From an uncultured Pseudomonadota bacterium (GTDB lineage: Bacteria; Pseudomonadota; Gammaproteobacteria; CAJXQU01), in the NCBI GenBank assembly GCA_913058255.1, contig CAJXQU010000001.1, positions 186,001 to 250,000 on the forward strand: a stretch of 64,000 nucleotides of DNA, in the 5' to 3' direction. The notes under the pieces were generated by a model. The model had not been told where the DNA came from. It worked only from the letters and a program-made list of their open reading frames with translations, and did not search any database. This document shows, in pieces, positions 1 through 64,000 of the stretch. The first letter of the stretch is position 1; each line of letters begins with the position of its first letter. The position numbers were made by a program, and so were the translations under genes.

Positions 1-497
1 AAGAAACGAATATAAGCCTCGCTCAAGCGTTCTAAATAGCCATAATCTATCCCTTGCTCATGATCAATCGCACGTTTTTTGATGCGTTGTTGCAGGATCT
101 CTACGGGTGCTTGTAGATAGATGACTAGATCCGGACGTGGTATTTCGACGGCGATGTTGGCATAAACCTGATCATAGAGCTTTAGTTCATCATCGTTCAG
201 AGTCAGCTCAGCAAACAGGCGATCTTTTTCTAGTAGAAAGTCAGCTACCCGAATAGGATTAAACAGATCGCTCTGACTGAGTGACTTTATTTGTGCTACG
301 CGTTGAAATAAAAAGAACAGCTGGGCAGCCAAAGCGGCATCCTTTGGATTCTTATAAAATTGGGGGAGGAATGGGTTCTCAGCAGCGTCTTCGAGGACTA
401 GATCTGAACCGTAGTGGCTCGCTAATCGTTTCGCGAGGGTTGTTTTTCCTACTCCAATGGGACCTTCTACAACGATATAACCGAACGATTTATTCAT
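1..497 (-). CDS. Deoxynucleoside kinase (dGK/dAK family), partial
   Basis: Phosphorylates deoxynucleosides in the cytoplasmic salvage pathway. Reading the minus strand from an ATG at 497, the protein begins MNKSFGYIVVEGPIGVGKTT, so a Walker A loop (GPIGVGKT) lies near residues 12-19. Further on are LFFLFQR and a RIKKRAIDHEQGIDYGYL stretch that resembles the lid and the following helix of the dNK family. About 165 codons are visible and the 3' end runs off the window at base 1. The ATG overlaps the last codons of folK by 8 bases, so the two are translationally coupled. A folK-dNK pair, often followed by panB, is common in gammaproteobacteria. Nucleoside specificity cannot be read from the fragment. 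Confidence 0.88.
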   Translation of the reverse strand, partial: MNKSFGYIVVEGPIGVGKTTLAKRLASHYGSDLVLEDAAENPFLPQFYKNPKDAALAAQLFFLFQRVAQIKSLSQSDLFNPIRVADFLLEKDRLFAELTLNDDELKLYDQVYANIAVEIPRPDLVIYLQAPVEILQQRIKKRAIDHEQGIDYGYLERLSEAYIRF

Positions 498-981
498 TAA
501 ATATTTTTGATAGACCTTGTTTCGAGCTTTGCTCAAGTAGTTCTGACATGGGTGCAAGACCTGGAATTTTAATATCAGGTGTAATTTCAGCTAGAGGATA
601 AAGCACAAATGGGCGTTCTGCGATCATTATATGCGGTACGATGAGATCAGGTTCGTTAATTTTCTGATCAGCATAAACTAATAAATCCAAATCTAGCGTA
701 CGTGGTCCCCAACGCTCTAGGCGGACACGGCGATGATCGTGTTCGATAGCTTGCAAAGCTCGCAGTAAAGGGATGGGCTCCAGCTGTGTTTTAATTTGAG
801 CCACAGCATTTATATAGTCTGGTTGTCCGGAAGGCCCGACGGGATCACTACGGTAAAGAGATGAGTGTTTAATTAAGCAAGTCAGCTCAATCGAGTCTAG
901 TTCCTCAAATGCAGTGCGAACTTGTTTGATCGGATCGTCAAGATTACTCCCAAGACCAATATAAGCGGTGATACTTTGCAT
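490..981 (-). CDS. folK: 2-amino-4-hydroxy-6-hydroxymethyldihydropteridine pyrophosphokinase
   Basis: HPPK transfers pyrophosphate from ATP to hydroxymethyl-dihydropterin in folate synthesis. The protein has 163 residues, the usual bacterial length. GLGSNL at residues 9-14 is the family N-terminus. RWGPRTLDLDLL at 90-101 carries the two magnesium-binding aspartates (D97, D99), and the PHxxxxRPFVL segment follows near 116-127. It lies 3 bases after pcnB and overlaps the downstream kinase, so pcnB-folK-kinase is one minus-strand operon. Assignment is secure. Confidence 0.96.
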   Translation of the reverse strand: MQSITAYIGLGSNLDDPIKQVRTAFEELDSIELTCLIKHSSLYRSDPVGPSGQPDYINAVAQIKTQLEPIPLLRALQAIEHDHRRVRLERWGPRTLDLDLLVYADQKINEPDLIVPHIMIAERPFVLYPLAEITPDIKIPGLAPMSELLEQSSKQGLSKIFNE

Positions 982-984
982 GGC

Positions 985-2304
985 TCAAGCTTGTGGAGTT
1001 TTTTTGCGTTTACGGTGACGTCGACGTTTTGATTTGTCTGCGGGTAATGCAACCTGCATCTCTTGCTGTCGTTGTTTATCTGCGGTTTGAAACTCGGTCC
1101 ACCAATCAGCCAACTCTTTTGGTGCCATGCAAACGTCTGCGCGCAATAATAGAAAGTCGTAAGCCGCGCGAAAACGTTTATTTTGTAGCAGTGCGTAAGG
1201 TCGTTTGCCTTGGCGGTTTTCTAGCCTATTTTGTAGTTCCCAAATCTCTCGAATGACATGCGTAAAGCGACGTGGGATAGCAACTTTCGCGATCTGTTTT
1301 GAAATGACGTTATCTGCCGCCAATCGTTGCGCTTCAAATAAAGGTGCGCCATTTTTTTGAAACTGTTGAGTCTGTTCCTGCATTGGATCCCATAACATCA
1401 CAGAGTACAAAAAGGCTGGGTTGATAGGCTTACCTTCTGAGATGCGGGCATCGGTATTTTGTAAGGCCTTGATCAAGAACATGTGTGGAAAACCAGCTTC
1501 TTCCTGCGCTAAGCTTAATTCAACTTCAGGGAATAATTGCTTAAATAGTCCGTAATAACGAAGCTTCTCAAAGGTTTGTAGAGCACTGCCACCAAGGAAT
1601 AGTTTATTCACCTCTTCAAAGAGTCGTGCAGGTGGAATGTCTTCTAATAGGTGGGCTAACTGAGGGATGGGGGCCTCTGTAGCCGGCTCAATGGTGAAAC
1701 CAAGCTTGGCTGCGAATCGAATCGCGCGAAGCATCCTTACAGGATCTTCTCGAAAACGTTCCTCTGGGTCACCTATAAAGCGAATACGACCGGCTTTAAC
1801 ATCTGCGACGCCACCGACATAATCAATAATTGAGAAGTCTGCAATATTGTAATACAAGGCATTAACCGTGAAGTCTCGTCGCCAGACATCGTCATCGATA
1901 TCGCCGTAAACATTATCACGTAGGATCATACCGTCTTCGATCAGACGATCTCCATCAGTTTCATGATTAGCGCGAAAAGTTGCGACTTCAATAATCTCTC
2001 GGCCAAAATGAACATGGGCAAGTCGAAAACGTCGGCCAATCAGACGGCAGTTACGAAAGAGTTCTCGCACCTGTTCGGGTCGTGCATCGGTGGCAATATC
2101 AAAATCTTTTGGTTCTACGTCGAGTAAGAGATCGCGTACTCCACCGCCAACTAAAAGTGCCTTATAACCAGCCTGCTTCAAGCGATACAATACCTTTAAG
2201 GCTTCTTTCGATATATTGTCTCGAGAAATATTATGTTCAGAACGAGGAATGATCTGAGCCTTCGCAGGAAATGGAATGATTTCTGCGTCAGTTGCGTTTT
2301 TCAT
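985..2304 (-). CDS. pcnB: Poly(A) polymerase I
   Basis: Adds 3' poly(A) tails to RNA and so promotes its decay. It belongs to the class II nucleotidyltransferase superfamily. The 439-residue protein has the nucleotide-binding GGG at 53-55 followed by VRDLL, and the metal-binding DFD at 67-69 (KDFDIATDA). GRRFRLAHVHFGREIIEVATF at about 90-110 is of the PcnB rather than the CCA-adding subtype. RRDFTVNALYYN follows, and the C-terminus ends in a very basic tail (KSKRRRHRKRKK) typical of PcnB and probably RNA-binding. It is the first gene of the pcnB-folK-kinase operon and is divergent from hemB. Confidence 0.95.
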   Translation of the reverse strand: MKNATDAEIIPFPAKAQIIPRSEHNISRDNISKEALKVLYRLKQAGYKALLVGGGVRDLLLDVEPKDFDIATDARPEQVRELFRNCRLIGRRFRLAHVHFGREIIEVATFRANHETDGDRLIEDGMILRDNVYGDIDDDVWRRDFTVNALYYNIADFSIIDYVGGVADVKAGRIRFIGDPEERFREDPVRMLRAIRFAAKLGFTIEPATEAPIPQLAHLLEDIPPARLFEEVNKLFLGGSALQTFEKLRYYGLFKQLFPEVELSLAQEEAGFPHMFLIKALQNTDARISEGKPINPAFLYSVMLWDPMQEQTQQFQKNGAPLFEAQRLAADNVISKQIAKVAIPRRFTHVIREIWELQNRLENRQGKRPYALLQNKRFRAAYDFLLLRADVCMAPKELADWWTEFQTADKQRQQEMQVALPADKSKRRRHRKRKKTPQA

Positions 2305-2320
2305 CTAAGGAATAGTTGTA

Positions 2321-2349
2321 GTTGTGGAAAGTACATGTGCTCGTATAAT
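2321..2349 (+). promoter_or_regulatory. Predicted sigma70 promoter of hemB
   Basis: A perfect -10 box TATAAT lies at 2344-2349, with a weaker -35 TTGTGG at 2322-2327 and 16-base spacing. The expected start of transcription is near 2356, about 57 bases before hemB. Confidence 0.55.
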
Positions 2350-2362
2350 AACACGCTTTAGA

Positions 2363-2386
2363 CACCTCTATAAGAGGTGCTTTTTT
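2363..2386 (+). terminator. Terminator-like hairpin in the hemB leader
   Basis: CACCTC (2363-2368), a five-base loop and GAGGTG (2374-2379) are followed by C and six T. This is a textbook intrinsic terminator on the plus strand, yet it sits between the predicted hemB promoter and the hemB ATG, only a few bases after the predicted start of transcription. No plus-strand gene upstream needs it. Confidence 0.6.
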
Positions 2387-2412
2387 GACTTCTTTTAAGG
2401 ATGGCTAAATAA

Positions 2413-3408
<996 letters not shown>

Positions 3409-3447
3409 TTTTTCGAGAAATTAGGATCGAATAAAGAATAATAAATT

Positions 3448-4698
3448 ATGGATATAAAAGATTACATGCAGGATTTAGGCGAAAAAGCCCGAAAGGCTTC
3501 TCGTCTGATGGCAAAAGCCGACAGTAATGCAAAAGATAAAGCCCTACTGACCATTGCAGATATTCTCGAACAACGGAAAGCAGAATTGATCGCAGCGAAT
3601 AAACTTGATTTAGAAGCTGGTGCAGATTTAGAAGCGGCGATGCTTGATCGTTTAGAACTAAACGATGCTCGAATAGCATCGATGGCAGAAGGTTTACGAC
3701 AGGTGGCTGCTTTAGCGGATCCTATCGGTGAAGTTTCTGACATGAAGTATCGTCCTTCTGGGATCCAGCTTGGCAAAATGCGCGTGCCGTTAGGTGTCAT
3801 CGGTATTATTTATGAGTCACGTCCAAATGTGACTGCGGATGCGGCGGCGTTAGCTTTAAAGTCGGGTAATGCAACAATTTTGCGTGGCGGTTCAGAATCA
3901 ATCCACTCTAATCAAGCAATTGCGATCTGCGTAAAGGAAGGTTTGCAAAAAGTAGGTTTGCCAGAAGACGCCGTACAGGTGATCGAAACGACCGATCGTG
4001 CCGCAGTTGGGGAGTTGTTGGCGATGAATGAGTTTGTCGATGTGATCATTCCACGCGGAGGCAAAGGTTTAATCGAACGGATCAGTAAAGAAGCGACGAT
4101 GCCAGTGATCAAGCATTTAGATGGGATCTGTCATGTTTATATTGATGAGCAGGCCGATTTAACCAAGGCGATTAATATTGCAATTAATTCCAAAACGCAT
4201 CGTTATGGCGTTTGTAATGCGATGGAAACGTTACTGGTTGCCGAGGCAGTAGCAGAAAAAATACTAAGCCAACTTGCACCAAAATATATTGAAAAAGGTG
4301 TTGAACTACGAGGTTGTGCTGCGACGAAAGCAATTCTTTCGGATATTGTTGAAGCAACCGAAGAAGACTGGCAAACAGAATACTTAGCGCCGATCTTGTC
4401 GATTAAAGTCGTTAAAAATGTCGATGAAGCGATCGATCATATTAATCATTACAGTTCTCAGCACACGGAATCGATCGTCACGGAAAACTACACAACAGGC
4501 AGGCAATTTTTACGTGAGGTGGATTCCAGTTCAGTGATGATTAATGCATCAACACGATTCGCGGATGGTTTTGAATATGGTCTAGGTGCCGAGATTGGTA
4601 TCAGCACCGATAAATTTCATGCGCGTGGACCTGTGGGATTAGAAGGTTTAACCTCGCAGAAATATATCGTTTTGGGTGATGGTCAGATCCGTGAATAG
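3448..4698 (+). CDS. proA: Gamma-glutamyl phosphate reductase
   Basis: NADPH-dependent second step of proline synthesis, converting glutamyl-5-phosphate to glutamate semialdehyde. It has 416 residues, standard for the family. The aldehyde-dehydrogenase-type catalytic cysteine is C256 in [30 protein letters not shown] (117-133) and [16 protein letters not shown] near the C-terminus are strongly conserved. proB is not adjacent. It lies 39 bases after hemB and 35 bases before nadD in one plus-strand run, so co-transcription is likely. Confidence 0.97.
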
Positions 4699-4733
4699 TC
4701 TCTTGCTGGTCTTGGTAGATTGATCAGAACGAT

Positions 4734-5363
4734 ATGAAACCAATCGCAATCCTAGGGGGGACTTTTAATCCAATTCATCACGGGCATTTACGTGTGGCGA
4801 TTGAAGTCAAAGAAGCGTTAGACTTAGCGGAAGTGCACCTGATCCCTTTGTTGGCTCCACCGCATCGGGAACCACCAAAAGTGAGTGCTCACACTCGGTT
4901 TGAGATGATTGCAGCAGCAACGAATGATGAATCTGAGTTGATCGCGGATGATCGAGAGATTCGTCGTGGAGGTATCTCTTATTCAGTTGAGACGCTACGT
5001 GAACTACGTGCAGAGAATGCTTCGACACCAATATGTATGGTGGTAGGCACCGATGCATTTGCGCATTTGCACACTTGGCGGGATTGGAAAGAATTGATCA
5101 CGCTGGCTCATATTGTTGTGGTACATAGGCCGGGTGTTGATCTGCCTAGCGATGCTCCTGCGAACCTATTATTAGAAGAGTTTGGGACGGATGAGGTTGC
5201 TGATCTACATGCCTCCCCTGCTGGACGGTTTATGTCGATTTCAATCCCAATGCTTGAGATCTCCTCGACACAGATCCGTTCGATCCTGCACAATGGGCTA
5301 AGCCCAAAATATTTACTCCCTAAATCAGTATTGAACATTATTAGAGAACACGAATTATATTAA
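4734..5363 (+). CDS. nadD: Nicotinate-nucleotide adenylyltransferase
   Basis: Adenylates nicotinate mononucleotide in NAD synthesis. The 209-residue protein begins with the nucleotidyltransferase motif GGTFNPIHHGHLR (8-20), whose HxGH histidines bind ATP phosphates. It ends with the second motif ISSTQIR. Its stop is 2 bases before rsfS. The order nadD-rsfS-rlmH is widely conserved in bacteria and supports the call. Confidence 0.96.
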   Translation: MKPIAILGGTFNPIHHGHLRVAIEVKEALDLAEVHLIPLLAPPHREPPKVSAHTRFEMIAAATNDESELIADDREIRRGGISYSVETLRELRAENASTPICMVVGTDAFAHLHTWRDWKELITLAHIVVVHRPGVDLPSDAPANLLLEEFGTDEVADLHASPAGRFMSISIPMLEISSTQIRSILHNGLSPKYLLPKSVLNIIREHELY

Positions 5364-5365
5364 TT

Positions 5366-5710
5366 ATGGAAATAGAAAAACTTAAAGAACTTGTAACCGA
5401 AGCCCTAGATGATGTGAAAGGACAGGATATTGAGGTTATCGATGTGCGTGATACCACAACGATAACGGACTATATGGTCATCGCTTCAGGAACCTCTTCT
5501 CGACAAGTAAGAGCCTTAGCGCAAAATGTGGTGGAAGAGAGTAAGAAAAATGGTGTCATGCCAATAGGTACTGAGGGTGAAGAAAAAGCAGAATGGGTGC
5601 TGGTTGATCTGGGTGACATTATTGTTCATGTCATGCAGGTGGCAACACGTGAATTTTATCAACTGGAAAAACTGTGGTCGCAAACAGAAGATCAAGATAG
5701 GCAAGAATAA
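5366..5710 (+). CDS. rsfS: Ribosomal silencing factor RsfS
   Basis: Binds protein L14 of the large ribosomal subunit and blocks subunit joining when nutrients are short. The 114-residue protein shows family landmarks: DVRDTTTITDYMVIASGTSSRQVRA (26-50 region), EGEEKAEWVLVDLGDIIVHVM and a C-terminal FYQLEKLW. It lies between nadD and rlmH in the conserved order. Confidence 0.95.
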   Translation: MEIEKLKELVTEALDDVKGQDIEVIDVRDTTTITDYMVIASGTSSRQVRALAQNVVEESKKNGVMPIGTEGEEKAEWVLVDLGDIIVHVMQVATREFYQLEKLWSQTEDQDRQE

Positions 5711-5722
5711 GATTTTTCATCT

Positions 5723-6193
5723 ATGCAAATTCACCTTCTGGCCATCGGGAAAAAAATGCCGGACTGGATTAGTACCGGTTTTAAGGAGTACACCAGTCGT
5801 TTGAAATCGACGATGCCTTTGTTTTTGACTGAGATCGCTACCACCCGAAAGTCAAACTCACAAGACAGTAAAACTGTGATGCGGGAAGAGGGTGAGAAGT
5901 TACTCGCCGCTATTCCGGACAATGCTTGGGTGGTTGCTTTGGATGAGCATGGCAAGCAGTGGAGTAGTAAAGAGCTGGCTGCCCAAGTTGAAAAATGGGC
6001 TAATCATTCTTCACAGGTGGCGTTGATGATCGGTGGTGCTGATGGTTTGGATAAAACTTGTCTGGAACGAGCCGATCAAACTTGGTCATTATCACCGATG
6101 ACTTTGCCGCATGCGATGGTTCGAGTTGTTGTTGCTGAACAGCTTTATCGGGCTTGGAGTCTTAATAACAATCATCCTTATCATCGGTCATGA
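5723..6193 (+). CDS. rlmH: 23S rRNA (pseudouridine1915-N3) methyltransferase
   Basis: SPOUT-family enzyme that methylates pseudouridine 1915 in helix 69 of 23S rRNA. It has 156 residues. The SAM-binding knot includes LMIGGADGL (the family usually has GGPDG, here alanine replaces proline) and SLSPMTLPHAMVRV, followed by EQLYRAWSLNNNHPYHR at the C-terminus, which supplies the catalytic tail. Its last four bases overlap the maf start codon (ATGA). Confidence 0.96.
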   Translation: MQIHLLAIGKKMPDWISTGFKEYTSRLKSTMPLFLTEIATTRKSNSQDSKTVMREEGEKLLAAIPDNAWVVALDEHGKQWSSKELAAQVEKWANHSSQVALMIGGADGLDKTCLERADQTWSLSPMTLPHAMVRVVVAEQLYRAWSLNNNHPYHRS

Positions 6194-6774
6194 GTCTTTA
6201 TTTAGCTTCTCGTTCTCCACGCCGCCGCGAACTGCTTGATCAAATCGGGATGTCGTATGACTGTCTCGACGTTGAGATCAATGAAGATTGGGATGGTATT
6301 GAGCAAGCACGTGATTATGTCGCGCGTTTAGCGATCGGCAAGGCGCAAGCTGGATATGCGCAGCTATCTTCAGATCTTAAAGCGGATGAAAAGAATGTCG
6401 TGTTAGGTGCTGATACTTCCGTGGTATTAGATGATCAGATCCTCGGCAAGGCAACGACAGACTTTGAAGCACGGGAAATGTTGACGTTGCTTTCGGGGTG
6501 TTGCCATGATGTGTTTACGGGGGTGGCGTTAGTCGGAAGCGAAGAACGAGTGATAGTTAATCACAATAAGGTCTTCTTTCGTGTATTAACGTCAAAAGAA
6601 TGTCACCAGTATTGTGCGACAGGAGAACCTCTCGGAAAAGCAGGTGGTTATGCTATTCAGGGCATGGGTGCTTTATTCGTTGAGCGTGTCGAAGGTAGTT
6701 ATTCTGGTGTTATGGGACTGCCATTGTTTGAAACGGCTGCTCTGCTCCGATCAGCTGATCTAAAGGTTTTATAA
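6190..6774 (+). CDS. maf: Maf family nucleotide pyrophosphatase
   Basis: Hydrolyses nucleoside triphosphates to monophosphates, probably dTTP/UTP or modified pyrimidines as house cleaning. The 194-residue protein opens with ASRSPRRRELL (6-16). VLGADTSVVLD and the KAGGYAIQGMG segment follow in the expected order. The start overlaps rlmH by four bases, so translation is coupled. The exact substrate subgroup (YhdE-like versus YceF-like) is not certain from sequence. Confidence 0.92.
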   Translation: MSLYLASRSPRRRELLDQIGMSYDCLDVEINEDWDGIEQARDYVARLAIGKAQAGYAQLSSDLKADEKNVVLGADTSVVLDDQILGKATTDFEAREMLTLLSGCCHDVFTGVALVGSEERVIVNHNKVFFRVLTSKECHQYCATGEPLGKAGGYAIQGMGALFVERVEGSYSGVMGLPLFETAALLRSADLKVL

Positions 6775-6813
6775 ATACATCTAAGTTTATTTAAGACCAA
6801 AGTCTTATCTGGC

Positions 6814-7446
6814 ATGGTTCATGAATATGTATACTTCATGAATACTTACTCTCAAGAACAAGCTTTTTTCGTGTCATCTGCGGTGGTCGCTGGTCGGCTT
6901 TTGACCGTTATGCAAGTTGCAAAAGAAATATCACTGGCCGCTAAGAATGCGAAAGCGATCGCGGAGCGTGCTGGTGAAAAAGCGAATAGTTTTAAACCGA
7001 TAACTGACTTTATCGATGAGATGGGACGAGAGACGATAACGCTCGTTGAAAAGATTAACGAACAAGCGTTAGAAGTTTCAAGGAGTGCGGTGGAAGAGTT
7101 ACGCTGTTCTGAAGCCAGTGAGAGATTTTTACATGCTGCCAGTTTGCTGGGTGAACATCGACGAGCTGAAGTGCTACAAGATAAAGCAAAAGAAATAGAA
7201 GCCGATGCTGAACGACAGAAAAAAGAAGTCAGACAACAAGCTCGTGCACTACTAGAAATGTTAGAAAGAATTTGGAGTTGCATGCGAGCATCCGGTGTTA
7301 TTTCAACGCGTTCTAGGGTTGAAGCTGTCAGTGCTGAAGAATATCAAGAGAGCTTGCAGGTTGTAGCAGAAACAATTGAAAAAGCATCAGAAAGAATCAA
7401 AGACATCATTCGCGATTGCGAAAGAACTATTCACCAGAACATGTAA
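6814..7446 (+). CDS. Soluble helical protein with degenerate chemoreceptor-tip motif
   Basis: Function unknown. The 210-residue protein has no membrane segment and is almost wholly alpha-helical and charged. Residues 45-70 (NAKAIAERAGEKANSF, then KPITDFIDEM) match the methyl-accepting chemotaxis hairpin tip NAAxEAARAGExGRGFAVVADEV at N45, A46, A50, R52, A53, G54, E55 and F60. The remaining helices look like a coiled coil with many Glu, Lys and Arg. The start is uncertain: no good ribosome site precedes ATG 6814, and ATG 6838 or ATG 6910 are alternatives. It lies 15 bases before an ODP-type sensor gene, suggesting that the two act together. This role is inference. Confidence 0.7.
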   Translation: MVHEYVYFMNTYSQEQAFFVSSAVVAGRLLTVMQVAKEISLAAKNAKAIAERAGEKANSFKPITDFIDEMGRETITLVEKINEQALEVSRSAVEELRCSEASERFLHAASLLGEHRRAEVLQDKAKEIEADAERQKKEVRQQARALLEMLERIWSCMRASGVISTRSRVEAVSAEEYQESLQVVAETIEKASERIKDIIRDCERTIHQNM

Positions 7447-7461
7447 AAGCGGGCTCAACCA

Positions 7462-8214
7462 ATGAAAGAAACAATAATATATGACGAAGGGTATCAGTGG
7501 ATCATGTTCGGGCGTGATCCTGATAAGCCAGAGGGGATCATTGATACCAATCAGTTTATGATCAAAGATGGTACGAGAAGCCTTTTGCTTGATCCTGGTG
7601 GCATCGAGATATTTTCATCTATGCTCGCTTGTGTAACGCGTCATTCGGACCCTTCTGAGATTACCGATATTTTTGCTTCTCATCAGGATCCGGATATTAT
7701 TTCTTCATTAGGTTTGTGGGACAAAGCGACTCCACATGCCAAATTACATTCTCCATGGATATGGGAAGGATTTATTCGCCATTTTGGTTGTGAAAAAATC
7801 CAATATTGTGGAATTCCAGATGAAGGCAGCGAGCTTGAATTAAATCAAGCAAGATTACAGTTTATCCCCGCCCACTACCTGCATTCATCAGGCAACTTTA
7901 ATGTCTATGATCCCAAAGCGAAGATCTTGATGAGTGGTGATATTGGTGCTGCTTTAGAGCCTCATGGCTCGCCGATGTTTGTTGAAGATTTTGATGAGCA
8001 TGTGCAAAAGATGACTATGTTTCATCAACGTTGGATGCCGTCAAATCGAGCGAAGAATGATTGGGTTCAACGAGTGCGTAAATTAGACATCAAAATTATG
8101 GCTCCTCAGCATGGCCGTTTGTTTAAAGGTGCTGACGTGAAACGCTTTTTGGACTGGTTCGAAGCGCTTGAAGTTGGAACGGGTGTAAAAGATTTAGCGA
8201 GTAGCAACGCTTAG
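7462..8214 (+). CDS. Diiron oxygen-binding protein (ODP-like metallo-beta-lactamase fold)
   Basis: The 250-residue protein is a metallo-beta-lactamase fold related to flavodiiron proteins but lacks a flavodoxin domain. Visible ligand motifs are HQDPD (H74, D76, D78), AHYLH (H138/H141), SGDIG (D160) and PQHG (H217). The canonical HxExDH motif is altered: Glu is Asp76 and the last His is Ile79. This altered site is the mark of ODP proteins, which bind O2 or NO as sensors rather than reduce it. The preceding gene carries a chemoreceptor-tip-like sequence. In Treponema an ODP works with a chemoreceptor. An aerotaxis or redox-signalling role is inferred. A bidirectional terminator follows. Confidence 0.8.
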   Translation: MKETIIYDEGYQWIMFGRDPDKPEGIIDTNQFMIKDGTRSLLLDPGGIEIFSSMLACVTRHSDPSEITDIFASHQDPDIISSLGLWDKATPHAKLHSPWIWEGFIRHFGCEKIQYCGIPDEGSELELNQARLQFIPAHYLHSSGNFNVYDPKAKILMSGDIGAALEPHGSPMFVEDFDEHVQKMTMFHQRWMPSNRAKNDWVQRVRKLDIKIMAPQHGRLFKGADVKRFLDWFEALEVGTGVKDLASSNA

Positions 8215-8234
8215 ACAATTTCAGGAAGACAATA

Positions 8235-8271
8235 AAAAGGGCTGCCTAAATAATTAGGTAGCCCTTTTTTT
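8235..8271. terminator. Bidirectional intrinsic terminator
   Basis: An 11-bp stem (8239-8249 with 8254-8264, one G-T pair, loop ATAA) is flanked by A-rich sequence on the left and seven T on the right. It can end the plus-strand ODP transcript and the minus-strand ppa transcript. Confidence 0.9.
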
Positions 8272-8298
8272 GTTTCTACCTCTCAGAATCTTTGAGGT

Positions 8299-8829
8299 TT
8301 AGCTTTTTTGTGCTCGTTCGTAAGAATCCATGATTTCTTTACGAGTTTCTTTTAAGCCAAGCCAACCTTGAACCTTCACCCACTTCCCTTCTTCAAGATC
8401 TTTGTAATGCTCAAAGAAATGAGTGATCTGGTTAAGTAACATCTCTGGAAAATCTTCTGGTCCTTTTACATCTTTGTACATGCTCGAAAGCTTATCGACA
8501 GGTACCGCCAAGATTTTTGCATCTTCACCAGCTTCATCTGTCATTGCTAGCATGCCGATAGGTCGACAACGGACAACTGAGCCTGTGATCAAAGGTACGC
8601 CTGTGACGACTAACACATCAGCAGGATCACCATCATCAGATAGTGTGTCAGGAATGTAGCCGTAATTACATGGATAGTGCATGGCCGTATTCATAAAACG
8701 ATCAACAAACATTGCACCTGTTTCTTTATCTACTTCGTACTTTACGGGATCTCCGCGTAAAGGGATCTCGATAACTACATTAAAATCGTCCGGTAGTTGC
8801 TTCCCTGCAGGGACCTGTCTTAACGCCAT
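8299..8829 (-). CDS. ppa: Inorganic pyrophosphatase (soluble, family I)
   Basis: Hydrolyses cytoplasmic pyrophosphate to phosphate and so drives biosynthesis. It has 176 residues, as in Escherichia coli. The magnesium-binding signature DGDPADVLV and the YGYIPDTL segment are present, and [16 protein letters not shown] is the usual C-terminal active-site strand. It is divergent from hppA, 151 bases away, so two different pyrophosphate-using enzymes share one intergenic region. Confidence 0.97.
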
Positions 8830-8980
8830 GAATATTCCTCTCGTTAGGCTGAAAAATAAAAAAAATCAGCACATCATATACGTATAAATATTTCCTGTGA
8901 GAAAAACAACGGTTTACACAGTGTTTCCTCTGGGTATACAGTAGGGTCGAATATCAATTAATTCTTATAAGGGGGTCAAT

Positions 8981-10993
8981 ATGAGTTTTAGTGCATTGCT
9001 ACCAATGCTACTCGGCGCACTCGGTCTTGGGGGAGCGTTGTATTTGTATAAAGCGGTTAAGGAATATCCAGGAGGTGAGGGCAAGATTGCCGGCATTGCT
9101 GAACAGATTCACAGTGGTGCAATGGTATTTATGCGTCGTGAATATAAAGTTCTCGGAATTTTTTGTGTGGTCGTCCTAATAATGATCTTATTTTCAGATC
9201 TGGGTTGGAAGACGGCGCTTGCCTTTCTTATCGGTGCAGTAACATCAGCCGCCGCAGGTTATATCGGCATGTACACCGCAACACAAGCGAATGTTCGGAC
9301 GGCCGTTGCCGCTCGAGATGAAGGTGCTTCCAGTGCGTTAACCGTGGCTTTTTTTGGAGGTTCAATCATGGGCCTAACAGTCGCGTCGATGGGCTTACTA
9401 GGGCTTGGCTTTCTGTACTTATTGTTTGGTGGTAATCCTGAAACTGCGCATGTGATTCATGGCTTTGGTATGGGGGCTTCCAGTGTTGCACTGTTTTCAC
9501 GTGTTGGTGGCGGTATCTTCACGAAAAGCGCAGATGTTGGCGCCGATTTAGTGGGGAAAATCGAAGCAGGGATCCCTGAAGATGATCCAAGAAATCCCGG
9601 AGTCATTGCTGATAACGTCGGAGATAATGTGGGTGATGTAGCAGGCATGGGATCCGATATTTTTGAATCTTATTGTGGTGCGATGATCGCAACCATAGCA
9701 CTTGCTTCTACAATGACAGCGGCCACACTGGCTCAGCTCGAAGCTGAACAATCTCAACTGATGTTCCTTCCCTTAGCACTTGCCTCATTAGGATTAGTTT
9801 GCTCAATGGGAGGTATTTTTCTAGTTAAGTATTTTGCTAGCAAGTCACCTGAGGTTGCTTTGCGAATAGGAACGATAGGCTCATCAATCATTTTTATAGT
9901 GACTGCAATGCTGCTTATTCTGATGTTCGGAGTTAGCTTAAAAGTTTGGGGTGCCGTTTTATCTGGTGCACTTGGCGGCATTATTATTGGTTTAGTGACC
10001 GAGTATTACACCTCTGCAGCACCGATCAGACGAATTGCTAAGGCTGGTGAAACGGGCCCTGCAACGGTCATGATCGCAGGTCTTGCCGTTGGCATGCAAT
10101 CAGTGACGATTCCTGTATTAACAATTTGTGGGATCATTCTGGTCGCTAGTAATCTTGCCGGCCTATATGGCGTAGCAATAGCAGCGGTTGGAATGCTGGC
10201 AACGGTTGGAATAACTATGGCGATTGATGCTTATGGCCCCGTTGCAGACAACGCAGGTGGAATCGCAGAAATGGGCGGTATGGGTGAAGATACTCGTAAG
10301 ATTACAGACTCGTTAGATGAACTGGGCAATACCACTGCCGCGATCGGTAAAGGGTTTGCTATAGGGGCTGCTGCATTAGCCGCGCTCGCATTGATTAGCG
10401 CCTATATCGAAACCATCATTCATGGAAAACCAGATTTCATATTGGAGTTAAATGATCCTAGAGTGCTGGCGGGGATGTTCCTAGGTGGAATTTTTCCATT
10501 TGTGGTCAGCGCAATAACCATGACCGCAGTGGGTGAAGCTGCCTTCGATATGATTAAAGAAATCCGACGTCAATTTAAAGAAATTCCCGGATTACTTGAA
10601 GGTGAAGCAGAGCCAGATACCGAAAGATGTGTTGACATAGCGACAACGGCGGCATTGAAAAAAATGGTGCTTCCTGGTGTCTTAGCAGTCGGTTCGCCGG
10701 TCGTGGTTGGATTCCTTTTGGGACCAGAGGCGCTCGGTGGAATGCTCGGCGGCGCATTAATTTGTTGTGTATTAATGGCATTGATGATGGCTAATGCGGG
10801 CGGTGCTTGGGACAACGCTAAAAAGTATGTTGAAAAAGGTAATCTTGGCGGTAAAGGAACAGATACACATACGGCAGTTGTTGTTGGCGACACCGTCGGT
10901 GATCCATTCAAAGATACATCAGGACCGGCGATGAATATCTTGATCAATGTGATGGCGATCGTATCCTTAGTGATTGCGCCTTTGTTGGTATAG
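8981..10993 (+). CDS. hppA: Membrane ion-translocating pyrophosphatase
   Basis: Couples pyrophosphate hydrolysis to outward pumping of H+ or Na+ across the inner membrane. The 670-residue protein has about 16 membrane helices. The substrate-binding motif DVGADLVGK with [13 protein letters not shown] lies at 185-207. DNVGDNVGD at 211-219 and the second acidic cluster [14 protein letters not shown] near the C-terminus are also present. Ala453 in GNTTAA indicates the K+-dependent subgroup, since K+-independent enzymes have Lys there. In helix 6 the glutamate is E229 in DIFESY. The Ala/E229 combination is seen in Na+-pumping or dual Na+/H+ enzymes, so Na+ transport is possible. The start follows a strong AAGGGGG ribosome site. 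Confidence 0.95.
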
Positions 10994-11004
10994 TTTTAGC
11001 GAAC

Positions 11005-11037
11005 AGCCATGATCAGCTTTGGTCATGGCTTTAGCTT
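11005..11037 (+). terminator. Possible terminator after hppA
   Basis: AGCCATGA (11005-11012) pairs with TCATGGCT (11023-11030), followed by the broken T tract TTAGCTTTT. The T run is imperfect. Confidence 0.45.
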
Positions 11038-11105
11038 TTAACTGACGTGGGTTGAAAGAATGAGAGCGGTATGAATAGAAAGCCAATACTTGACTTTTTA
11101 ACAGC

Positions 11106-11834
11106 TCAATAATCCCCAAATTGATTTTGCAAGGCGGCTACGGTGGTTAACCCGGCGGTTTCTGTCCTTAATATTCTGGGTCCCAATCGTATCCCAGTGA
11201 AGTTATTATCTTCCAATGATCTAATTTCTGAACGACTGAGACCACCTTCGGGGCCAATGACAATACATATCGATTCAGGTTTTTCATCCAGATCGGATAA
11301 CGATGATTCTGCATCGGGTGCAAGGAGTAGTTTTAGATCGGCTTTGGTGTGAGGCACCCAATCATCAACCTTGGTGATATCAGCCAGTTCGGGGATGGTA
11401 TTTCGACCACATTGCTCGCAGGCGCTAATAATCACTTTTCGCCAGTGTTCGAGCTTTTTGTCTAATTTATTTTCATCTAAACGAACATTGGAATAGCGAG
11501 TGAGTAGTGGTGTAATGTTATTAACACCAAGTTCTACAGCTTTTTGAATGGTGAAATCCATTTTGTCACCTTTCGATAGGGCTTGGCCAAGCGTTATTCG
11601 AAGGGTTGATTCCCTCTCTTGGTTTACAAAAGTGCTGATCTCGACGTTTACTTTTGCTCGGTTGACGGAAGTGATCTTGGCGATAAATTCTCCACCTTGA
11701 CCATTGAACAAGATCAAGGGATCACTGACGCGCATACGCAAAACACGACCAACGTGATTTCCCGCAACTTCAGGTAATTCAAGTTGTTTTTGGACAGAAA
11801 GATCAAGATCTACATAGATACGAGTTGTAGCCAT
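11106..11834 (-). CDS. rsmE: 16S rRNA (uracil1498-N3)-methyltransferase
   Basis: SPOUT enzyme that methylates U1498 in 16S rRNA. The 242-residue protein carries the SAM-binding knot motifs IVIGPEGGLSRSEI and LGPRILRTETA near the C-terminus and the N-terminal PUA-like HVGRVLRM segment. The stop codon of bioA is directly upstream (1 base between), so the two genes form one minus-strand unit. Confidence 0.95.
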   Translation of the reverse strand: MATTRIYVDLDLSVQKQLELPEVAGNHVGRVLRMRVSDPLILFNGQGGEFIAKITSVNRAKVNVEISTFVNQERESTLRITLGQALSKGDKMDFTIQKAVELGVNNITPLLTRYSNVRLDENKLDKKLEHWRKVIISACEQCGRNTIPELADITKVDDWVPHTKADLKLLLAPDAESSLSDLDEKPESICIVIGPEGGLSRSEIRSLEDNNFTGIRLGPRILRTETAGLTTVAALQNQFGDY

Positions 11835-11835
11835 A

Positions 11836-13200
11836 TCATCCTCCTTTCACGGCATGATCGATGCTCTCAAGCGCGACTTTCGACATGAGTTTAATTTCAT
11901 CTTCATTGATCACGTAAGGTGGAATGAAGTAAAAAGTATCTCCCATTGGTCGCAATAAAACTCCTTGCTCCATCGCATATTGGAAGCCTTTACGTCCACG
12001 TCTTTCTTGCCACGGGAAGGGCTCCTTAGATGGTTTGTTTTTAACCATTTCTATGGCCAGTATCATTCCTGTTTGTCGAACTTCACTAATGTTTGGATGA
12101 TCTTCGAAGCTGGCCGTCGTTGTTCGCATCAGTTCAGCCAGTGTTTTATTATTCTCGATGACATTGTCTTGTTCAAAGATATCCAAGGTTGCGTGCGCTG
12201 CCTGACAGGCGAGCGGATTGCCCGTGTAACTATGCGAATGTAGAAAGCCTGTCAGCTCCGTGTAATCATCATAAAAGGCTTGGTAAATATCTTCACTGGT
12301 CAGAACGGTTGAAAGTGGAAGGTAGCCACCAGTAATCCCTTTGGATAGACACATAATATCAGGGCTGATTGATGCTTGCTCACAAGCGAACATGGTTCCG
12401 GTTCGGCCAAAACCTGTGGCTATTTCATCGGCGATTAAGTGTACGTTATATTGATCGCAAGCTTCGCGGAGTAGTGTTAAATAGATCGGGTGGTACATGC
12501 GCATAAAGCCAGCGCCTTGAACGAGAGGTTCAACAATCACCGCACAGATTTCATCATGCTGCTCGGAGAGAATTGCTTCCATCTTTGTGAATTGTTGGCG
12601 TGAATAGTCTTCCCAGCTTTGCCCTGCTTCACGATGATAACAATCAGGTGAAGGTGCGGTGATCACATCGAGTAAGAGTGGACCGTAAGTTTTTTTATAT
12701 AAAGGAACATCGCAGACAGACAAGGCTCCCAGTGTTTCGCCATGATAACCATTGGCCAGATTGACGAAGCGTTTTTTGTTGGGTTTTCCCTTGTTGAGCC
12801 AATAATGAAAGCTCATTTTCATGGCGATCTCAACGGCGCAGGATCCATTATCTGCATAAAAACAACGTTGTAATTTTTTAGGAGACAGTGCCACCAGTCG
12901 TTCAGATAAGCGCACGACTGGTTCATGAGTGAACCCAGACAGCATGACCTGCTCTAATGTACCCAGTTGATCGGTAATCGCCTGATTAATTCGAGGGTTT
13001 GCATGGCCAAATAGATTGACCCACCAAGAGCTGATCGCATCCAAATATCGTTTACCATTATGATCTTCCAGCCAGACGCCCTCGCCTCGTTTAATCGCAA
13101 TCGGCGGCCAGGCTTCGTGGTCTTTCATTTGTGTGCAGGGGTGCCAAAGCACGTTGGTATCGCGTTGAGCAAGATCAGAATTAGTATTTTGAGTTATCAT
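11836..13200 (-). CDS. bioA: Adenosylmethionine-8-amino-7-oxononanoate aminotransferase
   Basis: PLP enzyme of biotin synthesis that makes 7,8-diaminopelargonate with SAM as amino donor. The 454-residue protein has SSWWVN (58-63), the phosphate-binding DNGSCAVE region (117-124), the PLP-binding D258 in IADEIATGFGRTG, and the Schiff-base lysine K287 in CLSKGITGGYLP. No other biotin genes lie in the window. The ATG at 13200 is back to back with a TerB-like gene on the plus strand, leaving only about 25 bases for both promoters. Confidence 0.96.
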   Translation of the reverse strand: MITQNTNSDLAQRDTNVLWHPCTQMKDHEAWPPIAIKRGEGVWLEDHNGKRYLDAISSWWVNLFGHANPRINQAITDQLGTLEQVMLSGFTHEPVVRLSERLVALSPKKLQRCFYADNGSCAVEIAMKMSFHYWLNKGKPNKKRFVNLANGYHGETLGALSVCDVPLYKKTYGPLLLDVITAPSPDCYHREAGQSWEDYSRQQFTKMEAILSEQHDEICAVIVEPLVQGAGFMRMYHPIYLTLLREACDQYNVHLIADEIATGFGRTGTMFACEQASISPDIMCLSKGITGGYLPLSTVLTSEDIYQAFYDDYTELTGFLHSHSYTGNPLACQAAHATLDIFEQDNVIENNKTLAELMRTTTASFEDHPNISEVRQTGMILAIEMVKNKPSKEPFPWQERRGRKGFQYAMEQGVLLRPMGDTFYFIPPYVINEDEIKLMSKVALESIDHAVKGG

Positions 13201-13225
13201 GGGGCAATTATATAGGGAGATTAGG

Positions 13226-13696
13226 ATGATAAGCAGAATTCTAGATTTTTTTAGTGATCGAATTACCGATTTCGAGGCGACGGTTCAAGAGCGCGATCAT
13301 TCTCTTCAGGTTGCAGCAGCAGTTTTGATGATAGAGATTAGTCGATCAGATGCACATGTTTCTGCAGTAGAAGAAGATGCTATTTTGGGTGCTTTGGAAA
13401 AAACATTTTCATTGGACCAAGAAGAGTCTAAAAAATTGATGTCATTATCAAATGATAAAACCGACGATGCTATCTCATTTCACGAATTTACTCGCAAAAT
13501 TAATGAGCAGTTCACTGACAATGAAAAGGTTCACCTTGTGAAAATGTTATGGGACGTAGCGATGGCCGATGGTCGTATTGACAAGTATGAAGATTATTAC
13601 ATTAGAAAAGTAGCGGATCTTCTTTATGTATCCCCTAGCGATTTTATGCGGATGAAACATAAAGCGAGCGAAAGTGCAGACAATAGGAAAAGTTAA
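13226..13696 (+). CDS. TerB-like (tellurite resistance protein B family) protein
   Basis: Small helical cytoplasmic protein of 156 residues. It resembles the TerB domain, with two repeats of an acidic motif: MIEISRSDAHVSAVEEDAI in the first half and MLWDVAMADGRIDKYEDYYI in the second, which in TerB form a metal-binding site. Cellular role unknown. Most stand-alone members are not linked to tellurite. I chose ATG 13226, which follows GGGAGATTAGG. The upstream in-frame ATG at 13199 would overlap the bioA start codon. Confidence 0.8.
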   Translation: MISRILDFFSDRITDFEATVQERDHSLQVAAAVLMIEISRSDAHVSAVEEDAILGALEKTFSLDQEESKKLMSLSNDKTDDAISFHEFTRKINEQFTDNEKVHLVKMLWDVAMADGRIDKYEDYYIRKVADLLYVSPSDFMRMKHKASESADNRKS

Positions 13697-13768
13697 GAAG
13701 CTACTCAGCGAGATAGCTTGATCAAGAAGTTTCTCTCTTAATCAAGCCAAATAGACAAAATGAGAGTT

Positions 13769-14227
13769 TTAGTTAAGGTTCGAATCGCCGATCATGGCTG
13801 TGATGAGCTGATCTTCATATTCAATACGAGTAGTGAGAAGCTCACCTAGAGTTGAAATGTCATGTTGTAGCTGAACTTCGATTACTTTTGGATCTAATGG
13901 TTCGTAACGTTCATTGAATTCAATAGCTGCTTGTGTGGAGTCTGAAATCAGCGGATACGTTTTTGCCGCCATATCGACGACAACTTTACGTCGCTCTTTT
14001 CCTTCCGCAATTCTTTCATAAAGACCAAAGTGAGCTGAGGCGATGTAATCAACCAGAACTTCACAGAATTTTTGTAAGCTGTCATTAACAGGCGTTTCAG
14101 CGTTGAAAGGTTTTAATCCAGAGACTTCGCATAGCAGAACAAGCATCTCGCGGCGTTCTTGCAGCATCTTCTCTATAACTTGTGATTGATTTCGTCTTTC
14201 GTTATTCGATAGTTGTTCTTGTGCCAT
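13769..14227 (-). CDS. rsd: Regulator of sigma D / AlgQ family anti-sigma factor
   Basis: Rsd binds the housekeeping sigma factor RpoD and helps switch promoters in stationary phase. Pseudomonas AlgQ is the same family and controls virulence and alginate genes. The 152-residue all-helical protein shows the family landmarks: QVIEKMLQERREMLVLLCEVSGL near the N-terminus, LQKFCEVLVDYIASAHFGLYERI in the middle and FNERYEPLD. The leader region carries nested hairpins (14269-14317) that could regulate it. Confidence 0.88.
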   Translation of the reverse strand: MAQEQLSNNERRNQSQVIEKMLQERREMLVLLCEVSGLKPFNAETPVNDSLQKFCEVLVDYIASAHFGLYERIAEGKERRKVVVDMAAKTYPLISDSTQAAIEFNERYEPLDPKVIEVQLQHDISTLGELLTTRIEYEDQLITAMIGDSNLN

Positions 14228-14268
14228 GTCTATTTTTAGCCCCTTGTTCGTTATTTTTATTCAATAGC

Positions 14269-14317
14269 GGAGACAGCATAGTCTCCCCCCCTGCTTATGA
14301 TTAAGCAAGAAGGAGAC
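14269..14317 (-). promoter_or_regulatory. Mutually exclusive hairpins in the rsd leader
   Basis: The plus strand reads GGAGAC (14269-14274), GTCTCC (14281-14286), TGCTTA (14292-14297), TAAGCA (14302-14307) and GGAGAC (14312-14317). The central GTCTCC can pair with either flanking GGAGAC. One choice gives a long hairpin with the TGCTTA/TAAGCA stem, the other a short 6-bp hairpin nearer the rsd ATG at 14227. This is switch-like. A third hairpin, CCCCA/TGGGG at 14327-14346, lies just beyond. The rest of 14228-14560 holds no gene I can see. Confidence 0.45.
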
Positions 14318-14560
14318 CTATTTAATCCCCAATGATTTAAATGGGGTTACAGATTGTATCTTTTTTGCTAACTAGTTGATGTGCCAATAAATTTTATCAC
14401 ATGAAATTTTTACTTAAAATATGATATTTTTCGCTTGTTATCATCTTTTTGCTCCGGAGAACGTTATACTGTGTCGATAGTAGGGTTTATATGTAGTTTA
14501 TTGAACCTTTGAAAGCATTTGAAATCCGATGACAGTAAAAAGCAATTAAAAGTTTAATAC

Positions 14561-16021
14561 ATGGAAATTTCAGGTTATAAAATAGAGAAAACCATCGGAG
14601 AAGGTGGCATGGCCACTGCGTATCTCGCAGTGCAAGAGTCGCTGGGTCGGTTGGCAGTATTAAAGGTTCTAAACACGAACACCCGAGATACCAAAGAGAA
14701 TGTCGAACGTTTTTTGAATGAAGGACGTATCGTTGCATCGCTAAACCATCCGCATATCATCACTATCTACGATATTGGGATAGCGGAGGATTTCATGTTT
14801 ATTTCAATGGAATATATTGAAGGCGGTGATCTTCGTACTCGATTAAGAAGCCCTATCTCTGTGAAGGAATCCATTGAAATTATTAAAAAGATTTGTAGTG
14901 GACTTGATGCCGCACATCGCAAAGGTATTGTGCATAGAGATGTAAAGCCGGGTAATATTCTTTTTGAACGAAATGGTGAGCCTTTACTGACCGATTTCGG
15001 AATAGCTAAACGTTTGACGATGGATCAAGATCTGACATCGACAGGGGTTTTTCTTGGCAGCCCTAACTATATGGCACCGGAACAAGCAGAAGATGGACCT
15101 ATTGATGGCCGTGCAGACATTTATTCATTAGGTGTTATTTTGTATGAAATGCTGGCGGGAGAAAAACCTTACAAATCCGAATCAGTTATCGACGTCATCG
15201 TTCAGCATAAACAGGCTCCAGTACCGATACTGCCTGAGGAGCATAAGGTTTATCAGCCACTGCTCAATTTGATGATGGCGAAAAAGCGCAAAGATCGATT
15301 CCGTGATGCCAGTAGTGTCATCCATTTCATCCATCATCTTGAGCAATTGGAGTCCGAAAAATCACAACAAAATCCTGACACTCAAGAGTTGGTCAAGCAA
15401 AAAAATCAGGTGGCCGATGAGGTTTTTAATTCTCACATTCGACAACAGAAAAAGCCTAGTAAATGGTTGACTTACACCTTAATGACGTTACTCACACTAA
15501 CAGCATCGGCGTTTGCATTTGTTTCATACAAATATGTCTATAAGCCGAATAAAGAGAATTCTTTAGACATAATACATGCAGAGGAAGCAAACCTTGATTC
15601 AATGGTTGAACTGGTCTCTGTTCCGATGGCAGGATCGGCACCAATCAAGAACAGTCATCCTGGTGAAGTGGCAGAAGTAACGAAAGCGCTGGGTTGGTTG
15701 GCTAGGAAAAGCTTGGAAGAATACCGGTTGACGGCTCCACCGAAAGATAATGCTTATTATTATTACGTTCGTTTGCTGGAAATCAATCCAGATAATCGAT
15801 CGGCTCGACAAGGTTTATTATCTATCGCGGATAGATTCGCATTTTTGGCTGAAAAAGAGTTAGCAGAGAATAATTACAAATCGGCAGCTGGCTATATCAA
15901 TATCGGGTTGCAAATCAATCCTCAAAACAGAACCTTGAAAGAACTGCAGTTATTAACCTCAACTGGGCAGCGAAATATATTAGATAGTGTTCAGGAATTG
16001 TTCAAGTCTTTTTGGAAGTAA
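14561..16021 (+). CDS. Hanks-type Ser/Thr protein kinase with one membrane segment
   Basis: The 486-residue protein has a complete kinase domain at residues 1-265: glycine loop GEGGMA (13-18), ATP lysine K35 in LAVLKVL, E54, catalytic HRDVKPGNIL (125-134), metal-binding DFG (145-147) and MAPEQ (171-175). All catalytic residues are present, so it should be active. A linker leads to one membrane helix at about 302-322, and the C-terminal 160 residues would be periplasmic and look helical and TPR-like (YYYYVRLLEINPDNRSARQGLL). No PP2C phosphatase or FHA gene is nearby. Substrates are unknown. It ends 19 bases before a convergent DUF4124 gene. Confidence 0.92.
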   Translation: MEISGYKIEKTIGEGGMATAYLAVQESLGRLAVLKVLNTNTRDTKENVERFLNEGRIVASLNHPHIITIYDIGIAEDFMFISMEYIEGGDLRTRLRSPISVKESIEIIKKICSGLDAAHRKGIVHRDVKPGNILFERNGEPLLTDFGIAKRLTMDQDLTSTGVFLGSPNYMAPEQAEDGPIDGRADIYSLGVILYEMLAGEKPYKSESVIDVIVQHKQAPVPILPEEHKVYQPLLNLMMAKKRKDRFRDASSVIHFIHHLEQLESEKSQQNPDTQELVKQKNQVADEVFNSHIRQQKKPSKWLTYTLMTLLTLTASAFAFVSYKYVYKPNKENSLDIIHAEEANLDSMVELVSVPMAGSAPIKNSHPGEVAEVTKALGWLARKSLEEYRLTAPPKDNAYYYYVRLLEINPDNRSARQGLLSIADRFAFLAEKELAENNYKSAAGYINIGLQINPQNRTLKELQLLTSTGQRNILDSVQELFKSFWK

Positions 16022-16040
16022 CTAAAAGAGCATTACCCTC

Positions 16041-16610
16041 TTAAGGATCTGTAGAATTTTTTTCAGATTCTAATAACAACTTAGCTTTTTCAGTTTTATT
16101 TTGATCCCAAGCGCTGATCAGGGCTTTTAATCTTTCAACTCTTTCATCGGCTGATTCAGCAACCATCTCTGCGTTTGTAGCTTTAGTTGGCGGTTGTGTA
16201 GCTACTTGAGGTTGAGTAGTTTCATTCGTTATCTGTGCTATATTTTCTGTGGGCGGACTTTTTAAATATTCTTCCATGGCTGGAGATTCAACAATAGCTT
16301 GAATTTGATCCTCAAGTTTAGCGACAGCTTGCTCATGACTCAATACTTGCTGATCTTTAGCAAACTTCGTTGGTAGGGCCTTGCCTCTGAGCTGCAAACG
16401 CTGGGCTTCATCAACGGTAACAACCGTATCATCGACCAAAACATTTTTCTCAAAAACCAACACCCGTGGACCACCCATCTCACTTCTATACCAGCTAGGA
16501 GCCTTACCTGAAAGTTGTGATCGGCCGGTTGAGGGGTTAACCCACTGATACATACGAGCCTCGATTGAGGTCGTAATTAATAATAGAAAAATATAAATAA
16601 GTGGTCGCAT
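16041..16610 (-). CDS. DUF4124 domain periplasmic protein
   Basis: Unknown function. The 189-residue protein has a signal peptide (MRPLIYIFLLLITTSIEA) followed directly by RMYQWVNPSTGRSQLSGKAP, the short beta motif of DUF4124 proteins. The rest is a low-complexity, Gln/Thr/Ala/Glu-rich helical tail. It is convergent with the kinase gene, separated by only 19 bases. Confidence 0.75.
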   Translation of the reverse strand: MRPLIYIFLLLITTSIEARMYQWVNPSTGRSQLSGKAPSWYRSEMGGPRVLVFEKNVLVDDTVVTVDEAQRLQLRGKALPTKFAKDQQVLSHEQAVAKLEDQIQAIVESPAMEEYLKSPPTENIAQITNETTQPQVATQPPTKATNAEMVAESADERVERLKALISAWDQNKTEKAKLLLESEKNSTDP

Positions 16611-16702
16611 GTTGCTGATTATAGCAAGTAAGTTGTAGTTAGCGAGATCCTAACAATGATTTGTTAACATAATCACAAATATTCAGGATCACATTTTTAC
16701 TT

Positions 16703-19357
16703 ATGGCTCTAATAGAACATGCATTAATTATCACCGTCAATCGCCGTCTTGCGCGCGAGATGAGCGAACAATATTCCGATCAGAAAATTGCGGCAGGACA
16801 GCAGGTTTGGGAAACGCCAGAAATTTTACCCTGGTCAAGTTGGTTAAATTCCTTATGGCGACAGACGCTTAATACACCATCTGAAAATCCGCCATTTTTG
16901 TTGTTGAACAAGTTACAAGCGCGCGCAATTTGGGAGGCAATTTTACGTGCCTCAGAGGCGGCCAATGGTCTTTTACAAATTGGTGAAACGACACGAGCAG
17001 CAATGGAAGCTTGGCGATTAATTCATGAATATGATCTGAATCTAAAAGAGGTTAAAGCTTTATTTAGTGACCAGAATGTTGATACACGAACCTTCTATGA
17101 GTGGGCGAGCGCTTACCAACAAAAATTGAAAGAAAATAATTGGATTGATCAGGCTTTAATGCCAGTAAAATTGTTCGAGCAGTTTGAGGCCGATCAGCTA
17201 TCGATTCCTGAGCAGGTTTTAATGGCGGGCTTTGATGAGTTGACGCCTCAGCAGATACGATTGATCAACCTATTGATGTCTAAAAAATGCAGTGTTCTCA
17301 CGCATCAGCCAGAATCAAAGTCGGCTAAAGTATCGCAATTGACCTGTAAAGATTTTGAGCATGAGCTGCAATTTTCTGCGGCTCGCGCACGTTATTTATT
17401 AGAACAAAATCCCCAAGCAACAGTCGGTATTGTTGTGCCTGATCTACACAAAAGGAAGATACAAATTCAGGCAGTGTTTGAAGATATCTTAATCCCTGAT
17501 CGCATTTTTCCTGGCTCAGAAACTACGAGTCCCTTTAATATTTCATTAGGTGATTCTTTAACATCGTTTGCAGTGATCAAGACGGCACTTCAGATTCTGA
17601 CGGCGGCGAATGAGCGGTTATCATTAGAAGAGCTGAGTCGATTAATTCGATCACCGTTTATTGGTGGAAGCGAAAGTGAATTGTCTAAACGGAGCCTACT
17701 CGATGCGCAACTCCGGCAGTTTGGAGATGACTCCATTGGTCTCTCACTGGTGATCAGAGAAGCATCTGATGAAGAGTCGAATAGGTATTGTCCATTATTA
17801 GTTGAAGCATTACAGAAGCTACAAGCGGTTGCTGAAGAGGCTGATCTGACAAAAAATCGATCAATTGTTGAATGGGTAGAGCTGTTCGACATGATCTTGG
17901 AGAGTATGGCGTGGCCCGGTGAGCGTCAGGTGAGTAGTGTTGAATACCAAACAATAGAATCGTGGCGTAGCGCACGTGAGCAATGCGTGTCATTGGATAT
18001 GGTCAGCAAACAGATGAAGTACTCCAGCGCCTTGCAACACCTCCGAAAAACGGCGAGCGAGCAAACCTTTCAAGCAGAGGGCTCTGATGTTCCTATTCAG
18101 ATTTTAGGAGTGTTAGAGGCGGCTGGTTTAGAGTTTGACCATATGATGGTGTTAGGTATGACCGATGAGCAGTGGCCAGCGAAACCAGCACCGAATCCAT
18201 TTTTACCATTACAACTACAACGTCAGAAAAAGATGACACATGCTACGGCGGAGGTCGAGTTACAATCAGCGCGGGTGATGACCGATCGACTACTGGAATC
18301 GGCACCAGAAATTATCTTCATGTATCCAAACCAACAGGCGGATCAAGCATTACGCCCTAGCCCGCTGATCAAAGACTTCCCAAAAATTGAAATAGAAGAT
18401 ATAGCCATTAGCCCGGTTGTAGACCTTCGGCAAAAAATAATGAAGGAATCAAGCTTAGAAAAGTTGATCGATAGTAAAGCTAAACCTCTGCCTGACAATG
18501 TTGTATGGAATGGCGGTGTCGGAATATTTAAAGATCAAGCTGCGTGCCCATTTCGGGCATTTGTTCGTCATCGACTGCGATCACACCCATTGGGTATGGC
18601 TGAGTCTGGTTTAAATCCGGCGGAACGTGGCTCGCTTGTACATGACGCTTTAGAAATTTTATGGAAAGCACTACAGACACATGATCGTTTGATAAAAATC
18701 TCACCAGAACGGCTTCGAGAGGTTATTCGCAGTTCCGTCGAAGTCGCATTGAAAGAATTTCATTCTGGAAAGACAGTGTTGCAAGAAACGCAGTTTCAAT
18801 CTCTTGAAATTGATCGATTAGAAAAATTACTCACGGAATGGTTGGATGTTGAACGGCAACGTGAGCCATTTAGTGTTATCGCTTGTGAAGAAGAAATGGA
18901 ATTACATTTAGGCGGTATTAGCGTCAAAACACGTGTCGATAGAATTGACCAGTTAGAAGGTGGTGAGTTGGCATTAATCGATTATAAGACGGGTGATGTC
19001 AGTACAAAAAGTTGGGAAGGTGAGCGACCTGACGAACCTCAGTTACCGGTATATGCGGTGGGCATGCGGGAAACACCTAAAGCGATATTATTCGCAAAAG
19101 TGAAAAAGGGAGAGCAAACTTTTGTAGGCTTATCGGATGATCTAAATATAGGAAAGATTCAAGAAAATTGGAATGAAATGATTTTAGTATGGCGTGAGAA
19201 TTTAGAAAAACTAGCCGGTGAATTTGTACACGGGAATGCACTGGTTGATCCAAAAGATAGCAGTACCTGTCAATATTGCACTTATCAAAGTCTTTGCAGG
19301 ATTGATGAAGTTAGAGAATTTAGTGACAGTATGAGTAACGTTGTGGAGAATCAATAA
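16703..19357 (+). CDS. AddB-like PD-(D/E)XK nuclease with Fe-S cluster
   Basis: Probable subunit of an AddAB-type helicase-nuclease that resects double-strand breaks before RecA recombination. It has 884 residues. The N-terminus is an inactivated helicase-like region: ITVNRRLAREM replaces a Walker A loop, while a later VLEAAGLEFDHMMVLGMTDEQWP motif is kept. The C-terminal nuclease has D760 and K762 in LIDYKTG. Four cysteines, C615 (ACPFRAF) and C856, C859, C866 (CQYCTYQSLC), match the 4Fe-4S staple of AddB nucleases. The stop overlaps the ATG of the helicase gene by one base. It resembles the proteobacterial probable DNA repair protein family rather than Bacillus AddB. Confidence 0.88.
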   Translation: MALIEHALIITVNRRLAREMSEQYSDQKIAAGQQVWETPEILPWSSWLNSLWRQTLNTPSENPPFLLLNKLQARAIWEAILRASEAANGLLQIGETTRAAMEAWRLIHEYDLNLKEVKALFSDQNVDTRTFYEWASAYQQKLKENNWIDQALMPVKLFEQFEADQLSIPEQVLMAGFDELTPQQIRLINLLMSKKCSVLTHQPESKSAKVSQLTCKDFEHELQFSAARARYLLEQNPQATVGIVVPDLHKRKIQIQAVFEDILIPDRIFPGSETTSPFNISLGDSLTSFAVIKTALQILTAANERLSLEELSRLIRSPFIGGSESELSKRSLLDAQLRQFGDDSIGLSLVIREASDEESNRYCPLLVEALQKLQAVAEEADLTKNRSIVEWVELFDMILESMAWPGERQVSSVEYQTIESWRSAREQCVSLDMVSKQMKYSSALQHLRKTASEQTFQAEGSDVPIQILGVLEAAGLEFDHMMVLGMTDEQWPAKPAPNPFLPLQLQRQKKMTHATAEVELQSARVMTDRLLESAPEIIFMYPNQQADQALRPSPLIKDFPKIEIEDIAISPVVDLRQKIMKESSLEKLIDSKAKPLPDNVVWNGGVGIFKDQAACPFRAFVRHRLRSHPLGMAESGLNPAERGSLVHDALEILWKALQTHDRLIKISPERLREVIRSSVEVALKEFHSGKTVLQETQFQSLEIDRLEKLLTEWLDVERQREPFSVIACEEEMELHLGGISVKTRVDRIDQLEGGELALIDYKTGDVSTKSWEGERPDEPQLPVYAVGMRETPKAILFAKVKKGEQTFVGLSDDLNIGKIQENWNEMILVWRENLEKLAGEFVHGNALVDPKDSSTCQYCTYQSLCRIDEVREFSDSMSNVVENQ

Positions 19358-22300
19358 TGACAACAGAAAGCACTGCTGCCGATCAATCCATCCGCGATCA
19401 AGCATTAGACCCTGAACAATCTTTTATCGTTCAAGCACCCGCCGGCTCAGGTAAAACAGAATTATTAATGCAACGTTATTTAGCATTACTGGCAACGGTT
19501 GATCACCCAGAAGAAATTATTGCGATCACTTTTACACGAAAAGCAACAGCAGAAATGCGAGGCAGAATAGTCGCTGCGTTAGATCAAGCATCTGACGCAG
19601 AAAAACCACAGAAAACACACGAGCTAACGACATGGACATTAGCACAGAAAGTTTTAAAACGTGACACTGAATTAAAGTGGAATTTATTAAAAAACCCAAA
19701 CCGTTTACGCATTCAAACTATCGACGCGATGTGTTCAAGTTTTGCGCGACAAATGCCGGTATTATCACGAACCGGCGTAAGTCCGCAAATTGTAGAAAGA
19801 GCGGATCATTTATATAGACAAGCTGCACAAGCAACACTGAAAGGATTAACTCGACATACAGAAGTGGCCTATTTATTAGGCCACCTAGATAACAACTGGC
19901 AAAAGCTTGAGGGAATGATCTCAAGCTTATTACAAAAACGTGATCACTGGCTTCGTCATTTACCATTCGGGAGTGATGATTTTGGTCGGCTGCAAGAACG
20001 TGAAAATCTTGAAGCAAGCCTATGCGCAATTATTAGCGAAACGCTTGAAAAAAGCTTAGAAAAAATACCTTTAGAGATTCGAAGGGATTGGTTAGCATTA
20101 GCGAATTTTGCAGCAAGCAATATACATAAATCCGAGAAAAAAAGTTCATTAAATGCTTGTCTAGAGATACAAGAGTTTCCTGATTCCTTTCCAGATAGTT
20201 TGAATGTTTGGGAAGGTTTGCTTGAAATGGTATTGGTAAAAACAGGTGGTTGGCGAAAATCAGTTACGAATAATATAGGTTTTCCTGCTCCCTCTACGAT
20301 CAAGGATAAGGAACAAAAGCAGATCGGTACAGATATGAAAATATCAATGCTGCGCTTGATCGAAAATCTGCAAGATGTACCTGACTTACAGGAAAGTTTT
20401 CAAGCAATTAGGTTATTACCAAGTCCAGCATATAGCGATGAGCAGTGGGATGTATTGCAGTCCTTATTTGTTGTTCTCAAGTTAGCTGTCGCACAACTAC
20501 AAATTGTATTTCGTGAACAGAGTCAGGTGGATTTTACAGAGGTAAGCATTGCTGCTGTGTATGCCCTAGGTAATGAGTCTGAGCCAACAGATCTTGCATT
20601 GTCTTTAGATTATAAAATAAAACATTTATTAGTTGATGAGTTTCAAGATACATCGGTTAGTCAATATTCTTTATTAGAAAGAATCACCGCAGGTTGGGAA
20701 TTAAATGATGGACGTACCTTATTCTTGGTTGGTGATCCCATGCAATCAATCTACCGCTTTCGTGAAGCAGATGTTGGTTTATTCATCAATGTGCAAAGGC
20801 AAAAATCATTAGGTCATATTCAATTAGAGCCACTTCAGCTATCGGTGAACTTTCGATCGAAACAAGTGATCGTTGAGTGGGTGAATGAAGTTTTTCAACG
20901 AGCGATGCCAGCCGAAGCTTCAGTGACTAGCGGTGCTGTTTCTTATACAAAATCAGAAGCATTTCATAAACAAACATCAGATGCTTCAGTCGCCATTCAT
21001 CCCTTGGTTGATGTTGATAGAAAACAAGAGGCAGATCTTGTTTGTAGTTTGATTAAAACAGCAATGGATCGAGAAGAAACCGTTGCTGTTTTAGTTAGAA
21101 ATCGGTCACATCTTGTACAAATAACGAGCCGATTAAAAGAAAAGAAACAAGCCTATCAAGCGGTCGAAATAGAATCCTTAACTCAGCAAGCCGTGATAAG
21201 AGATTTATATTCTTTGACATCAGCCTTATTACATTTAGCTGATCGAACAGCGTGGCTAGCGATATTGCGAGCGCCTTGGTGTGGTTTAAGCCTGAATGAT
21301 TTAGAGCTGCTAAGCCAGCAGTCATCAGCAACGATTTGGGGTTTGATCAATTATGATAAAAGAGTAAAAAGCATAAGTGAGGATGGGCAAAAAAGATTGT
21401 GTAAACTACAAGCTGTCATGAAAAAATCTCTGGTTCAAAGGCAACGTATTTCATTGGCGCGTTGGGTTGAGGGGACTTGGATTATGCTCGGCGGGCCAGC
21501 TTGCTTAAACAGTGAGTCAGGTTTGGATAACGCTCAAGCATTTTTTAATTTACTTGGCGAGCTTGATGATGGCTATGAACTGGAATCACTGGATGCGCTT
21601 GATCAAAAATTAAGTAGTTTATTTGCTGCGCCTAATGCTTCTGATCAAGCTATGCCGCAATTAATGACTATCCATAAATCCAAAGGTTTAGAGTTTGATA
21701 CGGTTATTATCCCCGGGTTAGAGCGACAGCCAAGAAATGATGATCGACAATTATTGCAGTGGACTGAATGGCGGAATACGATTGAAAATACAGATGAACT
21801 ATTGCTCGCCCCGATCGAAGAAACAGGACGAGAAAAAGAGCGGATTAATCAATATTTACAAGTGCTGGAAAAAGAGCGTGCTCGTCATGAAGCTGTCCGA
21901 CTGTTATATGTTGCTGCGACACGAGCACAGAAAAATTTACACTTAATCGGACAAGTCGAGCACAGTGAGAAAGGCGAAATTAAATTGCCGGATCAACGGT
22001 CCTTACTTTCAAGGATATGGTCTTCTGTAGAAAGTGATTATTTAGAAAGTTCTCATGCAATTAAGCCAACCGATCAGAATGAGAAAAGTGATGAACTTTT
22101 CATACCTTATATAAAAAGATTGCTTGTTGATTGGGAAGTTCCTACACGAGAACCTGCTGTCCATTGGGCTGGATCTGACAGACTAAAAAGTGAGGGTGAA
22201 AAATCGGGAGAAGATTCAACAATAGAATTTTCATGGGCGGGAGCACAAGCAAAGCATATAGGGATAGTTGTGCATAGAATTCTACAACAGATTGCCGAAG

Positions 22301-22770
22301 AAGGGATTGAGCATTGGCATCGAGAACGTTTGACGAAAGCAGGTTCAACAATAAAAATATTGTTACTGGAGTCTGGCTTGCCTGAATCTATGTTGGAGCG
22401 AGCGACAAAAAAAGTGCTTCATGCGATTGAAAAAACCTTAGACGATGAAAAAGGTCGTTGGATTCTGTCTAATCACGAATCTGCAAGAAATGAATATACC
22501 TTGTCAGGTATGCTGAATGAGAAGTTTATGCGCGTCGTACTCGATAGAACATTTATTGATGGTGATGGTACAAGATGGATTATTGATTATAAAAGCAGTA
22601 GTCACGAAGGCAGCAACCTTGAAGGTTTTTTAGAAAGTGAAAAGAGCCGCTATCAAGAGCAGCTAGAGAGTTATGCAGAGTTGATTGCTAAAGTAGAAGA
22701 AAGACCGATTAAATTAGCTTTGTATTTTCCGGTGCTATCTGAGTGGCGCGAGTGGCAATATATAAAGTAA
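19357..22770 (+). CDS. AddA-like UvrD-family helicase-nuclease
   Basis: Partner of the preceding nuclease. The 1137-residue protein has Walker A APAGSGKTE (27-35), motif II DEFQDTS (427-433), the motif GDPMQSIYRFREAD and motif VI VAATRAQKNLHLIG, so the ATPase is intact. A C-terminal nuclease domain has D1077 and K1079 in IDYKSSSHEG. Together the pair supplies two nuclease sites and one motor, the AddAB pattern, rather than RecBCD. Similarity to UvrD/RecB helicases is clear. The name addA is not asserted because several families share this architecture. Confidence 0.9.
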   Translation: MTTESTAADQSIRDQALDPEQSFIVQAPAGSGKTELLMQRYLALLATVDHPEEIIAITFTRKATAEMRGRIVAALDQASDAEKPQKTHELTTWTLAQKVLKRDTELKWNLLKNPNRLRIQTIDAMCSSFARQMPVLSRTGVSPQIVERADHLYRQAAQATLKGLTRHTEVAYLLGHLDNNWQKLEGMISSLLQKRDHWLRHLPFGSDDFGRLQERENLEASLCAIISETLEKSLEKIPLEIRRDWLALANFAASNIHKSEKKSSLNACLEIQEFPDSFPDSLNVWEGLLEMVLVKTGGWRKSVTNNIGFPAPSTIKDKEQKQIGTDMKISMLRLIENLQDVPDLQESFQAIRLLPSPAYSDEQWDVLQSLFVVLKLAVAQLQIVFREQSQVDFTEVSIAAVYALGNESEPTDLALSLDYKIKHLLVDEFQDTSVSQYSLLERITAGWELNDGRTLFLVGDPMQSIYRFREADVGLFINVQRQKSLGHIQLEPLQLSVNFRSKQVIVEWVNEVFQRAMPAEASVTSGAVSYTKSEAFHKQTSDASVAIHPLVDVDRKQEADLVCSLIKTAMDREETVAVLVRNRSHLVQITSRLKEKKQAYQAVEIESLTQQAVIRDLYSLTSALLHLADRTAWLAILRAPWCGLSLNDLELLSQQSSATIWGLINYDKRVKSISEDGQKRLCKLQAVMKKSLVQRQRISLARWVEGTWIMLGGPACLNSESGLDNAQAFFNLLGELDDGYELESLDALDQKLSSLFAAPNASDQAMPQLMTIHKSKGLEFDTVIIPGLERQPRNDDRQLLQWTEWRNTIENTDELLLAPIEETGREKERINQYLQVLEKERARHEAVRLLYVAATRAQKNLHLIGQVEHSEKGEIKLPDQRSLLSRIWSSVESDYLESSHAIKPTDQNEKSDELFIPYIKRLLVDWEVPTREPAVHWAGSDRLKSEGEKSGEDSTIEFSWAGAQAKHIGIVVHRILQQIAEEGIEHWHRERLTKAGSTIKILLLESGLPESMLERATKKVLHAIEKTLDDEKGRWILSNHESARNEYTLSGMLNEKFMRVVLDRTFIDGDGTRWIIDYKSSSHEGSNLEGFLESEKSRYQEQLESYAELIAKVEERPIKLALYFPVLSEWREWQYIK

Positions 22771-22787
22771 CGAATGAGGTCAGTAAA

Positions 22788-23210
22788 ATGACAGATAAGA
22801 TTGAAGCAAGAGGAAGTTGTCTTTGTGGTGCTATAGAAATTGAGGCCAGTGAGGTGAGCTCCAACATAGGAGCTTGTCATTGTGCGATGTGCCGAAAGTG
22901 GACTGGTGGACCGCTATTGGCTGTTGATTGTCAGGATAAGGTGAGTTTTACGAATAGTGAGATGATCAGTGTTTACGGATCATCAGACTGGGCTGAGCGA
23001 GGATTTTGCAGTAAATGCGGCACGCACTTGTTCTATAGGTTGAAGCAAGCGAATCAATACATTATGCCAGTCGGACTATTTGAGTTGGATGCAACGATGA
23101 TCTTAGACCATCAAATTTTTATCGATCAAAAACCGGATTATTATTGTTTTGCAAATGAGACTAAGAATATGACGGGTGCAGAAGTTTTTGCACAATTTAC
23201 GGGTGAGTAA
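22788..23210 (+). CDS. GFA (glutathione-dependent formaldehyde-activating-like) family protein
   Basis: Small zinc protein of 140 residues with the GFA/CENP-V fold. Zinc-ligand cysteines appear in order: GSCLCGAIE, ACHCAMCRKWTG and CSKCGTHLF. The exact reaction is not known for most members. Formaldehyde-glutathione chemistry is established only for Gfa itself. ATG 22788 follows GAGGTCAG and gives a normal family N-terminus. An upstream in-frame ATG at 22743 lies inside the helicase gene and is less likely. Confidence 0.85.
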   Translation: MTDKIEARGSCLCGAIEIEASEVSSNIGACHCAMCRKWTGGPLLAVDCQDKVSFTNSEMISVYGSSDWAERGFCSKCGTHLFYRLKQANQYIMPVGLFELDATMILDHQIFIDQKPDYYCFANETKNMTGAEVFAQFTGE

Positions 23211-23328
23211 GTAAAGATTAGAGAGTGACTACGAGGGACCTGTTACCAAAACTAGATCTATTCGTTGCTATGGCTGATAGCGTCGGTATCGTTTGTTTTT
23301 TCAAGAGTAGTGATAAGATATCTTTATC

Positions 23329-23889
23329 ATGACGAATATTACAAAAGAAGCCGTTATCGAACAAATCATTGCCACGTTTCGTGAATATGGATATGAAGGC
23401 GCGAGCCTTTCGTTGCTTTCAAAGGCAACGGGTTTGGGACGTTCAAGTCTGTATCATCACTTTCCGAAAGGAAAAGAGGATATGGCAAATGCCGCGTTGG
23501 ATGCGGTGATGGTCAGCTTTGATCAACTAGTATTATCTCCATTGAGACAGACACAAAAAACATCAGATCAACGTGTGAGGGCATGCGCAAAAGGACTGTC
23601 GGAGTTTTATGCGAGTGGTTCCAATTCTTGCTTGATCAATATTTTTAGTGTTGGCACGGCAGGCAAGATGTTTCAACCATATTTGGAAAAACGAACTCAA
23701 GGATTGATCGGTGTTTTTGCCGATCTTGCTAAAGAGACTGGAGTCTCTACTAAAGAGGCTAAAAAGCGTGGTGAAAATTTGGTCATTCAGATCCAAGGTG
23801 CGCTTGTTCTTTCACGTACTTTAAATTCAAATACGCCATTCAAAACGCTCGTTAAAAACATTCCTGAACTTTTATTACACTCGGTTTAA
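23329..23889 (+). CDS. TetR family transcriptional regulator
   Basis: The 186-residue protein has an N-terminal helix-turn-helix (AVIEQIIATFREYGYEGASL, then GLGRSSLYHHFPKGKEDM) of the TetR family. The C-terminal region resembles the TetR subgroup that represses enzymes of electrophile or glutathione metabolism. It lies about 100 bases upstream of a glutathione transferase gene whose promoter holds an inverted repeat, so it most likely represses that gene. Ligand unknown. Confidence 0.9.
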   Translation: MTNITKEAVIEQIIATFREYGYEGASLSLLSKATGLGRSSLYHHFPKGKEDMANAALDAVMVSFDQLVLSPLRQTQKTSDQRVRACAKGLSEFYASGSNSCLINIFSVGTAGKMFQPYLEKRTQGLIGVFADLAKETGVSTKEAKKRGENLVIQIQGALVLSRTLNSNTPFKTLVKNIPELLLHSV

Positions 23890-23909
23890 TTAGAGGTTGC
23901 CTTTGGAGC

Positions 23910-23955
23910 TTGACATTCATTTTTTATAGGACGAATATTAAACCGAACAATCGGT
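23910..23955 (+). promoter_or_regulatory. Predicted promoter and TetR operator for the GST gene
   Basis: TTGACA (23910-23915) is followed after 17-18 bases by an AT-rich -10 (about 23933-23939, GAATATT). Immediately after comes the inverted repeat ACCGA-ACAA-TCGGT (23942-23955), covering the expected start of transcription. That is an ideal position for repression by the adjacent TetR protein. The ATG of the GST gene is at 23995. Confidence 0.55.
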
Positions 23956-23994
23956 ACAGTCAGTTGGCTGTTTATAAAAAATGAGGAGTAGTAA

Positions 23995-24633
23995 ATGAGT
24001 CCTAACAATCCCAGTTCACCACTAATAATTCATGACTTTGAAAAATCTGGTCATGCACATCGTGTACGACTTATGGCATCTTTGTTGGGGTTGCCTGTTG
24101 ATCTAAAACATATTGATTTAGTTGGAGGGGAGCAGCAAACAGAAGAATTTTTAAAACTCAATCCATTTGGCCAAGTGCCGGTGTTAGAAGACGATGGAAA
24201 TGTTGTAAGAGATTCAACATCAATACTTATCTATCTAGCTAAGAAATACGGTGGTGAAACCTGGCTGCCAAGTGATGCCGTTGGAGCAGCATTAGTTCAG
24301 CGTTACTTATCTATTGCATCAAACGAGATTTATCGCGGACCATGTTGTGCAAGATTGGTGACCGTTTTTAATGCGGAGCTTGATCATAATGCATGTAAGG
24401 AAGTGGCTCATAAGATATTAGCGATATTGGATGCTGATCTGAAAAAGAAAGAATTTCTAGCTGCTGCTCACCCAACCATCGCAGATGTGGCATGTTATAG
24501 CTACATTGCACATGCCCCAGAAGGCGATGTTTCACTAGACGAGTATAAAAATATTAAAGCGTGGCTAAAGCGAATAGAAGCCTTACCAGGTTTTGTTGCG
24601 ATGCCTGTAACAAAGGTTTGTCTCGCAAAATAG
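23995..24633 (+). CDS. Glutathione S-transferase
   Basis: Cytoplasmic detoxifying enzyme that conjugates glutathione to electrophiles. The 212-residue protein has the thioredoxin-like N-domain (HAHRVRLMASLLGLP, then NPFGQVPVLEDDG and the glutathione-binding RDSTSILIYLAKKYG) and the helical C-domain with HPTIADVACYSYIAH. Ribosome site GAGGAG precedes the ATG. It is placed under an apparent TetR operator. Confidence 0.92.
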   Translation: MSPNNPSSPLIIHDFEKSGHAHRVRLMASLLGLPVDLKHIDLVGGEQQTEEFLKLNPFGQVPVLEDDGNVVRDSTSILIYLAKKYGGETWLPSDAVGAALVQRYLSIASNEIYRGPCCARLVTVFNAELDHNACKEVAHKILAILDADLKKKEFLAAAHPTIADVACYSYIAHAPEGDVSLDEYKNIKAWLKRIEALPGFVAMPVTKVCLAK

Positions 24634-24668
24634 TCCTTCCTGAAGTATTTCCCAATCTACTCGAGTGG

Positions 24669-24693
24669 CCGATTGACTAATAAGCACAATCGG
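24669..24693. repeat. Inverted repeat CCGATTG-N11-CAATCGG before sthA
   Basis: CCGATTG at 24669-24675 and CAATCGG at 24687-24693 form 7-bp arms. The right arm with its next base (CAATCGGT) is identical to the right half of the TetR operator candidate at 23948-23955. The following T-poor sequence makes a terminator less likely, so an operator is possible. Confidence 0.4.
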
Positions 24694-24746
24694 TTGGCTC
24701 GTTTGTTGCTTTTCATTGCCATACACATTCAATGGGAAAGGTGGTT

Positions 24747-26135
24747 ATGGAAAAGTTTGATTTTATCGTTATCGGTAGCGGCCCTGCGGGTCAACGTGCG
24801 GCGATTCAGGCAGCTAAATTAGGTAAATCAGTCGCACTGATTGAGATGCATACCGCTGTTGGTGGTAATTGTCTTCATACTGGAACCATACCAAGTAAAA
24901 CACTTCGTGAAACCGTTCTCTATTTAACAGGCTGGCGACAACGAGGCTTCTACGGAAAAAGTTATCGAGTTAAAGAAAGGATCACTGCACAAGATTTGAT
25001 CCAACGGCTGGATATCACCACCCGACATGAAATTGATATCATTCAACATCAATTATATAGAAATGGGGTCACTTCGATAGTTGGCAAAGCGAAGTTTCTC
25101 GATCCGAACACCATTACAGTGATGGATCACGAGGGGAATAAAGCTAAGTATGAAGCTAAGAAATTTATGATTTCTGTAGGAACTTCCCCTATTCAGCCAC
25201 CTAATACTCCTTTTGATGGTAAACGTGTTTTAGACAGCGATCATATTCTTGAAATTGATGAGCTGCCAAGAACGATGATCGTCGTGGGAGCCGGAGTTAT
25301 TGGTGTCGAATATGCTTCTATTTATAGTGCGTTAGATATCGATGTCATTTTAGTTGATGGTCGAGAAGAGATGCTCAGCTTTCTTGATCGTGAAATTATT
25401 GATGAATTTAAACATCATTTGCGTGATAGGGGTGTCGCTATTCGAATGGGTGAAACGGTAGAGAAAGTAGAGTATCTAGACAAAAAGCGAGTGAAGTTAT
25501 TTTTGTCTAGCGGTAAACAACTGCGAGCTGATATGGTTTTATATGCGGCTGGTAGACAGGGTAATACGGCTGATTTAGGATTAGAAAATGTAGGGCTAGA
25601 GGCTTGCCCGCGAGGTATGTTGGAAGTCAATGAGCATTATGTAACGAAGGTGAAAAATATTTATGCGGCGGGAGATGTTGTCGGTTTTCCTAGCTTGGCT
25701 TCAACCTCTATGGAGCAAGGTAGACATGCAGCATGTCATGCATTTGGTAAGACGCCTGACTCGCGCTTTAGTGATTTTCCTTTTGGGATTTACGCAGTTC
25801 CTGAGATGAGTGTTATCGGGCTCACAGAAAAGGATTGCAAAGAGAAAGGTATTGGTTATGAAGTTGGCGAAGCAAGATTTCGAGAAACGTCACGAGGGCA
25901 AATTCTTGGCCTGCGTGAAGGCTTATTAAAATTAATTTTTAGTCTTGATGACCGACGTCTGATCGGTGTCCATATTGTCGGTGAAGGTGCAACAGAGCTG
26001 ATCCACATTGGGCAAGCCGTGATGCAGTTAGGCGGGACTATGGATTATTTTGTAGAGAATGTTTTTAATTATCCAACCTTGGCGGAAGCCTACAAAATAG
26101 CTGCTTTACATGCATGGAACCGCTTTCCTGATTAG
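24747..26135 (+). CDS. sthA: Soluble pyridine nucleotide transhydrogenase
   Basis: FAD flavoprotein that transfers hydride between NADPH and NAD+. The protein of about 462 residues has the FAD-binding VIGSGPAGQRAAIQAAKLGK near the N-terminus and the NAD-binding VVGAGVIGVEYASI. The redox centre that is CxxxxC in dihydrolipoamide dehydrogenases reads GGNCLHTGTIPSK, with threonine in place of the second cysteine, which is the hallmark of SthA. I chose ATG 24747, which follows AAAGGTGG. ATG 24732 is an in-frame alternative five codons upstream. Confidence 0.95.
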   Translation: MEKFDFIVIGSGPAGQRAAIQAAKLGKSVALIEMHTAVGGNCLHTGTIPSKTLRETVLYLTGWRQRGFYGKSYRVKERITAQDLIQRLDITTRHEIDIIQHQLYRNGVTSIVGKAKFLDPNTITVMDHEGNKAKYEAKKFMISVGTSPIQPPNTPFDGKRVLDSDHILEIDELPRTMIVVGAGVIGVEYASIYSALDIDVILVDGREEMLSFLDREIIDEFKHHLRDRGVAIRMGETVEKVEYLDKKRVKLFLSSGKQLRADMVLYAAGRQGNTADLGLENVGLEACPRGMLEVNEHYVTKVKNIYAAGDVVGFPSLASTSMEQGRHAACHAFGKTPDSRFSDFPFGIYAVPEMSVIGLTEKDCKEKGIGYEVGEARFRETSRGQILGLREGLLKLIFSLDDRRLIGVHIVGEGATELIHIGQAVMQLGGTMDYFVENVFNYPTLAEAYKIAALHAWNRFPD

Positions 26136-26293
26136 GAAAAATTTCACGAATGACTTTTATACCTTTCTAAAGTTTTTTTCAACTATTCCGATAGGAACTC
26201 ATAAAGAGGCTGTGGGGTGAGATTCTAATGCTTTGCTGATGCAAAGAAAGCTTTGACTCATGGGAGAATAACTCAAATAGAGAGGCGCGGAAT

Positions 26294-28066
26294 ATGTTGA
26301 GCACAAGCGAATATAGAATCTTGTTAATTGAAGATGATTTAGTATATGCCGATCATCTTCGGGGTCTATTAGATATCCAGCCTACGCATGCGTTTAAGTA
26401 TGATCGAGTTTCTCTTTTTTCAGAAGCTATTAAACTCATTCGAGAGAAACATTTTGATTCTATCCTCTTAGATTTTGATCTAGAGGATATGGATAACATG
26501 GAAAGGATCTCGGAGCTTTCAAAAGAAGTCCCTGACCTACCCATCATCGGCTTAATTAATGATACAGAAGAAGAGAAAGCGAGTGATGCGATTGAATATG
26601 GCTTACAAGATCGTATTATAAAAGGTAGAAATGATGAGAATGTTATTGTCAGTAAAATTCTCTTTGCCATTCGTCGAATGGAAGCCACACAACTCAAAAA
26701 TAGCAATGAAATCATGGCGAATGAGCTAATGTTCGATACGAGAACAGGCTTGCCTAATGAACTATTATTTAAAGATCGACTAGAACAATCATTAACAAGA
26801 GCCGATCGAGATAACACATTCGTTGGACTTGTTGCCGTTCAGTTTGAACATTTCGTGTCTTTAAACGATCAATATGGTTCCAAAACTGGAGCCTCTATTC
26901 TACAAAAATCCGCAAAAATACTGAATAGTATGGTTCGTCAAGCTGATACTGTGGCGCATGTTGGAGAAAATAAATTTGTTGTCGTACTCGATAGTATCAC
27001 CTCGGCAAGTGGTGCAACTGCATTTGGGGAAAGAGTTGTTCGAGCATTCTCTCGGAAGCTACAGATAGAAGAACATAAGTTGAAGATGACTGCTAACGTA
27101 GGCATTGCGACCTATCCAGAGTGCAGAGGTTTTCATGAGTTAATCAAGGCTTCAGATTGGGCGATGAAACGTGCCGGTGATGCTGGTGGTAACCGTTATA
27201 AACTTTACTCTGATAATCTTGGTGAAGAAGCTATTTGGAAATACGGCTTAGAAAATGAGCTAGAAAAAGCACATGATCATCAGCAGTTTGAGCTTCATTA
27301 CCAGCCTCTTTTTGGGATAGAAGAAAGCAGAGTTGTTGGTTTTGAAGCATTGATTCGATGGAACCATCCAGATGAAGGGACTATGATGCCAGGAGCCTTT
27401 ATCGATGAGCTTGAAGCTTCAGAGCTGATCCTTGAAGTTGGTGAGTGGGTCCTTGATGAAGCGTGTAAGCAATTAAAGCTGTGGCAAATTAAATATCCAA
27501 CTTTAATGATGAGTATCAATTTGTCAGCACGTCAATTACAAGATCCTTATTTGTTAGAGCGAGTAAATTCAATCTTAGACAAATACAGTTTAGAAGCGCA
27601 GATGGTCGAGTTAGAAATAACAGAGAGGCAGTTAGTCGATACTGAGGATGCGATCAGTCAATATAATATCCAATCATTGAGTGACAGAGGTATTTGTCTA
27701 GCCTTAGATGATTTTGGAACGGGTTACAGCACGGAAGCCTATTTTCAAAATTTTCCTAAAGGAACTATCCACACATTAAAGATTGATCGAGCTGATATCA
27801 AAGGCATGATGGATGATGCCGAAATAGCAGAGCGCGTTGAAAGCTACATTGAATTTTCACACAAAAATGGTATACGTGTGATTGCTGAGGGTATAGAGGA
27901 AGAAGCTCAGATGAAACGTGTCCAAGAATTGGGTGTAGAGATAATGCAGGGCTATTTACTCAGTAAGCCCGTCAGCGGATCTGAGATTGAAGATGGAATG
28001 CGACGGAATGATTTCATTCTTGAGTGTAGTAAACCCACTGAGACTTTAGCGTTGATTAGTTACTAA
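26294..28066 (+). CDS. REC-GGDEF-EAL response regulator, likely c-di-GMP phosphodiesterase
   Basis: The 590-residue protein has a receiver domain (1-125) with acidic D14/D15, phosphoacceptor D60 (LLDFDLED) and K110. A GGDEF domain follows with the signature degenerated to GENKF, so no diguanylate cyclase activity is expected. The EAL domain at about 325-580 is intact: EALIRWNHP, INLSARQ, ELEITE, DDFGTGYS, LKIDR and EGIEEEAQ. It should hydrolyse c-di-GMP, perhaps controlled by phosphorylation. No histidine kinase is adjacent. It might counteract the c-di-GMP signal read by the MshE-type ATPase at 59.4-61.1 kb; this is inference. Confidence 0.93.
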   Translation: MLSTSEYRILLIEDDLVYADHLRGLLDIQPTHAFKYDRVSLFSEAIKLIREKHFDSILLDFDLEDMDNMERISELSKEVPDLPIIGLINDTEEEKASDAIEYGLQDRIIKGRNDENVIVSKILFAIRRMEATQLKNSNEIMANELMFDTRTGLPNELLFKDRLEQSLTRADRDNTFVGLVAVQFEHFVSLNDQYGSKTGASILQKSAKILNSMVRQADTVAHVGENKFVVVLDSITSASGATAFGERVVRAFSRKLQIEEHKLKMTANVGIATYPECRGFHELIKASDWAMKRAGDAGGNRYKLYSDNLGEEAIWKYGLENELEKAHDHQQFELHYQPLFGIEESRVVGFEALIRWNHPDEGTMMPGAFIDELEASELILEVGEWVLDEACKQLKLWQIKYPTLMMSINLSARQLQDPYLLERVNSILDKYSLEAQMVELEITERQLVDTEDAISQYNIQSLSDRGICLALDDFGTGYSTEAYFQNFPKGTIHTLKIDRADIKGMMDDAEIAERVESYIEFSHKNGIRVIAEGIEEEAQMKRVQELGVEIMQGYLLSKPVSGSEIEDGMRRNDFILECSKPTETLALISY

Positions 28067-28618
28067 TTATAGTATTTATAGCTAAATTTTTAGTAGCAAT
28101 AGATCATAAGGTTTCTTGATACCCGTTTTTGATAACGAAGCGGGTTGGCACTAACGAAAACGGTTTTCTTATCCTAGTCTAAATAGAATGGCTGTGATTA
28201 TTGGCTAAGGCTCTCGCTTTCTATGGTCAATAAGCTTGCGACGGCAGATGAATAAATTACATTAAAACGGCTTCGTTCCTAACCAGATAATCTCCTGTTA
28301 GGTACTTTTCTTATAATCGATGCTAGAGTGACTATATAGTGTAGATGTACTTTAGGGTGCTCAGAACACAAAGATAGCTTCAATTTAGAAGCTTACATTG
28401 TTCAGCGGAGAAGTGAACTTTGAGTGGGCAGCCTATTCAAAATGCCAGAAAACAGTGTTAAAAGTATGTTTGTGTAGAGAGTGAATTGATAATAGTCAAA
28501 CTACTGTCTCGATTGCTGGCTTTAAACGTGTATTGGATCACAAAATCAGAGTCCACCCTAGATTTAATTAGGAAATATGTTTAAAATTCAGTTAGTTCAA
28601 TGACAAACCGGATCTAAA
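28067..28618. other. Gene-free intergenic region
   Basis: About 550 bases without an open reading frame that looks coding on either strand. The sequence is AT-rich and I recognise no RNA gene, insertion-sequence end or long inverted repeat. It could hold the promoter of the TlpA-like gene or decayed coding DNA. Confidence 0.6.
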
Positions 28619-29134
28619 ATGACAAGATACGCATTTATTTTTCTTATTCTCTCTCTAGGCTTCCTCTCGTCACATACAAATGCAGAAGAATCACTCACTT
28701 CCGAAAGAGTTGTTATACAAGATTTTGTAAAAGGCTCATTAGAAGATATTAAAGAGCAATATCAAGGTAAACCTTTTATCCTTTCTTTTTGGTCAATTGA
28801 CTGCACATATTGCTTCGATGAAATGAAAATGTTCTCTTCGTTAAAAGAGAAGTATCCCGATCTGCAAGTCGTACTCGTATCAACAGATATTAATCTTGAT
28901 GATGAAACAGTACATAAAATTTTAGATGATACAGGTTTTGAAGCAGAAGAAGTTTGGGTTTTTGCAGATGAAGTACCTGAAAGACTTTATGCCGAAGTAG
29001 ATGAGAACTGGCGTGGAGAGTTACCCAATACCTTGTTTATGAATAGTAAGCACGAGTTTCAATCTGTTACGGGCGAGGTTAAGCCTGAACTTGTTGAAAA
29101 ATGGTTGCAGTACCTAAAGAAAGAAAATACCTGA
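28619..29134 (+). CDS. TlpA-like periplasmic thioredoxin-fold protein
   Basis: The 171-residue protein has a signal peptide of about 22 residues (ending SSHTNA) and a TlpA/ResA-like thioredoxin fold. The redox motif is CTYC (C62, C65) in SFWSIDCTYC. The cis-proline strand is ELPNTLFM. It would reduce or shuffle disulfides in the periplasm, for example for cytochrome c or metal-binding proteins. A TonB receptor and a Cys/His-rich secreted propeller lie 2.4-5 kb downstream and could be clients, although phaC lies between. The start follows no strong ribosome site. Confidence 0.82.
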   Translation: MTRYAFIFLILSLGFLSSHTNAEESLTSERVVIQDFVKGSLEDIKEQYQGKPFILSFWSIDCTYCFDEMKMFSSLKEKYPDLQVVLVSTDINLDDETVHKILDDTGFEAEEVWVFADEVPERLYAEVDENWRGELPNTLFMNSKHEFQSVTGEVKPELVEKWLQYLKKENT

Positions 29135-29402
29135 TCTGTAGCACCTTTTTGTAATAGGTCCCCTCACCCACTATTTAAGAAGGTTTTCTTACGAAAAGAA
29201 TAATCTTTTTTGCTTTTAAAACAATTCGTTTTCATCTCTTACTACGAGCAATTTCAGACAAATTGTGAAGTCTGAGCATAACGCTAATAACAACAATTTA
29301 TATATAGCGCTTTATTGACTATAAATAAATGTGTCTTCGCCTGTAATATGATTGTAGAAATAAACGCTTATTCTTGACTTTGTCTGTACCAATGATACAT
29401 TG

Positions 29403-29438
29403 CTGCAATGCAGCATTGCTTGATGAGAATAGTATACT
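29403..29438 (+). promoter_or_regulatory. phaC promoter with PhaR-type operator candidate
   Basis: CTGC-AAT-GCAG at 29403-29413, extended to TGCTGC-AAT-GCAGCA, fits the CTGC-N3/4-GCAG sites described for the PHA regulator PhaR. TATACT at 29433-29438 is a good -10 box 41 bases before the phaC ATG, which would place the operator over the -35 region. The rest of 29135-29478 shows no gene. Confidence 0.45.
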
Positions 29439-29478
29439 CTGGCTAGCATTGTATTGAATCGATTAAAGAGGGTTTTAA

Positions 29479-31248
29479 ATGAACAAGAATGTAGAAACAA
29501 ACAACGATACATTAGGGTTCGCTTCAAGTTCTGAAGCGTTTGCTGAGAGCTTCAAGCAGTGTGAAGAGCTTATGCGAGATTTTTCAGAACAATTTAAAAC
29601 CAAGGATATGGATCCTCTTAATCTTGGCGAGATTTATGGTGATCTATTTAAAGAAATCGCAAAAGATCCTCAAAAACTGATCGATGCAAACATGGAGTAT
29701 TGGCAAAGTGCTACGGAAATGTTTCAAGCAGCGGTAAAGACCAGTACTGAAGATGGAGATAAAACCGCACCTGTTGAGACCGACAAACGTTTTCGTCATG
29801 AATCTTGGCAGCAAGAGCCTATTTTCGATTATATCAAGAAATCATATTTGTTAGGTTCTAAATGGACTCGTGATGTAATCTCAGATCATGATGGTTTAGA
29901 TGAACAGACCTCCAGTAGAATTGAGTTTTTTACAGAACGTTTTCTTGATGCACTGTCTCCAACCAATTTTGCAATGACTAACCCTGCTGTTTTAGAAAAA
30001 GCGGCAGAAACGAACGGTCAAAGTTTAGTTGATGGTATGAAAAATATGCTTGAGGACCTTGATGTTAATTCAGGTCAGCTCAATACTAAAATGACGGATA
30101 CATCTGCATTTACTTTGGGTGAAAATATCGCGACATCGCCCGGTAAAGTTGTCTTCCAAAATAAAATGATGCAACTGATCCAATATGCGCCATCAACGGA
30201 GAAAGTTTCAAAACGGCCTCTGTTAGTTGTTCCACCTTGGATCAATAAATTTTATATTATGGATCTACAACCAAAAAATTCTTTGATTAAATGGCTCGTT
30301 GATCAAGGTCATACAGTGTTTGTAATTTCATGGGTAAACCCTGATGAAAGCTACAGAGAAACAAGCTTTGATGATTATGTTAGTGGTGGTCCGTTGGCTG
30401 CGTTAGATGCAATCGAAAAAGCAACGGGGCAGAAAGAAGTTAATGCCATTGGTTACTGTATCGGCGGTACGCTTTTGTCATCGACGCTTGCTTATATGAA
30501 AGTTAAAGACGACGATCGCATTAAGAGTGCTACGTTCTTAACGACTATGTTGGATTTCAGTGAACCCGGTGATCTTGGTGTGTTTATCAATGAATCACAG
30601 CTCGACAGCCTAAACAATAAAATGAGTGAAACAGGCTTCCTCGATGGTAAGGAAATGGCAGGTACGTTCAACTTAATGCGTGCCAATGATCTGATTTGGT
30701 CTTTCTATATAAACAGTTATTTATTAGGAAATGATCCACGTCCCTTTGATCTTTTATATTGGAACTCAGACTCCACTTGCATGCCTGCGAGTATGCATAG
30801 CTGGTATATAAAAAACTGTTATGCAGACAATAGCCTATGCAAACCTGATGCTGTGAGTATCTTAGGTGAAAAAATAGATTTTTCGAAAATAGATACACCA
30901 GCCTGCTTTGTTTCTACTGTGGAAGATCACATCGCGCCGTGGAAATCTACATATCAAGGCGCACAAATATTTTCAGGCCCAGTCCAATTTATTTTAGGTG
31001 GATCTGGTCATATTGCAGGTATCATTAACCCACCTGAAGCTAATAAATATGGTTATCAAGTGACCAAAAAATTAGCGAAAGATCCTGAAGCATGGGCGGA
31101 GAAAGCCAAAGTGAGTGAAGGTTCTTGGTGGCCTGAATGGCAGAAGTGGATCAACCCAAAAGAAGGAGCGTTAGTAAAGGCTCGTGAGCCAGGTGCAGGT
31201 AAACTAGACGTATTGGAAGAAGCTCCAGGTTCTTATGTCAAAAGCTAA
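29479..31248 (+). CDS. phaC: Class I poly(3-hydroxyalkanoate) synthase
   Basis: Polymerises 3-hydroxyacyl-CoA into polyester storage granules. The 589-residue protein is the length of class I synthases and has the alpha/beta-hydrolase core. The catalytic triad is visible: C327 in the lipase-like box GYCIGG, D483 in VEDHIAPW and H511 in GGSGHIAG. VPPWINKFYIMDLQPKNS is the conserved strand and loop before the core. The first 100 residues are variable and helical. No phaA, phaB, phasin or phaR gene is adjacent, so precursor supply must be encoded elsewhere. A strong hairpin terminator follows. Confidence 0.96.
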   Translation: MNKNVETNNDTLGFASSSEAFAESFKQCEELMRDFSEQFKTKDMDPLNLGEIYGDLFKEIAKDPQKLIDANMEYWQSATEMFQAAVKTSTEDGDKTAPVETDKRFRHESWQQEPIFDYIKKSYLLGSKWTRDVISDHDGLDEQTSSRIEFFTERFLDALSPTNFAMTNPAVLEKAAETNGQSLVDGMKNMLEDLDVNSGQLNTKMTDTSAFTLGENIATSPGKVVFQNKMMQLIQYAPSTEKVSKRPLLVVPPWINKFYIMDLQPKNSLIKWLVDQGHTVFVISWVNPDESYRETSFDDYVSGGPLAALDAIEKATGQKEVNAIGYCIGGTLLSSTLAYMKVKDDDRIKSATFLTTMLDFSEPGDLGVFINESQLDSLNNKMSETGFLDGKEMAGTFNLMRANDLIWSFYINSYLLGNDPRPFDLLYWNSDSTCMPASMHSWYIKNCYADNSLCKPDAVSILGEKIDFSKIDTPACFVSTVEDHIAPWKSTYQGAQIFSGPVQFILGGSGHIAGIINPPEANKYGYQVTKKLAKDPEAWAEKAKVSEGSWWPEWQKWINPKEGALVKAREPGAGKLDVLEEAPGSYVKS

Positions 31249-31291
31249 TCAAGCTAAGACGAGCAAGAACAGGTAAAAAGCGGTAGCTAAA

Positions 31292-31336
31292 AATGTGACT
31301 TCTAATCTTTCAAGATAGGAGTCACATTATTTTAAA
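31292..31336 (+). terminator. Intrinsic terminator after phaC
   Basis: A 13-bp stem (31292-31304 with 31316-31328, one G-T pair, 11-base loop) is followed by ATTTT. The following 210 bases to the TonB receptor hold no gene. Confidence 0.75.
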
Positions 31337-31546
31337 TCGAACACATTGAAATATAGTGTCTTCAGAAAAAATCCCTTCCTTTTTCAGGCATGAAACATTC
31401 TCAGTAAATAGCAAAAACTCATGAACTAGGCTGCGACAACGTGCCACATTCTTCTTAACATTTCTTTAACATAGAATACCCTTTCAAATTTTTAAAAAAC
31501 TCTACCTAAAAGAGTTTAATTTATAATGAAGAATAAGGGATTTTGA

Positions 31547-33820
31547 ATGAGGCGTACCGTTCTTTTATTGCTGTATCTTGTATGCTCACAGAGTATGAAC
31601 ACATATGCCGGGGATGATGTTTACGTAAACGAAACTATCGAAGTAGAAGGTAGTGAAGGCAGACTAAAAACAGATTACTCTAGCCCCTCTGTATTTGTCA
31701 CGGAAGAGCAGGTTCAACAATATAATGCCATCACCATCGATGATGTGCTTCAATATCAACCAACGTTGGTTGTACGTCGGCGATATATTGGCGATCCAAA
31801 TGCCACCTTAGGAATGCGTGGTTCAAACATGTTCCAAACCACACGTTCGATGGTCTTTGCTGATGGCTTACCATTGCATTACTTTTTACAAAGTCGCTTT
31901 TCAGGTGCTCCGCGCTGGTCTCTCGTCGCAACTGATGAGCTTGAAACTGCTGAGGTTGTCTATGGCCCCTTTAATGCCGAATACAGCGGCAATGCAATGG
32001 GTGGTGTAGTCAATATAAAAACGAAACTCCCTCAAGAAGAAACTATTCACGCTGAAGCTGGGTACTTTTATCAACCTTTCAATTACTTATCAACGGATGA
32101 AAACCTGCAAGGCAATAGGCAATTTGGATCTTACGGTAACAAGATCGGGAATCTAAGTTTTTATACATTTGTAAATCGTTTAGAAAACAAAGGTCAGCCG
32201 CAAACTTATCGAGGAGAAACACGTACCTCAATACCCAGTGGCCAACCTATTGTGTCAGGTGCAGTCAATGCCTTAGATCAACGTAGCCGTGAGATAATTT
32301 ATTTTGCTGACAGTGGTGTTGAAGACATACAAACGAACTTATTCAAAATGAAATTAGGTTATGATTTTAGTGACGATATAAAAGGCATTTTCACCATTGC
32401 ATATGAAGATCGTGAAAGAGAAACGACACCAAATAATTACCTAAGGGATGCCGCTGGAAATGTAATTTGGGGTGATGGAAGTAATCGCAGTGTAGATGCA
32501 TCTTTCAACGGGCAAGCTTTTAATGTGCGTTCTGATCGCTTTGGTGTTTCTGAATCTAACCGAGAAACGTTACTTCTTGGCGGACATTTAGAAGGTAAAT
32601 TTAATAAGCAATGGCGCTTTGATACAACGGTGAGCTACTTTGATATTCTTGAAGATGAAACCATCAGCTCAGAACTAAGCCCTCTCGATCCAAACAATAC
32701 TAATCGTGGGCGTATTACGGAATATGATGATACTGGCTGGGTGACTTATGACCTAAAGTTAGTCAATGAAGCGTTTTTAGGGAACAAGCAGTTAAATTTT
32801 TCAACCGGCTATCATTACGAAAATTATTCTTTAAATATTCAACAGCACAATTCTAATAATTTTCGTTCCGCCAGTCGTGACTCTGCTCGATCAGTGACGG
32901 GTGGAGAAACGACAACGCATGCTATTTTTAGCCAAATAGGTTGGAAATTTAAACCAAGCTGGGATGCCGCTTTTGGTTTACGTTATGAGGATTGGACAGC
33001 AGAAGATGGATATTCAAACACGGGAACGTTAGATAGAACTTCTGATCAACCTGATCGTGACGACAGTGCCTTATCACCAAAATTTTCGATGGCCTACTCT
33101 CCTCGGAATTGGACATTCCGCTATTCATTAGCAAAAGCCTATCGTTTTGCTATTGTTGAGGAACTCTACAAAAATGTATCATCTTTCAACTCCACTACGA
33201 TAGCAGACAGTAGCCTCAGTCCAGAAGAGGGTTTACACCATAACTTCTTGATCAAGTACACAACACCGAATGGGTTTAGTAGCTTGAACATCTTTAGAGA
33301 TGATATCGATGATGTGATCTTCAATGCAGAATCCGTTGCAGATTCAGTTACTACTTTTTTAAATATCGATAGAGTTGTTACAAATGGAATTGAGTTTGCA
33401 ATGGAACGTCGTCGAATCCAGAACTCTGCTTTTGATGTGAGCTTTAATGTGACATGGATGGATGCAAAGATTAAAGCATTCAGAAGCAATACAGCTTTAG
33501 AAGGCAATGATATGCCAAGATTACCAGAATGGCGGGCTAATCTATTTACGACATATCATGTGACGGATGCATGGGATCTATCTCTAGGCGCACGTTACCA
33601 AAGTGACTCTTTCGGACGGCTTGATAACACAGATACTGAAGAGGGTGTTTTCGGCGCACAGGATAAGTTTTTAATGTTCAACTTTAAGACAGTTTATCGC
33701 CCAGCATCATTTGATGGTACGGTTGCATTTGGTATTGATAATCTCACTGATGATGAAGCATTCGTGCACCACCCTTATCCACAGAGGACATTCTTTCTTG
33801 AAGCTACCGTTACTTATTAA
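31547..33820 (+). CDS. TonB-dependent outer membrane receptor
   Basis: Ligand-gated beta-barrel that imports a scarce substrate with energy from TonB. The 757-residue protein has a signal peptide (cleavage near NTYAGD), a plug domain (about 45-160: SVFVTEEQVQQYNAITIDDVL, MRGSNMF, VEVVYGPFNAEYSGNAMGG-like) and a 22-strand-type barrel ending in the aromatic-terminated ATVTY. The substrate cannot be read from sequence. A secreted Asp-box propeller gene overlaps its 3' end, so the two are co-translated and probably act on one substrate. No clear Fur box was found upstream. Confidence 0.93.
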   Translation: MRRTVLLLLYLVCSQSMNTYAGDDVYVNETIEVEGSEGRLKTDYSSPSVFVTEEQVQQYNAITIDDVLQYQPTLVVRRRYIGDPNATLGMRGSNMFQTTRSMVFADGLPLHYFLQSRFSGAPRWSLVATDELETAEVVYGPFNAEYSGNAMGGVVNIKTKLPQEETIHAEAGYFYQPFNYLSTDENLQGNRQFGSYGNKIGNLSFYTFVNRLENKGQPQTYRGETRTSIPSGQPIVSGAVNALDQRSREIIYFADSGVEDIQTNLFKMKLGYDFSDDIKGIFTIAYEDRERETTPNNYLRDAAGNVIWGDGSNRSVDASFNGQAFNVRSDRFGVSESNRETLLLGGHLEGKFNKQWRFDTTVSYFDILEDETISSELSPLDPNNTNRGRITEYDDTGWVTYDLKLVNEAFLGNKQLNFSTGYHYENYSLNIQQHNSNNFRSASRDSARSVTGGETTTHAIFSQIGWKFKPSWDAAFGLRYEDWTAEDGYSNTGTLDRTSDQPDRDDSALSPKFSMAYSPRNWTFRYSLAKAYRFAIVEELYKNVSSFNSTTIADSSLSPEEGLHHNFLIKYTTPNGFSSLNIFRDDIDDVIFNAESVADSVTTFLNIDRVVTNGIEFAMERRRIQNSAFDVSFNVTWMDAKIKAFRSNTALEGNDMPRLPEWRANLFTTYHVTDAWDLSLGARYQSDSFGRLDNTDTEEGVFGAQDKFLMFNFKTVYRPASFDGTVAFGIDNLTDDEAFVHHPYPQRTFFLEATVTY

Positions 33821-35033
33821 ATGGGCACCAATATGTGCGCTATTGCTTTCGACAATGCCCCTGATTGCAATAGCTGCACATCCTCATCACGAACATGAAA
33901 AAAATATATCTTTATGCAGTGAAGGTATAGTGGATCCAGATATAAGGTGCTCGAAATTTGTGACAACGGACTTTGATCTGAATGAACGTTTATGGCTAGC
34001 CTGGTATTTTAATGGCCATGTTTATACACAGTATTCGGATGACTTAGGGGAAAGCCTCAGCAAGCCCGTTAAGGTAAATAAAACGCCAGAAAAAATCGAT
34101 GACTCTGGTGAAGATCGCGTAAAGATTGCTTTTGGACAACAAGGTGAAATTTACCTTGCTTGGACCATGAAAACGCCGAGAAAGTACACCGGCCACATTC
34201 GATTCAGTCGATCAATCAATGGGGGACAATTTTTTTCTAACCCTATCACCATCGATGATGATGAATTTGAATCGCACAGATTTGCAGCAATGCAAACTAA
34301 TCAAAACGGAGATATTTATTTAGCATGGTTGGACAAGCGCGATCTATTCCGAGCCAAGGCTAAAAAACAGAATTATGTTGGTTCAGCGGTTTACTTTACA
34401 CGTTCAACCGATCAGGGAGAGACTTTTTTAGCGAATAAAAAAATAGCTGATCACAGTTGTGAATGTTGCCGCGTATCGATGGAAATAGATAAAACCGGAG
34501 TGCCTGTTATTTTATGGCGTCATGTGTTTGAAAACTCGATGCGTGATCATGCCATTACACGGTTTGATGACGAGACAACATCAGGTGAAATTATTCGTGT
34601 TAGTGAAGACGAATGGTCGATCAAAGCCTGCCCACATCATGGGCCTGATTTGAAATCTGATCCATCAGGGAACCAGCACGTCGTTTGGTTTTCTAATAGT
34701 AAAAAACGCCAAGGTCTGTTTTACGCAAACCTGCAAGCTGAACAAAATAGTTTTAATGAGCCTCTTCCCTTTGGAAATCCTAAAACTGCAAGCCATCCCT
34801 ACTTGAGCAGTCAAGGTACTAATCTTTACTTGGTCTGGACGGCTTATGAAAATGACAAAATGAAACTGTATTTAAAACAGTCACCAGATAGTGGTAAAAG
34901 TTGGGGCGAAGAAAAGGTTATAGCAGAATCAAGTGGTGCAACAGATTATGCTTTTCTGATCAAAAAAGACGATGGCATTTTTGTTTCTTGGCATACTCGA
35001 CAACAAGGTTTGATCATTAAGAAAGTTAATTGA
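33798..35033 (+). CDS. Secreted Asp-box beta-propeller (sialidase-like) with Cys/His motifs
   Basis: The protein of about 411 residues has a signal peptide (MKLPLLIKWAPICALLLSTM) and then HPHHEHE (28-34). At least four Asp-box-like motifs (SDDLGESL, SINGGQFF, STDQGETF, SPDSGKSW) mark a BNR/sialidase-type propeller. Two unusual motifs stand out: SCECC (C221, C223, C224) and ACPHHGP (C278, H280, H281). These suggest a bound metal or disulfides rather than glycosidase action. No clear sialidase arginine triad is seen. I chose TTG 33798 because the longer frame (ATG 33711) lies within the receptor gene and would bury the signal peptide. The TTG start overlaps the receptor stop by 23 bases. Confidence 0.75.
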   Translation: MKLPLLIKWAPICALLLSTMPLIAIAAHPHHEHEKNISLCSEGIVDPDIRCSKFVTTDFDLNERLWLAWYFNGHVYTQYSDDLGESLSKPVKVNKTPEKIDDSGEDRVKIAFGQQGEIYLAWTMKTPRKYTGHIRFSRSINGGQFFSNPITIDDDEFESHRFAAMQTNQNGDIYLAWLDKRDLFRAKAKKQNYVGSAVYFTRSTDQGETFLANKKIADHSCECCRVSMEIDKTGVPVILWRHVFENSMRDHAITRFDDETTSGEIIRVSEDEWSIKACPHHGPDLKSDPSGNQHVVWFSNSKKRQGLFYANLQAEQNSFNEPLPFGNPKTASHPYLSSQGTNLYLVWTAYENDKMKLYLKQSPDSGKSWGEEKVIAESSGATDYAFLIKKDDGIFVSWHTRQQGLIIKKVN

Positions 35034-35053
35034 AATTTAAGAAGCCGTTCATC

Positions 35054-35923
35054 TTAACTCTCTTGTAGTAATAACCTTAAGTTTTGAATAGATTCTTTTG
35101 AGGCTGTGCCCTGTTCATGGGAAAGATCAAGAGCAACACGCCCCAGAGATTTGTATAGATCAGCAACATCAGGTGACGCAGAGAGTGAATTTATTTGTCG
35201 TTTAACAAGCTCATAATCTCCTCTTGCGATAGGGCCTGTTAATGCTTTCACAGATCCCAATTTGAAATTATTATCTATCGTTTCTCTCACCAATGGTTCG
35301 ATAACTTTCATAGCGATGTCTTTTGAAACCCCTGCTTGAGAGTAAACTTTTGTTCCGAGCGCTAAGAGTGCCGTTATATAATTACAGACGAATACATTGG
35401 CCGCGTGATACTCAGTTTTATGTTCTGCATCGATATTAAAAATTTCCGCTCCAATAGATTCAAATGTAGGGAGAAGTATTTCTAATGCTGGCTCGTCACC
35501 TTCGATACCACAAAATGTGCCTTGGAAGTCGTTAATAGCTAAGCTTGGATCGGCAAAACTTTTTACAGGATGAATGCTCGCAACATAAATATTCTGATCA
35601 AGAATCTCACTTAATGTAGTAGAAGCAAGTGAGCCGCTACAGTGAAAAATTATATCACCTGCTTTGAGCAGATTAGAACCTAATAAGGCATGGCAAGAAT
35701 TAATAATGTGATCATCTGGTGTAGCGATTAAATAGACATCAGCAGGCCTCATCATTTCGAGATGATTAATCGCCTCGCCAGTACCTATGAAGTTGACGGC
35801 TTTTTCTGCGCTTTCTATGGAACGTGTGAGAATATTTTGGATTGAAAAACTATTGTTTTTATTCCAAAGATAAGCCAATGTTTTACCCACATGACCACAA
35901 CCAATAATATTTAAAGTATTCAT
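35054..35923 (-). CDS. Rossmann-fold and DUF2520 domain protein
   Basis: The 289-residue protein begins with an NAD(P)-binding motif NIIGCGHVGKTLA, then YLIATPDDHI and HCSGSLASTTL, as in the ProC-like N-domain. The C-terminal half is the helical DUF2520 domain (AANVFVCNYITALLAL, GPIARGD). It is likely an NADP-dependent oxidoreductase with unknown substrate. Its start overlaps the stop of the ABC exporter gene by four bases (ATGA-type), so the two are co-translated. Confidence 0.85.
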   Translation of the reverse strand: MNTLNIIGCGHVGKTLAYLWNKNNSFSIQNILTRSIESAEKAVNFIGTGEAINHLEMMRPADVYLIATPDDHIINSCHALLGSNLLKAGDIIFHCSGSLASTTLSEILDQNIYVASIHPVKSFADPSLAINDFQGTFCGIEGDEPALEILLPTFESIGAEIFNIDAEHKTEYHAANVFVCNYITALLALGTKVYSQAGVSKDIAMKVIEPLVRETIDNNFKLGSVKALTGPIARGDYELVKRQINSLSASPDVADLYKSLGRVALDLSHEQGTASKESIQNLRLLLQES

Positions 35924-37686
35924 TTAGATTCCACTAAAAAATCACCACTTTGATGTTGCCACATGGCGTTATACTTGCCTTTACGGTCGAGCAATTCCTT
36001 GTGAGAACCTTGCTCAATAATTTTCCCATCTTCAAGCACGATAATTCTATCCATTTGTAAAATAGTTGATAAACGATGCGCAATAACAATGGCCGTTTTA
36101 TCTTTGATCAGATCAAAAATGGCAACTTGAATTTGTTGTTCTGTAAGTGAGTCTAAGGCACTGGTTGCTTCATCTAATACCACGATTGGAGCATCTTCTA
36201 AAAAGGCTCTCGCAATGGCTATGCGTTGTTTCTCACCACCCGATAGTTTAACACCGCGCTCACCAACCAAGGTATCAAATTGATCAGGGCACTTTTCTAT
36301 AAACGCGAGGCTTTGAGATTTTCTAGCAACCTCCCTTAACTTCTCTTCCGATATTTCATCACCAAGACAGATGTTGTCTTTTATAGAACGATGAAATAAT
36401 TCAGGCTGCTGCGGTACGAGAGAGATCTGCTTACGCAAAGATTGCAAAGTAAAATCTCTGGCATCGATACCATCAAAACAAACACGACCTGATTGAGGTT
36501 CAAAAAAACGGAATAGTAGTTTAGTGATTGAGGTTTTACCTGAACCAGACTGTCCAACAAGTGCGACTTTTTCACCAGGCTTAATGTTTAATGAAAAGTT
36601 TTCAAACAAGCCTGCTTTATCAATACTTTTCTTTGTATAAGAAAAAGACACATTTTCAAATGTTATTTCACCTTGGCTGATCGTTAAATCCTGAGCAGTA
36701 TTTGTATCTTGTTCAAGATCATCTTTACGAATAATCTCAGCCATCTCCGAAGCATCTGCTAAGGCTGTAAAAAAATTACGAAAGTTACGCCCAAAATCCC
36801 AAAGACGGTGGATCAGTAATAATAAGATTGATTGGAATAAGACAAATTCACCGACTTGAAAATCACCCGTTTTCCATTTTTGGATCATCAAATAAACTAA
36901 GATTAACTCAATACCAAACGTCATAATGCCTTGTACGGCAAAAGAGACGAACATTAAGATCCATGCGATAAATTTATTACGGTAAACTTCATCCGCCGCG
37001 AGATCAACTTGAGATTGTTCCGCGGATTCAAGTGCAAAACTTTTGACGATAAAAATATTACTAATCGCATCAGAATATTTAGCACCGACTTTTGAATCTG
37101 CTTTCGCAACGGCTTTATCAAATTTCAATTTCCAAATTGAAAATCCAACGCTCCAAGATATGAACATAACAACCCAGATCAGAAAGTATATGGCGAACTC
37201 TTTTTGCTGGTGATAGAAGATCACAAATGAAATGATGATCGCGAGTACATTCTGAAAAAATTGGAATAGGAACCAGTCCATGATGATTTCAAACGAACGT
37301 GAAAACCGATTGGCCTGTTTGATCAGGCTACCTGAAAAACTATTTTCAAAAAAATCGTATTTTTGTTTTTGTAGGATATCAAAGCATCGTTTTTCAAGTA
37401 GGTTAACGCCACCAGCATCAACAGGAATGATCCCCACTTCTAAAAACCGCCAAGACAACCATATTCCAGCAAAGAACAAGGCTATCATACTGAGGTTTTC
37501 CATTAGCATGTTTAATGTTTGTTCGGAGAATGGTTCAGCAAAACCATTGGCAATATTCTTATAAAATATCGGCGTGTAATAATCCAGAAATGTTGCACTA
37601 CTTAATGCCAACATACATAGCAAGAAAAACCATTTCTTTTGCCAAACAACATGACTGTATTCTTTTAAGATTGTTCTCATTATCAA
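35920..37686 (-). CDS. ABC exporter, fused permease and ATPase
   Basis: The 588-residue half-transporter has a six-helix membrane domain (1-320) and a complete ATPase domain: Walker A GQSGSGKTS, Q-loop LVPQQPELF, signature LSGGEKQR, Walker B IVVLDEATSALDS and the H-loop IVIAHRLST. It should act as a homodimer in the inner membrane, exporting lipid, peptide or drug. The substrate is unknown. The ATG at 37686 has a second in-frame ATG two codons later. No accessory membrane-fusion protein is present. Confidence 0.92.
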   Translation of the reverse strand: MIMRTILKEYSHVVWQKKWFFLLCMLALSSATFLDYYTPIFYKNIANGFAEPFSEQTLNMLMENLSMIALFFAGIWLSWRFLEVGIIPVDAGGVNLLEKRCFDILQKQKYDFFENSFSGSLIKQANRFSRSFEIIMDWFLFQFFQNVLAIIISFVIFYHQQKEFAIYFLIWVVMFISWSVGFSIWKLKFDKAVAKADSKVGAKYSDAISNIFIVKSFALESAEQSQVDLAADEVYRNKFIAWILMFVSFAVQGIMTFGIELILVYLMIQKWKTGDFQVGEFVLFQSILLLLIHRLWDFGRNFRNFFTALADASEMAEIIRKDDLEQDTNTAQDLTISQGEITFENVSFSYTKKSIDKAGLFENFSLNIKPGEKVALVGQSGSGKTSITKLLFRFFEPQSGRVCFDGIDARDFTLQSLRKQISLVPQQPELFHRSIKDNICLGDEISEEKLREVARKSQSLAFIEKCPDQFDTLVGERGVKLSGGEKQRIAIARAFLEDAPIVVLDEATSALDSLTEQQIQVAIFDLIKDKTAIVIAHRLSTILQMDRIIVLEDGKIIEQGSHKELLDRKGKYNAMWQHQSGDFLVESK

Positions 37687-37730
37687 AGTTTACCCGATCT
37701 ATTCTTTTTAATTATTTTTAAATCGTACAA

Positions 37731-38609
37731 TTATGTGACGGACTTCTTGCCTAAAAATTCATGCACGATTAGTCCAGCCATAATAAGTAACGTTCCTACC
37801 CAAATTTGATTTGTTAATGCTTCTGCATTGAAATAGTTTCCTAGTAACAAAGCTGAGATAGGCGTAATTAAGGTGATTAAAGCCACCCTGCTCGCTTCTA
37901 ACTTCTGTAAGACAAAGAAGTAGAGAATAAAGCCAATGACTGAGCCCATAATGCCAAGGTATAAAATGGCTAAAATAGATCGAGTTGGAAGTTCTGTGGG
38001 TAGGTTTCCATCGATGACATACCAACTAACTAAATAAGCAGGTAAGGCAAATAGCAGTGCGCCAGTGGTTGTGGATAATGATGAAATATGTGCATCCACT
38101 CGTTTCACCCAAATTGCGCTGAGAGTATGGATAAGTGTTGAAACCATGACGGCAATGAACCCATAATAGCTGTTCTGATCTAGGCTTTCTGTTGTCCAAA
38201 AAATAACAATTAAGCCGAATAAGCCAATCAGACTACCGATAATTTTATTCATGGTCAGCGTACTTTCGCTTAGAAACTTATGTGCGATTAATCCTGTTAG
38301 CATGGGGGAAGCGCCGAAGATAACCGCGACCCAACCGGAAGGAATAAATTGCGCTCCCCAATAGACAAACATCATAGCAAAGTAAATTCCAAAGCTAGCA
38401 GCAAGGTAGGTTTGTCGAGCAGATTTATGCCATGGTAACGTCATTCCTTTGAGGCGTAATAAAAGCAGGCAGCTGATCGTGGCAATCGTCATTCGACTAG
38501 TAATCGCAAATATAAAACCAACACCTTCACTACTCCATTGTATAGCGAGGGGTGTTGTCGACCAGATAATGGTTACACTAGCAAAAGCGAGTGTTACTTT
38601 GTATTTCAT
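37731..38609 (-). CDS. EamA/DMT family transporter
   Basis: The 292-residue integral membrane protein has ten predicted helices in two EamA repeats (first near FAITSRMTIATISCLLLL, second near TGALLFALPAYLVSWYVI and EASRVALITLITPISALLLG). These proteins export amino acids or metabolites. The substrate is unknown. A candidate small RNA with its own terminator lies 38 bases upstream on the same strand. Confidence 0.88.
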   Translation of the reverse strand: MKYKVTLAFASVTIIWSTTPLAIQWSSEGVGFIFAITSRMTIATISCLLLLRLKGMTLPWHKSARQTYLAASFGIYFAMMFVYWGAQFIPSGWVAVIFGASPMLTGLIAHKFLSESTLTMNKIIGSLIGLFGLIVIFWTTESLDQNSYYGFIAVMVSTLIHTLSAIWVKRVDAHISSLSTTTGALLFALPAYLVSWYVIDGNLPTELPTRSILAILYLGIMGSVIGFILYFFVLQKLEASRVALITLITPISALLLGNYFNAEALTNQIWVGTLLIMAGLIVHEFLGKKSVT

Positions 38610-38646
38610 TGTTCCCTTCTCGGTTCGTTGTTATTTATGTCTAGGC

Positions 38647-38680
38647 AAAAAAAAAGGCTTCAGATTTTGTCCGAAGCCCC
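38647..38680 (-). terminator. Intrinsic terminator of the candidate sRNA
   Basis: On the minus strand GGCTTC (38678-38673 complement) and GAAGCC (38661-38656 complement) form a stem, extendable with TC/GA, followed by nine T. It is among the strongest terminators in the window and lies upstream of the EamA start codon. Confidence 0.9.
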
Positions 38681-38807
38681 TTTTAGAGTTTTTATGTTTA
38701 AGTATTGATATTGATCTAAAACATTTTCTCCAGAGCACACGGGACTGTCCATCGCAGCAGAATGCGAGGATGGCGTAAGACTTGCTGGGTGTGTTGAAGG
38801 TCCATGG
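38647..38807 (-). ncRNA. Candidate structured small RNA or EamA leader
   Basis: Minus strand: -35 TTGACA (38842-38837), 17-base spacer and -10 GAGAAT (38819-38814) predict a start near 38807. The RNA would be about 160 nt, ending in the U9 terminator at 38647. It is more G+C-rich than its surroundings. Nested pairings are visible: CCATC/GATGG around a CTCGCATTCTGCTGC loop, inside CACAC/GTGTG, inside CCA/TGG with TCTC/GAGA. Four GGA triplets occur, two as AUGGA. No 6S, SRP, tmRNA or riboswitch consensus was recognised. It could be free-standing or a 5' leader of the EamA gene with early termination. Confidence 0.6.
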
Positions 38808-38847
38808 CGCGAGATTCTCTGCCTATAGTCAGCTTTTGTCAAGTAAC

Positions 38848-38861
38848 AAACTTATAAGTTT
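38848..38861. promoter_or_regulatory. Perfect 14-bp palindrome upstream of the sRNA promoter
   Basis: AAACTTATAAGTTT is a perfect palindrome six bases upstream of the predicted -35 of the minus-strand sRNA candidate. It could be an activator site. Confidence 0.45.
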
Positions 38862-38942
38862 ATGACGTAGAGCATTTCTAGAAAGGCTATTTTGGACTAA
38901 GCTTTTAGATATGTTCTATTAGTTTTAAACAGGAGGTATACC

Positions 38943-39446
38943 ATGAACAAGCCATCAGATAAATTTGTAGAGGCCTATCATCGGATGATGGAGCATACTC
39001 AAGATGCTTTGAAAAATTCCATCGATGAGGCAGCTCCTCAGATAAAAAAAATGATCGACAACGCCGTCGAGCATACGGTCGAGGTCAGCGAATTAACCAA
39101 GGAGGAGGCTAAAAAGGTCGGTGACTATTTACGTCGCGATTTAGATGACGCGACTGACTATATGTATACGACGAAAAAGGAATTAAGTGATTGGTTTCGT
39201 TTTGATGTAGAGCTGGTTGAAGATCGCGTGAAAGACTGGTTTACAATAATTACCGACACAACACGATCAACTCTCGATAGTCTCGCTGAAAATGCCGAGC
39301 TGGCCGAGTGGCATACGGGGGAGATCACGAGTCCGGGCACCTTACGTTGTGATGAATGTGAACATGATTTACATTTTCACAAGGTAGGGCATATACCGCC
39401 TTGCCCCAACTGCACATCGACTAAGTTTCACCGCGTGCGCGAATAG
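38943..39446 (+). CDS. YbeL-like zinc-ribbon protein (DUF1451)
   Basis: The 167-residue cytoplasmic protein resembles Escherichia coli YbeL, which is also near lnt-corC-ybeY. The first 110 residues are charged and helical (LTKEEAKKVGDYLRRDLDDA). The C-terminus is a zinc ribbon with two CxxC pairs, CDECEHDLHF and CPNCTSTKFH. Function unknown. The start follows a perfect AGGAGG six bases upstream. Its 3' end overlaps the 3' end of convergent lnt by 26 bases. Confidence 0.85.
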   Translation: MNKPSDKFVEAYHRMMEHTQDALKNSIDEAAPQIKKMIDNAVEHTVEVSELTKEEAKKVGDYLRRDLDDATDYMYTTKKELSDWFRFDVELVEDRVKDWFTIITDTTRSTLDSLAENAELAEWHTGEITSPGTLRCDECEHDLHFHKVGHIPPCPNCTSTKFHRVRE

Positions 39447-40899
39447 CACAGACTGTTATAACGAGGAAGCATAAAATTATGACCGGTAGGTTGCCAAGGC
39501 GAACATAAGGTGTCGCACCTGAAAAAGACTTGATGCTGGCTGATAATGTAGTTTCTTTGAACTGAGGGATCTGTTTAACAATGATGCCTTTTTGATCAAT
39601 AATTGCACTCACGCCAGTATTGGTTGCACGGACTAAATATCGTCCTGTTTCCAAAGCTCGCATGCGCGCCATTTCTAAATGTTGATGTGGTGCGAATGAG
39701 TCTCCGAACCATGCATCGTTACTGATATTGACTAGAAAGTCGGCTTCAGGAAGTCCAGTAATAACCTCTTCACCGAATACATCTTCATAGCAAACTGAAA
39801 TTCCAATGGAGTATTTTGAGGTTTTGATCAAGGTTTTCTTAGCTTCACCTTTGCTGAAATCAGACATGGGAATACTGAGAAATGTTAGGATAGGATTAAG
39901 GAAACTTTTCAACGGTAAATATTCACCAAAAGGAACTAGGTGATCTTTACGATAAACATTTAACTCATTACCCAAGCTAAGGACAGCGTTGTAATACTTG
40001 CCAGTTTTTGGGTCGGCGAGAGGTAAACCAAGCAAAATATCAGTACTACTTTGTTCCGCTCGAGCTTTTAAAGCACCGATAAATTCTGGAATATCGTGTG
40101 CGAAAGCCGGTAAAGCTGTTTCTGGCCAGATGATCAGATCTGCTTGACCCCAAAATGGTTCTGAATGTTGTGTATAAAGATCAAGCGTGACTTGTTTTTG
40201 TGCTGGCAGCCATTTTATGTCTTGAGCAACATTTCCCTGCACTAAAGCCACATCAACCTGTTCTGGCTGTTCGATTGTCCAATCGATGCTTTTTAGGACA
40301 AAACCTGCCATCCATAATGGGATGATGATCGATAAGCTCAATATCCAACGTCTTTCGCGTATGAGCAAAGCTAATGCGCCAGCTGAAATCGCTACGATCA
40401 AGCTGATCCCATAAATACCAGTGATGGCCCCAAACCCTGCTAGAGGGCTATCTATCTGGCTATACCCGACGGTTAGCCATGGGAATCCAGTAAATAACCA
40501 GCTACGAACCCATTCAAAAATCACCCAAAACATAGGATAAATGAGTAATAGTTTTAGTCTCTGATCTTCAGATTTAGATTTAAAAAAACGTGCTGTAGCA
40601 GCAGCTGTAAAACCTGAAAAGAGTGCAATAACAAGCACAAAAAGAAGGGTCATAAAGACCGAGAAAGCTAGGACAGGTAGGCCAAATTGATGGATGCTGA
40701 TCTGTAGCCAAGAGACACCAATGCCAAAATATCCCAAACCATAAACTAGGCCAACTTTAAAAGAGCGAGCAGCAGTTTCTTCTAGGCAAAGGTAGAAAAA
40801 AATAGACAGTGATAAGACGGCGATAGGAAAGAAGCCAAAGGGAGCGAAGGCCAACGGCATTATTGCGCCAGCCAACAGGGCGAACAAAAACTTACTCAT
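39421..40899 (-). CDS. lnt: Apolipoprotein N-acyltransferase
   Basis: Third step of lipoprotein maturation in the inner membrane: N-acylates the diacylglyceryl cysteine. The 492-residue protein has several N-terminal membrane helices and a nitrilase-like periplasmic domain with the triad E260 (WPETALPAF), K318 (YRKDHLVPFGEYLP) and C370 (ISVCYEDVFGE). A last helix ends the protein. Its start overlaps the corC stop by eight bases. Confidence 0.97.
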   Translation of the reverse strand: MSKFLFALLAGAIMPLAFAPFGFFPIAVLSLSIFFYLCLEETAARSFKVGLVYGLGYFGIGVSWLQISIHQFGLPVLAFSVFMTLLFVLVIALFSGFTAAATARFFKSKSEDQRLKLLLIYPMFWVIFEWVRSWLFTGFPWLTVGYSQIDSPLAGFGAITGIYGISLIVAISAGALALLIRERRWILSLSIIIPLWMAGFVLKSIDWTIEQPEQVDVALVQGNVAQDIKWLPAQKQVTLDLYTQHSEPFWGQADLIIWPETALPAFAHDIPEFIGALKARAEQSSTDILLGLPLADPKTGKYYNAVLSLGNELNVYRKDHLVPFGEYLPLKSFLNPILTFLSIPMSDFSKGEAKKTLIKTSKYSIGISVCYEDVFGEEVITGLPEADFLVNISNDAWFGDSFAPHQHLEMARMRALETGRYLVRATNTGVSAIIDQKGIIVKQIPQFKETTLSASIKSFSGATPYVRLGNLPVIILCFLVITVCAIRARGET

Positions 40900-41767
40900 C
40901 AGATGTTTCAGTAGACGCTTCTTCTTCGGTGACAGGCTGCATGCGCATAATTAATATACGTCTGCGATCGGCCCGAATAATTTTAAACTCAAAGCCTTTA
41001 AATTCTATGATCTCTCCACGCTTAGGTAGGTGACCAAAGGTATCAATGATCACGCCGCCAATGGTTTCGTTTTCTTCATCGGTCACGTCCATGTCGAAAT
41101 ATTCATTGAACTCATCTAACGGCATATGCGCTTTGAGGGTATAACGCCCTTTGTGATGCTCGCTGACGTACTCTTCATCTTCCAGATCATGCTCATCATC
41201 GATCTCGCCAACAATCTGTTCGATAACATCTTCGATTGTGACTAGCCCGGCTATGCCACCATATTCGTCAATGACAATCGCCATATGGTTGCGGCTACGA
41301 CGAAACTCACCGAGTAATACATTGAGTCGTTTACTTTCAGGAACAAAGATCGGCCGACGCAGAATATCGCGCACATTGAAATCATCTACGCCATCTTCAG
41401 CCACACAAGCGAGCATATCTTTGGCGAGCAAAATGCCGATGACATGCTCATGCTTATCATCCATCATTGGAAAGCGTGAGTGGCCAGATTCTGCGATGAT
41501 CGGAAGGTATTCGTTGAATTCCATCTCCTCAAGCACGACGACCATTTGAGAGCGTGGCACCATAATGTCTCGTACCTGCAGCTCAGAAACGAGCAAAGCA
41601 CCTTCCATCATGGTTAAGGCATCTGGTTTGATCAGGTTATCTTTTTCTGCATCACGCAGAATTTCGGTAAGCTCCTGTTTATTATCAGGATTTTTTTGAA
41701 AACATTGTGCTGCTTTCTCACGCAGCCGTTTCAACCAACTCGGGGGAGGTTTGGTTTCGCCGTTCAT
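40892..41767 (-). CDS. corC: CorC/YbeX family CBS-domain protein
   Basis: Cytoplasmic protein of 291 residues linked to magnesium and cobalt efflux. It has two CBS domains (VRDIMVPRSQMVVV at about 65-80; FVPESKRLNVLLGEF, then HMAIVIDEYGGIAGLVTIED) and a C-terminal CorC/HlyC domain (FGHLPKRGEIIEFKGFEFKI). It overlaps ybeY upstream and lnt downstream, so miaB-phoH-ybeY-corC-lnt is one tight operon. The biochemical role of YbeX itself is not settled. Confidence 0.92.
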   Translation of the reverse strand: MNGETKPPPSWLKRLREKAAQCFQKNPDNKQELTEILRDAEKDNLIKPDALTMMEGALLVSELQVRDIMVPRSQMVVVLEEMEFNEYLPIIAESGHSRFPMMDDKHEHVIGILLAKDMLACVAEDGVDDFNVRDILRRPIFVPESKRLNVLLGEFRRSRNHMAIVIDEYGGIAGLVTIEDVIEQIVGEIDDEHDLEDEEYVSEHHKGRYTLKAHMPLDEFNEYFDMDVTDEENETIGGVIIDTFGHLPKRGEIIEFKGFEFKIIRADRRRILIMRMQPVTEEEASTETSDE

Positions 41768-42225
41768 TCTGGTTGGTAAGGGTCAGAAAACCCCAGTTGA
41801 TTCATGATTTTAATTTCTAAACTTTCCATCTTTTTTGCTTCAGTCTCTATAATATGATCATAGCCCAAAAGGTGCAAAACTCCATGCGTTACCATATGGG
41901 CCCAATGTGAATGTAGTGGCTTTGATTGCTCTTCGGCTTCTCTAGCAACAACGGGCGCACAGATCACAATATCGCCAAGGAGTTCAGGGGCAATTAAATC
42001 TAAGCCGTCCATAGAAAAGGATAAGACATTGGTTGGGCCTTCTTTATGCCGCCACTGTTCATTGAGCTTTTTACCTTCGTTTATATCAACAATTCGAATC
42101 GCGAGCTGGGTGTTATCTTCGCGTTCGCCAGCAGCTAATGCTGCTTTTGTCCAAAGCTCAATTTGCTTATCGTCTGGCAGTTCCGGATCAGAGATTATCC
42201 GCTGAATATCGAGATCAAGCATCAT
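41764..42225 (-). CDS. ybeY: Endoribonuclease / 16S rRNA maturation factor
   Basis: Zinc endoribonuclease needed for 16S rRNA 3' end processing and ribosome quality control. The zinc motif HGVLHLLGYDH (H-x3-H-x5-H) is intact. I chose the ATG at 42225, which overlaps the phoH stop at 42215; 153 residues then fits the family. ATG 42222 is equally possible. The longer frame from 42297 would add residues with no family match. Confidence 0.94.
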   Translation of the reverse strand: MMLDLDIQRIISDPELPDDKQIELWTKAALAAGEREDNTQLAIRIVDINEGKKLNEQWRHKEGPTNVLSFSMDGLDLIAPELLGDIVICAPVVAREAEEQSKPLHSHWAHMVTHGVLHLLGYDHIIETEAKKMESLEIKIMNQLGFSDPYQPE

Positions 42226-43213
42226 TTGATTTTTCAGTTTGTTCAAAGGCTTCATAGGCATCGAGAATTCTACGAACAAGAGGGTGACGAACGACATCGC
42301 TCGATTTGAAAAAGGTAAAGCTAATGTCTTCTTCTTCCTTCAAAACATCAACGACGTGACGTAGGCCTGATTGTTTGCCCCGTGGTAAATCAACCTGTGT
42401 TACATCGCCGGTGATAACGGCTGTGGAACCATATCCTATTCTAGTCAGGAACATCTTCATTTGTTCAACGGTAGTATTTTGTGCTTCATCAAGAATGATA
42501 AAAGCATCATTGAGCGTTCTGCCACGCATAAAAGCGAGCGGAGCAACTTCAATGACATTACGTTCGATCAACTTAGCGACTTTTTCAAAACCGAGCATTT
42601 CATATAGAGCATCATAAAGTGGCCGCAGATAAGGGTCTACTTTTTGTGTCAAATCGCCAGGTAAAAAACCGAGGTTCTCACCAGCTTCAACTGCAGGTCG
42701 AACAAGAATAACGCGACGAGCTGAATCATGTTCCAAAGCTTCTACAGCGCAGGCGACTGCGAGATAAGTTTTCCCGGTTCCAGCAGGGCCGACACCAAAG
42801 TTGATATCGTTGCGCTGAATACTATGTACATAACGCCGTTGATTCAGCCCACGCGGCTTGATCAGAACACGTTTGGTTCTGATTGCGACATTTTCTGCAA
42901 CATCTTCCGATAATAAGTCTTCGATTCCTGATTCTTGTAGATACAGATGAACGACTTCTGGCGAAATTACGGCATCTTCTGACAACTCATAAAGCTCTTC
43001 AATGACTTTCCCCGCGGTAACGGAAGATTCATTCTCGCCAATGATATGAAATTGATGACCACGATTATTGATCTCGACACCGAGCCTACGCTCAAGTTGT
43101 CGCAAATGGTCATCAAACTGGCCGCAAAGATTCGATAGGCGTTCGTTGTCCTGAGGTTCCAGAACAATATCGGTAGTCGAGCGGTGTAAAGGCGTGTTAG
43201 GTACGGTATTCAA
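42215..43213 (-). CDS. ybeZ: PhoH-like ATPase (YbeZ)
   Basis: RNA-associated ATPase that acts with YbeY. The 332-residue protein has Walker A GPAGTGKTYLAV at about 140, Walker B FIILDEAQNTT, and the conserved GDVTQVDLPRGKQSGL. The stop overlaps the ybeY start, and the start is next to the miaB stop. Its position between miaB and ybeY is the usual gammaproteobacterial arrangement. Confidence 0.95.
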   Translation of the reverse strand: MNTVPNTPLHRSTTDIVLEPQDNERLSNLCGQFDDHLRQLERRLGVEINNRGHQFHIIGENESSVTAGKVIEELYELSEDAVISPEVVHLYLQESGIEDLLSEDVAENVAIRTKRVLIKPRGLNQRRYVHSIQRNDINFGVGPAGTGKTYLAVACAVEALEHDSARRVILVRPAVEAGENLGFLPGDLTQKVDPYLRPLYDALYEMLGFEKVAKLIERNVIEVAPLAFMRGRTLNDAFIILDEAQNTTVEQMKMFLTRIGYGSTAVITGDVTQVDLPRGKQSGLRHVVDVLKEEEDISFTFFKSSDVVRHPLVRRILDAYEAFEQTEKSNDA

Positions 43214-44620
43214 TTAGGCAGATATTTGTTTTAGGTTGTCGTTATCATCCGAAACGAGTTCGGCGCGAAGAGAAAAAGGTAGGGCTTCAGTAATACGCAC
43301 ATCAACCAGTTGACCTATGAGACCTTTATCACCATCAAAATTGACGATGCGGTTATTGGCTGTTCGCCCAGAGACTTGATTAGGATTTTTCTTTGAAACG
43401 CCCTCGACTAAAACGCATTCAATATTACCTTCCATGGCGACACTAATCTTAACCGCTTGCTGCTGAATGCGCGATTGTAAGATGGATAAGCGTTGTTTTT
43501 TTACATCATTGGGAGTTTCATCGTGCAGATTAGCTGCTGGTGTGCCTGGACGCTTACTATAAATAAAGCTGTAAGAGTGATCAAAACCGACATCTTGGAT
43601 TAGGTCCATCAATTGTTCGAAATCCTCATCCGTTTCACCTGGGAAACCAACGATAAAATCTGAAGAAATGGTGATGTCAGGACGGATCTTACGTAATTTT
43701 CTGATCTTCGATTTATACTCAAGAGCCGTATGTCCACGCTTCATGGCCGCTAGAATACGATCAGAACCATGTTGCACGGGCAAATGTAAGAAGCTCACGA
43801 GCTCAGGCACATCGCCATAGACTTCGATCAGGCTATCTGAAAACTCCATCGGATGAGATGTCGTGAAACGAATACGCTCAATTCCATCGATTGTTGCAAC
43901 ATAACGAATTAGCAACGCAAGATCGGCGACGTTACCATCGTGCATGTCTCCACGGTAGGCATTAACATTTTGGCCTAACAAATTAACTTCGCGCACACCC
44001 TGCTCTGCAAGCTCAGCCACTTCGGCGATAACATCATCAAATGGACGACTAAATTCTTCACCACGTGTGTATGGGACGACGCAATAAGTACAATATTTAG
44101 AACAACCTTCCATAATCGAAACAAAGGCCGTTGGTCCACTGGCTTTCGGCTCGGGTAGGTTGTCGAATTTTTCGATTTCCGGAAAACTGATATCGATGAC
44201 TCGACTTTTTCCACCATGTGAAGCTTTTTTCTTACCGACCTTTTCGATTTCGATCTTGCGAGCTTTTACTTCGTTAAGCATCTTTGGTAAACGATGCATT
44301 GTTTGTGGGCCAAAGATCATATCGACATAAGGCGCACGTTTCCAAATGGCATCGCCTTCTTGGCTTGCCACGCAGCCACCAACACCGATCAGTAGATCAG
44401 GATTTTTTTGTTTGAGCTTATACCAACGACCAAGCTGATGAAATAGTTTGTCTTCGGCTTTTTCACGGATAGAACAGGTATTTACCAGCAAGATATCAGC
44501 AGATTCAGGATTTTCCGTCAATTCAATATCATGTGATTCACCAAGCGCATCTGCCATACGTGCAGAATCGTACTCATTCATCTGGCAACCAAAGGTTTTT
44601 ATGTAAAGTTTTCGTGTCAT
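43214..44620 (-). CDS. miaB: tRNA-2-methylthio-N6-dimethylallyladenosine synthase
   Basis: Radical SAM methylthiotransferase acting on i6A37 of tRNAs. The 468-residue protein has the N-terminal auxiliary cluster cysteines C12, C49 and C83 and the radical-SAM motif C173-x3-C177-x2-C180 ([16 protein letters not shown]). A TRAM domain ends the protein (about 395-460). All six cysteines are present. Confidence 0.98.
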
Positions 44621-44655
44621 ATTTGTATTAACTTACTACTATTGCGTGATACATA

Positions 44656-46041
44656 CTAGATTAAGAACATACTCGCCAGCCCTAGAAAGACTAAAAACCC
44701 GATGACGTCTGTTACTGTGGTTAGAATTACACCGCCAGCCAATGCGGGATCAATTTGCATTTTTTTCAACCAAAGTGGAATTAATGCACCAAAGAAGGCC
44801 GCAACGAATAGGTTTACAATCATTGCACTGCCGATCACAAGGCCCAACGAGGCGCTATTGAACCATAAGCCAGCGATCAATCCTACAACTGAAGCCCAGA
44901 TCACGCCATTAAGCATGCCAACGGCGATCTCTTTTAATAACAAGGCTCTAGAGTTCGCGGGGCCAAGTTGGCCTAAAGCTAATCCACGGATGACAATGGT
45001 CAAAGTCTGGCTTCCTGCTATGCCGCCCATGCTAGCGACGATTGGCATAAGTACAGCAAGTGCGACCAGTTGTTCTATCGTGCCGGCAAATAAGCCAATC
45101 ACCCATGCGGCGAGAAAGGCCGTTGCGAGGTTGATGCCAAGCCATAAAGCACGACGTTTTGCGCTAACAATGACGGGGGCGAACATATCATCATCTTCAT
45201 CTAGACCAGCCATACTCATTAAGGAGTGATCACCTTGATCACGAATAACGTCGACAACGTCATCAATGGTGATCCGACCAAGCGGTGCCTTTTCTTCATC
45301 GACAACAGCGACAGAATAGAGATCACGCTGTTCAAATAATCGTGCAACTTCATTGGCTGACATGTCGGTCGGAAAGGCTTCTATTTCAGTATTCATTACA
45401 TCAGCAACTTTTGCTGCCGGATCGTTGGTCAAAATTTTCACGAACGGTAGCATGCCTTGATAATGATTATTGCGGTCAACCACGATCAAGCTATCTGATT
45501 TTTCGGGGACTTCACCTTTCATGCGCAAATAACGAATAACAACATTTAAATCGACGTTGTCATAAACCGACAACACCAAGGAATTCATCAAGCCACCGGC
45601 GGTGTCTTCTGGGTATGAAAGGGCTTTTTCAAGACGAGCACGGTTATGCTCATCCATTGATCCGAGTACTTCGTCGACAACGTTGTCGGCCAAATCTTGA
45701 ATAATGTCGGTCGCATCATCGGTTTCTAGGTTTTCAGTAGCTGCTGCCACCTCGTGCGGCTGCATGTGCTCCAGCAGGCCTGATCGGACACCATCTTGAG
45801 CATGTGAAAGGACTTGGCCTTCCAGATCAGAACCAATCAGTTTCCACAGGTTTTCACGATCTCGGGCAGGAAGGCTTTCTAAAAGATCAGCAATTTCAGA
45901 TGGGTGTAGATCCTTAATCCCCTCTTTTAGCCAGACAGAATCTTCCGCGCGCTCAGAGTCCATCGTCTCTTGAAGCAGCTTAAGAATATCTTGTGTACGT
46001 TGATCTTCGTTTTGCGGCATTTGGCTAGGCGTTAAAATCAC
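44656..46041 (-). CDS. mgtE: Magnesium transporter MgtE
   Basis: Mg2+-gated magnesium channel of the inner membrane. The 461-residue protein has the N domain (20-130), two CBS domains (about 135-265), a connecting helix and five membrane helices (about 290-461) containing the pore region (MPIVASMGGIAGSQTLTIVIRG). Acidic CBS and N-domain residues that sense magnesium are abundant. It is on the same strand as miaB. CorC, another magnesium-linked protein, lies 3 kb away. Confidence 0.95.
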   Translation of the reverse strand: MILTPSQMPQNEDQRTQDILKLLQETMDSERAEDSVWLKEGIKDLHPSEIADLLESLPARDRENLWKLIGSDLEGQVLSHAQDGVRSGLLEHMQPHEVAAATENLETDDATDIIQDLADNVVDEVLGSMDEHNRARLEKALSYPEDTAGGLMNSLVLSVYDNVDLNVVIRYLRMKGEVPEKSDSLIVVDRNNHYQGMLPFVKILTNDPAAKVADVMNTEIEAFPTDMSANEVARLFEQRDLYSVAVVDEEKAPLGRITIDDVVDVIRDQGDHSLMSMAGLDEDDDMFAPVIVSAKRRALWLGINLATAFLAAWVIGLFAGTIEQLVALAVLMPIVASMGGIAGSQTLTIVIRGLALGQLGPANSRALLLKEIAVGMLNGVIWASVVGLIAGLWFNSASLGLVIGSAMIVNLFVAAFFGALIPLWLKKMQIDPALAGGVILTTVTDVIGFLVFLGLASMFLI

Positions 46042-46218
46042 ATATAAATTTGCCCATTATAGCAGCGAGTTGTGAATGTTATGAGAATGGATGAAAAATA
46101 ATTGCGACAACAGAAGATGCAACATGCGAAGCCTTGACTGTGTGATGTTAAGAGGAAGGAATACTTCCAACGTAATTACTGCGTCTCTAAATTGAGCGGC
46201 GTAAAAGGAATGCCTTAC
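46042..46218. other. Non-coding gap between hisH and mgtE
   Basis: The 177 bases where hisA-hisF would normally follow hisH hold no gene. No hairpin with T tract was seen. Confidence 0.5.
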
Positions 46219-46884
46219 TTAGCTAGCTGAGCCATCCCAATCGAGAAAGTTCGCTAACAACTGCAAGCCATCATGCTGACTTTTCTCAGGGTGAAACTGT
46301 ACAGCAAAGACATTATCTTTTGTGATCGCTGAGGTGAAATTCAGGCAATAATCTGTCGTTGCAGCAATGACCTCATCCTGAGGGGGCATAACATAATAGC
46401 TATGTACAAAGTAAAAGCGGCTACCTGGGTTTATGCCATTCCACATTGGATGGTACCCATTTTGGTTTACTTCGTTCCAACCCATGTGAGGGATTTTGAG
46501 TCGCTCGCCCGTTTTTTGATCAATTGAGGCGACTGGAAAGTGTACGACTTTACCGGAGATAATCCCTAACCCATCGACACCACCATCTTCATCGCTTCTG
46601 TCCATTAAGCTTTGCAAGCCTAAACAGATACCGAAAAAGGGTTTGTCAACGATTGCAGTTTTGATCACCTGATCTAAACCTTTTTCTGATAAGTTTTGCA
46701 TGCAATCACCGATCGCACCTTGCCCAGGAAAAACCACTCGATCAGCATTGGCGATTTCTGTCGCATCGCTGGTCACCAATATACGTTGTCTACCTTCAGC
46801 AACATGTTCAATCGCTTTAGCGACAGAACGCAGATTACTGCTGCCGTAATCGATCACGGCAACGGTTTGTTTTGAACCGGACAT
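46219..46884 (-). CDS. hisH: Imidazole glycerol phosphate synthase, glutaminase subunit
   Basis: Supplies ammonia to HisF in histidine synthesis. The 221-residue class I amidotransferase has the nucleophile in FFGICLGLQSLMD and the His-Glu pair in VQFHPEKSQ. The start overlaps the hisB stop. The usual next genes hisA and hisF do not follow. Instead a 177-base non-coding stretch leads to mgtE. Confidence 0.96.
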   Translation of the reverse strand: MSGSKQTVAVIDYGSSNLRSVAKAIEHVAEGRQRILVTSDATEIANADRVVFPGQGAIGDCMQNLSEKGLDQVIKTAIVDKPFFGICLGLQSLMDRSDEDGGVDGLGIISGKVVHFPVASIDQKTGERLKIPHMGWNEVNQNGYHPMWNGINPGSRFYFVHSYYVMPPQDEVIAATTDYCLNFTSAITKDNVFAVQFHPEKSQHDGLQLLANFLDWDGSAS

Positions 46885-47477
46885 TACAACTTTCCTTTCG
46901 TCGAAGGTAATGCTCCTTGCATTCTAGGATCTGGCTCAACAGCCATTCGTAGTGCACGGCCAAAGGCTTTGAAGATCGTTTCAATAATGTGATGAGCATT
47001 TCGGCCCCGTAGGTTATCAATGTGCATTGATATCATCGCGTGATTCACAAAACCTTGGAAAAATTCATAAAACAACTCTGTATCAAAATCACCGATCTTG
47101 TCACGTGGAAAATCGACAGAGTATTCCAAACCAGGACGTCCTGAGCAGTCGATTACGACGCGAGACAAAGCCTCGTCTAGCGGCACATAAGCATGTCCGT
47201 AACGACGAATCCCTTTTTTATCAGCAAGCGCTTTTGTGAACACTTGGCCCAAGGTGATACCGATATCTTCTACGGTGTGATGTGCATCAATTTCCAAATC
47301 ACCATTAGCCTTCACTTCGATATCCATGACGCCGTGCCTAGCGATTTGATCAAGCATGTGATCGAGGAAAGGGATACCAGAATTAAGATTCGATTTTCCT
47401 GTGCCATCCAGATCAAGACTGACCTGAATTTTTGTTTCATTGGTATCGCGTTTGATGCTCGCTGTGCGATTAGTCAT
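46884..47477 (-). CDS. hisB: Imidazoleglycerol-phosphate dehydratase
   Basis: Dehydrates imidazole glycerol phosphate. The protein of about 197 residues is the single-domain type without the HAD phosphatase found in Escherichia coli HisB, so histidinol phosphatase must be separate. Manganese-ligand histidines are visible: [23 protein letters not shown] and [12 protein letters not shown] 47477 gives the usual family start ([15 protein letters not shown]). ATG 47489 four codons upstream is an alternative. It is divergent from hemF. Confidence 0.95.
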
Positions 47478-47538
47478 CTCTTTACCCATAAGCTGTTATA
47501 CAATTCCGCTACGATAACAGAATACGGAAGTGAACTAA

Positions 47539-48456
<918 letters not shown>

Positions 48457-48639
48457 AAGCCAATAAGTGCTGCCCAATGTATTCATCTAGAAGAGATAAT
48501 TATTGTGCTGAAAATCAATAGGCTGAGATTAACAGATAGATTCGTGTGCCTCTGAGCAGATTTCAAACTTAGGTTGTACAAAGGAGTAGGAAAGCAGTGT
48601 TCGAGATAAATCGTTTTTGGGTGACAGTCTAACGGGATT

Positions 48640-49404
48640 TTATAGGGTTAGGTTAAATAGCTTCTGACAATTTTGCGTCGTTTGTTCAGCAATGACTTTA
48701 CGGTTTTCTGAGCGAAGCTCTGTGAAAGTATCGAGTATTTCTATAATAAAACTCGGTTCATTGCGCTGCTGGTTGAAGTTTGCCCCGGCTTGATCCGGTG
48801 CATCGGTTTCGAGCAGAAGGCTGTCTAAAGGTAGCTGGCCGATCAAGGCGCGTAGTTTTTTGGCGCGTGGATAAGTAACAGCGCCTCCAAAACTTAGAAG
48901 ATAACCTAAATCGATCAGTTTTTTCGCTTGTTGAAGACTGCCGTTATAACTGTGGATCATGCCTTTATTGTGGCCTGACTTCTTGAGCAAATTAATGACA
49001 TCTTCAACGGCACTGCGCGCGTGGATTATTATAGGTAGATCAAACTTTTTTGCGATAGTGAGTTGTCGCTCAAAAAATAACCTTTGTTTAGTTTGATCAA
49101 GTTCGGGCAAAAAATAATCCAAGCCACACTCGCCGACAGCAATTGCTTTTTCTGTTTCTATCCAGTTGTGTAACTGCTCAAGGTGTTCAGCTTCATGCTG
49201 ATCAATAAAATAAGGATGCAATCCATAAGCAGGAAAAACATTGGGGTACTTGTCGGTGATTTTTTTTGTTTTCGACCATGTCGTTGCAGTCACTGCAGGA
49301 ACGATCATTGTAATGACACCCGATTGCTCAGCTCGTTTTACAACCTGATCACGATCCACATCAAATCGTTGGTCATCAAGGTGTACGTGTGAATCGATGA
49401 GCAT
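48640..49404 (-). CDS. TatD family metal-dependent DNase
   Basis: TIM-barrel hydrolase of 254 residues. Metal ligands are visible in DSHVHLDD (4-11), GECGLDYF, IIHARSA and LLETDAPD. It could be TatD, YcfH or YjjV, which overlap in sequence and are linked to DNA repair and D-aminoacyl-tRNA turnover. It lies 35 bases downstream of dtd on the same strand. Confidence 0.9.
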   Translation of the reverse strand: MLIDSHVHLDDQRFDVDRDQVVKRAEQSGVITMIVPAVTATTWSKTKKITDKYPNVFPAYGLHPYFIDQHEAEHLEQLHNWIETEKAIAVGECGLDYFLPELDQTKQRLFFERQLTIAKKFDLPIIIHARSAVEDVINLLKKSGHNKGMIHSYNGSLQQAKKLIDLGYLLSFGGAVTYPRAKKLRALIGQLPLDSLLLETDAPDQAGANFNQQRNEPSFIIEILDTFTELRSENRKVIAEQTTQNCQKLFNLTL

Positions 49405-49438
49405 CTTTGTTTAATGGACCCTAACCCGAATGGAGTAC

Positions 49439-49888
49439 TTATGCGTCTACTGGAACCTGTAGCCAGAAGGTAACAGGACCATCGTTGATCAAAGAAACCT
49501 GCATGTCCGCGCCGAAGGTACCGGTTTCAACTTTTGAATGTGTCGCGTTGGCTTTTTCGACAAGGTAGTTAAAGAGTCTTTCGCCTTCATCCGCAGAAGC
49601 GCCAGCAGAAAAGCCAGGACGCATACCTTTTTGGGTATCGGCAGGGAGCGTGAATTGTGAGACGAGCAATAAGCCACCTTGAACATCAATGAGGCTAAGG
49701 TTCATTTTGTCTTGATCATCGGCAAATACGCGATAACCCAACAGACGTTCTAATAAGCGATCAGCTTGTTTTTCGGTGTCGCCTTTTTCAACGCCGATCA
49801 GGACTAACAAGCCCTGATCGATTGCGCCAATAGTTTTTCCTGCAACGGCTACTTTTGCTTCAGTAACACGTTGCAGGAGTCCGATCAC
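49439..49888 (-). CDS. dtd: D-aminoacyl-tRNA deacylase
   Basis: Removes D-amino acids wrongly attached to tRNA. The 149-residue protein has the active-site SQFTLPAD and the Gly-cisPro motif [11 protein letters not shown] near the C-terminus. Its start overlaps the typA stop by four bases. Confidence 0.96.
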
Positions 49889-51708
49889 GCAGACTTAGGC
49901 GCGCGCGAAGCTCGCTTACGTTCGTTTTCGGTTAATAGTCTCTTACGAATCCGAATGGCTTTTGGTGTTACTTCAACCATTTCATCATCATTGATGAATT
50001 CGAGCGCTTGCTCCAAGTCATAACGAATTGGTGGCGTCAAAACGATATTGTCATCGGTTCCTGATGCACGAACATTGGTTAACTGTTTACCTTTCAATGG
50101 GTTAACAACCAAGTCGTTGGTTCGAGAATGAATGCCGACGATCATACCTTCATAAAGGTCTTCACCATGCCCAACAAACAAGTTACCACGTTCTTGCAGG
50201 TTGAAAAGTGAATAACCTGAGCTTTTACCTGGTCCAATAGAAATCAACACGCCGTTATTACGTTGACCAATGCCGCCCGATTTTTGTGGGCCGTAGTGAT
50301 CAAATGTGTGATACAACAAACCTGTTCCTGATGTTGCAGTCATAAACTCAGTTCGGTAACCGATTAACCCACGCGCAGGAATTTCAAAGTCGAGTCGGAC
50401 GCGACCTTTTCCATCCGGAGACATATTTTTCAAATCAGCTTTTCGTTCACCAAGTCGTTCCATGACACTTCCTTGATGCTGCTCTTCAACGTCAATGGTT
50501 AGTTGTTCGTAAGGTTCACACACAACACCGTCGATTTCTCGGATAATAACCTGTGGACGACCGACACCTAGTTCAAAACCTTCTCGACGCATGTTTTCGA
50601 TCAAGATAGAAAGGTGTAATTCACCACGGCCTGAAACTAAGAAACGATTTGCATCTTCTGTGTCTTCAACACGCAGAGCAACATTGTGGATCAATTCTTT
50701 ATCTAAACGATCACGGATCTGACGACTGGTTACAAACTTGCCATCTTTGCCTGCAAAGGGCGAGTTATTAACATAAAAGCTCATGCTGACGGTTGGTTCA
50801 TCAACACTCAGTGCGGGTAGCGCTTCAACGTTTGAAGGATCACACAAGGTGTCTGAAATACGAACGCCTTCGATACCGGTGATAGCGACAATATCGCCAG
50901 CATTAGCTTCTTTAACTTCAATACGTTCTAAGCCTTCAAAACCGAGCACCTGCATGACGCGAGCATTACGAGTTTTACCATCACCACTTGCTAGGGTAAT
51001 CGCTGTACTTGGGCTGATTTTGCCGCGGGTAATTCGGCCGACAGCAATTGCACCAACATAACTGGAATAATCCAAAGCACTGATCTGCATTTGGAATGGG
51101 CCGTCAGGGTCAACATCCGGTGCAGAAACGTTATCAACAATCGTTTGTAATAGCGGAGACATATCACCACTAGTGACATCGGCTTCAAGACCCGCATAAC
51201 CTTCAATCGCAGAGGCATAAATAACAGGGAAATCCAATTGCTCATCTGTTGCGCCTAGCTGATCAAACAGTTCAAACGTTTGATCCAAGACCCAATGAGG
51301 ACGACTACCAGGGCGATCGATCTTATTGATAACAACAATGGGCTTCAATCCTTGAGCAAATGCTTTCTGCGTCACAAAACGTGTTTGAGGCATCGGGCCA
51401 TCAACCGCATCAACCAATAGAATAACGGAATCGACCATCGATAGAATACGTTCAACTTCACCACCGAAATCGGCATGGCCGGGAGTGTCAACGATGTTGA
51501 TTCGATAATCATTCCAGTTGATCGCCGTATTCTTCGCAAGGATAGTGATGCCACGCTCCTTCTCGATATCATTACTGTCCATCACGCGACTGGGCGCATC
51601 AGCACGCTCACCTAATGTTCCAGATTGTTGTAAAAGACAGTCGACGAGTGTTGTTTTACCGTGATCAACGTGCGCGACGATAGCGATGTTTCTGAGTTTA
51701 TCAGTCAA
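49885..51708 (-). CDS. typA: Translational GTPase TypA/BipA
   Basis: Ribosome-associated GTPase important under stress and in the cold. The 607-residue protein has the G1 motif [10 protein letters not shown] (12-21), G3 [15 protein letters not shown]4 [10 protein letters not shown], and EF-G-like domains III and V followed by the BipA-specific C-terminus. First gene of a typA-dtd-tatD unit. Confidence 0.98.
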
Positions 51709-51835
51709 AAGAGGTTACCGGAGTTAAATTTAGCCGCGCATTATACGTGTGCAACGCACAAAGAGATAGCTCATCCGTGTTAACAGCTGGTTTTATAAGG
51801 TTTTTAGAGAGGGTAGTTGCTTTGCTGATGAGGTT

Positions 51836-52528
51836 TTAGGGTAAACGCCCAGCTTGAACCATGCGGTTTTTTAGAATGTTAGGAGAGATCCAAATCATTA
51901 GATCGTCGAATTCAGCAGTCTCGGCTTGGCTGAAGTCACGATAGACAAAGGTCTTGTCGCCATTAGAGTTTTCTTGTTCATCACCTGATTGATCACTACT
52001 AACAGAGGTTCCATGTTTACCGGTTGAGAATACGACGACAGGAACATTACTAACAACGGCACCACCAACCGCATTAATAATATTGAGATCTCCGACTGAG
52101 CAGAGTTCAAAGCTAACGCCAGCAGTCGCTGTGCCACAAGCATCTGTCGCTGTCGCACCGGTACCATCAACATTATCAGCAAAATTTGCTGTGACAGCAT
52201 AAGCGAAGTGCTCTCGCCAAGCATCAAACTCAGGAATTCCAAGGGTTACATAGGGTAGTGAGCCAAATGAAACTGTACATCCTCCCGCTCCACCAACAGG
52301 ATGCTCCTCTCCAGGAGTTGCACTATTATCCGGGCAAGGAAGGCGTCCATGAGTAATCGCAAACCCAAGCAAGGCTTCTCTGATGTTATCTAACTGCGCT
52401 TGCGTACTCTGTCGTTCTTTTTGTTCCATTTGTGTTGAGAGTGGGCCTAAAACACCCGCGAGCAGAAAGCCTATTATCAAAAGTGAGATGGCTATTTCTA
52501 GTAATGTAAAACCATTTTGTCTTTTCAT
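51836..52528 (-). CDS. Type IV prepilin-like protein (pseudopilin)
   Basis: The 230-residue protein starts with a prepilin leader MKRQNG and the cleavage and helix motif FTLLEIAISLLIIGFLLAG, so it is processed by a PilD peptidase. Motifs GRLPCPD, SLPYVTLGIPEFDAWREHFAY and VVVFSTGKHG with a later FDDLMIWIS recur in related form in the neighbouring giant protein. Cysteines suggest disulfides. Last gene of the pilus operon. It starts one base after the stop of the giant gene. Confidence 0.85.
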   Translation of the reverse strand: MKRQNGFTLLEIAISLLIIGFLLAGVLGPLSTQMEQKERQSTQAQLDNIREALLGFAITHGRLPCPDNSATPGEEHPVGGAGGCTVSFGSLPYVTLGIPEFDAWREHFAYAVTANFADNVDGTGATATDACGTATAGVSFELCSVGDLNIINAVGGAVVSNVPVVVFSTGKHGTSVSSDQSGDEQENSNGDKTFVYRDFSQAETAEFDDLMIWISPNILKNRMVQAGRLP

Positions 52529-52529
52529 A

Positions 52530-55463
52530 TTAATAACAATTATCTATTTCGTTAGGTGGAGGACAAGGGGCTACTCGTTTTATTTGGTCATTAAAGACAT
52601 CCAAAGTTGGATCAAAACTACCGAGATCAAAAGTAGTGTCTTCATTGTTGTTATCACCTTCATAGTAGTCTGAAATAAGACCATTATCTCTATCTTGAAG
52701 CAGCACGGAAAGTTCTTGACCTGCAGCGATCACTAAAGCTTTTTTATCATCATTGTTTGGCGCCTGTCTTGTTGTGCCTGAGTTATCTGAACCATTAATT
52801 TTAAGACAGACTGCGCTATCTGCGCAGTTACCAGATTGACCAGGAAAGTGTTGTTCAGACTCTGCAACTAACATGAGTTGCTGCCAGTTATTGTGAAAGA
52901 ACCATTTTGGAAATTCATGATAAATTTTATATTCATCACCTACGTCTATTGTGAATTTAGGTGAACCTATACTTGCAATGACTATTTTGCTTTCATCGAT
53001 AGACTTTACTTTTCCTTTTGTAGAATTAGTGAAATTTTCCACCCAATCACCGACATTAACATTCCACTCCGGAAACTTAATATTAGTATCGATCAATGTT
53101 GTTGTATTACTCCCGGCTTTCGCAACACCATCTAGATTTTCATAATCCACATGAATGTTTGAAGTTGAAAAAGTTCCTGTTGTATTTTCGTCAATTGAAA
53201 TACTGGCATTCGTTATAACATCACCATTAGCGTTATGATCCGTTATCGAGGAAAAGAGATCTGCGGTATCAATTTCGGCATCCACATGGCGAACTTTTTC
53301 ACCTGCGATACTCTCTAAACGAGTATTCCCTTCATATTTAAAATCTACTTCATTAACTGTTCGAGTACGAACAAAATCCATTCGGATTAGAAACGTATCA
53401 CCAGCATCGAAAGTGTAATCACTGCCATTAAGGTCTGAAAATTGTTCAACAATAGCCGTCGAAAATATGGGGTTCAATGTATATGATCCAATGCTGGTGA
53501 GATAACCACTCGCTTTAAGTTCTCCTGCCCCATTTAAGATAATCATGCTGTCTCCAGTTTCAACTTCTGGAGTACCGGCTAACTGTAAGTTAATGACCAA
53601 GCTTCCATCATTCGACAAGCTCATTACTTCACCACCAACTTGATCCGTGGCGACATCAACGAGATAAAAATCTCCCGTATTCAACGAGGTAGGCATATTG
53701 GTTATTGATATTTCTGTTTCAGAGGAGACTTCGGAAACGATGCCTCTATTGCTACTACTTAGCTGTCGGTTATATATTTTAAATAGTCCATTGATGCTAT
53801 TTTTTGAATCATCTAAACTGACCAGAGCAAGGCTATGAGGCTGGACGGAAGTGATGATAAATGCTTCTTTATCGTTCTCGTTGTTTTGTAGGTCATAAAT
53901 AAGAATATCGTTAGGGTCTATCTTGGGGCGTTCGCTGGTGAAATTTTCTAGTAGATCGGCAGTTATTAACGTTTGATCATGGCTGCCGGTATAAGCGACA
54001 CCACTGCGTTTTATGACTTCTTCGCCATCAATATCAAGATCTTGGTCGATAATGACGAACTGTTCACCTTCAGAAAATGTATTGATGGTTTCTTTTATAG
54101 TCAACTGATTTGCACCGACACTTGCAATAGATCCTATCCAGTTTTGAGTAACATTTTTTATTTTATCATCGATATTAACCCGTTCTATTGCCACAGAAAA
54201 ATCTTGGGTAACGTCGATAATTTCATTTAAAGAGGTGCTTGTGTTTGCACCATACCTAAGGTATTGCAACTCTGAAATAGTCACACTATTAGAGAGGTTG
54301 TAAACGATATCCCCCCTTTCTACGCCGAGAGATTCAAAGGCTTGATCTGGATCTATAACATCTTCACTAACAGAGGAGTCTGCTTGCCCGAAAAGATAAA
54401 ACTGGCTTTCTGATAGCGTTCCTTCGCAGTTTGCAACATCCGCTTGAGTCCACAGACACTCTCCTTGCCCATATTCAATAGAAAAAGGAGTTAGAGAGCT
54501 TAAGGTTGTCCTATCACTCCAGTAATTAGTCTGACCGTGTGGAGGATTAAGTACTGGAGTGGGAGAAAAAATTGCATTTTTTATGTTTAAGCTAATTTCA
54601 AAGCTTGTAGAAAATGTCTCGTCTACTTCATGGTATGGGATTAACCCTTGTGTTGTAGCGCCGGTTTGGTCGCTGTTATAGCTGGAGGTTCTTGGTGAGG
54701 AAAATGGCGCAAGAAAAGGATAAACCCCACCGTTTCCATAAAGTCTGCGGTATTCATTTAGTTGAATAGCAACCTCTCCCATCACTCGCTTTTCAACAGC
54801 AGCCATTAACTCTTGTCGTGTGATGACTAAGACTTGATCATTAAAGTTTGAACTGGATGATGAAGATACAAAGTCAGCATCTCCATCACGATTATCACCT
54901 TCAAGATAATCGCTCGCTACGTTGCTTGGTCTATTCTGCCCTTCAAAACTAAAACCAGGAGCTAAAATAATAGCAACAATGTCAGAGGTTCCATCGATGG
55001 TTAGACCTCCAGCGGTTTCGCTATTTAATGGGAAATGTTTTATTGGATTATTTCTGAAATCATCTGATACGACATACCATAAATGTTCTCCGCTACTATC
55101 ACGGATTTCATCCAGTCCAATAAACTCCCAAGGTAACCTTCCAACTGTATTCGGGGAACATGGGGTTGGAGAACCATTCGGTGGATCGCTAACATCTGGG
55201 CAAGGAAGATAACCCGGGCCTGCATTAATATTTGTCGTTGTAGGATTATCAGGATAGCTAACCGCATATCCAATCAAAGCTTCTTTAGCCTTAACCAAAG
55301 CCTTCATCGTTACATCATCACGATAATATTGGGTTGCCGCTTTATTGAGTTTAGAAACGAGTAGTGTGGATGCACCAACGATCAGCAATAGCACAAACAG
55401 TAATAGAGCCGCCCCTTGTTGTTTTTTAGGGAGCTTGTTTTTTTGAGTTTTGAAATGCGCCAT
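52530..55463 (-). CDS. Giant minor-pilin-like protein with beta repeats
   Basis: The 977-residue protein has a PilX/GspK-like N-terminus: a basic stretch, then one membrane helix (QGAALLLFVLLLIVGASTLL, 16-35). Residues 60-220 match the smaller pseudopilin (GYLPCPD, GRLPWEFIGLDEI, HLWYVVSDDF). The unit A(I/V)IxAxG ... QxR ... DYxEGDN ... FNDQ occurs twice, at about 163-210 and 908-960. Residues 380-850 hold degenerate beta repeats, for instance VNIDDKIKNVT...GEQFVI (429-471) and VNVGDWVENFT...GDEYKI (802-847), with further ends GDFYLV, GDSMII and GDTFLI. A pilus-tip adhesin is a fair guess. No homology can be named with confidence. Confidence 0.7.
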   Translation of the reverse strand: MAHFKTQKNKLPKKQQGAALLLFVLLLIVGASTLLVSKLNKAATQYYRDDVTMKALVKAKEALIGYAVSYPDNPTTTNINAGPGYLPCPDVSDPPNGSPTPCSPNTVGRLPWEFIGLDEIRDSSGEHLWYVVSDDFRNNPIKHFPLNSETAGGLTIDGTSDIVAIILAPGFSFEGQNRPSNVASDYLEGDNRDGDADFVSSSSSSNFNDQVLVITRQELMAAVEKRVMGEVAIQLNEYRRLYGNGGVYPFLAPFSSPRTSSYNSDQTGATTQGLIPYHEVDETFSTSFEISLNIKNAIFSPTPVLNPPHGQTNYWSDRTTLSSLTPFSIEYGQGECLWTQADVANCEGTLSESQFYLFGQADSSVSEDVIDPDQAFESLGVERGDIVYNLSNSVTISELQYLRYGANTSTSLNEIIDVTQDFSVAIERVNIDDKIKNVTQNWIGSIASVGANQLTIKETINTFSEGEQFVIIDQDLDIDGEEVIKRSGVAYTGSHDQTLITADLLENFTSERPKIDPNDILIYDLQNNENDKEAFIITSVQPHSLALVSLDDSKNSINGLFKIYNRQLSSSNRGIVSEVSSETEISITNMPTSLNTGDFYLVDVATDQVGGEVMSLSNDGSLVINLQLAGTPEVETGDSMIILNGAGELKASGYLTSIGSYTLNPIFSTAIVEQFSDLNGSDYTFDAGDTFLIRMDFVRTRTVNEVDFKYEGNTRLESIAGEKVRHVDAEIDTADLFSSITDHNANGDVITNASISIDENTTGTFSTSNIHVDYENLDGVAKAGSNTTTLIDTNIKFPEWNVNVGDWVENFTNSTKGKVKSIDESKIVIASIGSPKFTIDVGDEYKIYHEFPKWFFHNNWQQLMLVAESEQHFPGQSGNCADSAVCLKINGSDNSGTTRQAPNNDDKKALVIAAGQELSVLLQDRDNGLISDYYEGDNNNEDTTFDLGSFDPTLDVFNDQIKRVAPCPPPNEIDNCY

Positions 55464-55471
55464 TCTTAAGC

Positions 55472-56059
55472 TTACTGCGAATTTGCTTTTCCTATCACTT
55501 GATAGGTGTCGGTGATTTTAGCTGATTTAGGATCAAGGGTTTGGCCGACTTTTAGGCTAACTTCGCCGATATTGATGTCATCGACTTCAACATGAACGTG
55601 ATCGCGCCCAACCCTGTGTGGGTTTACTTTTATGTGCTGTGGTTCGAAGTAGCCATCGTTGGTATTAATGCCGTTGACCCATGCAGTGCTTCTGCCGCCC
55701 GAACGTTTTACAAATCCATTCACGGTAATGTTTGGGATTTCAGGAGCGGGTATGACAACTATTTCTGGTTTTAGATCAGGGTAGAGTTCTTCTTGCGCGA
55801 TGACCTCTCCGGAATATTCTGATTTCGGAGGTTCAAACTCGCGGTGTTCGACGACGAGAAGGGGTTCCTCTTTTTGAATGGGAGGTTTTGGTAGTGGGTT
55901 CCTCATCCGTTCTAACATGGCCCGTTCTTTTGGCGTGGTGAACAAGCGACCTAACCCTTCAGCGTGTAACGATGGTGTAAATGCCACGATTAGAATTGAG
56001 TTGATCAGAAGCGTCTTTTTTTTTCTGATCAATATTTTGATGTGTGTATTAAGGCTCAT
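55472..56059 (-). CDS. PilP/MshK-like pilus assembly protein
   Basis: The 195-residue protein has an N-terminal membrane or signal helix (LINSILIVAFTPSLHA), a proline-rich linker and a C-terminal small beta domain (ITVNGFVKRSGGRSTAWVNG, then VSLKVGQTLDPKSAKITDTY), like the secretin-linking MshK/PilP/GspC-type proteins. It overlaps the PilO-like gene by four bases. Position after PilO-like supports the role. Confidence 0.7.
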   Translation of the reverse strand: MSLNTHIKILIRKKKTLLINSILIVAFTPSLHAEGLGRLFTTPKERAMLERMRNPLPKPPIQKEEPLLVVEHREFEPPKSEYSGEVIAQEELYPDLKPEIVVIPAPEIPNITVNGFVKRSGGRSTAWVNGINTNDGYFEPQHIKVNPHRVGRDHVHVEVDDINIGEVSLKVGQTLDPKSAKITDTYQVIGKANSQ

Positions 56060-56673
56060 AATTTGATCTCCTGTCCTTCTGACAAGTTCAGGCTATACCA
56101 TTGCAGTTCACATTCGGCGTTAATATTCGGTTTGTCAGGATCAGTTTCAAGACCTTTGTTGGTTTTGCTGAACCGACATTGTTTTATATTAAATAGACCA
56201 GTGGCATCTTTATTAAGTTCGCTGATTAGTTTTGCGAGATCAATTTCATGCAACAATCCTAAGCTTAACGTCATGTTTGTTGCGTAGAGATTATAGGCGC
56301 CTGTTGTTAACTCAAAATCTGGTTGATAGATTTTTCTTGAGTCAATTTGGTAACGCATTGCTGGTAGTTTGATGGCTTTTCCCGCAGATTCAAGTGTTTC
56401 TACCCAGTTGAGACGTTTTTCTGAGCCAATTATGCCGCGGTTGTAAAGTTCGATAAATCTGGGGTAATGATCTTTGATGATTCTTTCATCACCATCGACA
56501 GAGAGGTACTTTTGGCTGATGGCCCGAAAACCTCTTTGGTTTTGATCATATTCATTTTGCATTTGAGCACGAAAGAAGAAGCTTCCTGCCAGTAATATAC
56601 CGCTTAATAGTAGGCAGACTAAAAAGACAGAGATAGCACCTCTAATTATAGGCCATTCAACCTTATGTTTCAT
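56056..56673 (-). CDS. PilO/MshJ-like inner-membrane protein
   Basis: The 205-residue protein has a single N-terminal membrane helix (ISVFLVCLLLSGILLAGSFF), then a periplasmic coiled coil and a small alpha/beta domain, the layout of PilO/GspM/MshJ. Sequence identity to any one is not evident. Overlaps its neighbours on both sides (11 and 4 bases), as expected for a tight alignment-complex operon. Confidence 0.65.
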   Translation of the reverse strand: MKHKVEWPIIRGAISVFLVCLLLSGILLAGSFFFRAQMQNEYDQNQRGFRAISQKYLSVDGDERIIKDHYPRFIELYNRGIIGSEKRLNWVETLESAGKAIKLPAMRYQIDSRKIYQPDFELTTGAYNLYATNMTLSLGLLHEIDLAKLISELNKDATGLFNIKQCRFSKTNKGLETDPDKPNINAECELQWYSLNLSEGQEIKL

Positions 56674-58255
56674 TGGCCACTCCTAAGATTACGGTGACGG
56701 CAAATATCGCTTCACGGCGTTCATTTTCATCTGCAGCACCAGAAAGTTTTGATTCTGGACGGATATCGAGAGGCATGCTGTCGATCTTGACATGGTGTAC
56801 ATTGTCTTCGTCTTTTATGGTGTTAGCGAAACGTTTAACCATGCTAAGTGCTTTTCGGTAATTCCCATCAAATGGTGTCAGGTGCCCTTTTAGCGTTGCG
56901 ATTTGATAATATTGATAGTCACCTTTTTCGATACCTTGCTCATCTTCAATAAGACTGTTGGTTTCGTAGGGATGAGTGTTTGGGTCGGCATTGACGGTCC
57001 AATCGATACCGTCAATTTGTAGACTTGGATATCGGTTAAGGACTTTGCTGACGGTGCTCATCATCAAAAATGGCGTTGATTTGTGCTGGCCGAGCGTATC
57101 AATGATATCGATGGCACTTTTTATTTCAGCCGGTTCAACGACTGTCGGCGGAAGATTCTTTTTCGCTATTTCATAACGAGATTGATAATAGGATGCTTCT
57201 TGAGCTGTTTTAGTCGACTGATGCTTTAATGAGATCCCCGAAATAAAGTTATAGCCACCCCATGTTGTTCCCGCAAGCAGAGTGAGGATGCTGGCAGCAT
57301 ACAAGCCGACGCGCGCTTGATGCATGGAAAAGTAGTGGGTGTCATTCTTCGAGCCATAGTGATTTTGTGGCGTGTTGGAAAGGAGTGTATGTGCGAAGAG
57401 GTAGTCACTGAAAGGTGTGGTTAGCACGCCTTCCACGCCTATCTCACGGCTTAAGGTTGCAACATCGATGAGGTGATATCGGGTCAAGCTTGTATCTTTG
57501 ATCCTATTATTCAGATCAACCAGGACTTCACCGTGGGCGAGAATATAGATATCGAGAGGTTCTTCACGTGATAAAACCCGTAGATTTTTTAGATACTGAT
57601 AGAGTTTTTCTAGTTCTGCGAGAACGTATGAGGCATAGGGTGTTGTTCCGTATCTTGGCAACTTAGCAAGTCGGCTGACTTGCAGTTGTTGATCACGAAA
57701 GTAGGTTTGCCTAAGACCACTTGCACTGCCCATACTGACAAGTAGAACATTACTAGATTTTGCTTCTAGTGGCTTAAGCAAAGATTTACTCATGATCGGT
57801 AATGAATAAATACCCGCCAGAGGCACTTTATTTTGTTCTAATAATTTGATCCAGGGCGTGATCGCATCGGGTTTTGTTAAAGCTGTTAATAAAACCTTAT
57901 CATCTCTTCGCCCCTCTTTTTGCCGACCTTGAAGCATATGATAGGCATAGGGAGAATTGCGAAAATTGCGATTAGACTTTCTTTCTAAAACACTTTTTCG
58001 ATCGGATCCTGTGACGTGCGGAATCGTGTCTTGTCTGAACTCTTCTTCGACCACATCGACTAAGACGTAAGTCGTGAGTAGTGGTGTTTCCTGCAAATAT
58101 CGAGCAAAGTGAAAGCGTCCTGTTTCATCAGCATCAAACTGAAAAGAGTCTGTGATATCATTATTTTGCCAATGATAAACAGTCACGGCATCCGCAGACA
58201 GACAGACAGCCCGCTTGGGGCCACGATTAAATTTTGATCTTAGCAATGAGATCAT
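56663..58255 (-). CDS. PilM/PilN-like (MshI/GspL-type) assembly protein
   Basis: The 530-residue protein starts with an actin-like cytoplasmic part of about 310 residues (AVCLSADAVTVYHW, VLLVSMGSASGLRQTYF, ASYVLAELEKLYQYL). One membrane helix at about 316-338 and a periplasmic ferredoxin-like part follow. That is a PilM-PilN fusion, as in GspL. The gene overlaps the GspF-like gene by 29 bases. The family is inferred from layout and context. Confidence 0.65.
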   Translation of the reverse strand: MISLLRSKFNRGPKRAVCLSADAVTVYHWQNNDITDSFQFDADETGRFHFARYLQETPLLTTYVLVDVVEEEFRQDTIPHVTGSDRKSVLERKSNRNFRNSPYAYHMLQGRQKEGRRDDKVLLTALTKPDAITPWIKLLEQNKVPLAGIYSLPIMSKSLLKPLEAKSSNVLLVSMGSASGLRQTYFRDQQLQVSRLAKLPRYGTTPYASYVLAELEKLYQYLKNLRVLSREEPLDIYILAHGEVLVDLNNRIKDTSLTRYHLIDVATLSREIGVEGVLTTPFSDYLFAHTLLSNTPQNHYGSKNDTHYFSMHQARVGLYAASILTLLAGTTWGGYNFISGISLKHQSTKTAQEASYYQSRYEIAKKNLPPTVVEPAEIKSAIDIIDTLGQHKSTPFLMMSTVSKVLNRYPSLQIDGIDWTVNADPNTHPYETNSLIEDEQGIEKGDYQYYQIATLKGHLTPFDGNYRKALSMVKRFANTIKDEDNVHHVKIDSMPLDIRPESKLSGAADENERREAIFAVTVILGVANET

Positions 58256-59435
58256 AGATTGGTCCTAACACAGAAAACATTATCCAGCCGATCAGCAAGC
58301 CGATAAAAACGGTTAAGGCTGGTCCTATCATTTGTTGTAACTGTTCGACAGATTCTTTGACTTCCCTGTTGTAGAAATAGCTGACGTTTTGCAGAGACTT
58401 TTCCAGTGTCCCTGTATTCTCCCCGACTCGCAACATGCGAAGTACAAGCGGTGGAAATAATTTGGTTTTTTCAAAAGCACTGCTGATCCCTTCGCCTTCC
58501 CCGATCAGCCTGCCAGCATCATTGATTGCTTTTGCTACGGCAGTGTTACCAACAATCTTTTCACCCGACTTTACACAATCCATCACGGTGATGCCTGATG
58601 CATACATAATCGCGAAATAATTTGTGAATCGCGTCATGATCATTTTTTTTAGGATAGGGCCGTAGACAGGAATTTTTAATTTAAGCCCATCAATCCAGCG
58701 TCTAAAATCAAGGTTCTTATTCATCCCAAAGGTTACACCTATAATGATAAGTATAGGAAGTAGGATAATGACATACCAAAATTGATTAAAAAAGTTGGAG
58801 AATGAGATTAGCACGCGCGTGTGTAGCGGTAACTCTTCGCCCATTGTCTGCATGAACTGTACTAGCTGCGGAACAAGGTACATCATCAAAAAGAACATAA
58901 CAGCAATAATGATGATGAAAACAAAAATGGGATAGGTAAATATTTTTTTTGTATTGGCGACCTGCTCATCCTGCCATTTTAGATTCTCTGTTATGTGTTC
59001 AAGAACCTTAACTAATTCCCCGCTTTCTTCGCCAGCACTGATCAGATTAATAAAAATTTCGCTAAACTCATTCGGAAAATCACTCATTGCTTCAGAGAGA
59101 CTTCTACCGCCACCGATCGTTTCTATCATGGCACTCATTACTTCTTTTAGGCGAGGAGTTTCAACACTATCACGTAGATCACCCAAGGCTTCTAAGATCG
59201 GTACTCCTGCTCTGAGAAGTTGCTCTAGGTGAAAGCAAAAAGTGATCAGATCGGTACGCTTTATTCCTTGCCTTGTGAAAGAGTTACTTCTGACTTTTTG
59301 GACTTGTTTATGAGAAATGAGATCAAGCTCGAGACGACTCAAACGAACTTCTAAGTCTCCTGGGTTCATCGCATCACAACGGCCGTGGATGAACTTCCCT
59401 GCCTTATTGATCGCCTTATATTTAAATAGCTCCAT
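58227..59435 (-). CDS. GspF/MshG-type inner-membrane platform protein
   Basis: The 402-residue polytopic protein of the GspF family has two T2SSF domains (FCFHLEQLLRAGVPILEAL; TNYFAIMYASGITVMDCVKSG) and three membrane helices (about 170-190, 220-240, 370-395). It is the platform on which the ATPase acts to polymerise pilins. Confidence 0.93.
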   Translation of the reverse strand: MELFKYKAINKAGKFIHGRCDAMNPGDLEVRLSRLELDLISHKQVQKVRSNSFTRQGIKRTDLITFCFHLEQLLRAGVPILEALGDLRDSVETPRLKEVMSAMIETIGGGRSLSEAMSDFPNEFSEIFINLISAGEESGELVKVLEHITENLKWQDEQVANTKKIFTYPIFVFIIIIAVMFFLMMYLVPQLVQFMQTMGEELPLHTRVLISFSNFFNQFWYVIILLPILIIIGVTFGMNKNLDFRRWIDGLKLKIPVYGPILKKMIMTRFTNYFAIMYASGITVMDCVKSGEKIVGNTAVAKAINDAGRLIGEGEGISSAFEKTKLFPPLVLRMLRVGENTGTLEKSLQNVSYFYNREVKESVEQLQQMIGPALTVFIGLLIGWIMFSVLGPIYDLIAKIKI

Positions 59436-59440
59436 CAGCT

Positions 59441-61147
59441 TTAATCTATGCGCTCAGTTAAGTCGATCACACGTGAAATTTCATCTAGGCTTGTAATGCC
59501 TTCAAGAATTTTTCGTATTCCCATATCAGCTAACGTTTTAAACCCTTTGGAGTTGGCTGTCTCGTTGAGTGCTTTTAGAGTGGCTCCCGCTGCGATCAAT
59601 TCGTCTATTTCTTGGTCAAACTTGAGGATCTCCATTATCGCGAGTCGTCCCGAATATCCTTGGTGATCACAGTGTTCACAGCCTTTTGCACGATACACTT
59701 GAAAAGGTTGGTTGCTCGCTTTTATACCCAGCAAACGACGTTCAATTTCGGCTGGATCATAGGGTTCTTTACAGTAATTACAAAGTCTTCTCACCAGCCT
59801 TTGTGCCAATATGCCGATGATATTTCCGGCCATAATTTCCGGACGTATGCCGATATCGAGTAGTCGAGGGATGGCACCCATCGATGAGTTTGTGTGTAAG
59901 GTTGTATAAACTTGATGACCTGTCATCGCGGCACGAAAAGCCATGGTAGCAGTGTCTTCATCACGGACTTCACCTACTAGAATAATATCCGGATCTTGGC
60001 GTAAGATTGAGCGTATACCGCTGGCAAAGTCGAGTCGAACTGCCTCGTTGACGGAAGTTTGTCGGATCATGTTTAAAGGATACTCAACAGGATCTTCTAA
60101 GGTCATAATGTTTACTGACTCGGTGTTTAAATGCGTCAGTAAAGAATATAAGGTTGTAGTTTTTCCGCTGCCGGTGGGGCCGGTAACCAGTACGATGCCA
60201 TTCGGGCGGGCGATCATGATTTTTAGCAGACCTAAAACATCTTCATCAAGGCCTAATCCTTCGAGTGGCACTAGGCCTTTAACGCGATCAAGAATACGAA
60301 GAACGATGTTCTCGCCATGCACTGTCGGAATAGTTGAAACACGAAAATCGATGGGGGAACCTGAAAAAGAGAGTGTGATCCGTCCATCTTGGGGCTTCCG
60401 GGTTTCGGCAATGTCCAGTCCAGCCATAACTTTTAACCGAACGGCAATTGCCGACCAGTAATTTCTATGGAGACTTCTGACTTGCCTTAAGACGCCATCA
60501 ATTCGATATCGAAATCTTAAAAATCCTTCTTCTGGTTCAAAATGGATATCAGACGCATCGCGCTTAACCGCATCAGAGAGTAAGGCATTTACTAGACGAA
60601 CAACGGGTTGGCTGTATTCGTCGGTATCACCTTCGAGACTATCGTAATCTATCTCACCTGTTTCTATCTCTTGAAGAATGCCATCAACGGATAATTCAAA
60701 GCCATAAAATTGATCAATCGCTTTATGAATTTCTGCTTCGCCAGCAAGAGAGGCTGAAATTTCAACATCGCCACCCATCAGCGCATTGATCTGATCGATA
60801 GCTAAAACATTAAAGGTATCGGCCATTGCCACGGTAAGACGATTACGGTTTTTATCGTAAGTGAGTGGTAGCAAGCGATAGCGTCGAGCGAGCTCTTTGG
60901 GAATTCTTTTAATTGCTTCACTATCAGGGACTACAGTAGTGAGATCGGTACTTTTCTGTCCTAGAGCTCCACCGAGAACATCACGAATAATAGCTTCTGT
61001 CGCAAAACCTAAACGAACAAGAATTCGTCCGAGGTGCTCGTTGTGTTTTTTCTGCTCGATAAGCGCGATGCGGATTTGATCATTACTGACCACACCGTTT
61101 TTGATCAGTAACTCGCCTATACGTAGCGGATTATTCTCGGAGTTCAT
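59441..61147 (-). CDS. MshE/GspE-type pilus assembly ATPase with MshEN domain
   Basis: Hexameric ATPase that powers pilus extension. In the 568-residue protein the first 60 residues form an MshEN c-di-GMP-binding domain: R9, G11, L14 and Q32 of motif one and LGxxL (39-43) of motif two are present. Next come Walker A GPTGSGKTTTLYS (about 325), Asp box, Walker B ILVGEVRDEDT and a tetracysteine zinc site (CNYCKEPYDP with CEHCDHQGYSGR). The c-di-GMP motif implies control of the pilus by this second messenger. Confidence 0.93.
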   Translation of the reverse strand: MNSENNPLRIGELLIKNGVVSNDQIRIALIEQKKHNEHLGRILVRLGFATEAIIRDVLGGALGQKSTDLTTVVPDSEAIKRIPKELARRYRLLPLTYDKNRNRLTVAMADTFNVLAIDQINALMGGDVEISASLAGEAEIHKAIDQFYGFELSVDGILQEIETGEIDYDSLEGDTDEYSQPVVRLVNALLSDAVKRDASDIHFEPEEGFLRFRYRIDGVLRQVRSLHRNYWSAIAVRLKVMAGLDIAETRKPQDGRITLSFSGSPIDFRVSTIPTVHGENIVLRILDRVKGLVPLEGLGLDEDVLGLLKIMIARPNGIVLVTGPTGSGKTTTLYSLLTHLNTESVNIMTLEDPVEYPLNMIRQTSVNEAVRLDFASGIRSILRQDPDIILVGEVRDEDTATMAFRAAMTGHQVYTTLHTNSSMGAIPRLLDIGIRPEIMAGNIIGILAQRLVRRLCNYCKEPYDPAEIERRLLGIKASNQPFQVYRAKGCEHCDHQGYSGRLAIMEILKFDQEIDELIAAGATLKALNETANSKGFKTLADMGIRKILEGITSLDEISRVIDLTERID

Positions 61148-61182
61148 AACCTTTATTCAGCCTCTAATTATGCTTTGGGCTG

Positions 61183-63099
61183 TTAATTTTTTACGATGCC
61201 AGAAAGTTTCTGGATCCGAGCAAGTACTTGGGATGTGTTGAAACTGACTTGATGATTGTCAGCAAGTTTTAATGCTGTGCGATAATAGGAAAGCGCGGAT
61301 TTAGCTTGCCCCATTTGGTCAAGACTGACCGCTAGGTTATAGGCGTAGTCGCCATTATTTTTATCGGCGCTATAGGCATCAAAAAATGCTTGTTGCGCTT
61401 CTGGCCATCTTGTTTGTCCAGCGTAAAAGCTGCCCAAGCTGAAATGAACTTGAGGTGAACTTGGGTTCTGATCAAGCGACATTTTCAACTGGCTTTCGTT
61501 CGTATGCCCAGAAGTGTTTCCTTTCAGGTTAAACAGAGCAGCATTGACGACTTGATCTTGCGGATTTTGCTGCAATAAATAGTGATAGTTTCGATAGGCT
61601 GTTTCATGGTTTCCTTCCATGACGGCAATGGCTGCAATGCCTAGCCGTGCATCACGACTATCAGGCCTTCGGCTTAAAACTCTTCGGTAAGCTGATTTTG
61701 CTGTGATGAAATCACCTGCCTGATAGGCTTGGTAAGCGGTATCTAAATCAGAACGGCTAGCGCTTCGAGAGCGCCCTTTTGTGATTTTAATCGCACTTTT
61801 CGGAACATGAAGCCCCTCAGAAAAATCTGCTGCAGACATTACTTCAATAGGCTGATTACTTGTAAAGACAGGTTCGTTTCGACGATAACTCTCTTTTGAC
61901 GTTTTCGTCTGATATTCACGAGCATTACGAATAATCGTTTCTTCAAGTTCCGCAATTTTACGTGTTTGATACTCAGAGAGGTCGGCTGTATTGTTTGTTT
62001 GCGTGGTGAGCCTTGGTTTGGCCGAAGTCGTTTGTTGTAGAGTAGGCTGTATTGTTATCGGCGACACAGTTCTTGAGTTAATGACGATAGGCTCTTCATT
62101 CAGTGCTATCGTTGCCCCCCGCTGTGGTACAGCTTCAATCCTTGTGTTATCTGATTCTGCGGCGGGAGCTTCCTGTAAAGGTTCTGCTGACTGTGGGTTT
62201 GGTTTCACAGAAGGAAGTTCTTTAACGATTTCTGCGAGTACAGCATCTTCGATTTCTACGGTTGCGGTCGTTGTTTCTTTAACATTATTAACTTTTATGG
62301 TTTTAGTCGGCTGCTTGGTATTTGCCTCAACCACATGATCAACGCTTGCGATATTTGTTGGCATAAGGATGACTTTTGGTGTTACAGAAGAGTAGTAAAG
62401 TGCTACGGAACCAAGCCCAATACCGAGTGCTAAGGTACCAAACATCGCGTATTTACCTAAGCCAGTCGACATGGGGCGACTCTGCCCAGCAGTAAAAATA
62501 GTATGGGCTGTGACGTGTGTTGCAGAAGTATCTAGAGGAGAAGTACTGGTGATAGAGTGCTCAGTAATATCCGGCGGTGCAGCATTGACACTATTTTGAT
62601 CGAGGGTGATGGATTGCGATGCCTCGAAATAGTCTTTTAAAGAAGATTGGATCGCTCGCTCAGAAGGAAGCGTTGTATCGTGATCAAGATCTGACTTATG
62701 TATCCCTATTTCAGATTGCAACGTGAGGTCAGGCTCAATATCTTGAATAGCGTCAGAAAAATCTTCATCCGTAGGCATCGGTTCGATTAACGTTACGTCA
62801 TCATCGATATTGGAATGATCCGGTTCTTTGTCTCCTTCAATGTCAGCGTCTGATAGTTTTTTTGTTATTGGTTCGAGCTCTATTTCATCAGAATCAAATG
62901 TCCAACTTTCGTCATTTGGATCAACTAACTCTTCTGCAGAGTCTAAATCTGCAGTCAAAAAGGTTTCCGATGGTGACACAATGAGAGCATCATCAGGAAG
63001 AGCTACTTGCTCAGGAAAGTTTGCCACACTTTCGCCAGAGGAGTTTACACGACTCTTTTCTTTCTCGGCCTTTTTAAGCGCATCCATTAAGAGACTCAT
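61183..63099 (-). CDS. MshN-like TPR protein
   Basis: The 638-residue protein starts MSLLMDALKKAEKEK, typical of MshN/GspB-type pilus proteins. It has an acidic disordered region, a membrane helix at about 217-238, then a long linker and TPR repeats (about 440-635, for example YQAYQAGDFITAKSAYRRVL and YAYNLAVSLDQMGQAKSALSYY). It probably scaffolds the secretin or assembly complex. Position between secretin and MshE-like gene agrees with the MSHA operon. Confidence 0.85.
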   Translation of the reverse strand: MSLLMDALKKAEKEKSRVNSSGESVANFPEQVALPDDALIVSPSETFLTADLDSAEELVDPNDESWTFDSDEIELEPITKKLSDADIEGDKEPDHSNIDDDVTLIEPMPTDEDFSDAIQDIEPDLTLQSEIGIHKSDLDHDTTLPSERAIQSSLKDYFEASQSITLDQNSVNAAPPDITEHSITSTSPLDTSATHVTAHTIFTAGQSRPMSTGLGKYAMFGTLALGIGLGSVALYYSSVTPKVILMPTNIASVDHVVEANTKQPTKTIKVNNVKETTTATVEIEDAVLAEIVKELPSVKPNPQSAEPLQEAPAAESDNTRIEAVPQRGATIALNEEPIVINSRTVSPITIQPTLQQTTSAKPRLTTQTNNTADLSEYQTRKIAELEETIIRNAREYQTKTSKESYRRNEPVFTSNQPIEVMSAADFSEGLHVPKSAIKITKGRSRSASRSDLDTAYQAYQAGDFITAKSAYRRVLSRRPDSRDARLGIAAIAVMEGNHETAYRNYHYLLQQNPQDQVVNAALFNLKGNTSGHTNESQLKMSLDQNPSSPQVHFSLGSFYAGQTRWPEAQQAFFDAYSADKNNGDYAYNLAVSLDQMGQAKSALSYYRTALKLADNHQVSFNTSQVLARIQKLSGIVKN

Positions 63100-63111
63100 A
63101 ATATCTGTTCT

Positions 63112-64000
63112 CTATCTGAGAATGGGCGTAGGATTTGAAACATGATTCTGCAAATAAGGTTGATACTGTTTCAAATCGCCGGTTAGGCTAGCATTTTTGA
63201 TCACGACAGGTCTTAGGAAGATGATCAGTTCAGATTTTTTGTTGGCAAAATCTCTTTGTTTGAAAGCATTTCCAACGCCAGCGAGATCACTTAGGCCAGG
63301 GACACCATCTGTGTTTCTAGAATAGTCATCTTGCATCAGGCCTCCAAGCACAGCGACCTGTCCACTATTTACTTTCAAGATGGATTCCATTTCACGAACA
63401 GCGATAACAGGAACCAGACTTTCAATACTAGAAATCGTGGTGCCGTTTGTTGAGGCTGCATTTGCTTGAGCAATGAGTATTTTCGGTGCCGGATCTGCAA
63501 CACGATCAACAACTCGAGATATTGTTGGACGCACATTTAGTGTAACGGCCATATTTTCATTAATTTGTGGTGTAACGGACATGACTAAACCGATTGGAAC
63601 GGTATGAACCTCAGACTCCACTGCGAGCAAGTTTTGTGCATTCGTACCCGAAGACTGGCTTATTTGAGCATCGATCGTGAAATAAACTTCATTTTTCACA
63701 ACTTTGAGAACAGCCGTTTGATTGTTCAATGTCATGAGCTTCGGACTAGACAGGACTTTCGTATCACCAAACGTTTTGAGTAGCTTTAGTGTTGTTCGAA
63801 AGTCGGGAGTCGTACCATTTTCGCTTTGAAGTGTTGCTTGAAAAAAGCTTGTAGCTAAACCTGTAGCACTGGGCAGTAATGTCTGGTTTAGTTGCAGAAT
63901 ATCATTGCCTCCAACTAGGGCACTCCAGTCGATACCAGACTGAAAGCGATCACTGAGAGTCACTTCAACAATCGTCGCTTCGATCAAAACCTGACGTTGA
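63112..64000 (-). CDS. MshL/PilQ-type secretin, 5' end outside window
   Basis: Outer-membrane channel for the pilus. About 296 C-terminal residues are visible. At the window edge the frame reads QRQVLIEATIVEV, the conserved secretin start, so the gene continues beyond base 64000 and the TTG at 63987 is not the real start. VLSSPKLMTLNNQTA, IAVREMESILKVNSGQVAVLGG and KSELIIFLRPVVIK match secretin domain motifs. First visible gene of the operon. Confidence 0.93.
   Translation of the reverse strand, partial: QRQVLIEATIVEVTLSDRFQSGIDWSALVGGNDILQLNQTLLPSATGLATSFFQATLQSENGTTPDFRTTLKLLKTFGDTKVLSSPKLMTLNNQTAVLKVVKNEVYFTIDAQISQSSGTNAQNLLAVESEVHTVPIGLVMSVTPQINENMAVTLNVRPTISRVVDRVADPAPKILIAQANAASTNGTTISSIESLVPVIAVREMESILKVNSGQVAVLGGLMQDDYSRNTDGVPGLSDLAGVGNAFKQRDFANKKSELIIFLRPVVIKNASLTGDLKQYQPYLQNHVSNPTPILR

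Follow-up and report, generated by a model that had tools for sequence, protein, structure and literature searches.

The DNA analysed here is a stretch of 64,000 nucleotides (the window) that carries on its minus strand a gene for an EamA-family transporter (EamA was formerly named DUF6), and the intergenic region upstream of this gene is bordered on its other flank by a divergent DUF1451 gene (Table 1). For the EamA gene no NCBIfam equivalog scored above its cutoff, the best models falling below. The original prediction had placed in the intergenic region a minus-strand TTGACA-N17-GAGAAT promoter and an RNA of about 160 nt ending in a U9 terminator just ahead of EamA. These elements were all recovered: the 5′ arm of a strong terminator hairpin starts at 38684, its U9 tail (38655-38647) closes a predicted RNA of 159 nt that begins at 38805, and 37 nt separate the tail from the EamA ATG at 38609. 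What had been overlooked, and was found by comparison, is that the predicted transcription start falls on an ATG, which opens an ORF of 29 codons (uORF). The stop codon of this uORF (end 38716) lies 31 nt upstream of the terminator hairpin.

Table 1. Positions of the features of the EamA leader locus in the window, and of leaders and leader-like elements before other genes in other genomes
Feature	Position	Strand	Basis or remark
-35 box TTGACA	38837..38842	-	Sequence inspection and promoter scan
-10 box GAGAAT, inside GGCAGAGAAT (relatives: gGCAgACTc)	38814..38819	-	17-nt spacer from TTGACA
Putative leaderless uORF, 29 codons and stop, MDLQHTQQVLRHPRILLRWTVPCALEKMF	38716..38805	-	ATG at expected transcription start, no room for a ribosome-binding site
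Trp-19 codon UGG, putative control codon	38749..38751	-	15 nt upstream of region 2
Region 2, antiterminator 5′ strand GCUCUGGAG	38728..38736	-	Fold and conserved UCUGYG-Y-GCCU motif in relatives
UUUUAGA, supports region 2 pairing	38721-38715	-	Predicted fold
Region 3, terminator 5′ arm and UCUAAAA ahead of the arm	38670..38687	-	Alternative partners: region 2 or terminator 3′ arm
Region 4, terminator 3′ arm UCUGAAGCC and U9	38647..38664	-	Terminator call
EamA-family transporter, putative regulated gene	37731..38609	-	Pfam PF00892, E 1.5e-32
Divergent DUF1451 gene	38943-39446	+	Other flank of the intergenic region
L264, leader before argD-type acetylornithine transaminase	G036:C1:401405-401514		Peptide MNNLKPMALRMRFMLRLRGVNTVLCVLGKG, Arg runs, no Trp
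L304, leader before argD-type acetylornithine transaminase	G240:C61:5482-5595		Peptide MTIQPCTHASRRRRPPLRVVASPCACRERYIRGLG, Arg runs, no Trp
L272, leader before putative lipoprotein-like alpha/beta hydrolase	G047:C10:46112-46231		Peptide with Trp and Arg
L302, leader before alpha/beta hydrolase, as L272	G133:C1:1235767-1235868		Peptide with Trp and Arg; distant genome
L301, leader-like element before transglutaminase-like gene	G301:C21:60586-60696		Poor -35 box
L300, leader-like element before small gene without assignment	G235:C11:9516-9616

Taken alone, the fold of the leader was of modest quality (z-score -1.98, 6 of 200 shuffles being equally good), and the window held 10 promoter-like sites compared to 10.2 in shuffles, i.e., no excess. 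The composite of a TTGACA box with at least five of six matches, an ATG at 35-37, an ORF of 20-45 codons, and a terminator occurred in 221,727 bases of DNA not centred on EamA only at this site, which was counted in three overlapping sources of these bases, and at one marginal place. The marginal match, at window position 53739 (plus strand, 0-based), consists of a TTGACA-like box, a 32-codon ORF, and a weak terminator (score 15.2).

The original prediction had recognised no known RNA class, in agreement with a cmscan search of the whole window against Rfam, which returned zero families at the gathering threshold. With lax thresholds, four matches at chance level were obtained between 38500 and 39000, the best of which (E 0.076) covered the terminator only, and an Rfam scan of 15 homologous loci gave a tRNA as its sole match and no riboswitch. 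When the 241-nt leader was used as a DNA query against 56 genomes, only the match to itself was meaningful, the runner-up being a 23-nt match with an E value of 7.8e-4; phage and plasmid records gave no match. In the sister genome G002 the DUF1451 region joins an ABC-transporter gene directly, and the leader and EamA are both missing, which indicates that the two were gained or lost together.

Distribution of the leader layout at EamA loci

Of 369 genomes of the class, 100 contained EamA homologues with E values of at most 1e-55, and the upstream stretch of each of the resulting 101 discovery loci was inspected. An intrinsic terminator was located within the last 220 nt at 82 of these loci, and most of these terminators share AAGGCC[G/A]CAGA...TCTGCGGCCTTTTT. 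At 69 of the 101 loci the terminator was combined with a short ORF whose ATG is spaced 35-38 nt from the beginning of a -35 box that matches at four or more of its six positions. A second collection was scanned as a hold-out, in which 80 named loci were reduced to 63 by removal of 16 duplicates of the first set and of one locus with a short upstream stretch. Terminator and ORF were found at 46 of these 63 loci, 40 of them with the 35-38 spacing. No terminator was found in the last 220 nt at 19 of the 101 discovery and 17 of the 63 hold-out loci; at two of the 19 (L307 and L308) the leader sits farther upstream. The leader was missing at several Methylobacter/Methylomonas-type loci. One of the organisms that possess it is the cultured Imhoffiella purpurea (L226). 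Among the 46 hold-out loci none of the neighbouring genes was consistently conserved, the largest cluster being represented in 10.

From both sets 109 leaders were pooled and clustered into 89 non-redundant ones, with those having a -35 offset outside 35-38 or fewer than four of six matches excluded. The offset between -35 box and ATG was 36 in 43 leaders, 35 in 27, 37 in 16, and 38 in 3, where the range of 35-38 had been a selection criterion but the concentration at 36 had not. The ORF had a median length of 31 codons and its stop a median distance of 27 nt from the terminator. Letters resembling a Shine-Dalgarno sequence preceded the ATG in only 2 of the 89 leaders, a C stood directly 5′ of it in 81%, and a weak -10-like GCAgACT was present 7-8 nt upstream. 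This promoter geometry suggests that the uORF is translated as a leaderless ORF.

Mutually exclusive helices and the placement of Trp and Arg codons

The last third of the ORF holds the motif UCUGYG-Y-GCCU-nn-GGA in differing reading frames, which marks it as an RNA element. It pairs with the terminator 5′ arm, one pyrimidine being bulged. Covariation among homologous leaders, which the original prediction had proposed as a check, was calculated from alignment A3, a structure-blind MAFFT alignment of 86 leaders in which L097, L100, and L104 were omitted because of long gaps before the terminator. Both terminator and antiterminator covary. In the antiterminator columns, 74.6% of the pairs were standard, the number of double-changed cells was 71 compared to 29.0 ± 8.8 after shuffling, and the covariation was 0.232 compared to 0.155 ± 0.010 (0 of 500 shuffles), with a maximum of 0.111 when the columns were slid by 1-3 positions. 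For the terminator, 91.2% pairing and a covariation of 0.310 versus 0.142 were obtained.

The duplex of each ORF with its own terminator had a mean of -16.83 compared to -14.74 with permuted terminators (0 of 10,000), and in the 25 leaders of the hold-out only, the corresponding values were -17.76 and -15.23 (0 of 10,000). We also folded the RNA downstream of the ribosome before the terminator 3′ arm is made. In these folds (n = 70), 0.67 of the terminator 5′-arm bases were paired upstream when the ribosome was placed at Trp, compared to 0.20 when it stood on the stop codon and 0.47 for shuffled upstream sequence; with the ribosome at Trp, the leader's own upstream sequence surpassed its shuffle in 61 of the 70 leaders. 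The position of region 2 as determined by pairing was noisy, with starts between -10 and -71 from the stop. Upstream of region 2 the alignment contained almost no conserved columns except the ATG, and a conserved aptamer was not seen.

The window terminator, GGGGCUUCGGA, differs in sequence from the consensus of the family. Its duplex with the window ORF was no better than shuffles (-14.9 versus -14.4 ± 2.2), and an unconstrained local alignment puts the best pairing elsewhere. The fold predicted for the ribosome at Trp-19 combines UCUGGAG:CUUCGGA with UUUUAGA:UCUAAAA. A covariance model scored the window leader, which was part of its training set, at 42.7 bits. For the window locus itself, the assignment as a putative attenuator thus rests mainly on homology of the layout.

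One Trp codon is present in 55 of the 89 leaders, two in 25, three in 2, and none in 7; the window uORF contains a single one. In 70 leaders, 88 Trp codons were counted in frame 0, versus 52 and 15 TGG triplets in the other frames, and 63 of the 111 Trp codons of the 89 leaders fall 12-17 codons before the stop, a span that comprises 19.6% of the positions. In the corresponding nucleotide interval from -53 to -36, the TGG counts of the three frames were 63, 17, and 1. Relative to region 2 as located by pairing, the Trp codons peak at a distance of 12-15 nt (22 codons in 70 leaders), which is about the distance from the A/P site of a ribosome to its leading edge; with region 2 located by alignment the peak was broader (9-20 nt). 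In the hold-out, TGG occurred 12-16 nt upstream of region 2 nine times in frame 0 and never in frames 1 and 2.

Arg was enriched at positions -5 to -2 of Trp (26, 32, 29, and 23% versus 12.7%) and also in a band 15-38 nt upstream of region 2, and the seven leaders lacking Trp were richer in Arg (5.4 versus 3.8 residues per peptide). Asp and Glu together were scarce in frame 0 of 70 leaders (3.0% versus 4.5 and 8.4% in the other frames). The peptide as such is weakly constrained, with a pN/pS of about 0.84 in 11 close pairs. As judged from sequence, a drifting peptide with placed codons is the pattern of a leader peptide and not of a functional protein. The original prediction had named conservation of an encoded peptide instead of structure as an outcome that would speak against it; in fact the ORF with its Trp and Arg codons and the structure are both kept, and it is the peptide sequence that varies.

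Leaders before genes other than EamA

With the covariance model built from the 86 leaders, 77 hits in 72 genomes were obtained in the 369 genomes at E values of at most 1e-6. EamA follows all but seven of these hits, as judged from the EamA coordinates and from the DNA inspected. Six of the seven precede other genes (Table 1), and the seventh, L305, is an ordinary terminator. The assignment of the two argD-type genes is based on NCBIfam PRK03715, with a score of 568.6 in G036 (cutoff 568) and of 514.9, below the cutoff, in G240. In their leaders Arg codons are placed 11-21 nt before region 2, with further ones at 29 and 35 nt in G036. This argD subfamily occurs in 7 of the 369 genomes, and in 2 of them the leader is immediately upstream. 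In G028 argD lies downstream of EamA, behind one Trp-less, Arg-rich leader (L034/L312); among six Trp-less discovery leaders, G028 was the only case with argD downstream, G036 being added as a Trp-containing comparison. In G011 (L311), argD is directly adjacent to a different DMT gene.

A second EamA paralogue has leaders at 4 of 24 loci, each with two Trp codons, which are adjacent (WW) in two cases; the -35 box of one of these leaders is poor. The combination of Arg runs with argD and of paired Trp codons with the second EamA paralogue favours amino-acid sensing, and codon identity tends to follow the gene in these sequences, though Arg and Trp co-occur before EamA. The second EamA-like gene of the window genome (L343, G000:C24:21634-22506) is preceded by TTGACA and, at 38 nt, by an ORF with KRW, MNNSTFILSLLEVKLLKRWQFLPAGLLRSV; only a degenerate hairpin and no clear terminator follows this ORF. 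Twenty weaker model hits were inspected, of which one (L327) is a convincing leader. L276, L278, L280, and L282-L284 proved to be either plain terminators or hits that lack a leaderless ORF. Several contigs of G040 gave 17 weak hits, several of them on both strands at one place, which look as if they came from a family of palindromic terminator-like repeats.

Proposed attenuation of EamA transcription and competing readings

At the leader, an ORF lies between promoter and terminator, the terminator precedes the gene, a mutually exclusive antiterminator overlaps the ORF, and the codons are placed relative to it, as is characteristic of attenuators. We therefore consider it very probable, on comparative grounds, that EamA is controlled by ribosome-mediated transcription attenuation through a leaderless uORF. 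RNA polymerase would start at the A of the ATG or no more than 1-2 nt away from it, which would place the leaderless ORF, about 30 codons long, at the beginning of the message. Undelayed translation would take the ribosome to the stop codon, where it would cover part of region 2; region 3 would then pair with region 4, and transcription would terminate at the U-run to give the RNA of about 159 nt. If the ribosome stalled in the Arg/Trp zone, its leading edge would halt just upstream of region 2, which could then pair with region 3, no terminator would form, and EamA would be transcribed. A terminated form of about 160 nt and a read-through form are expected. The comparison shows the ORF geometry, the terminator, the covarying antiterminator, and a frame-specific, register-locked Trp codon; we infer that the uORF is translated, that ribosomes stall on it, that polymerase then reads through into EamA, and what the signal may be.

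Slow decoding of the Trp codon at low Trp-tRNA appears to be the likeliest single signal, though we give it somewhat less than an even chance. In attenuators that respond to an amino acid, two or more control codons are usual, and sensitivity drops when there are fewer (PMC1183508, excerpt). The window uORF falls short of this number, and the predominance of single Trp codons among the EamA leaders speaks against a simple Trp attenuator. As a second signal, of lower probability, an inhibitor of translation or an arrest of the nascent chain is possible, and Arg-tRNA is an unlikely third.

Attenuators of the enterobacterial trp and his operons have a normal 5′ leader and a ribosome-binding site. 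In the excerpts of the literature considered here, they share with the EamA leader the race between ribosome and polymerase and the regulatory codons, but precede biosynthetic operons and have runs of control codons (PMC1183508). The nearest relative in kind in these excerpts is the trpL attenuator of Sinorhizobium meliloti, whose RNA has the start codon of the leader ORF at its 5′ end and whose terminated RNA, rnTrpL, and peptide, peTrpL, act in trans (PMC7298713). The EamA leader is predicted to share with it the leaderless uORF at the RNA 5′ end, control through Trp codons, terminator and antiterminator, and a short terminated RNA. However, the trpL ORF of this alphaproteobacterium encodes 14 aa, contains several Trp codons in a row, and lies upstream of trpE(G) (PMC7298713), whereas the EamA leader has about 31 codons with mostly one Trp in an Arg-rich zone and stands before EamA in Gammaproteobacteria. 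The leaderless Cys-codon uORFs of mycobacteria are likewise small and place control codons before regulated genes, but use Cys codons and belong to Actinobacteria (PMC9031893, PMC4633059). BmrB of Bacillus subtilis is a small ORF upstream of BmrC/BmrD that mediates ribosome-dependent transcription attenuation of a transporter, which differs in being a drug-induced ABC transporter of Firmicutes (PMC4191407). Neither DUF6 nor "leaderless" was found in the excerpt of the attenuator survey PMC2965389, and a full-text search confined to the open-access PMC literature gave no paper whose entry describes an EamA leader peptide.

The same attenuator might be triggered by a ribosome-targeting compound or by arrest of the nascent peptide, rich in Arg and Trp, in which case EamA would serve as the efflux pump, comparable to BmrB-BmrCD. 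EamA-type transporters are often exporters, and the single Trp codon of most leaders, the Arg enrichment just before it, and the depletion of Asp and Glu in frame 0 are all consistent with such a trigger. The Arg runs with argD and the paired Trp codons with the second EamA paralogue suggest gene-matched codons, however, and the peptide sequence is otherwise free, so that we regard this reading as possible but rather improbable.

As to the nature of the RNA, the original proposal of a small RNA or riboswitch-like leader holds in so far as a cis-acting structured EamA leader outside Rfam is concerned. A stand-alone small RNA or a ligand riboswitch does not fit the conserved anatomy, which consists of a leaderless ORF and mutually exclusive terminator and antiterminator. 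An independent trans-acting small RNA with EamA as a mere neighbour would account for a promoter and terminator of its own and for the length of about 159 nt, and terminated attenuator RNAs such as rnTrpL can act in trans (PMC7298713, excerpt); it is nevertheless improbable, as the leader is kept with EamA at 69 of 101 and 40 of 63 loci while the rest of the neighbourhood is not conserved, both are jointly missing in G002, and the antiterminator covaries. A metabolite-binding riboswitch would explain a terminator/antiterminator switch upstream of a transporter, but it would leave the frame-specific codons unexplained, and with neither a conserved aptamer upstream of region 2 nor an Rfam riboswitch in the 15 homologous loci we consider it very improbable. 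Least probable of all is a CsrA/RsmA sponge or target, which had been suggested by four GGA triplets: these are real, but the alignments contain no conserved ANGGA hairpin loop, one AUGGA is the start codon plus GAC, the other is made of the A of CGA, UGG, and a further A (Arg-Trp-Thr), UCUGGAG belongs to the predicted antiterminator, and in relatives the GGA is part of region 2, the pairing partner of the terminator arm.

With ribosome-mediated attenuation as the preferred reading, the leaders may represent modular leaderless attenuators of Gammaproteobacteria in which codons at a fixed register are swapped with the gene, Trp for two EamA families and Arg runs for argD, such that the codon would reveal the cargo of an orphan DMT transporter, and the RNA of about 160 nt and the Arg/Trp-rich cationic peptide may act in trans like rnTrpL and peTrpL; we offer this wider proposal as a speculation that is less likely to be right than wrong. 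By the attenuator reading itself, a "small RNA" that had no assignment would become a switch that can be tested, present in a large proportion of the sampled Gammaproteobacteria with this EamA subfamily, many of them sulfur-oxidising symbionts and uncultured lineages. Leaderless amino-acid attenuators would thereby be extended to Gammaproteobacteria and to transporters that have no assigned substrate, and the Trp and Arg codons would provide a concrete clue to the substrate of EamA.

Follow-up and report, generated by a model that had tools for sequence, protein, structure and literature searches.

A giant K-type pilin-like protein with two tandem heads and an inserted, species-variable passenger in an MSHA-like operon

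The window (the whole 64,000-nt stretch of DNA that was analysed) carries on its minus strand an open reading frame for a 977-aa pilin-like protein, here called the giant. It has a pilin-type N-terminus and two tandem heads (lobes), the second of which holds a modular passenger; the passenger varies between species, and the gene resides in a conserved operon (Table 1). We consider it probable that the giant caps the tip of an MSHA-like filament as its K-type minor pilin, with the passenger as an exchangeable binding head. This reading would entail cleavage by a prepilin peptidase, a position at the tip, ligand binding and control by c-di-GMP.

The operon and its assembly genes

The giant gene is the last but one in an operon for an MSHA-like type 4 filament. 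An earlier reading, made from the sequence only, correctly recognised the reading frame and the MSHA-like operon but put the giant at its end, the place occupied by the pseudopilin gene. Along the minus strand, the gene order is MshM, MshL-type secretin, TPR protein (MshN), MshE-type ATPase, GspF/MshG, I, J, K, giant and pseudopilin. The arrangement is tight: the giant starts 8 bp after the MshK-position gene and ends 1 bp before the pseudopilin gene. MshM, assigned via similarity to ExeA-type ATPases, lies just outside the window (contig 1 of the source genome, about 250936-252006), and the secretin gene extends past the window edge, encoding 583 aa when complete. This one locus has mshE, mshG, mshL and mshM, with MshL assigned by resemblance and gene order at a score below its cut-off (Table 1). 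Among the loci of relatives, machine genes are found upstream of the pilin pair in 63 of 64.

Like the MSHA pilus of Vibrio cholerae (T4eP), the locus has an MshM-L-N-E-G-I-J-K type gene set and no prepilin peptidase, for which there is one gene in the whole genome (G000:C1:582961). Unlike that system, it closes with a pair of pilins that have a head family of their own; mshA, which may be a loner gene in MSH systems, was not found in it, and its MshL score is slightly under the cut-off. The MshEN motif has been linked to c-di-GMP control (PMC5013675), and its presence in the ATPase suggests such control here; filament assembly would then be driven by a c-di-GMP-responsive ATPase of the MshE type.

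Table 1. Features of the giant and of its operon (window positions; residues are those of the giant)
Feature	Position	Strand	Evidence
Giant minor-pilin-like protein, 977 aa	52530..55463	-	ORF, translation; homologues in 58/274 class genomes
17-residue leader ending in Gly17; predicted prepilin peptidase site between QQG and AAL	55413..55463	-	Gly in 96/97 distinct relatives; single prepilin peptidase gene in genome
N-terminal hydrophobic helix, residues 18-69, without Glu at +5	55257..55412	-	0 Glu in 96 aligned rows; helix 17-69 in model
Lobe 1, intact pilin-type head, residues 70-215	54819..55256	-	pLDDT mostly about 88-97; homologous to pseudopilin
Lobe 2, first half, residues 216-277: second helix, YPFLAPF, GLIPY	54633..54818	-	Helix 216-242 in model; lobe 1/lobe 2 homology in passenger-free relatives
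Beta-rich domain, first half, residues about 278-352, conserved in gammaproteobacterial relatives	54408..54632	-	Alignment; low-confidence model
Partial beta module, residues 359-393	54285..54389	-	17.0 bits, HMM built without window protein
Beta module, residues 407-471	54051..54245	-	25.1 bits, leave-one-out HMM
Beta barrel, residues 533-603, possibly a degenerate module	53655..53867	-	Structure match only, Z up to 8.0 over 69 residues
Beta barrel, residues 606-694	53382..53648	-	Structure matches, e.g. EF-Tu domain 2, Z about 6.5-7
Beta-rich domain, second half, residues 700-775	53139..53366	-	Alignment with module-free relatives; strands in model
Beta module, residues 779-847, best-preserved copy	52923..53129	-	53.8 bits, leave-one-out HMM
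Lobe 2, second half, residues 850-966: KWF..NNW, ALVIAAG, DYYEGDN, FNDQ	52566..52916	-	pLDDT mostly 75-94; lobe-1 HMM matches 902-961
Partner pseudopilin, 230 aa, GFTLLE, has Glu5; head family shared with both giant lobes	51836..52528	-	N_methyl over cut-off; adjoins giant in 69/72 loci
MshK/PilP-position protein	55472..56059	-	Position, conservation; no family match
MshJ/PilO-position protein	56056..56673	-	Position, conservation
MshI-position protein (PilM/PilN-like by position)	56663..58255	-	Position, conservation
Inner-membrane platform protein, GspF/MshG type	58227..59435	-	GspF model 298 bits, under its cut-off of 424
MshE-type assembly ATPase with c-di-GMP-binding MshEN motif	59441..61147	-	NF053729 over cut-off
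TPR protein (MshN position)	61183..63099	-	Position, family scans
MshL-type secretin, C-terminal part	63112..64000	-	TIGR02519 237.8 bits vs. cut-off 250.2

A T2SS-like secretion pseudopilus, in which the giant is a substrate-engaging or gating tip and the passenger selects exported proteins and is no surface adhesin, is an unlikely explanation for this locus, even though GspE, GspF and GspG models score well (below their cut-offs) on the ATPase, the platform protein and the pseudopilin, the two pilins come without an obvious major pilin, and the giant is like GspK in having no Glu5. The best secretin score is that of MshL, the ATPase has the MshEN motif, the gene order is MSHA-like, and a separate T2SS-like locus with a GspK-like protein is present elsewhere in the genome, all of which argue for an MSHA-like filament instead. 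The shaft of such a filament could be built from the partner pseudopilin; alternatively, its subunit could come from a gene elsewhere, for example one of three tandem MshA-like genes on contig 3.

These three candidate major pilin genes (L188:2210-4102; contig 3, about 64209-66101) were recognised by eye only and have no assembly genes nearby; the second and third start almost identically. The 2.8-Mb source genome (G000) has several type 4 filament systems on contigs 1, 3, 6, 15 and 22 (the giant's locus, a second MSHA-like locus, a T2SS-like locus, and minor pilins with a PilY1-like gene), but only one prepilin peptidase, which is of the PF06750 type. The minus strand of contig 15 encodes another candidate modular pilin, of 311 aa (L185:2086-3018; about 20085-21017). 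It starts like GspK (NF037980, 22.7 bits, far under the cut-off) and continues with a DNRLRE domain that clears its cut-off at 83.6 bits, and its gene adjoins four other pseudopilin genes and the second MSHA-like machine locus (L184).

A pilin-type N-terminus and two tandem heads

The leader of the giant ends in Gly and is followed by a hydrophobic helix (QQG, then AALLLFVLLLIVGAS), a feature of class III signal peptides, and Glu at position 5 occurs in 0/96 aligned relatives; the PilX/GspK-like start proposed earlier is in keeping with these features. PilD would be expected to cleave the giant after Gly17. Although the N_methyl signature is characteristic of pilins, it may be missing from those of the K type; in a Pfam scan, this signature (PF07963) matched the neighbouring pseudopilin and not the giant. 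The GspK family model (NF037980) gave no match to the giant at E≤1 in the NCBIfam scan, and two other loci of the same genome match it below cut-off. Judged by its sequence, the giant is best described as “K-type pilin-like”, which is short of a Pfam-level assignment, and by analogy it would work like a K subunit though it has no GspK family match. Scans of the giant against Pfam, NCBIfam and PHROGs returned chance-level matches only, as did Pfam and PHROGs scans of its longest relatives. Searches of PDB sequences yielded no match, and Foldseek none at E≤0.001 for either of two models (the full giant and a 428-aa passenger-free relative).

Beyond the helix, the giant appears to consist of two successive pseudopilin-type heads, each related by homology to that of the neighbouring pseudopilin, because lobe 1, lobe 2 and the partner pseudopilins align with one another. 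The shared unit comprises a helix, a PCPD-like loop, G-LP-W, LWY-V, VAxIxAPG, YLExxN and FND. Compared by two-sequence BLASTP, the two end-units of the giant align at 37.5% identity (E 8e-6), and a lobe-1 HMM from which the window protein was left out matches residues 902-961 at 16.4 bits, where 1000 shuffles reach at most 7.5 bits. In a single profile-profile comparison, lobe 1 matched the C-terminal half of passenger-free relatives over 141 columns (probability 98.8%, E 5e-17). Profile-profile probabilities for the partner pseudopilins were 99.4% against lobe 1 and 92% against lobe 2. Both lobes would derive from the head family to which the partner pseudopilin belongs.

These comparisons bear out two proposals of the sequence-only reading, namely that the giant has two copies of one unit near its ends and that the small pseudopilin has a related copy. 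The motifs on which it drew are present at the residues given (GYLPCPD 84, GRLPW 108, HLWYVVSDDF 127, VAIILAPG 163, DYLEGDN 185, FNDQ 207 and 957, ALVIAAG 909, DYYEGDN 932, VNIDDKIKNVT 429, VNVGDWVENFT 802). Its picture of a pilin core split by an inserted passenger holds as regards the split, which is demonstrated by passenger-free relatives, but the core consists of two tandem heads, and only lobe 2 is split. The 428-aa passenger-free relative was modelled with a pLDDT of 82 and a pTM of 0.84; structural matches of this core at Z≥2 are to type 4 pilins only and are weak (CofA, Z 3.7; gonococcal pilin, Z 2.8).

The passenger and its variation across the family

The passenger occupies approximately residues 355-848 inside lobe 2, leaving lobe 1 unsplit. 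Lobe 2 begins with the helix at 216-242 and GLIPY (273), and resumes with KWF..NNWQQL (about 853). The stretch from GLIPY to KWF contains a beta-rich domain common to gammaproteobacterial relatives of about 550-640 aa, with a repeated module within and beside it. The module is a small beta barrel of ~70 aa (consensus GTATSGSNGTTLTDTSADFSDLGVKAGDVVENLTDGSIGVVTSVSATTLTVTSLSGGTNNDFSAGDSYRI) that occurs at up to three sites in the family: following YPWLSPF, within the beta-rich domain, and immediately ahead of PxWFxxNxW. Modules are present in the window protein at the second and third of these. They form a second level of insertion within the passenger. Degenerate beta repeats had been proposed for this region, and those at 779-847, 407-471 and 359-393 exceed the best of 1000 shuffles (8.4 bits; module HMM built without the window protein), but candidate copies at 491-551 and 570-600 score no better than shuffles.

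The full-protein model (mean pLDDT 70.5) has confident heads and several modules, with no single unrelated fold. Medium-confidence beta barrels are placed at about 410-472, 533-603, 606-694 and 772-852, and low-confidence stretches at 283-404 and 475-547; pLDDT is below 50 for about 200 residues, mostly in the passenger. The barrels resemble those of EF-Tu domain 2, V-ATPase and phage tails (Z up to 8). Kinship with these proteins was set aside, the arrangement being common and generic and Foldseek giving no match at E≤0.001. The module found nothing above chance in Pfam, PHROGs or PDB sequences, and a phage or plasmid source was rejected, as neither 50,697 phage records nor 72,556 plasmid records gave a match. 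Module matches in genomes of the class (185) and the phylum (398) are confined to giant ORFs, and the extra modules are missing from shorter relatives. No ligand-binding domain was recognised in the passenger.

Beyond the class-level homologues (Table 1), an alignment-based scan of 84,980 species genomes yielded 131 relatives, of which 80 were kept, in Gamma- and Betaproteobacteria (genera include Dechloromonas, Azonexus, Sideroxydans, Methylotenera, Propionivibrio and Accumulibacter). The family is widespread, fixed in one operon, and without a Pfam or NCBIfam match. Lengths of the 97 distinct proteins, a few of which are cut by contig ends, are bimodal (298-655 and 839-1159 aa). All 97 have lobe 1, and the N-terminal pilin block is retained in each of the relatives recovered, although the searches, seeded with the whole protein, were weighted to conserved lobe-1 stretches, so that relatives without this block would be hard to find. 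Lobe 2 is complete, truncated (in some relatives of ~300 aa), or filled either with beta modules or with an unrelated alanine-rich insert. The latter is seen in Rhodocyclaceae/Azonexaceae relatives (e.g., L081, L092, L120), with ~450 aa of alanine-rich sequence (15-24% alanine vs. 5-9%) in the same half and no module; composition alone suggests that this insert is helical.

On the lobe-1 tree, beta-module state requires at least 5 changes, compared with 17.6 for shuffles; it is clustered, but a single origin is unlikely. Passenger presence differs between close machines (ATPases 94-95% identical, giants of 869-872 vs. 311 aa). This absence in close relatives (872 vs. 311 aa at 94% ATPase identity), along with window modules that are degenerate and partly modelled as disordered, would fit inserts that are passive spacers or fast-drifting decoys (e.g., against phage or grazers) with no specific ligand, the tandem lobes doing the work. 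The best modules, however, are well conserved across families, with several copies at defined sites, and we think this explanation quite improbable. Relatives without a passenger keep the gene, so the basic role of the giant needs no passenger, and is probably filament initiation.

In a congener (G002) with the same locus (L059), the neighbouring TypA is 90.6% identical and the ATPase, on another contig, 90.7%, compared with 50% for the pseudopilin and 41% for the giant, which is truncated by the contig end at about 545 aa and has no modules; the lobe-1 tree sets the two giants apart. For the terminal pilin pair as a whole (window 51836-55463), identity is 41-50%, vs. 82-91% for other locus and neighbouring genes, a sign that the pair may have been exchanged or be changing fast. 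Cassette exchange of the two pilins is a lead only, since J and K genes also diverge fast in other pairs of genomes; from these pairwise comparisons, some pseudopilin identities near 30% were left aside because the wrong gene had been picked. Absence of the giant from a further congener (G001) was not accepted as a sign of loss, as two contigs end exactly there in an assembly gap, with breaks on both sides of the gene (L197, contig 33; L203, contig 20). Repeats may cause the giant gene to be systematically missing from draft genomes.

Place in the filament and relation to known systems

Type 4 filaments are assembled tip first, with a tip complex capped by a subunit lacking Glu5 (PMC10191384; PMC9934059), and bulky modular pilins have been argued to fit only at the tip (PMC8179133; PMC6561018; PMC9934059). 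By this reasoning, the giant most likely caps the filament, with the partner pseudopilin next. Its Glu5-less helix would anchor it as the first, outermost subunit above that partner; the passenger, which opens lobe 2, would project from the tip as an interchangeable head that binds a surface, polymer or partner cell. The tip-adhesin role suggested by the sequence-only reading is plausible on these grounds.

ComZ of Thermus thermophilus is likewise a pseudopilin-type protein with a large beta domain inserted in its pilin fold; it is argued to sit at the tip, binds a neighbouring pilin, and was missed by a pilin-finding tool (PMC6561018), as the giant is by the N_methyl signature. A corresponding role for the giant as DNA receptor in natural transformation is nevertheless very unlikely: a DNA-binding signature was not found, the model divides the window passenger into separate small barrels and shows no solenoid, and other relatives have alanine-rich inserts. 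ComZ has one head and one beta-solenoid of about 380 residues, whereas the giant has two tandem heads, nested small-barrel modules and lineage-specific alternatives.

Returning to the giant as a tip cap, the K-type subunit GspK of the HIJK tip complex shares with it the lack of Glu5, the Gly cleavage site and a large head insertion, but the GspK insert is single and alpha-helical, the giant has no GspK family model match, and its operon has a single neighbouring pilin. PilJ of Clostridioides difficile, likened here by description only, is likewise a single protein with a dual pilin fold, for which duplication or fusion has been put forward; it comes from a monoderm and is not described as having a passenger in its second fold (PMC4471445). 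PilB and PilC of Streptococcus sanguinis are minor pilins with a functional module, tip placement by modelling and many modules across species (PMC8179133, PMC9934059), but their modules (vWA or lectin families) are grafted after one pilin domain, while that of the giant is inserted into its second head. Compared with known modular pilins, the new element of this unnamed family is that the protein has two heads, the second of them split, together with nested passengers that are exchangeable.

A broader proposal, which we regard as possible but rather doubtful, is that Beta- and Gammaproteobacteria have an undescribed class of two-pilin type 4 filaments, each with a Glu5 pilin and a double-headed cap whose second head is a docking slot. 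Unrelated passengers (strings of beta barrels, alanine-rich inserts, or none) would be swapped in it. If so, the slot would set filament specificity on an unchanging assembly machine.

The number of modular pilins is thought to be underestimated, as their modules escape family databases (PMC8179133), and the giants would make up a whole family of such pilins across two large bacterial groups. They provide a second setting for the dual pilin fold, and their module is an undescribed small beta module. The relatives, which range from passenger-free proteins to one with about eight module matches, offer a natural experiment on the evolution of pilus specificity, and in this two-pilin operon tip initiation and ligand binding could be separable via the passenger.
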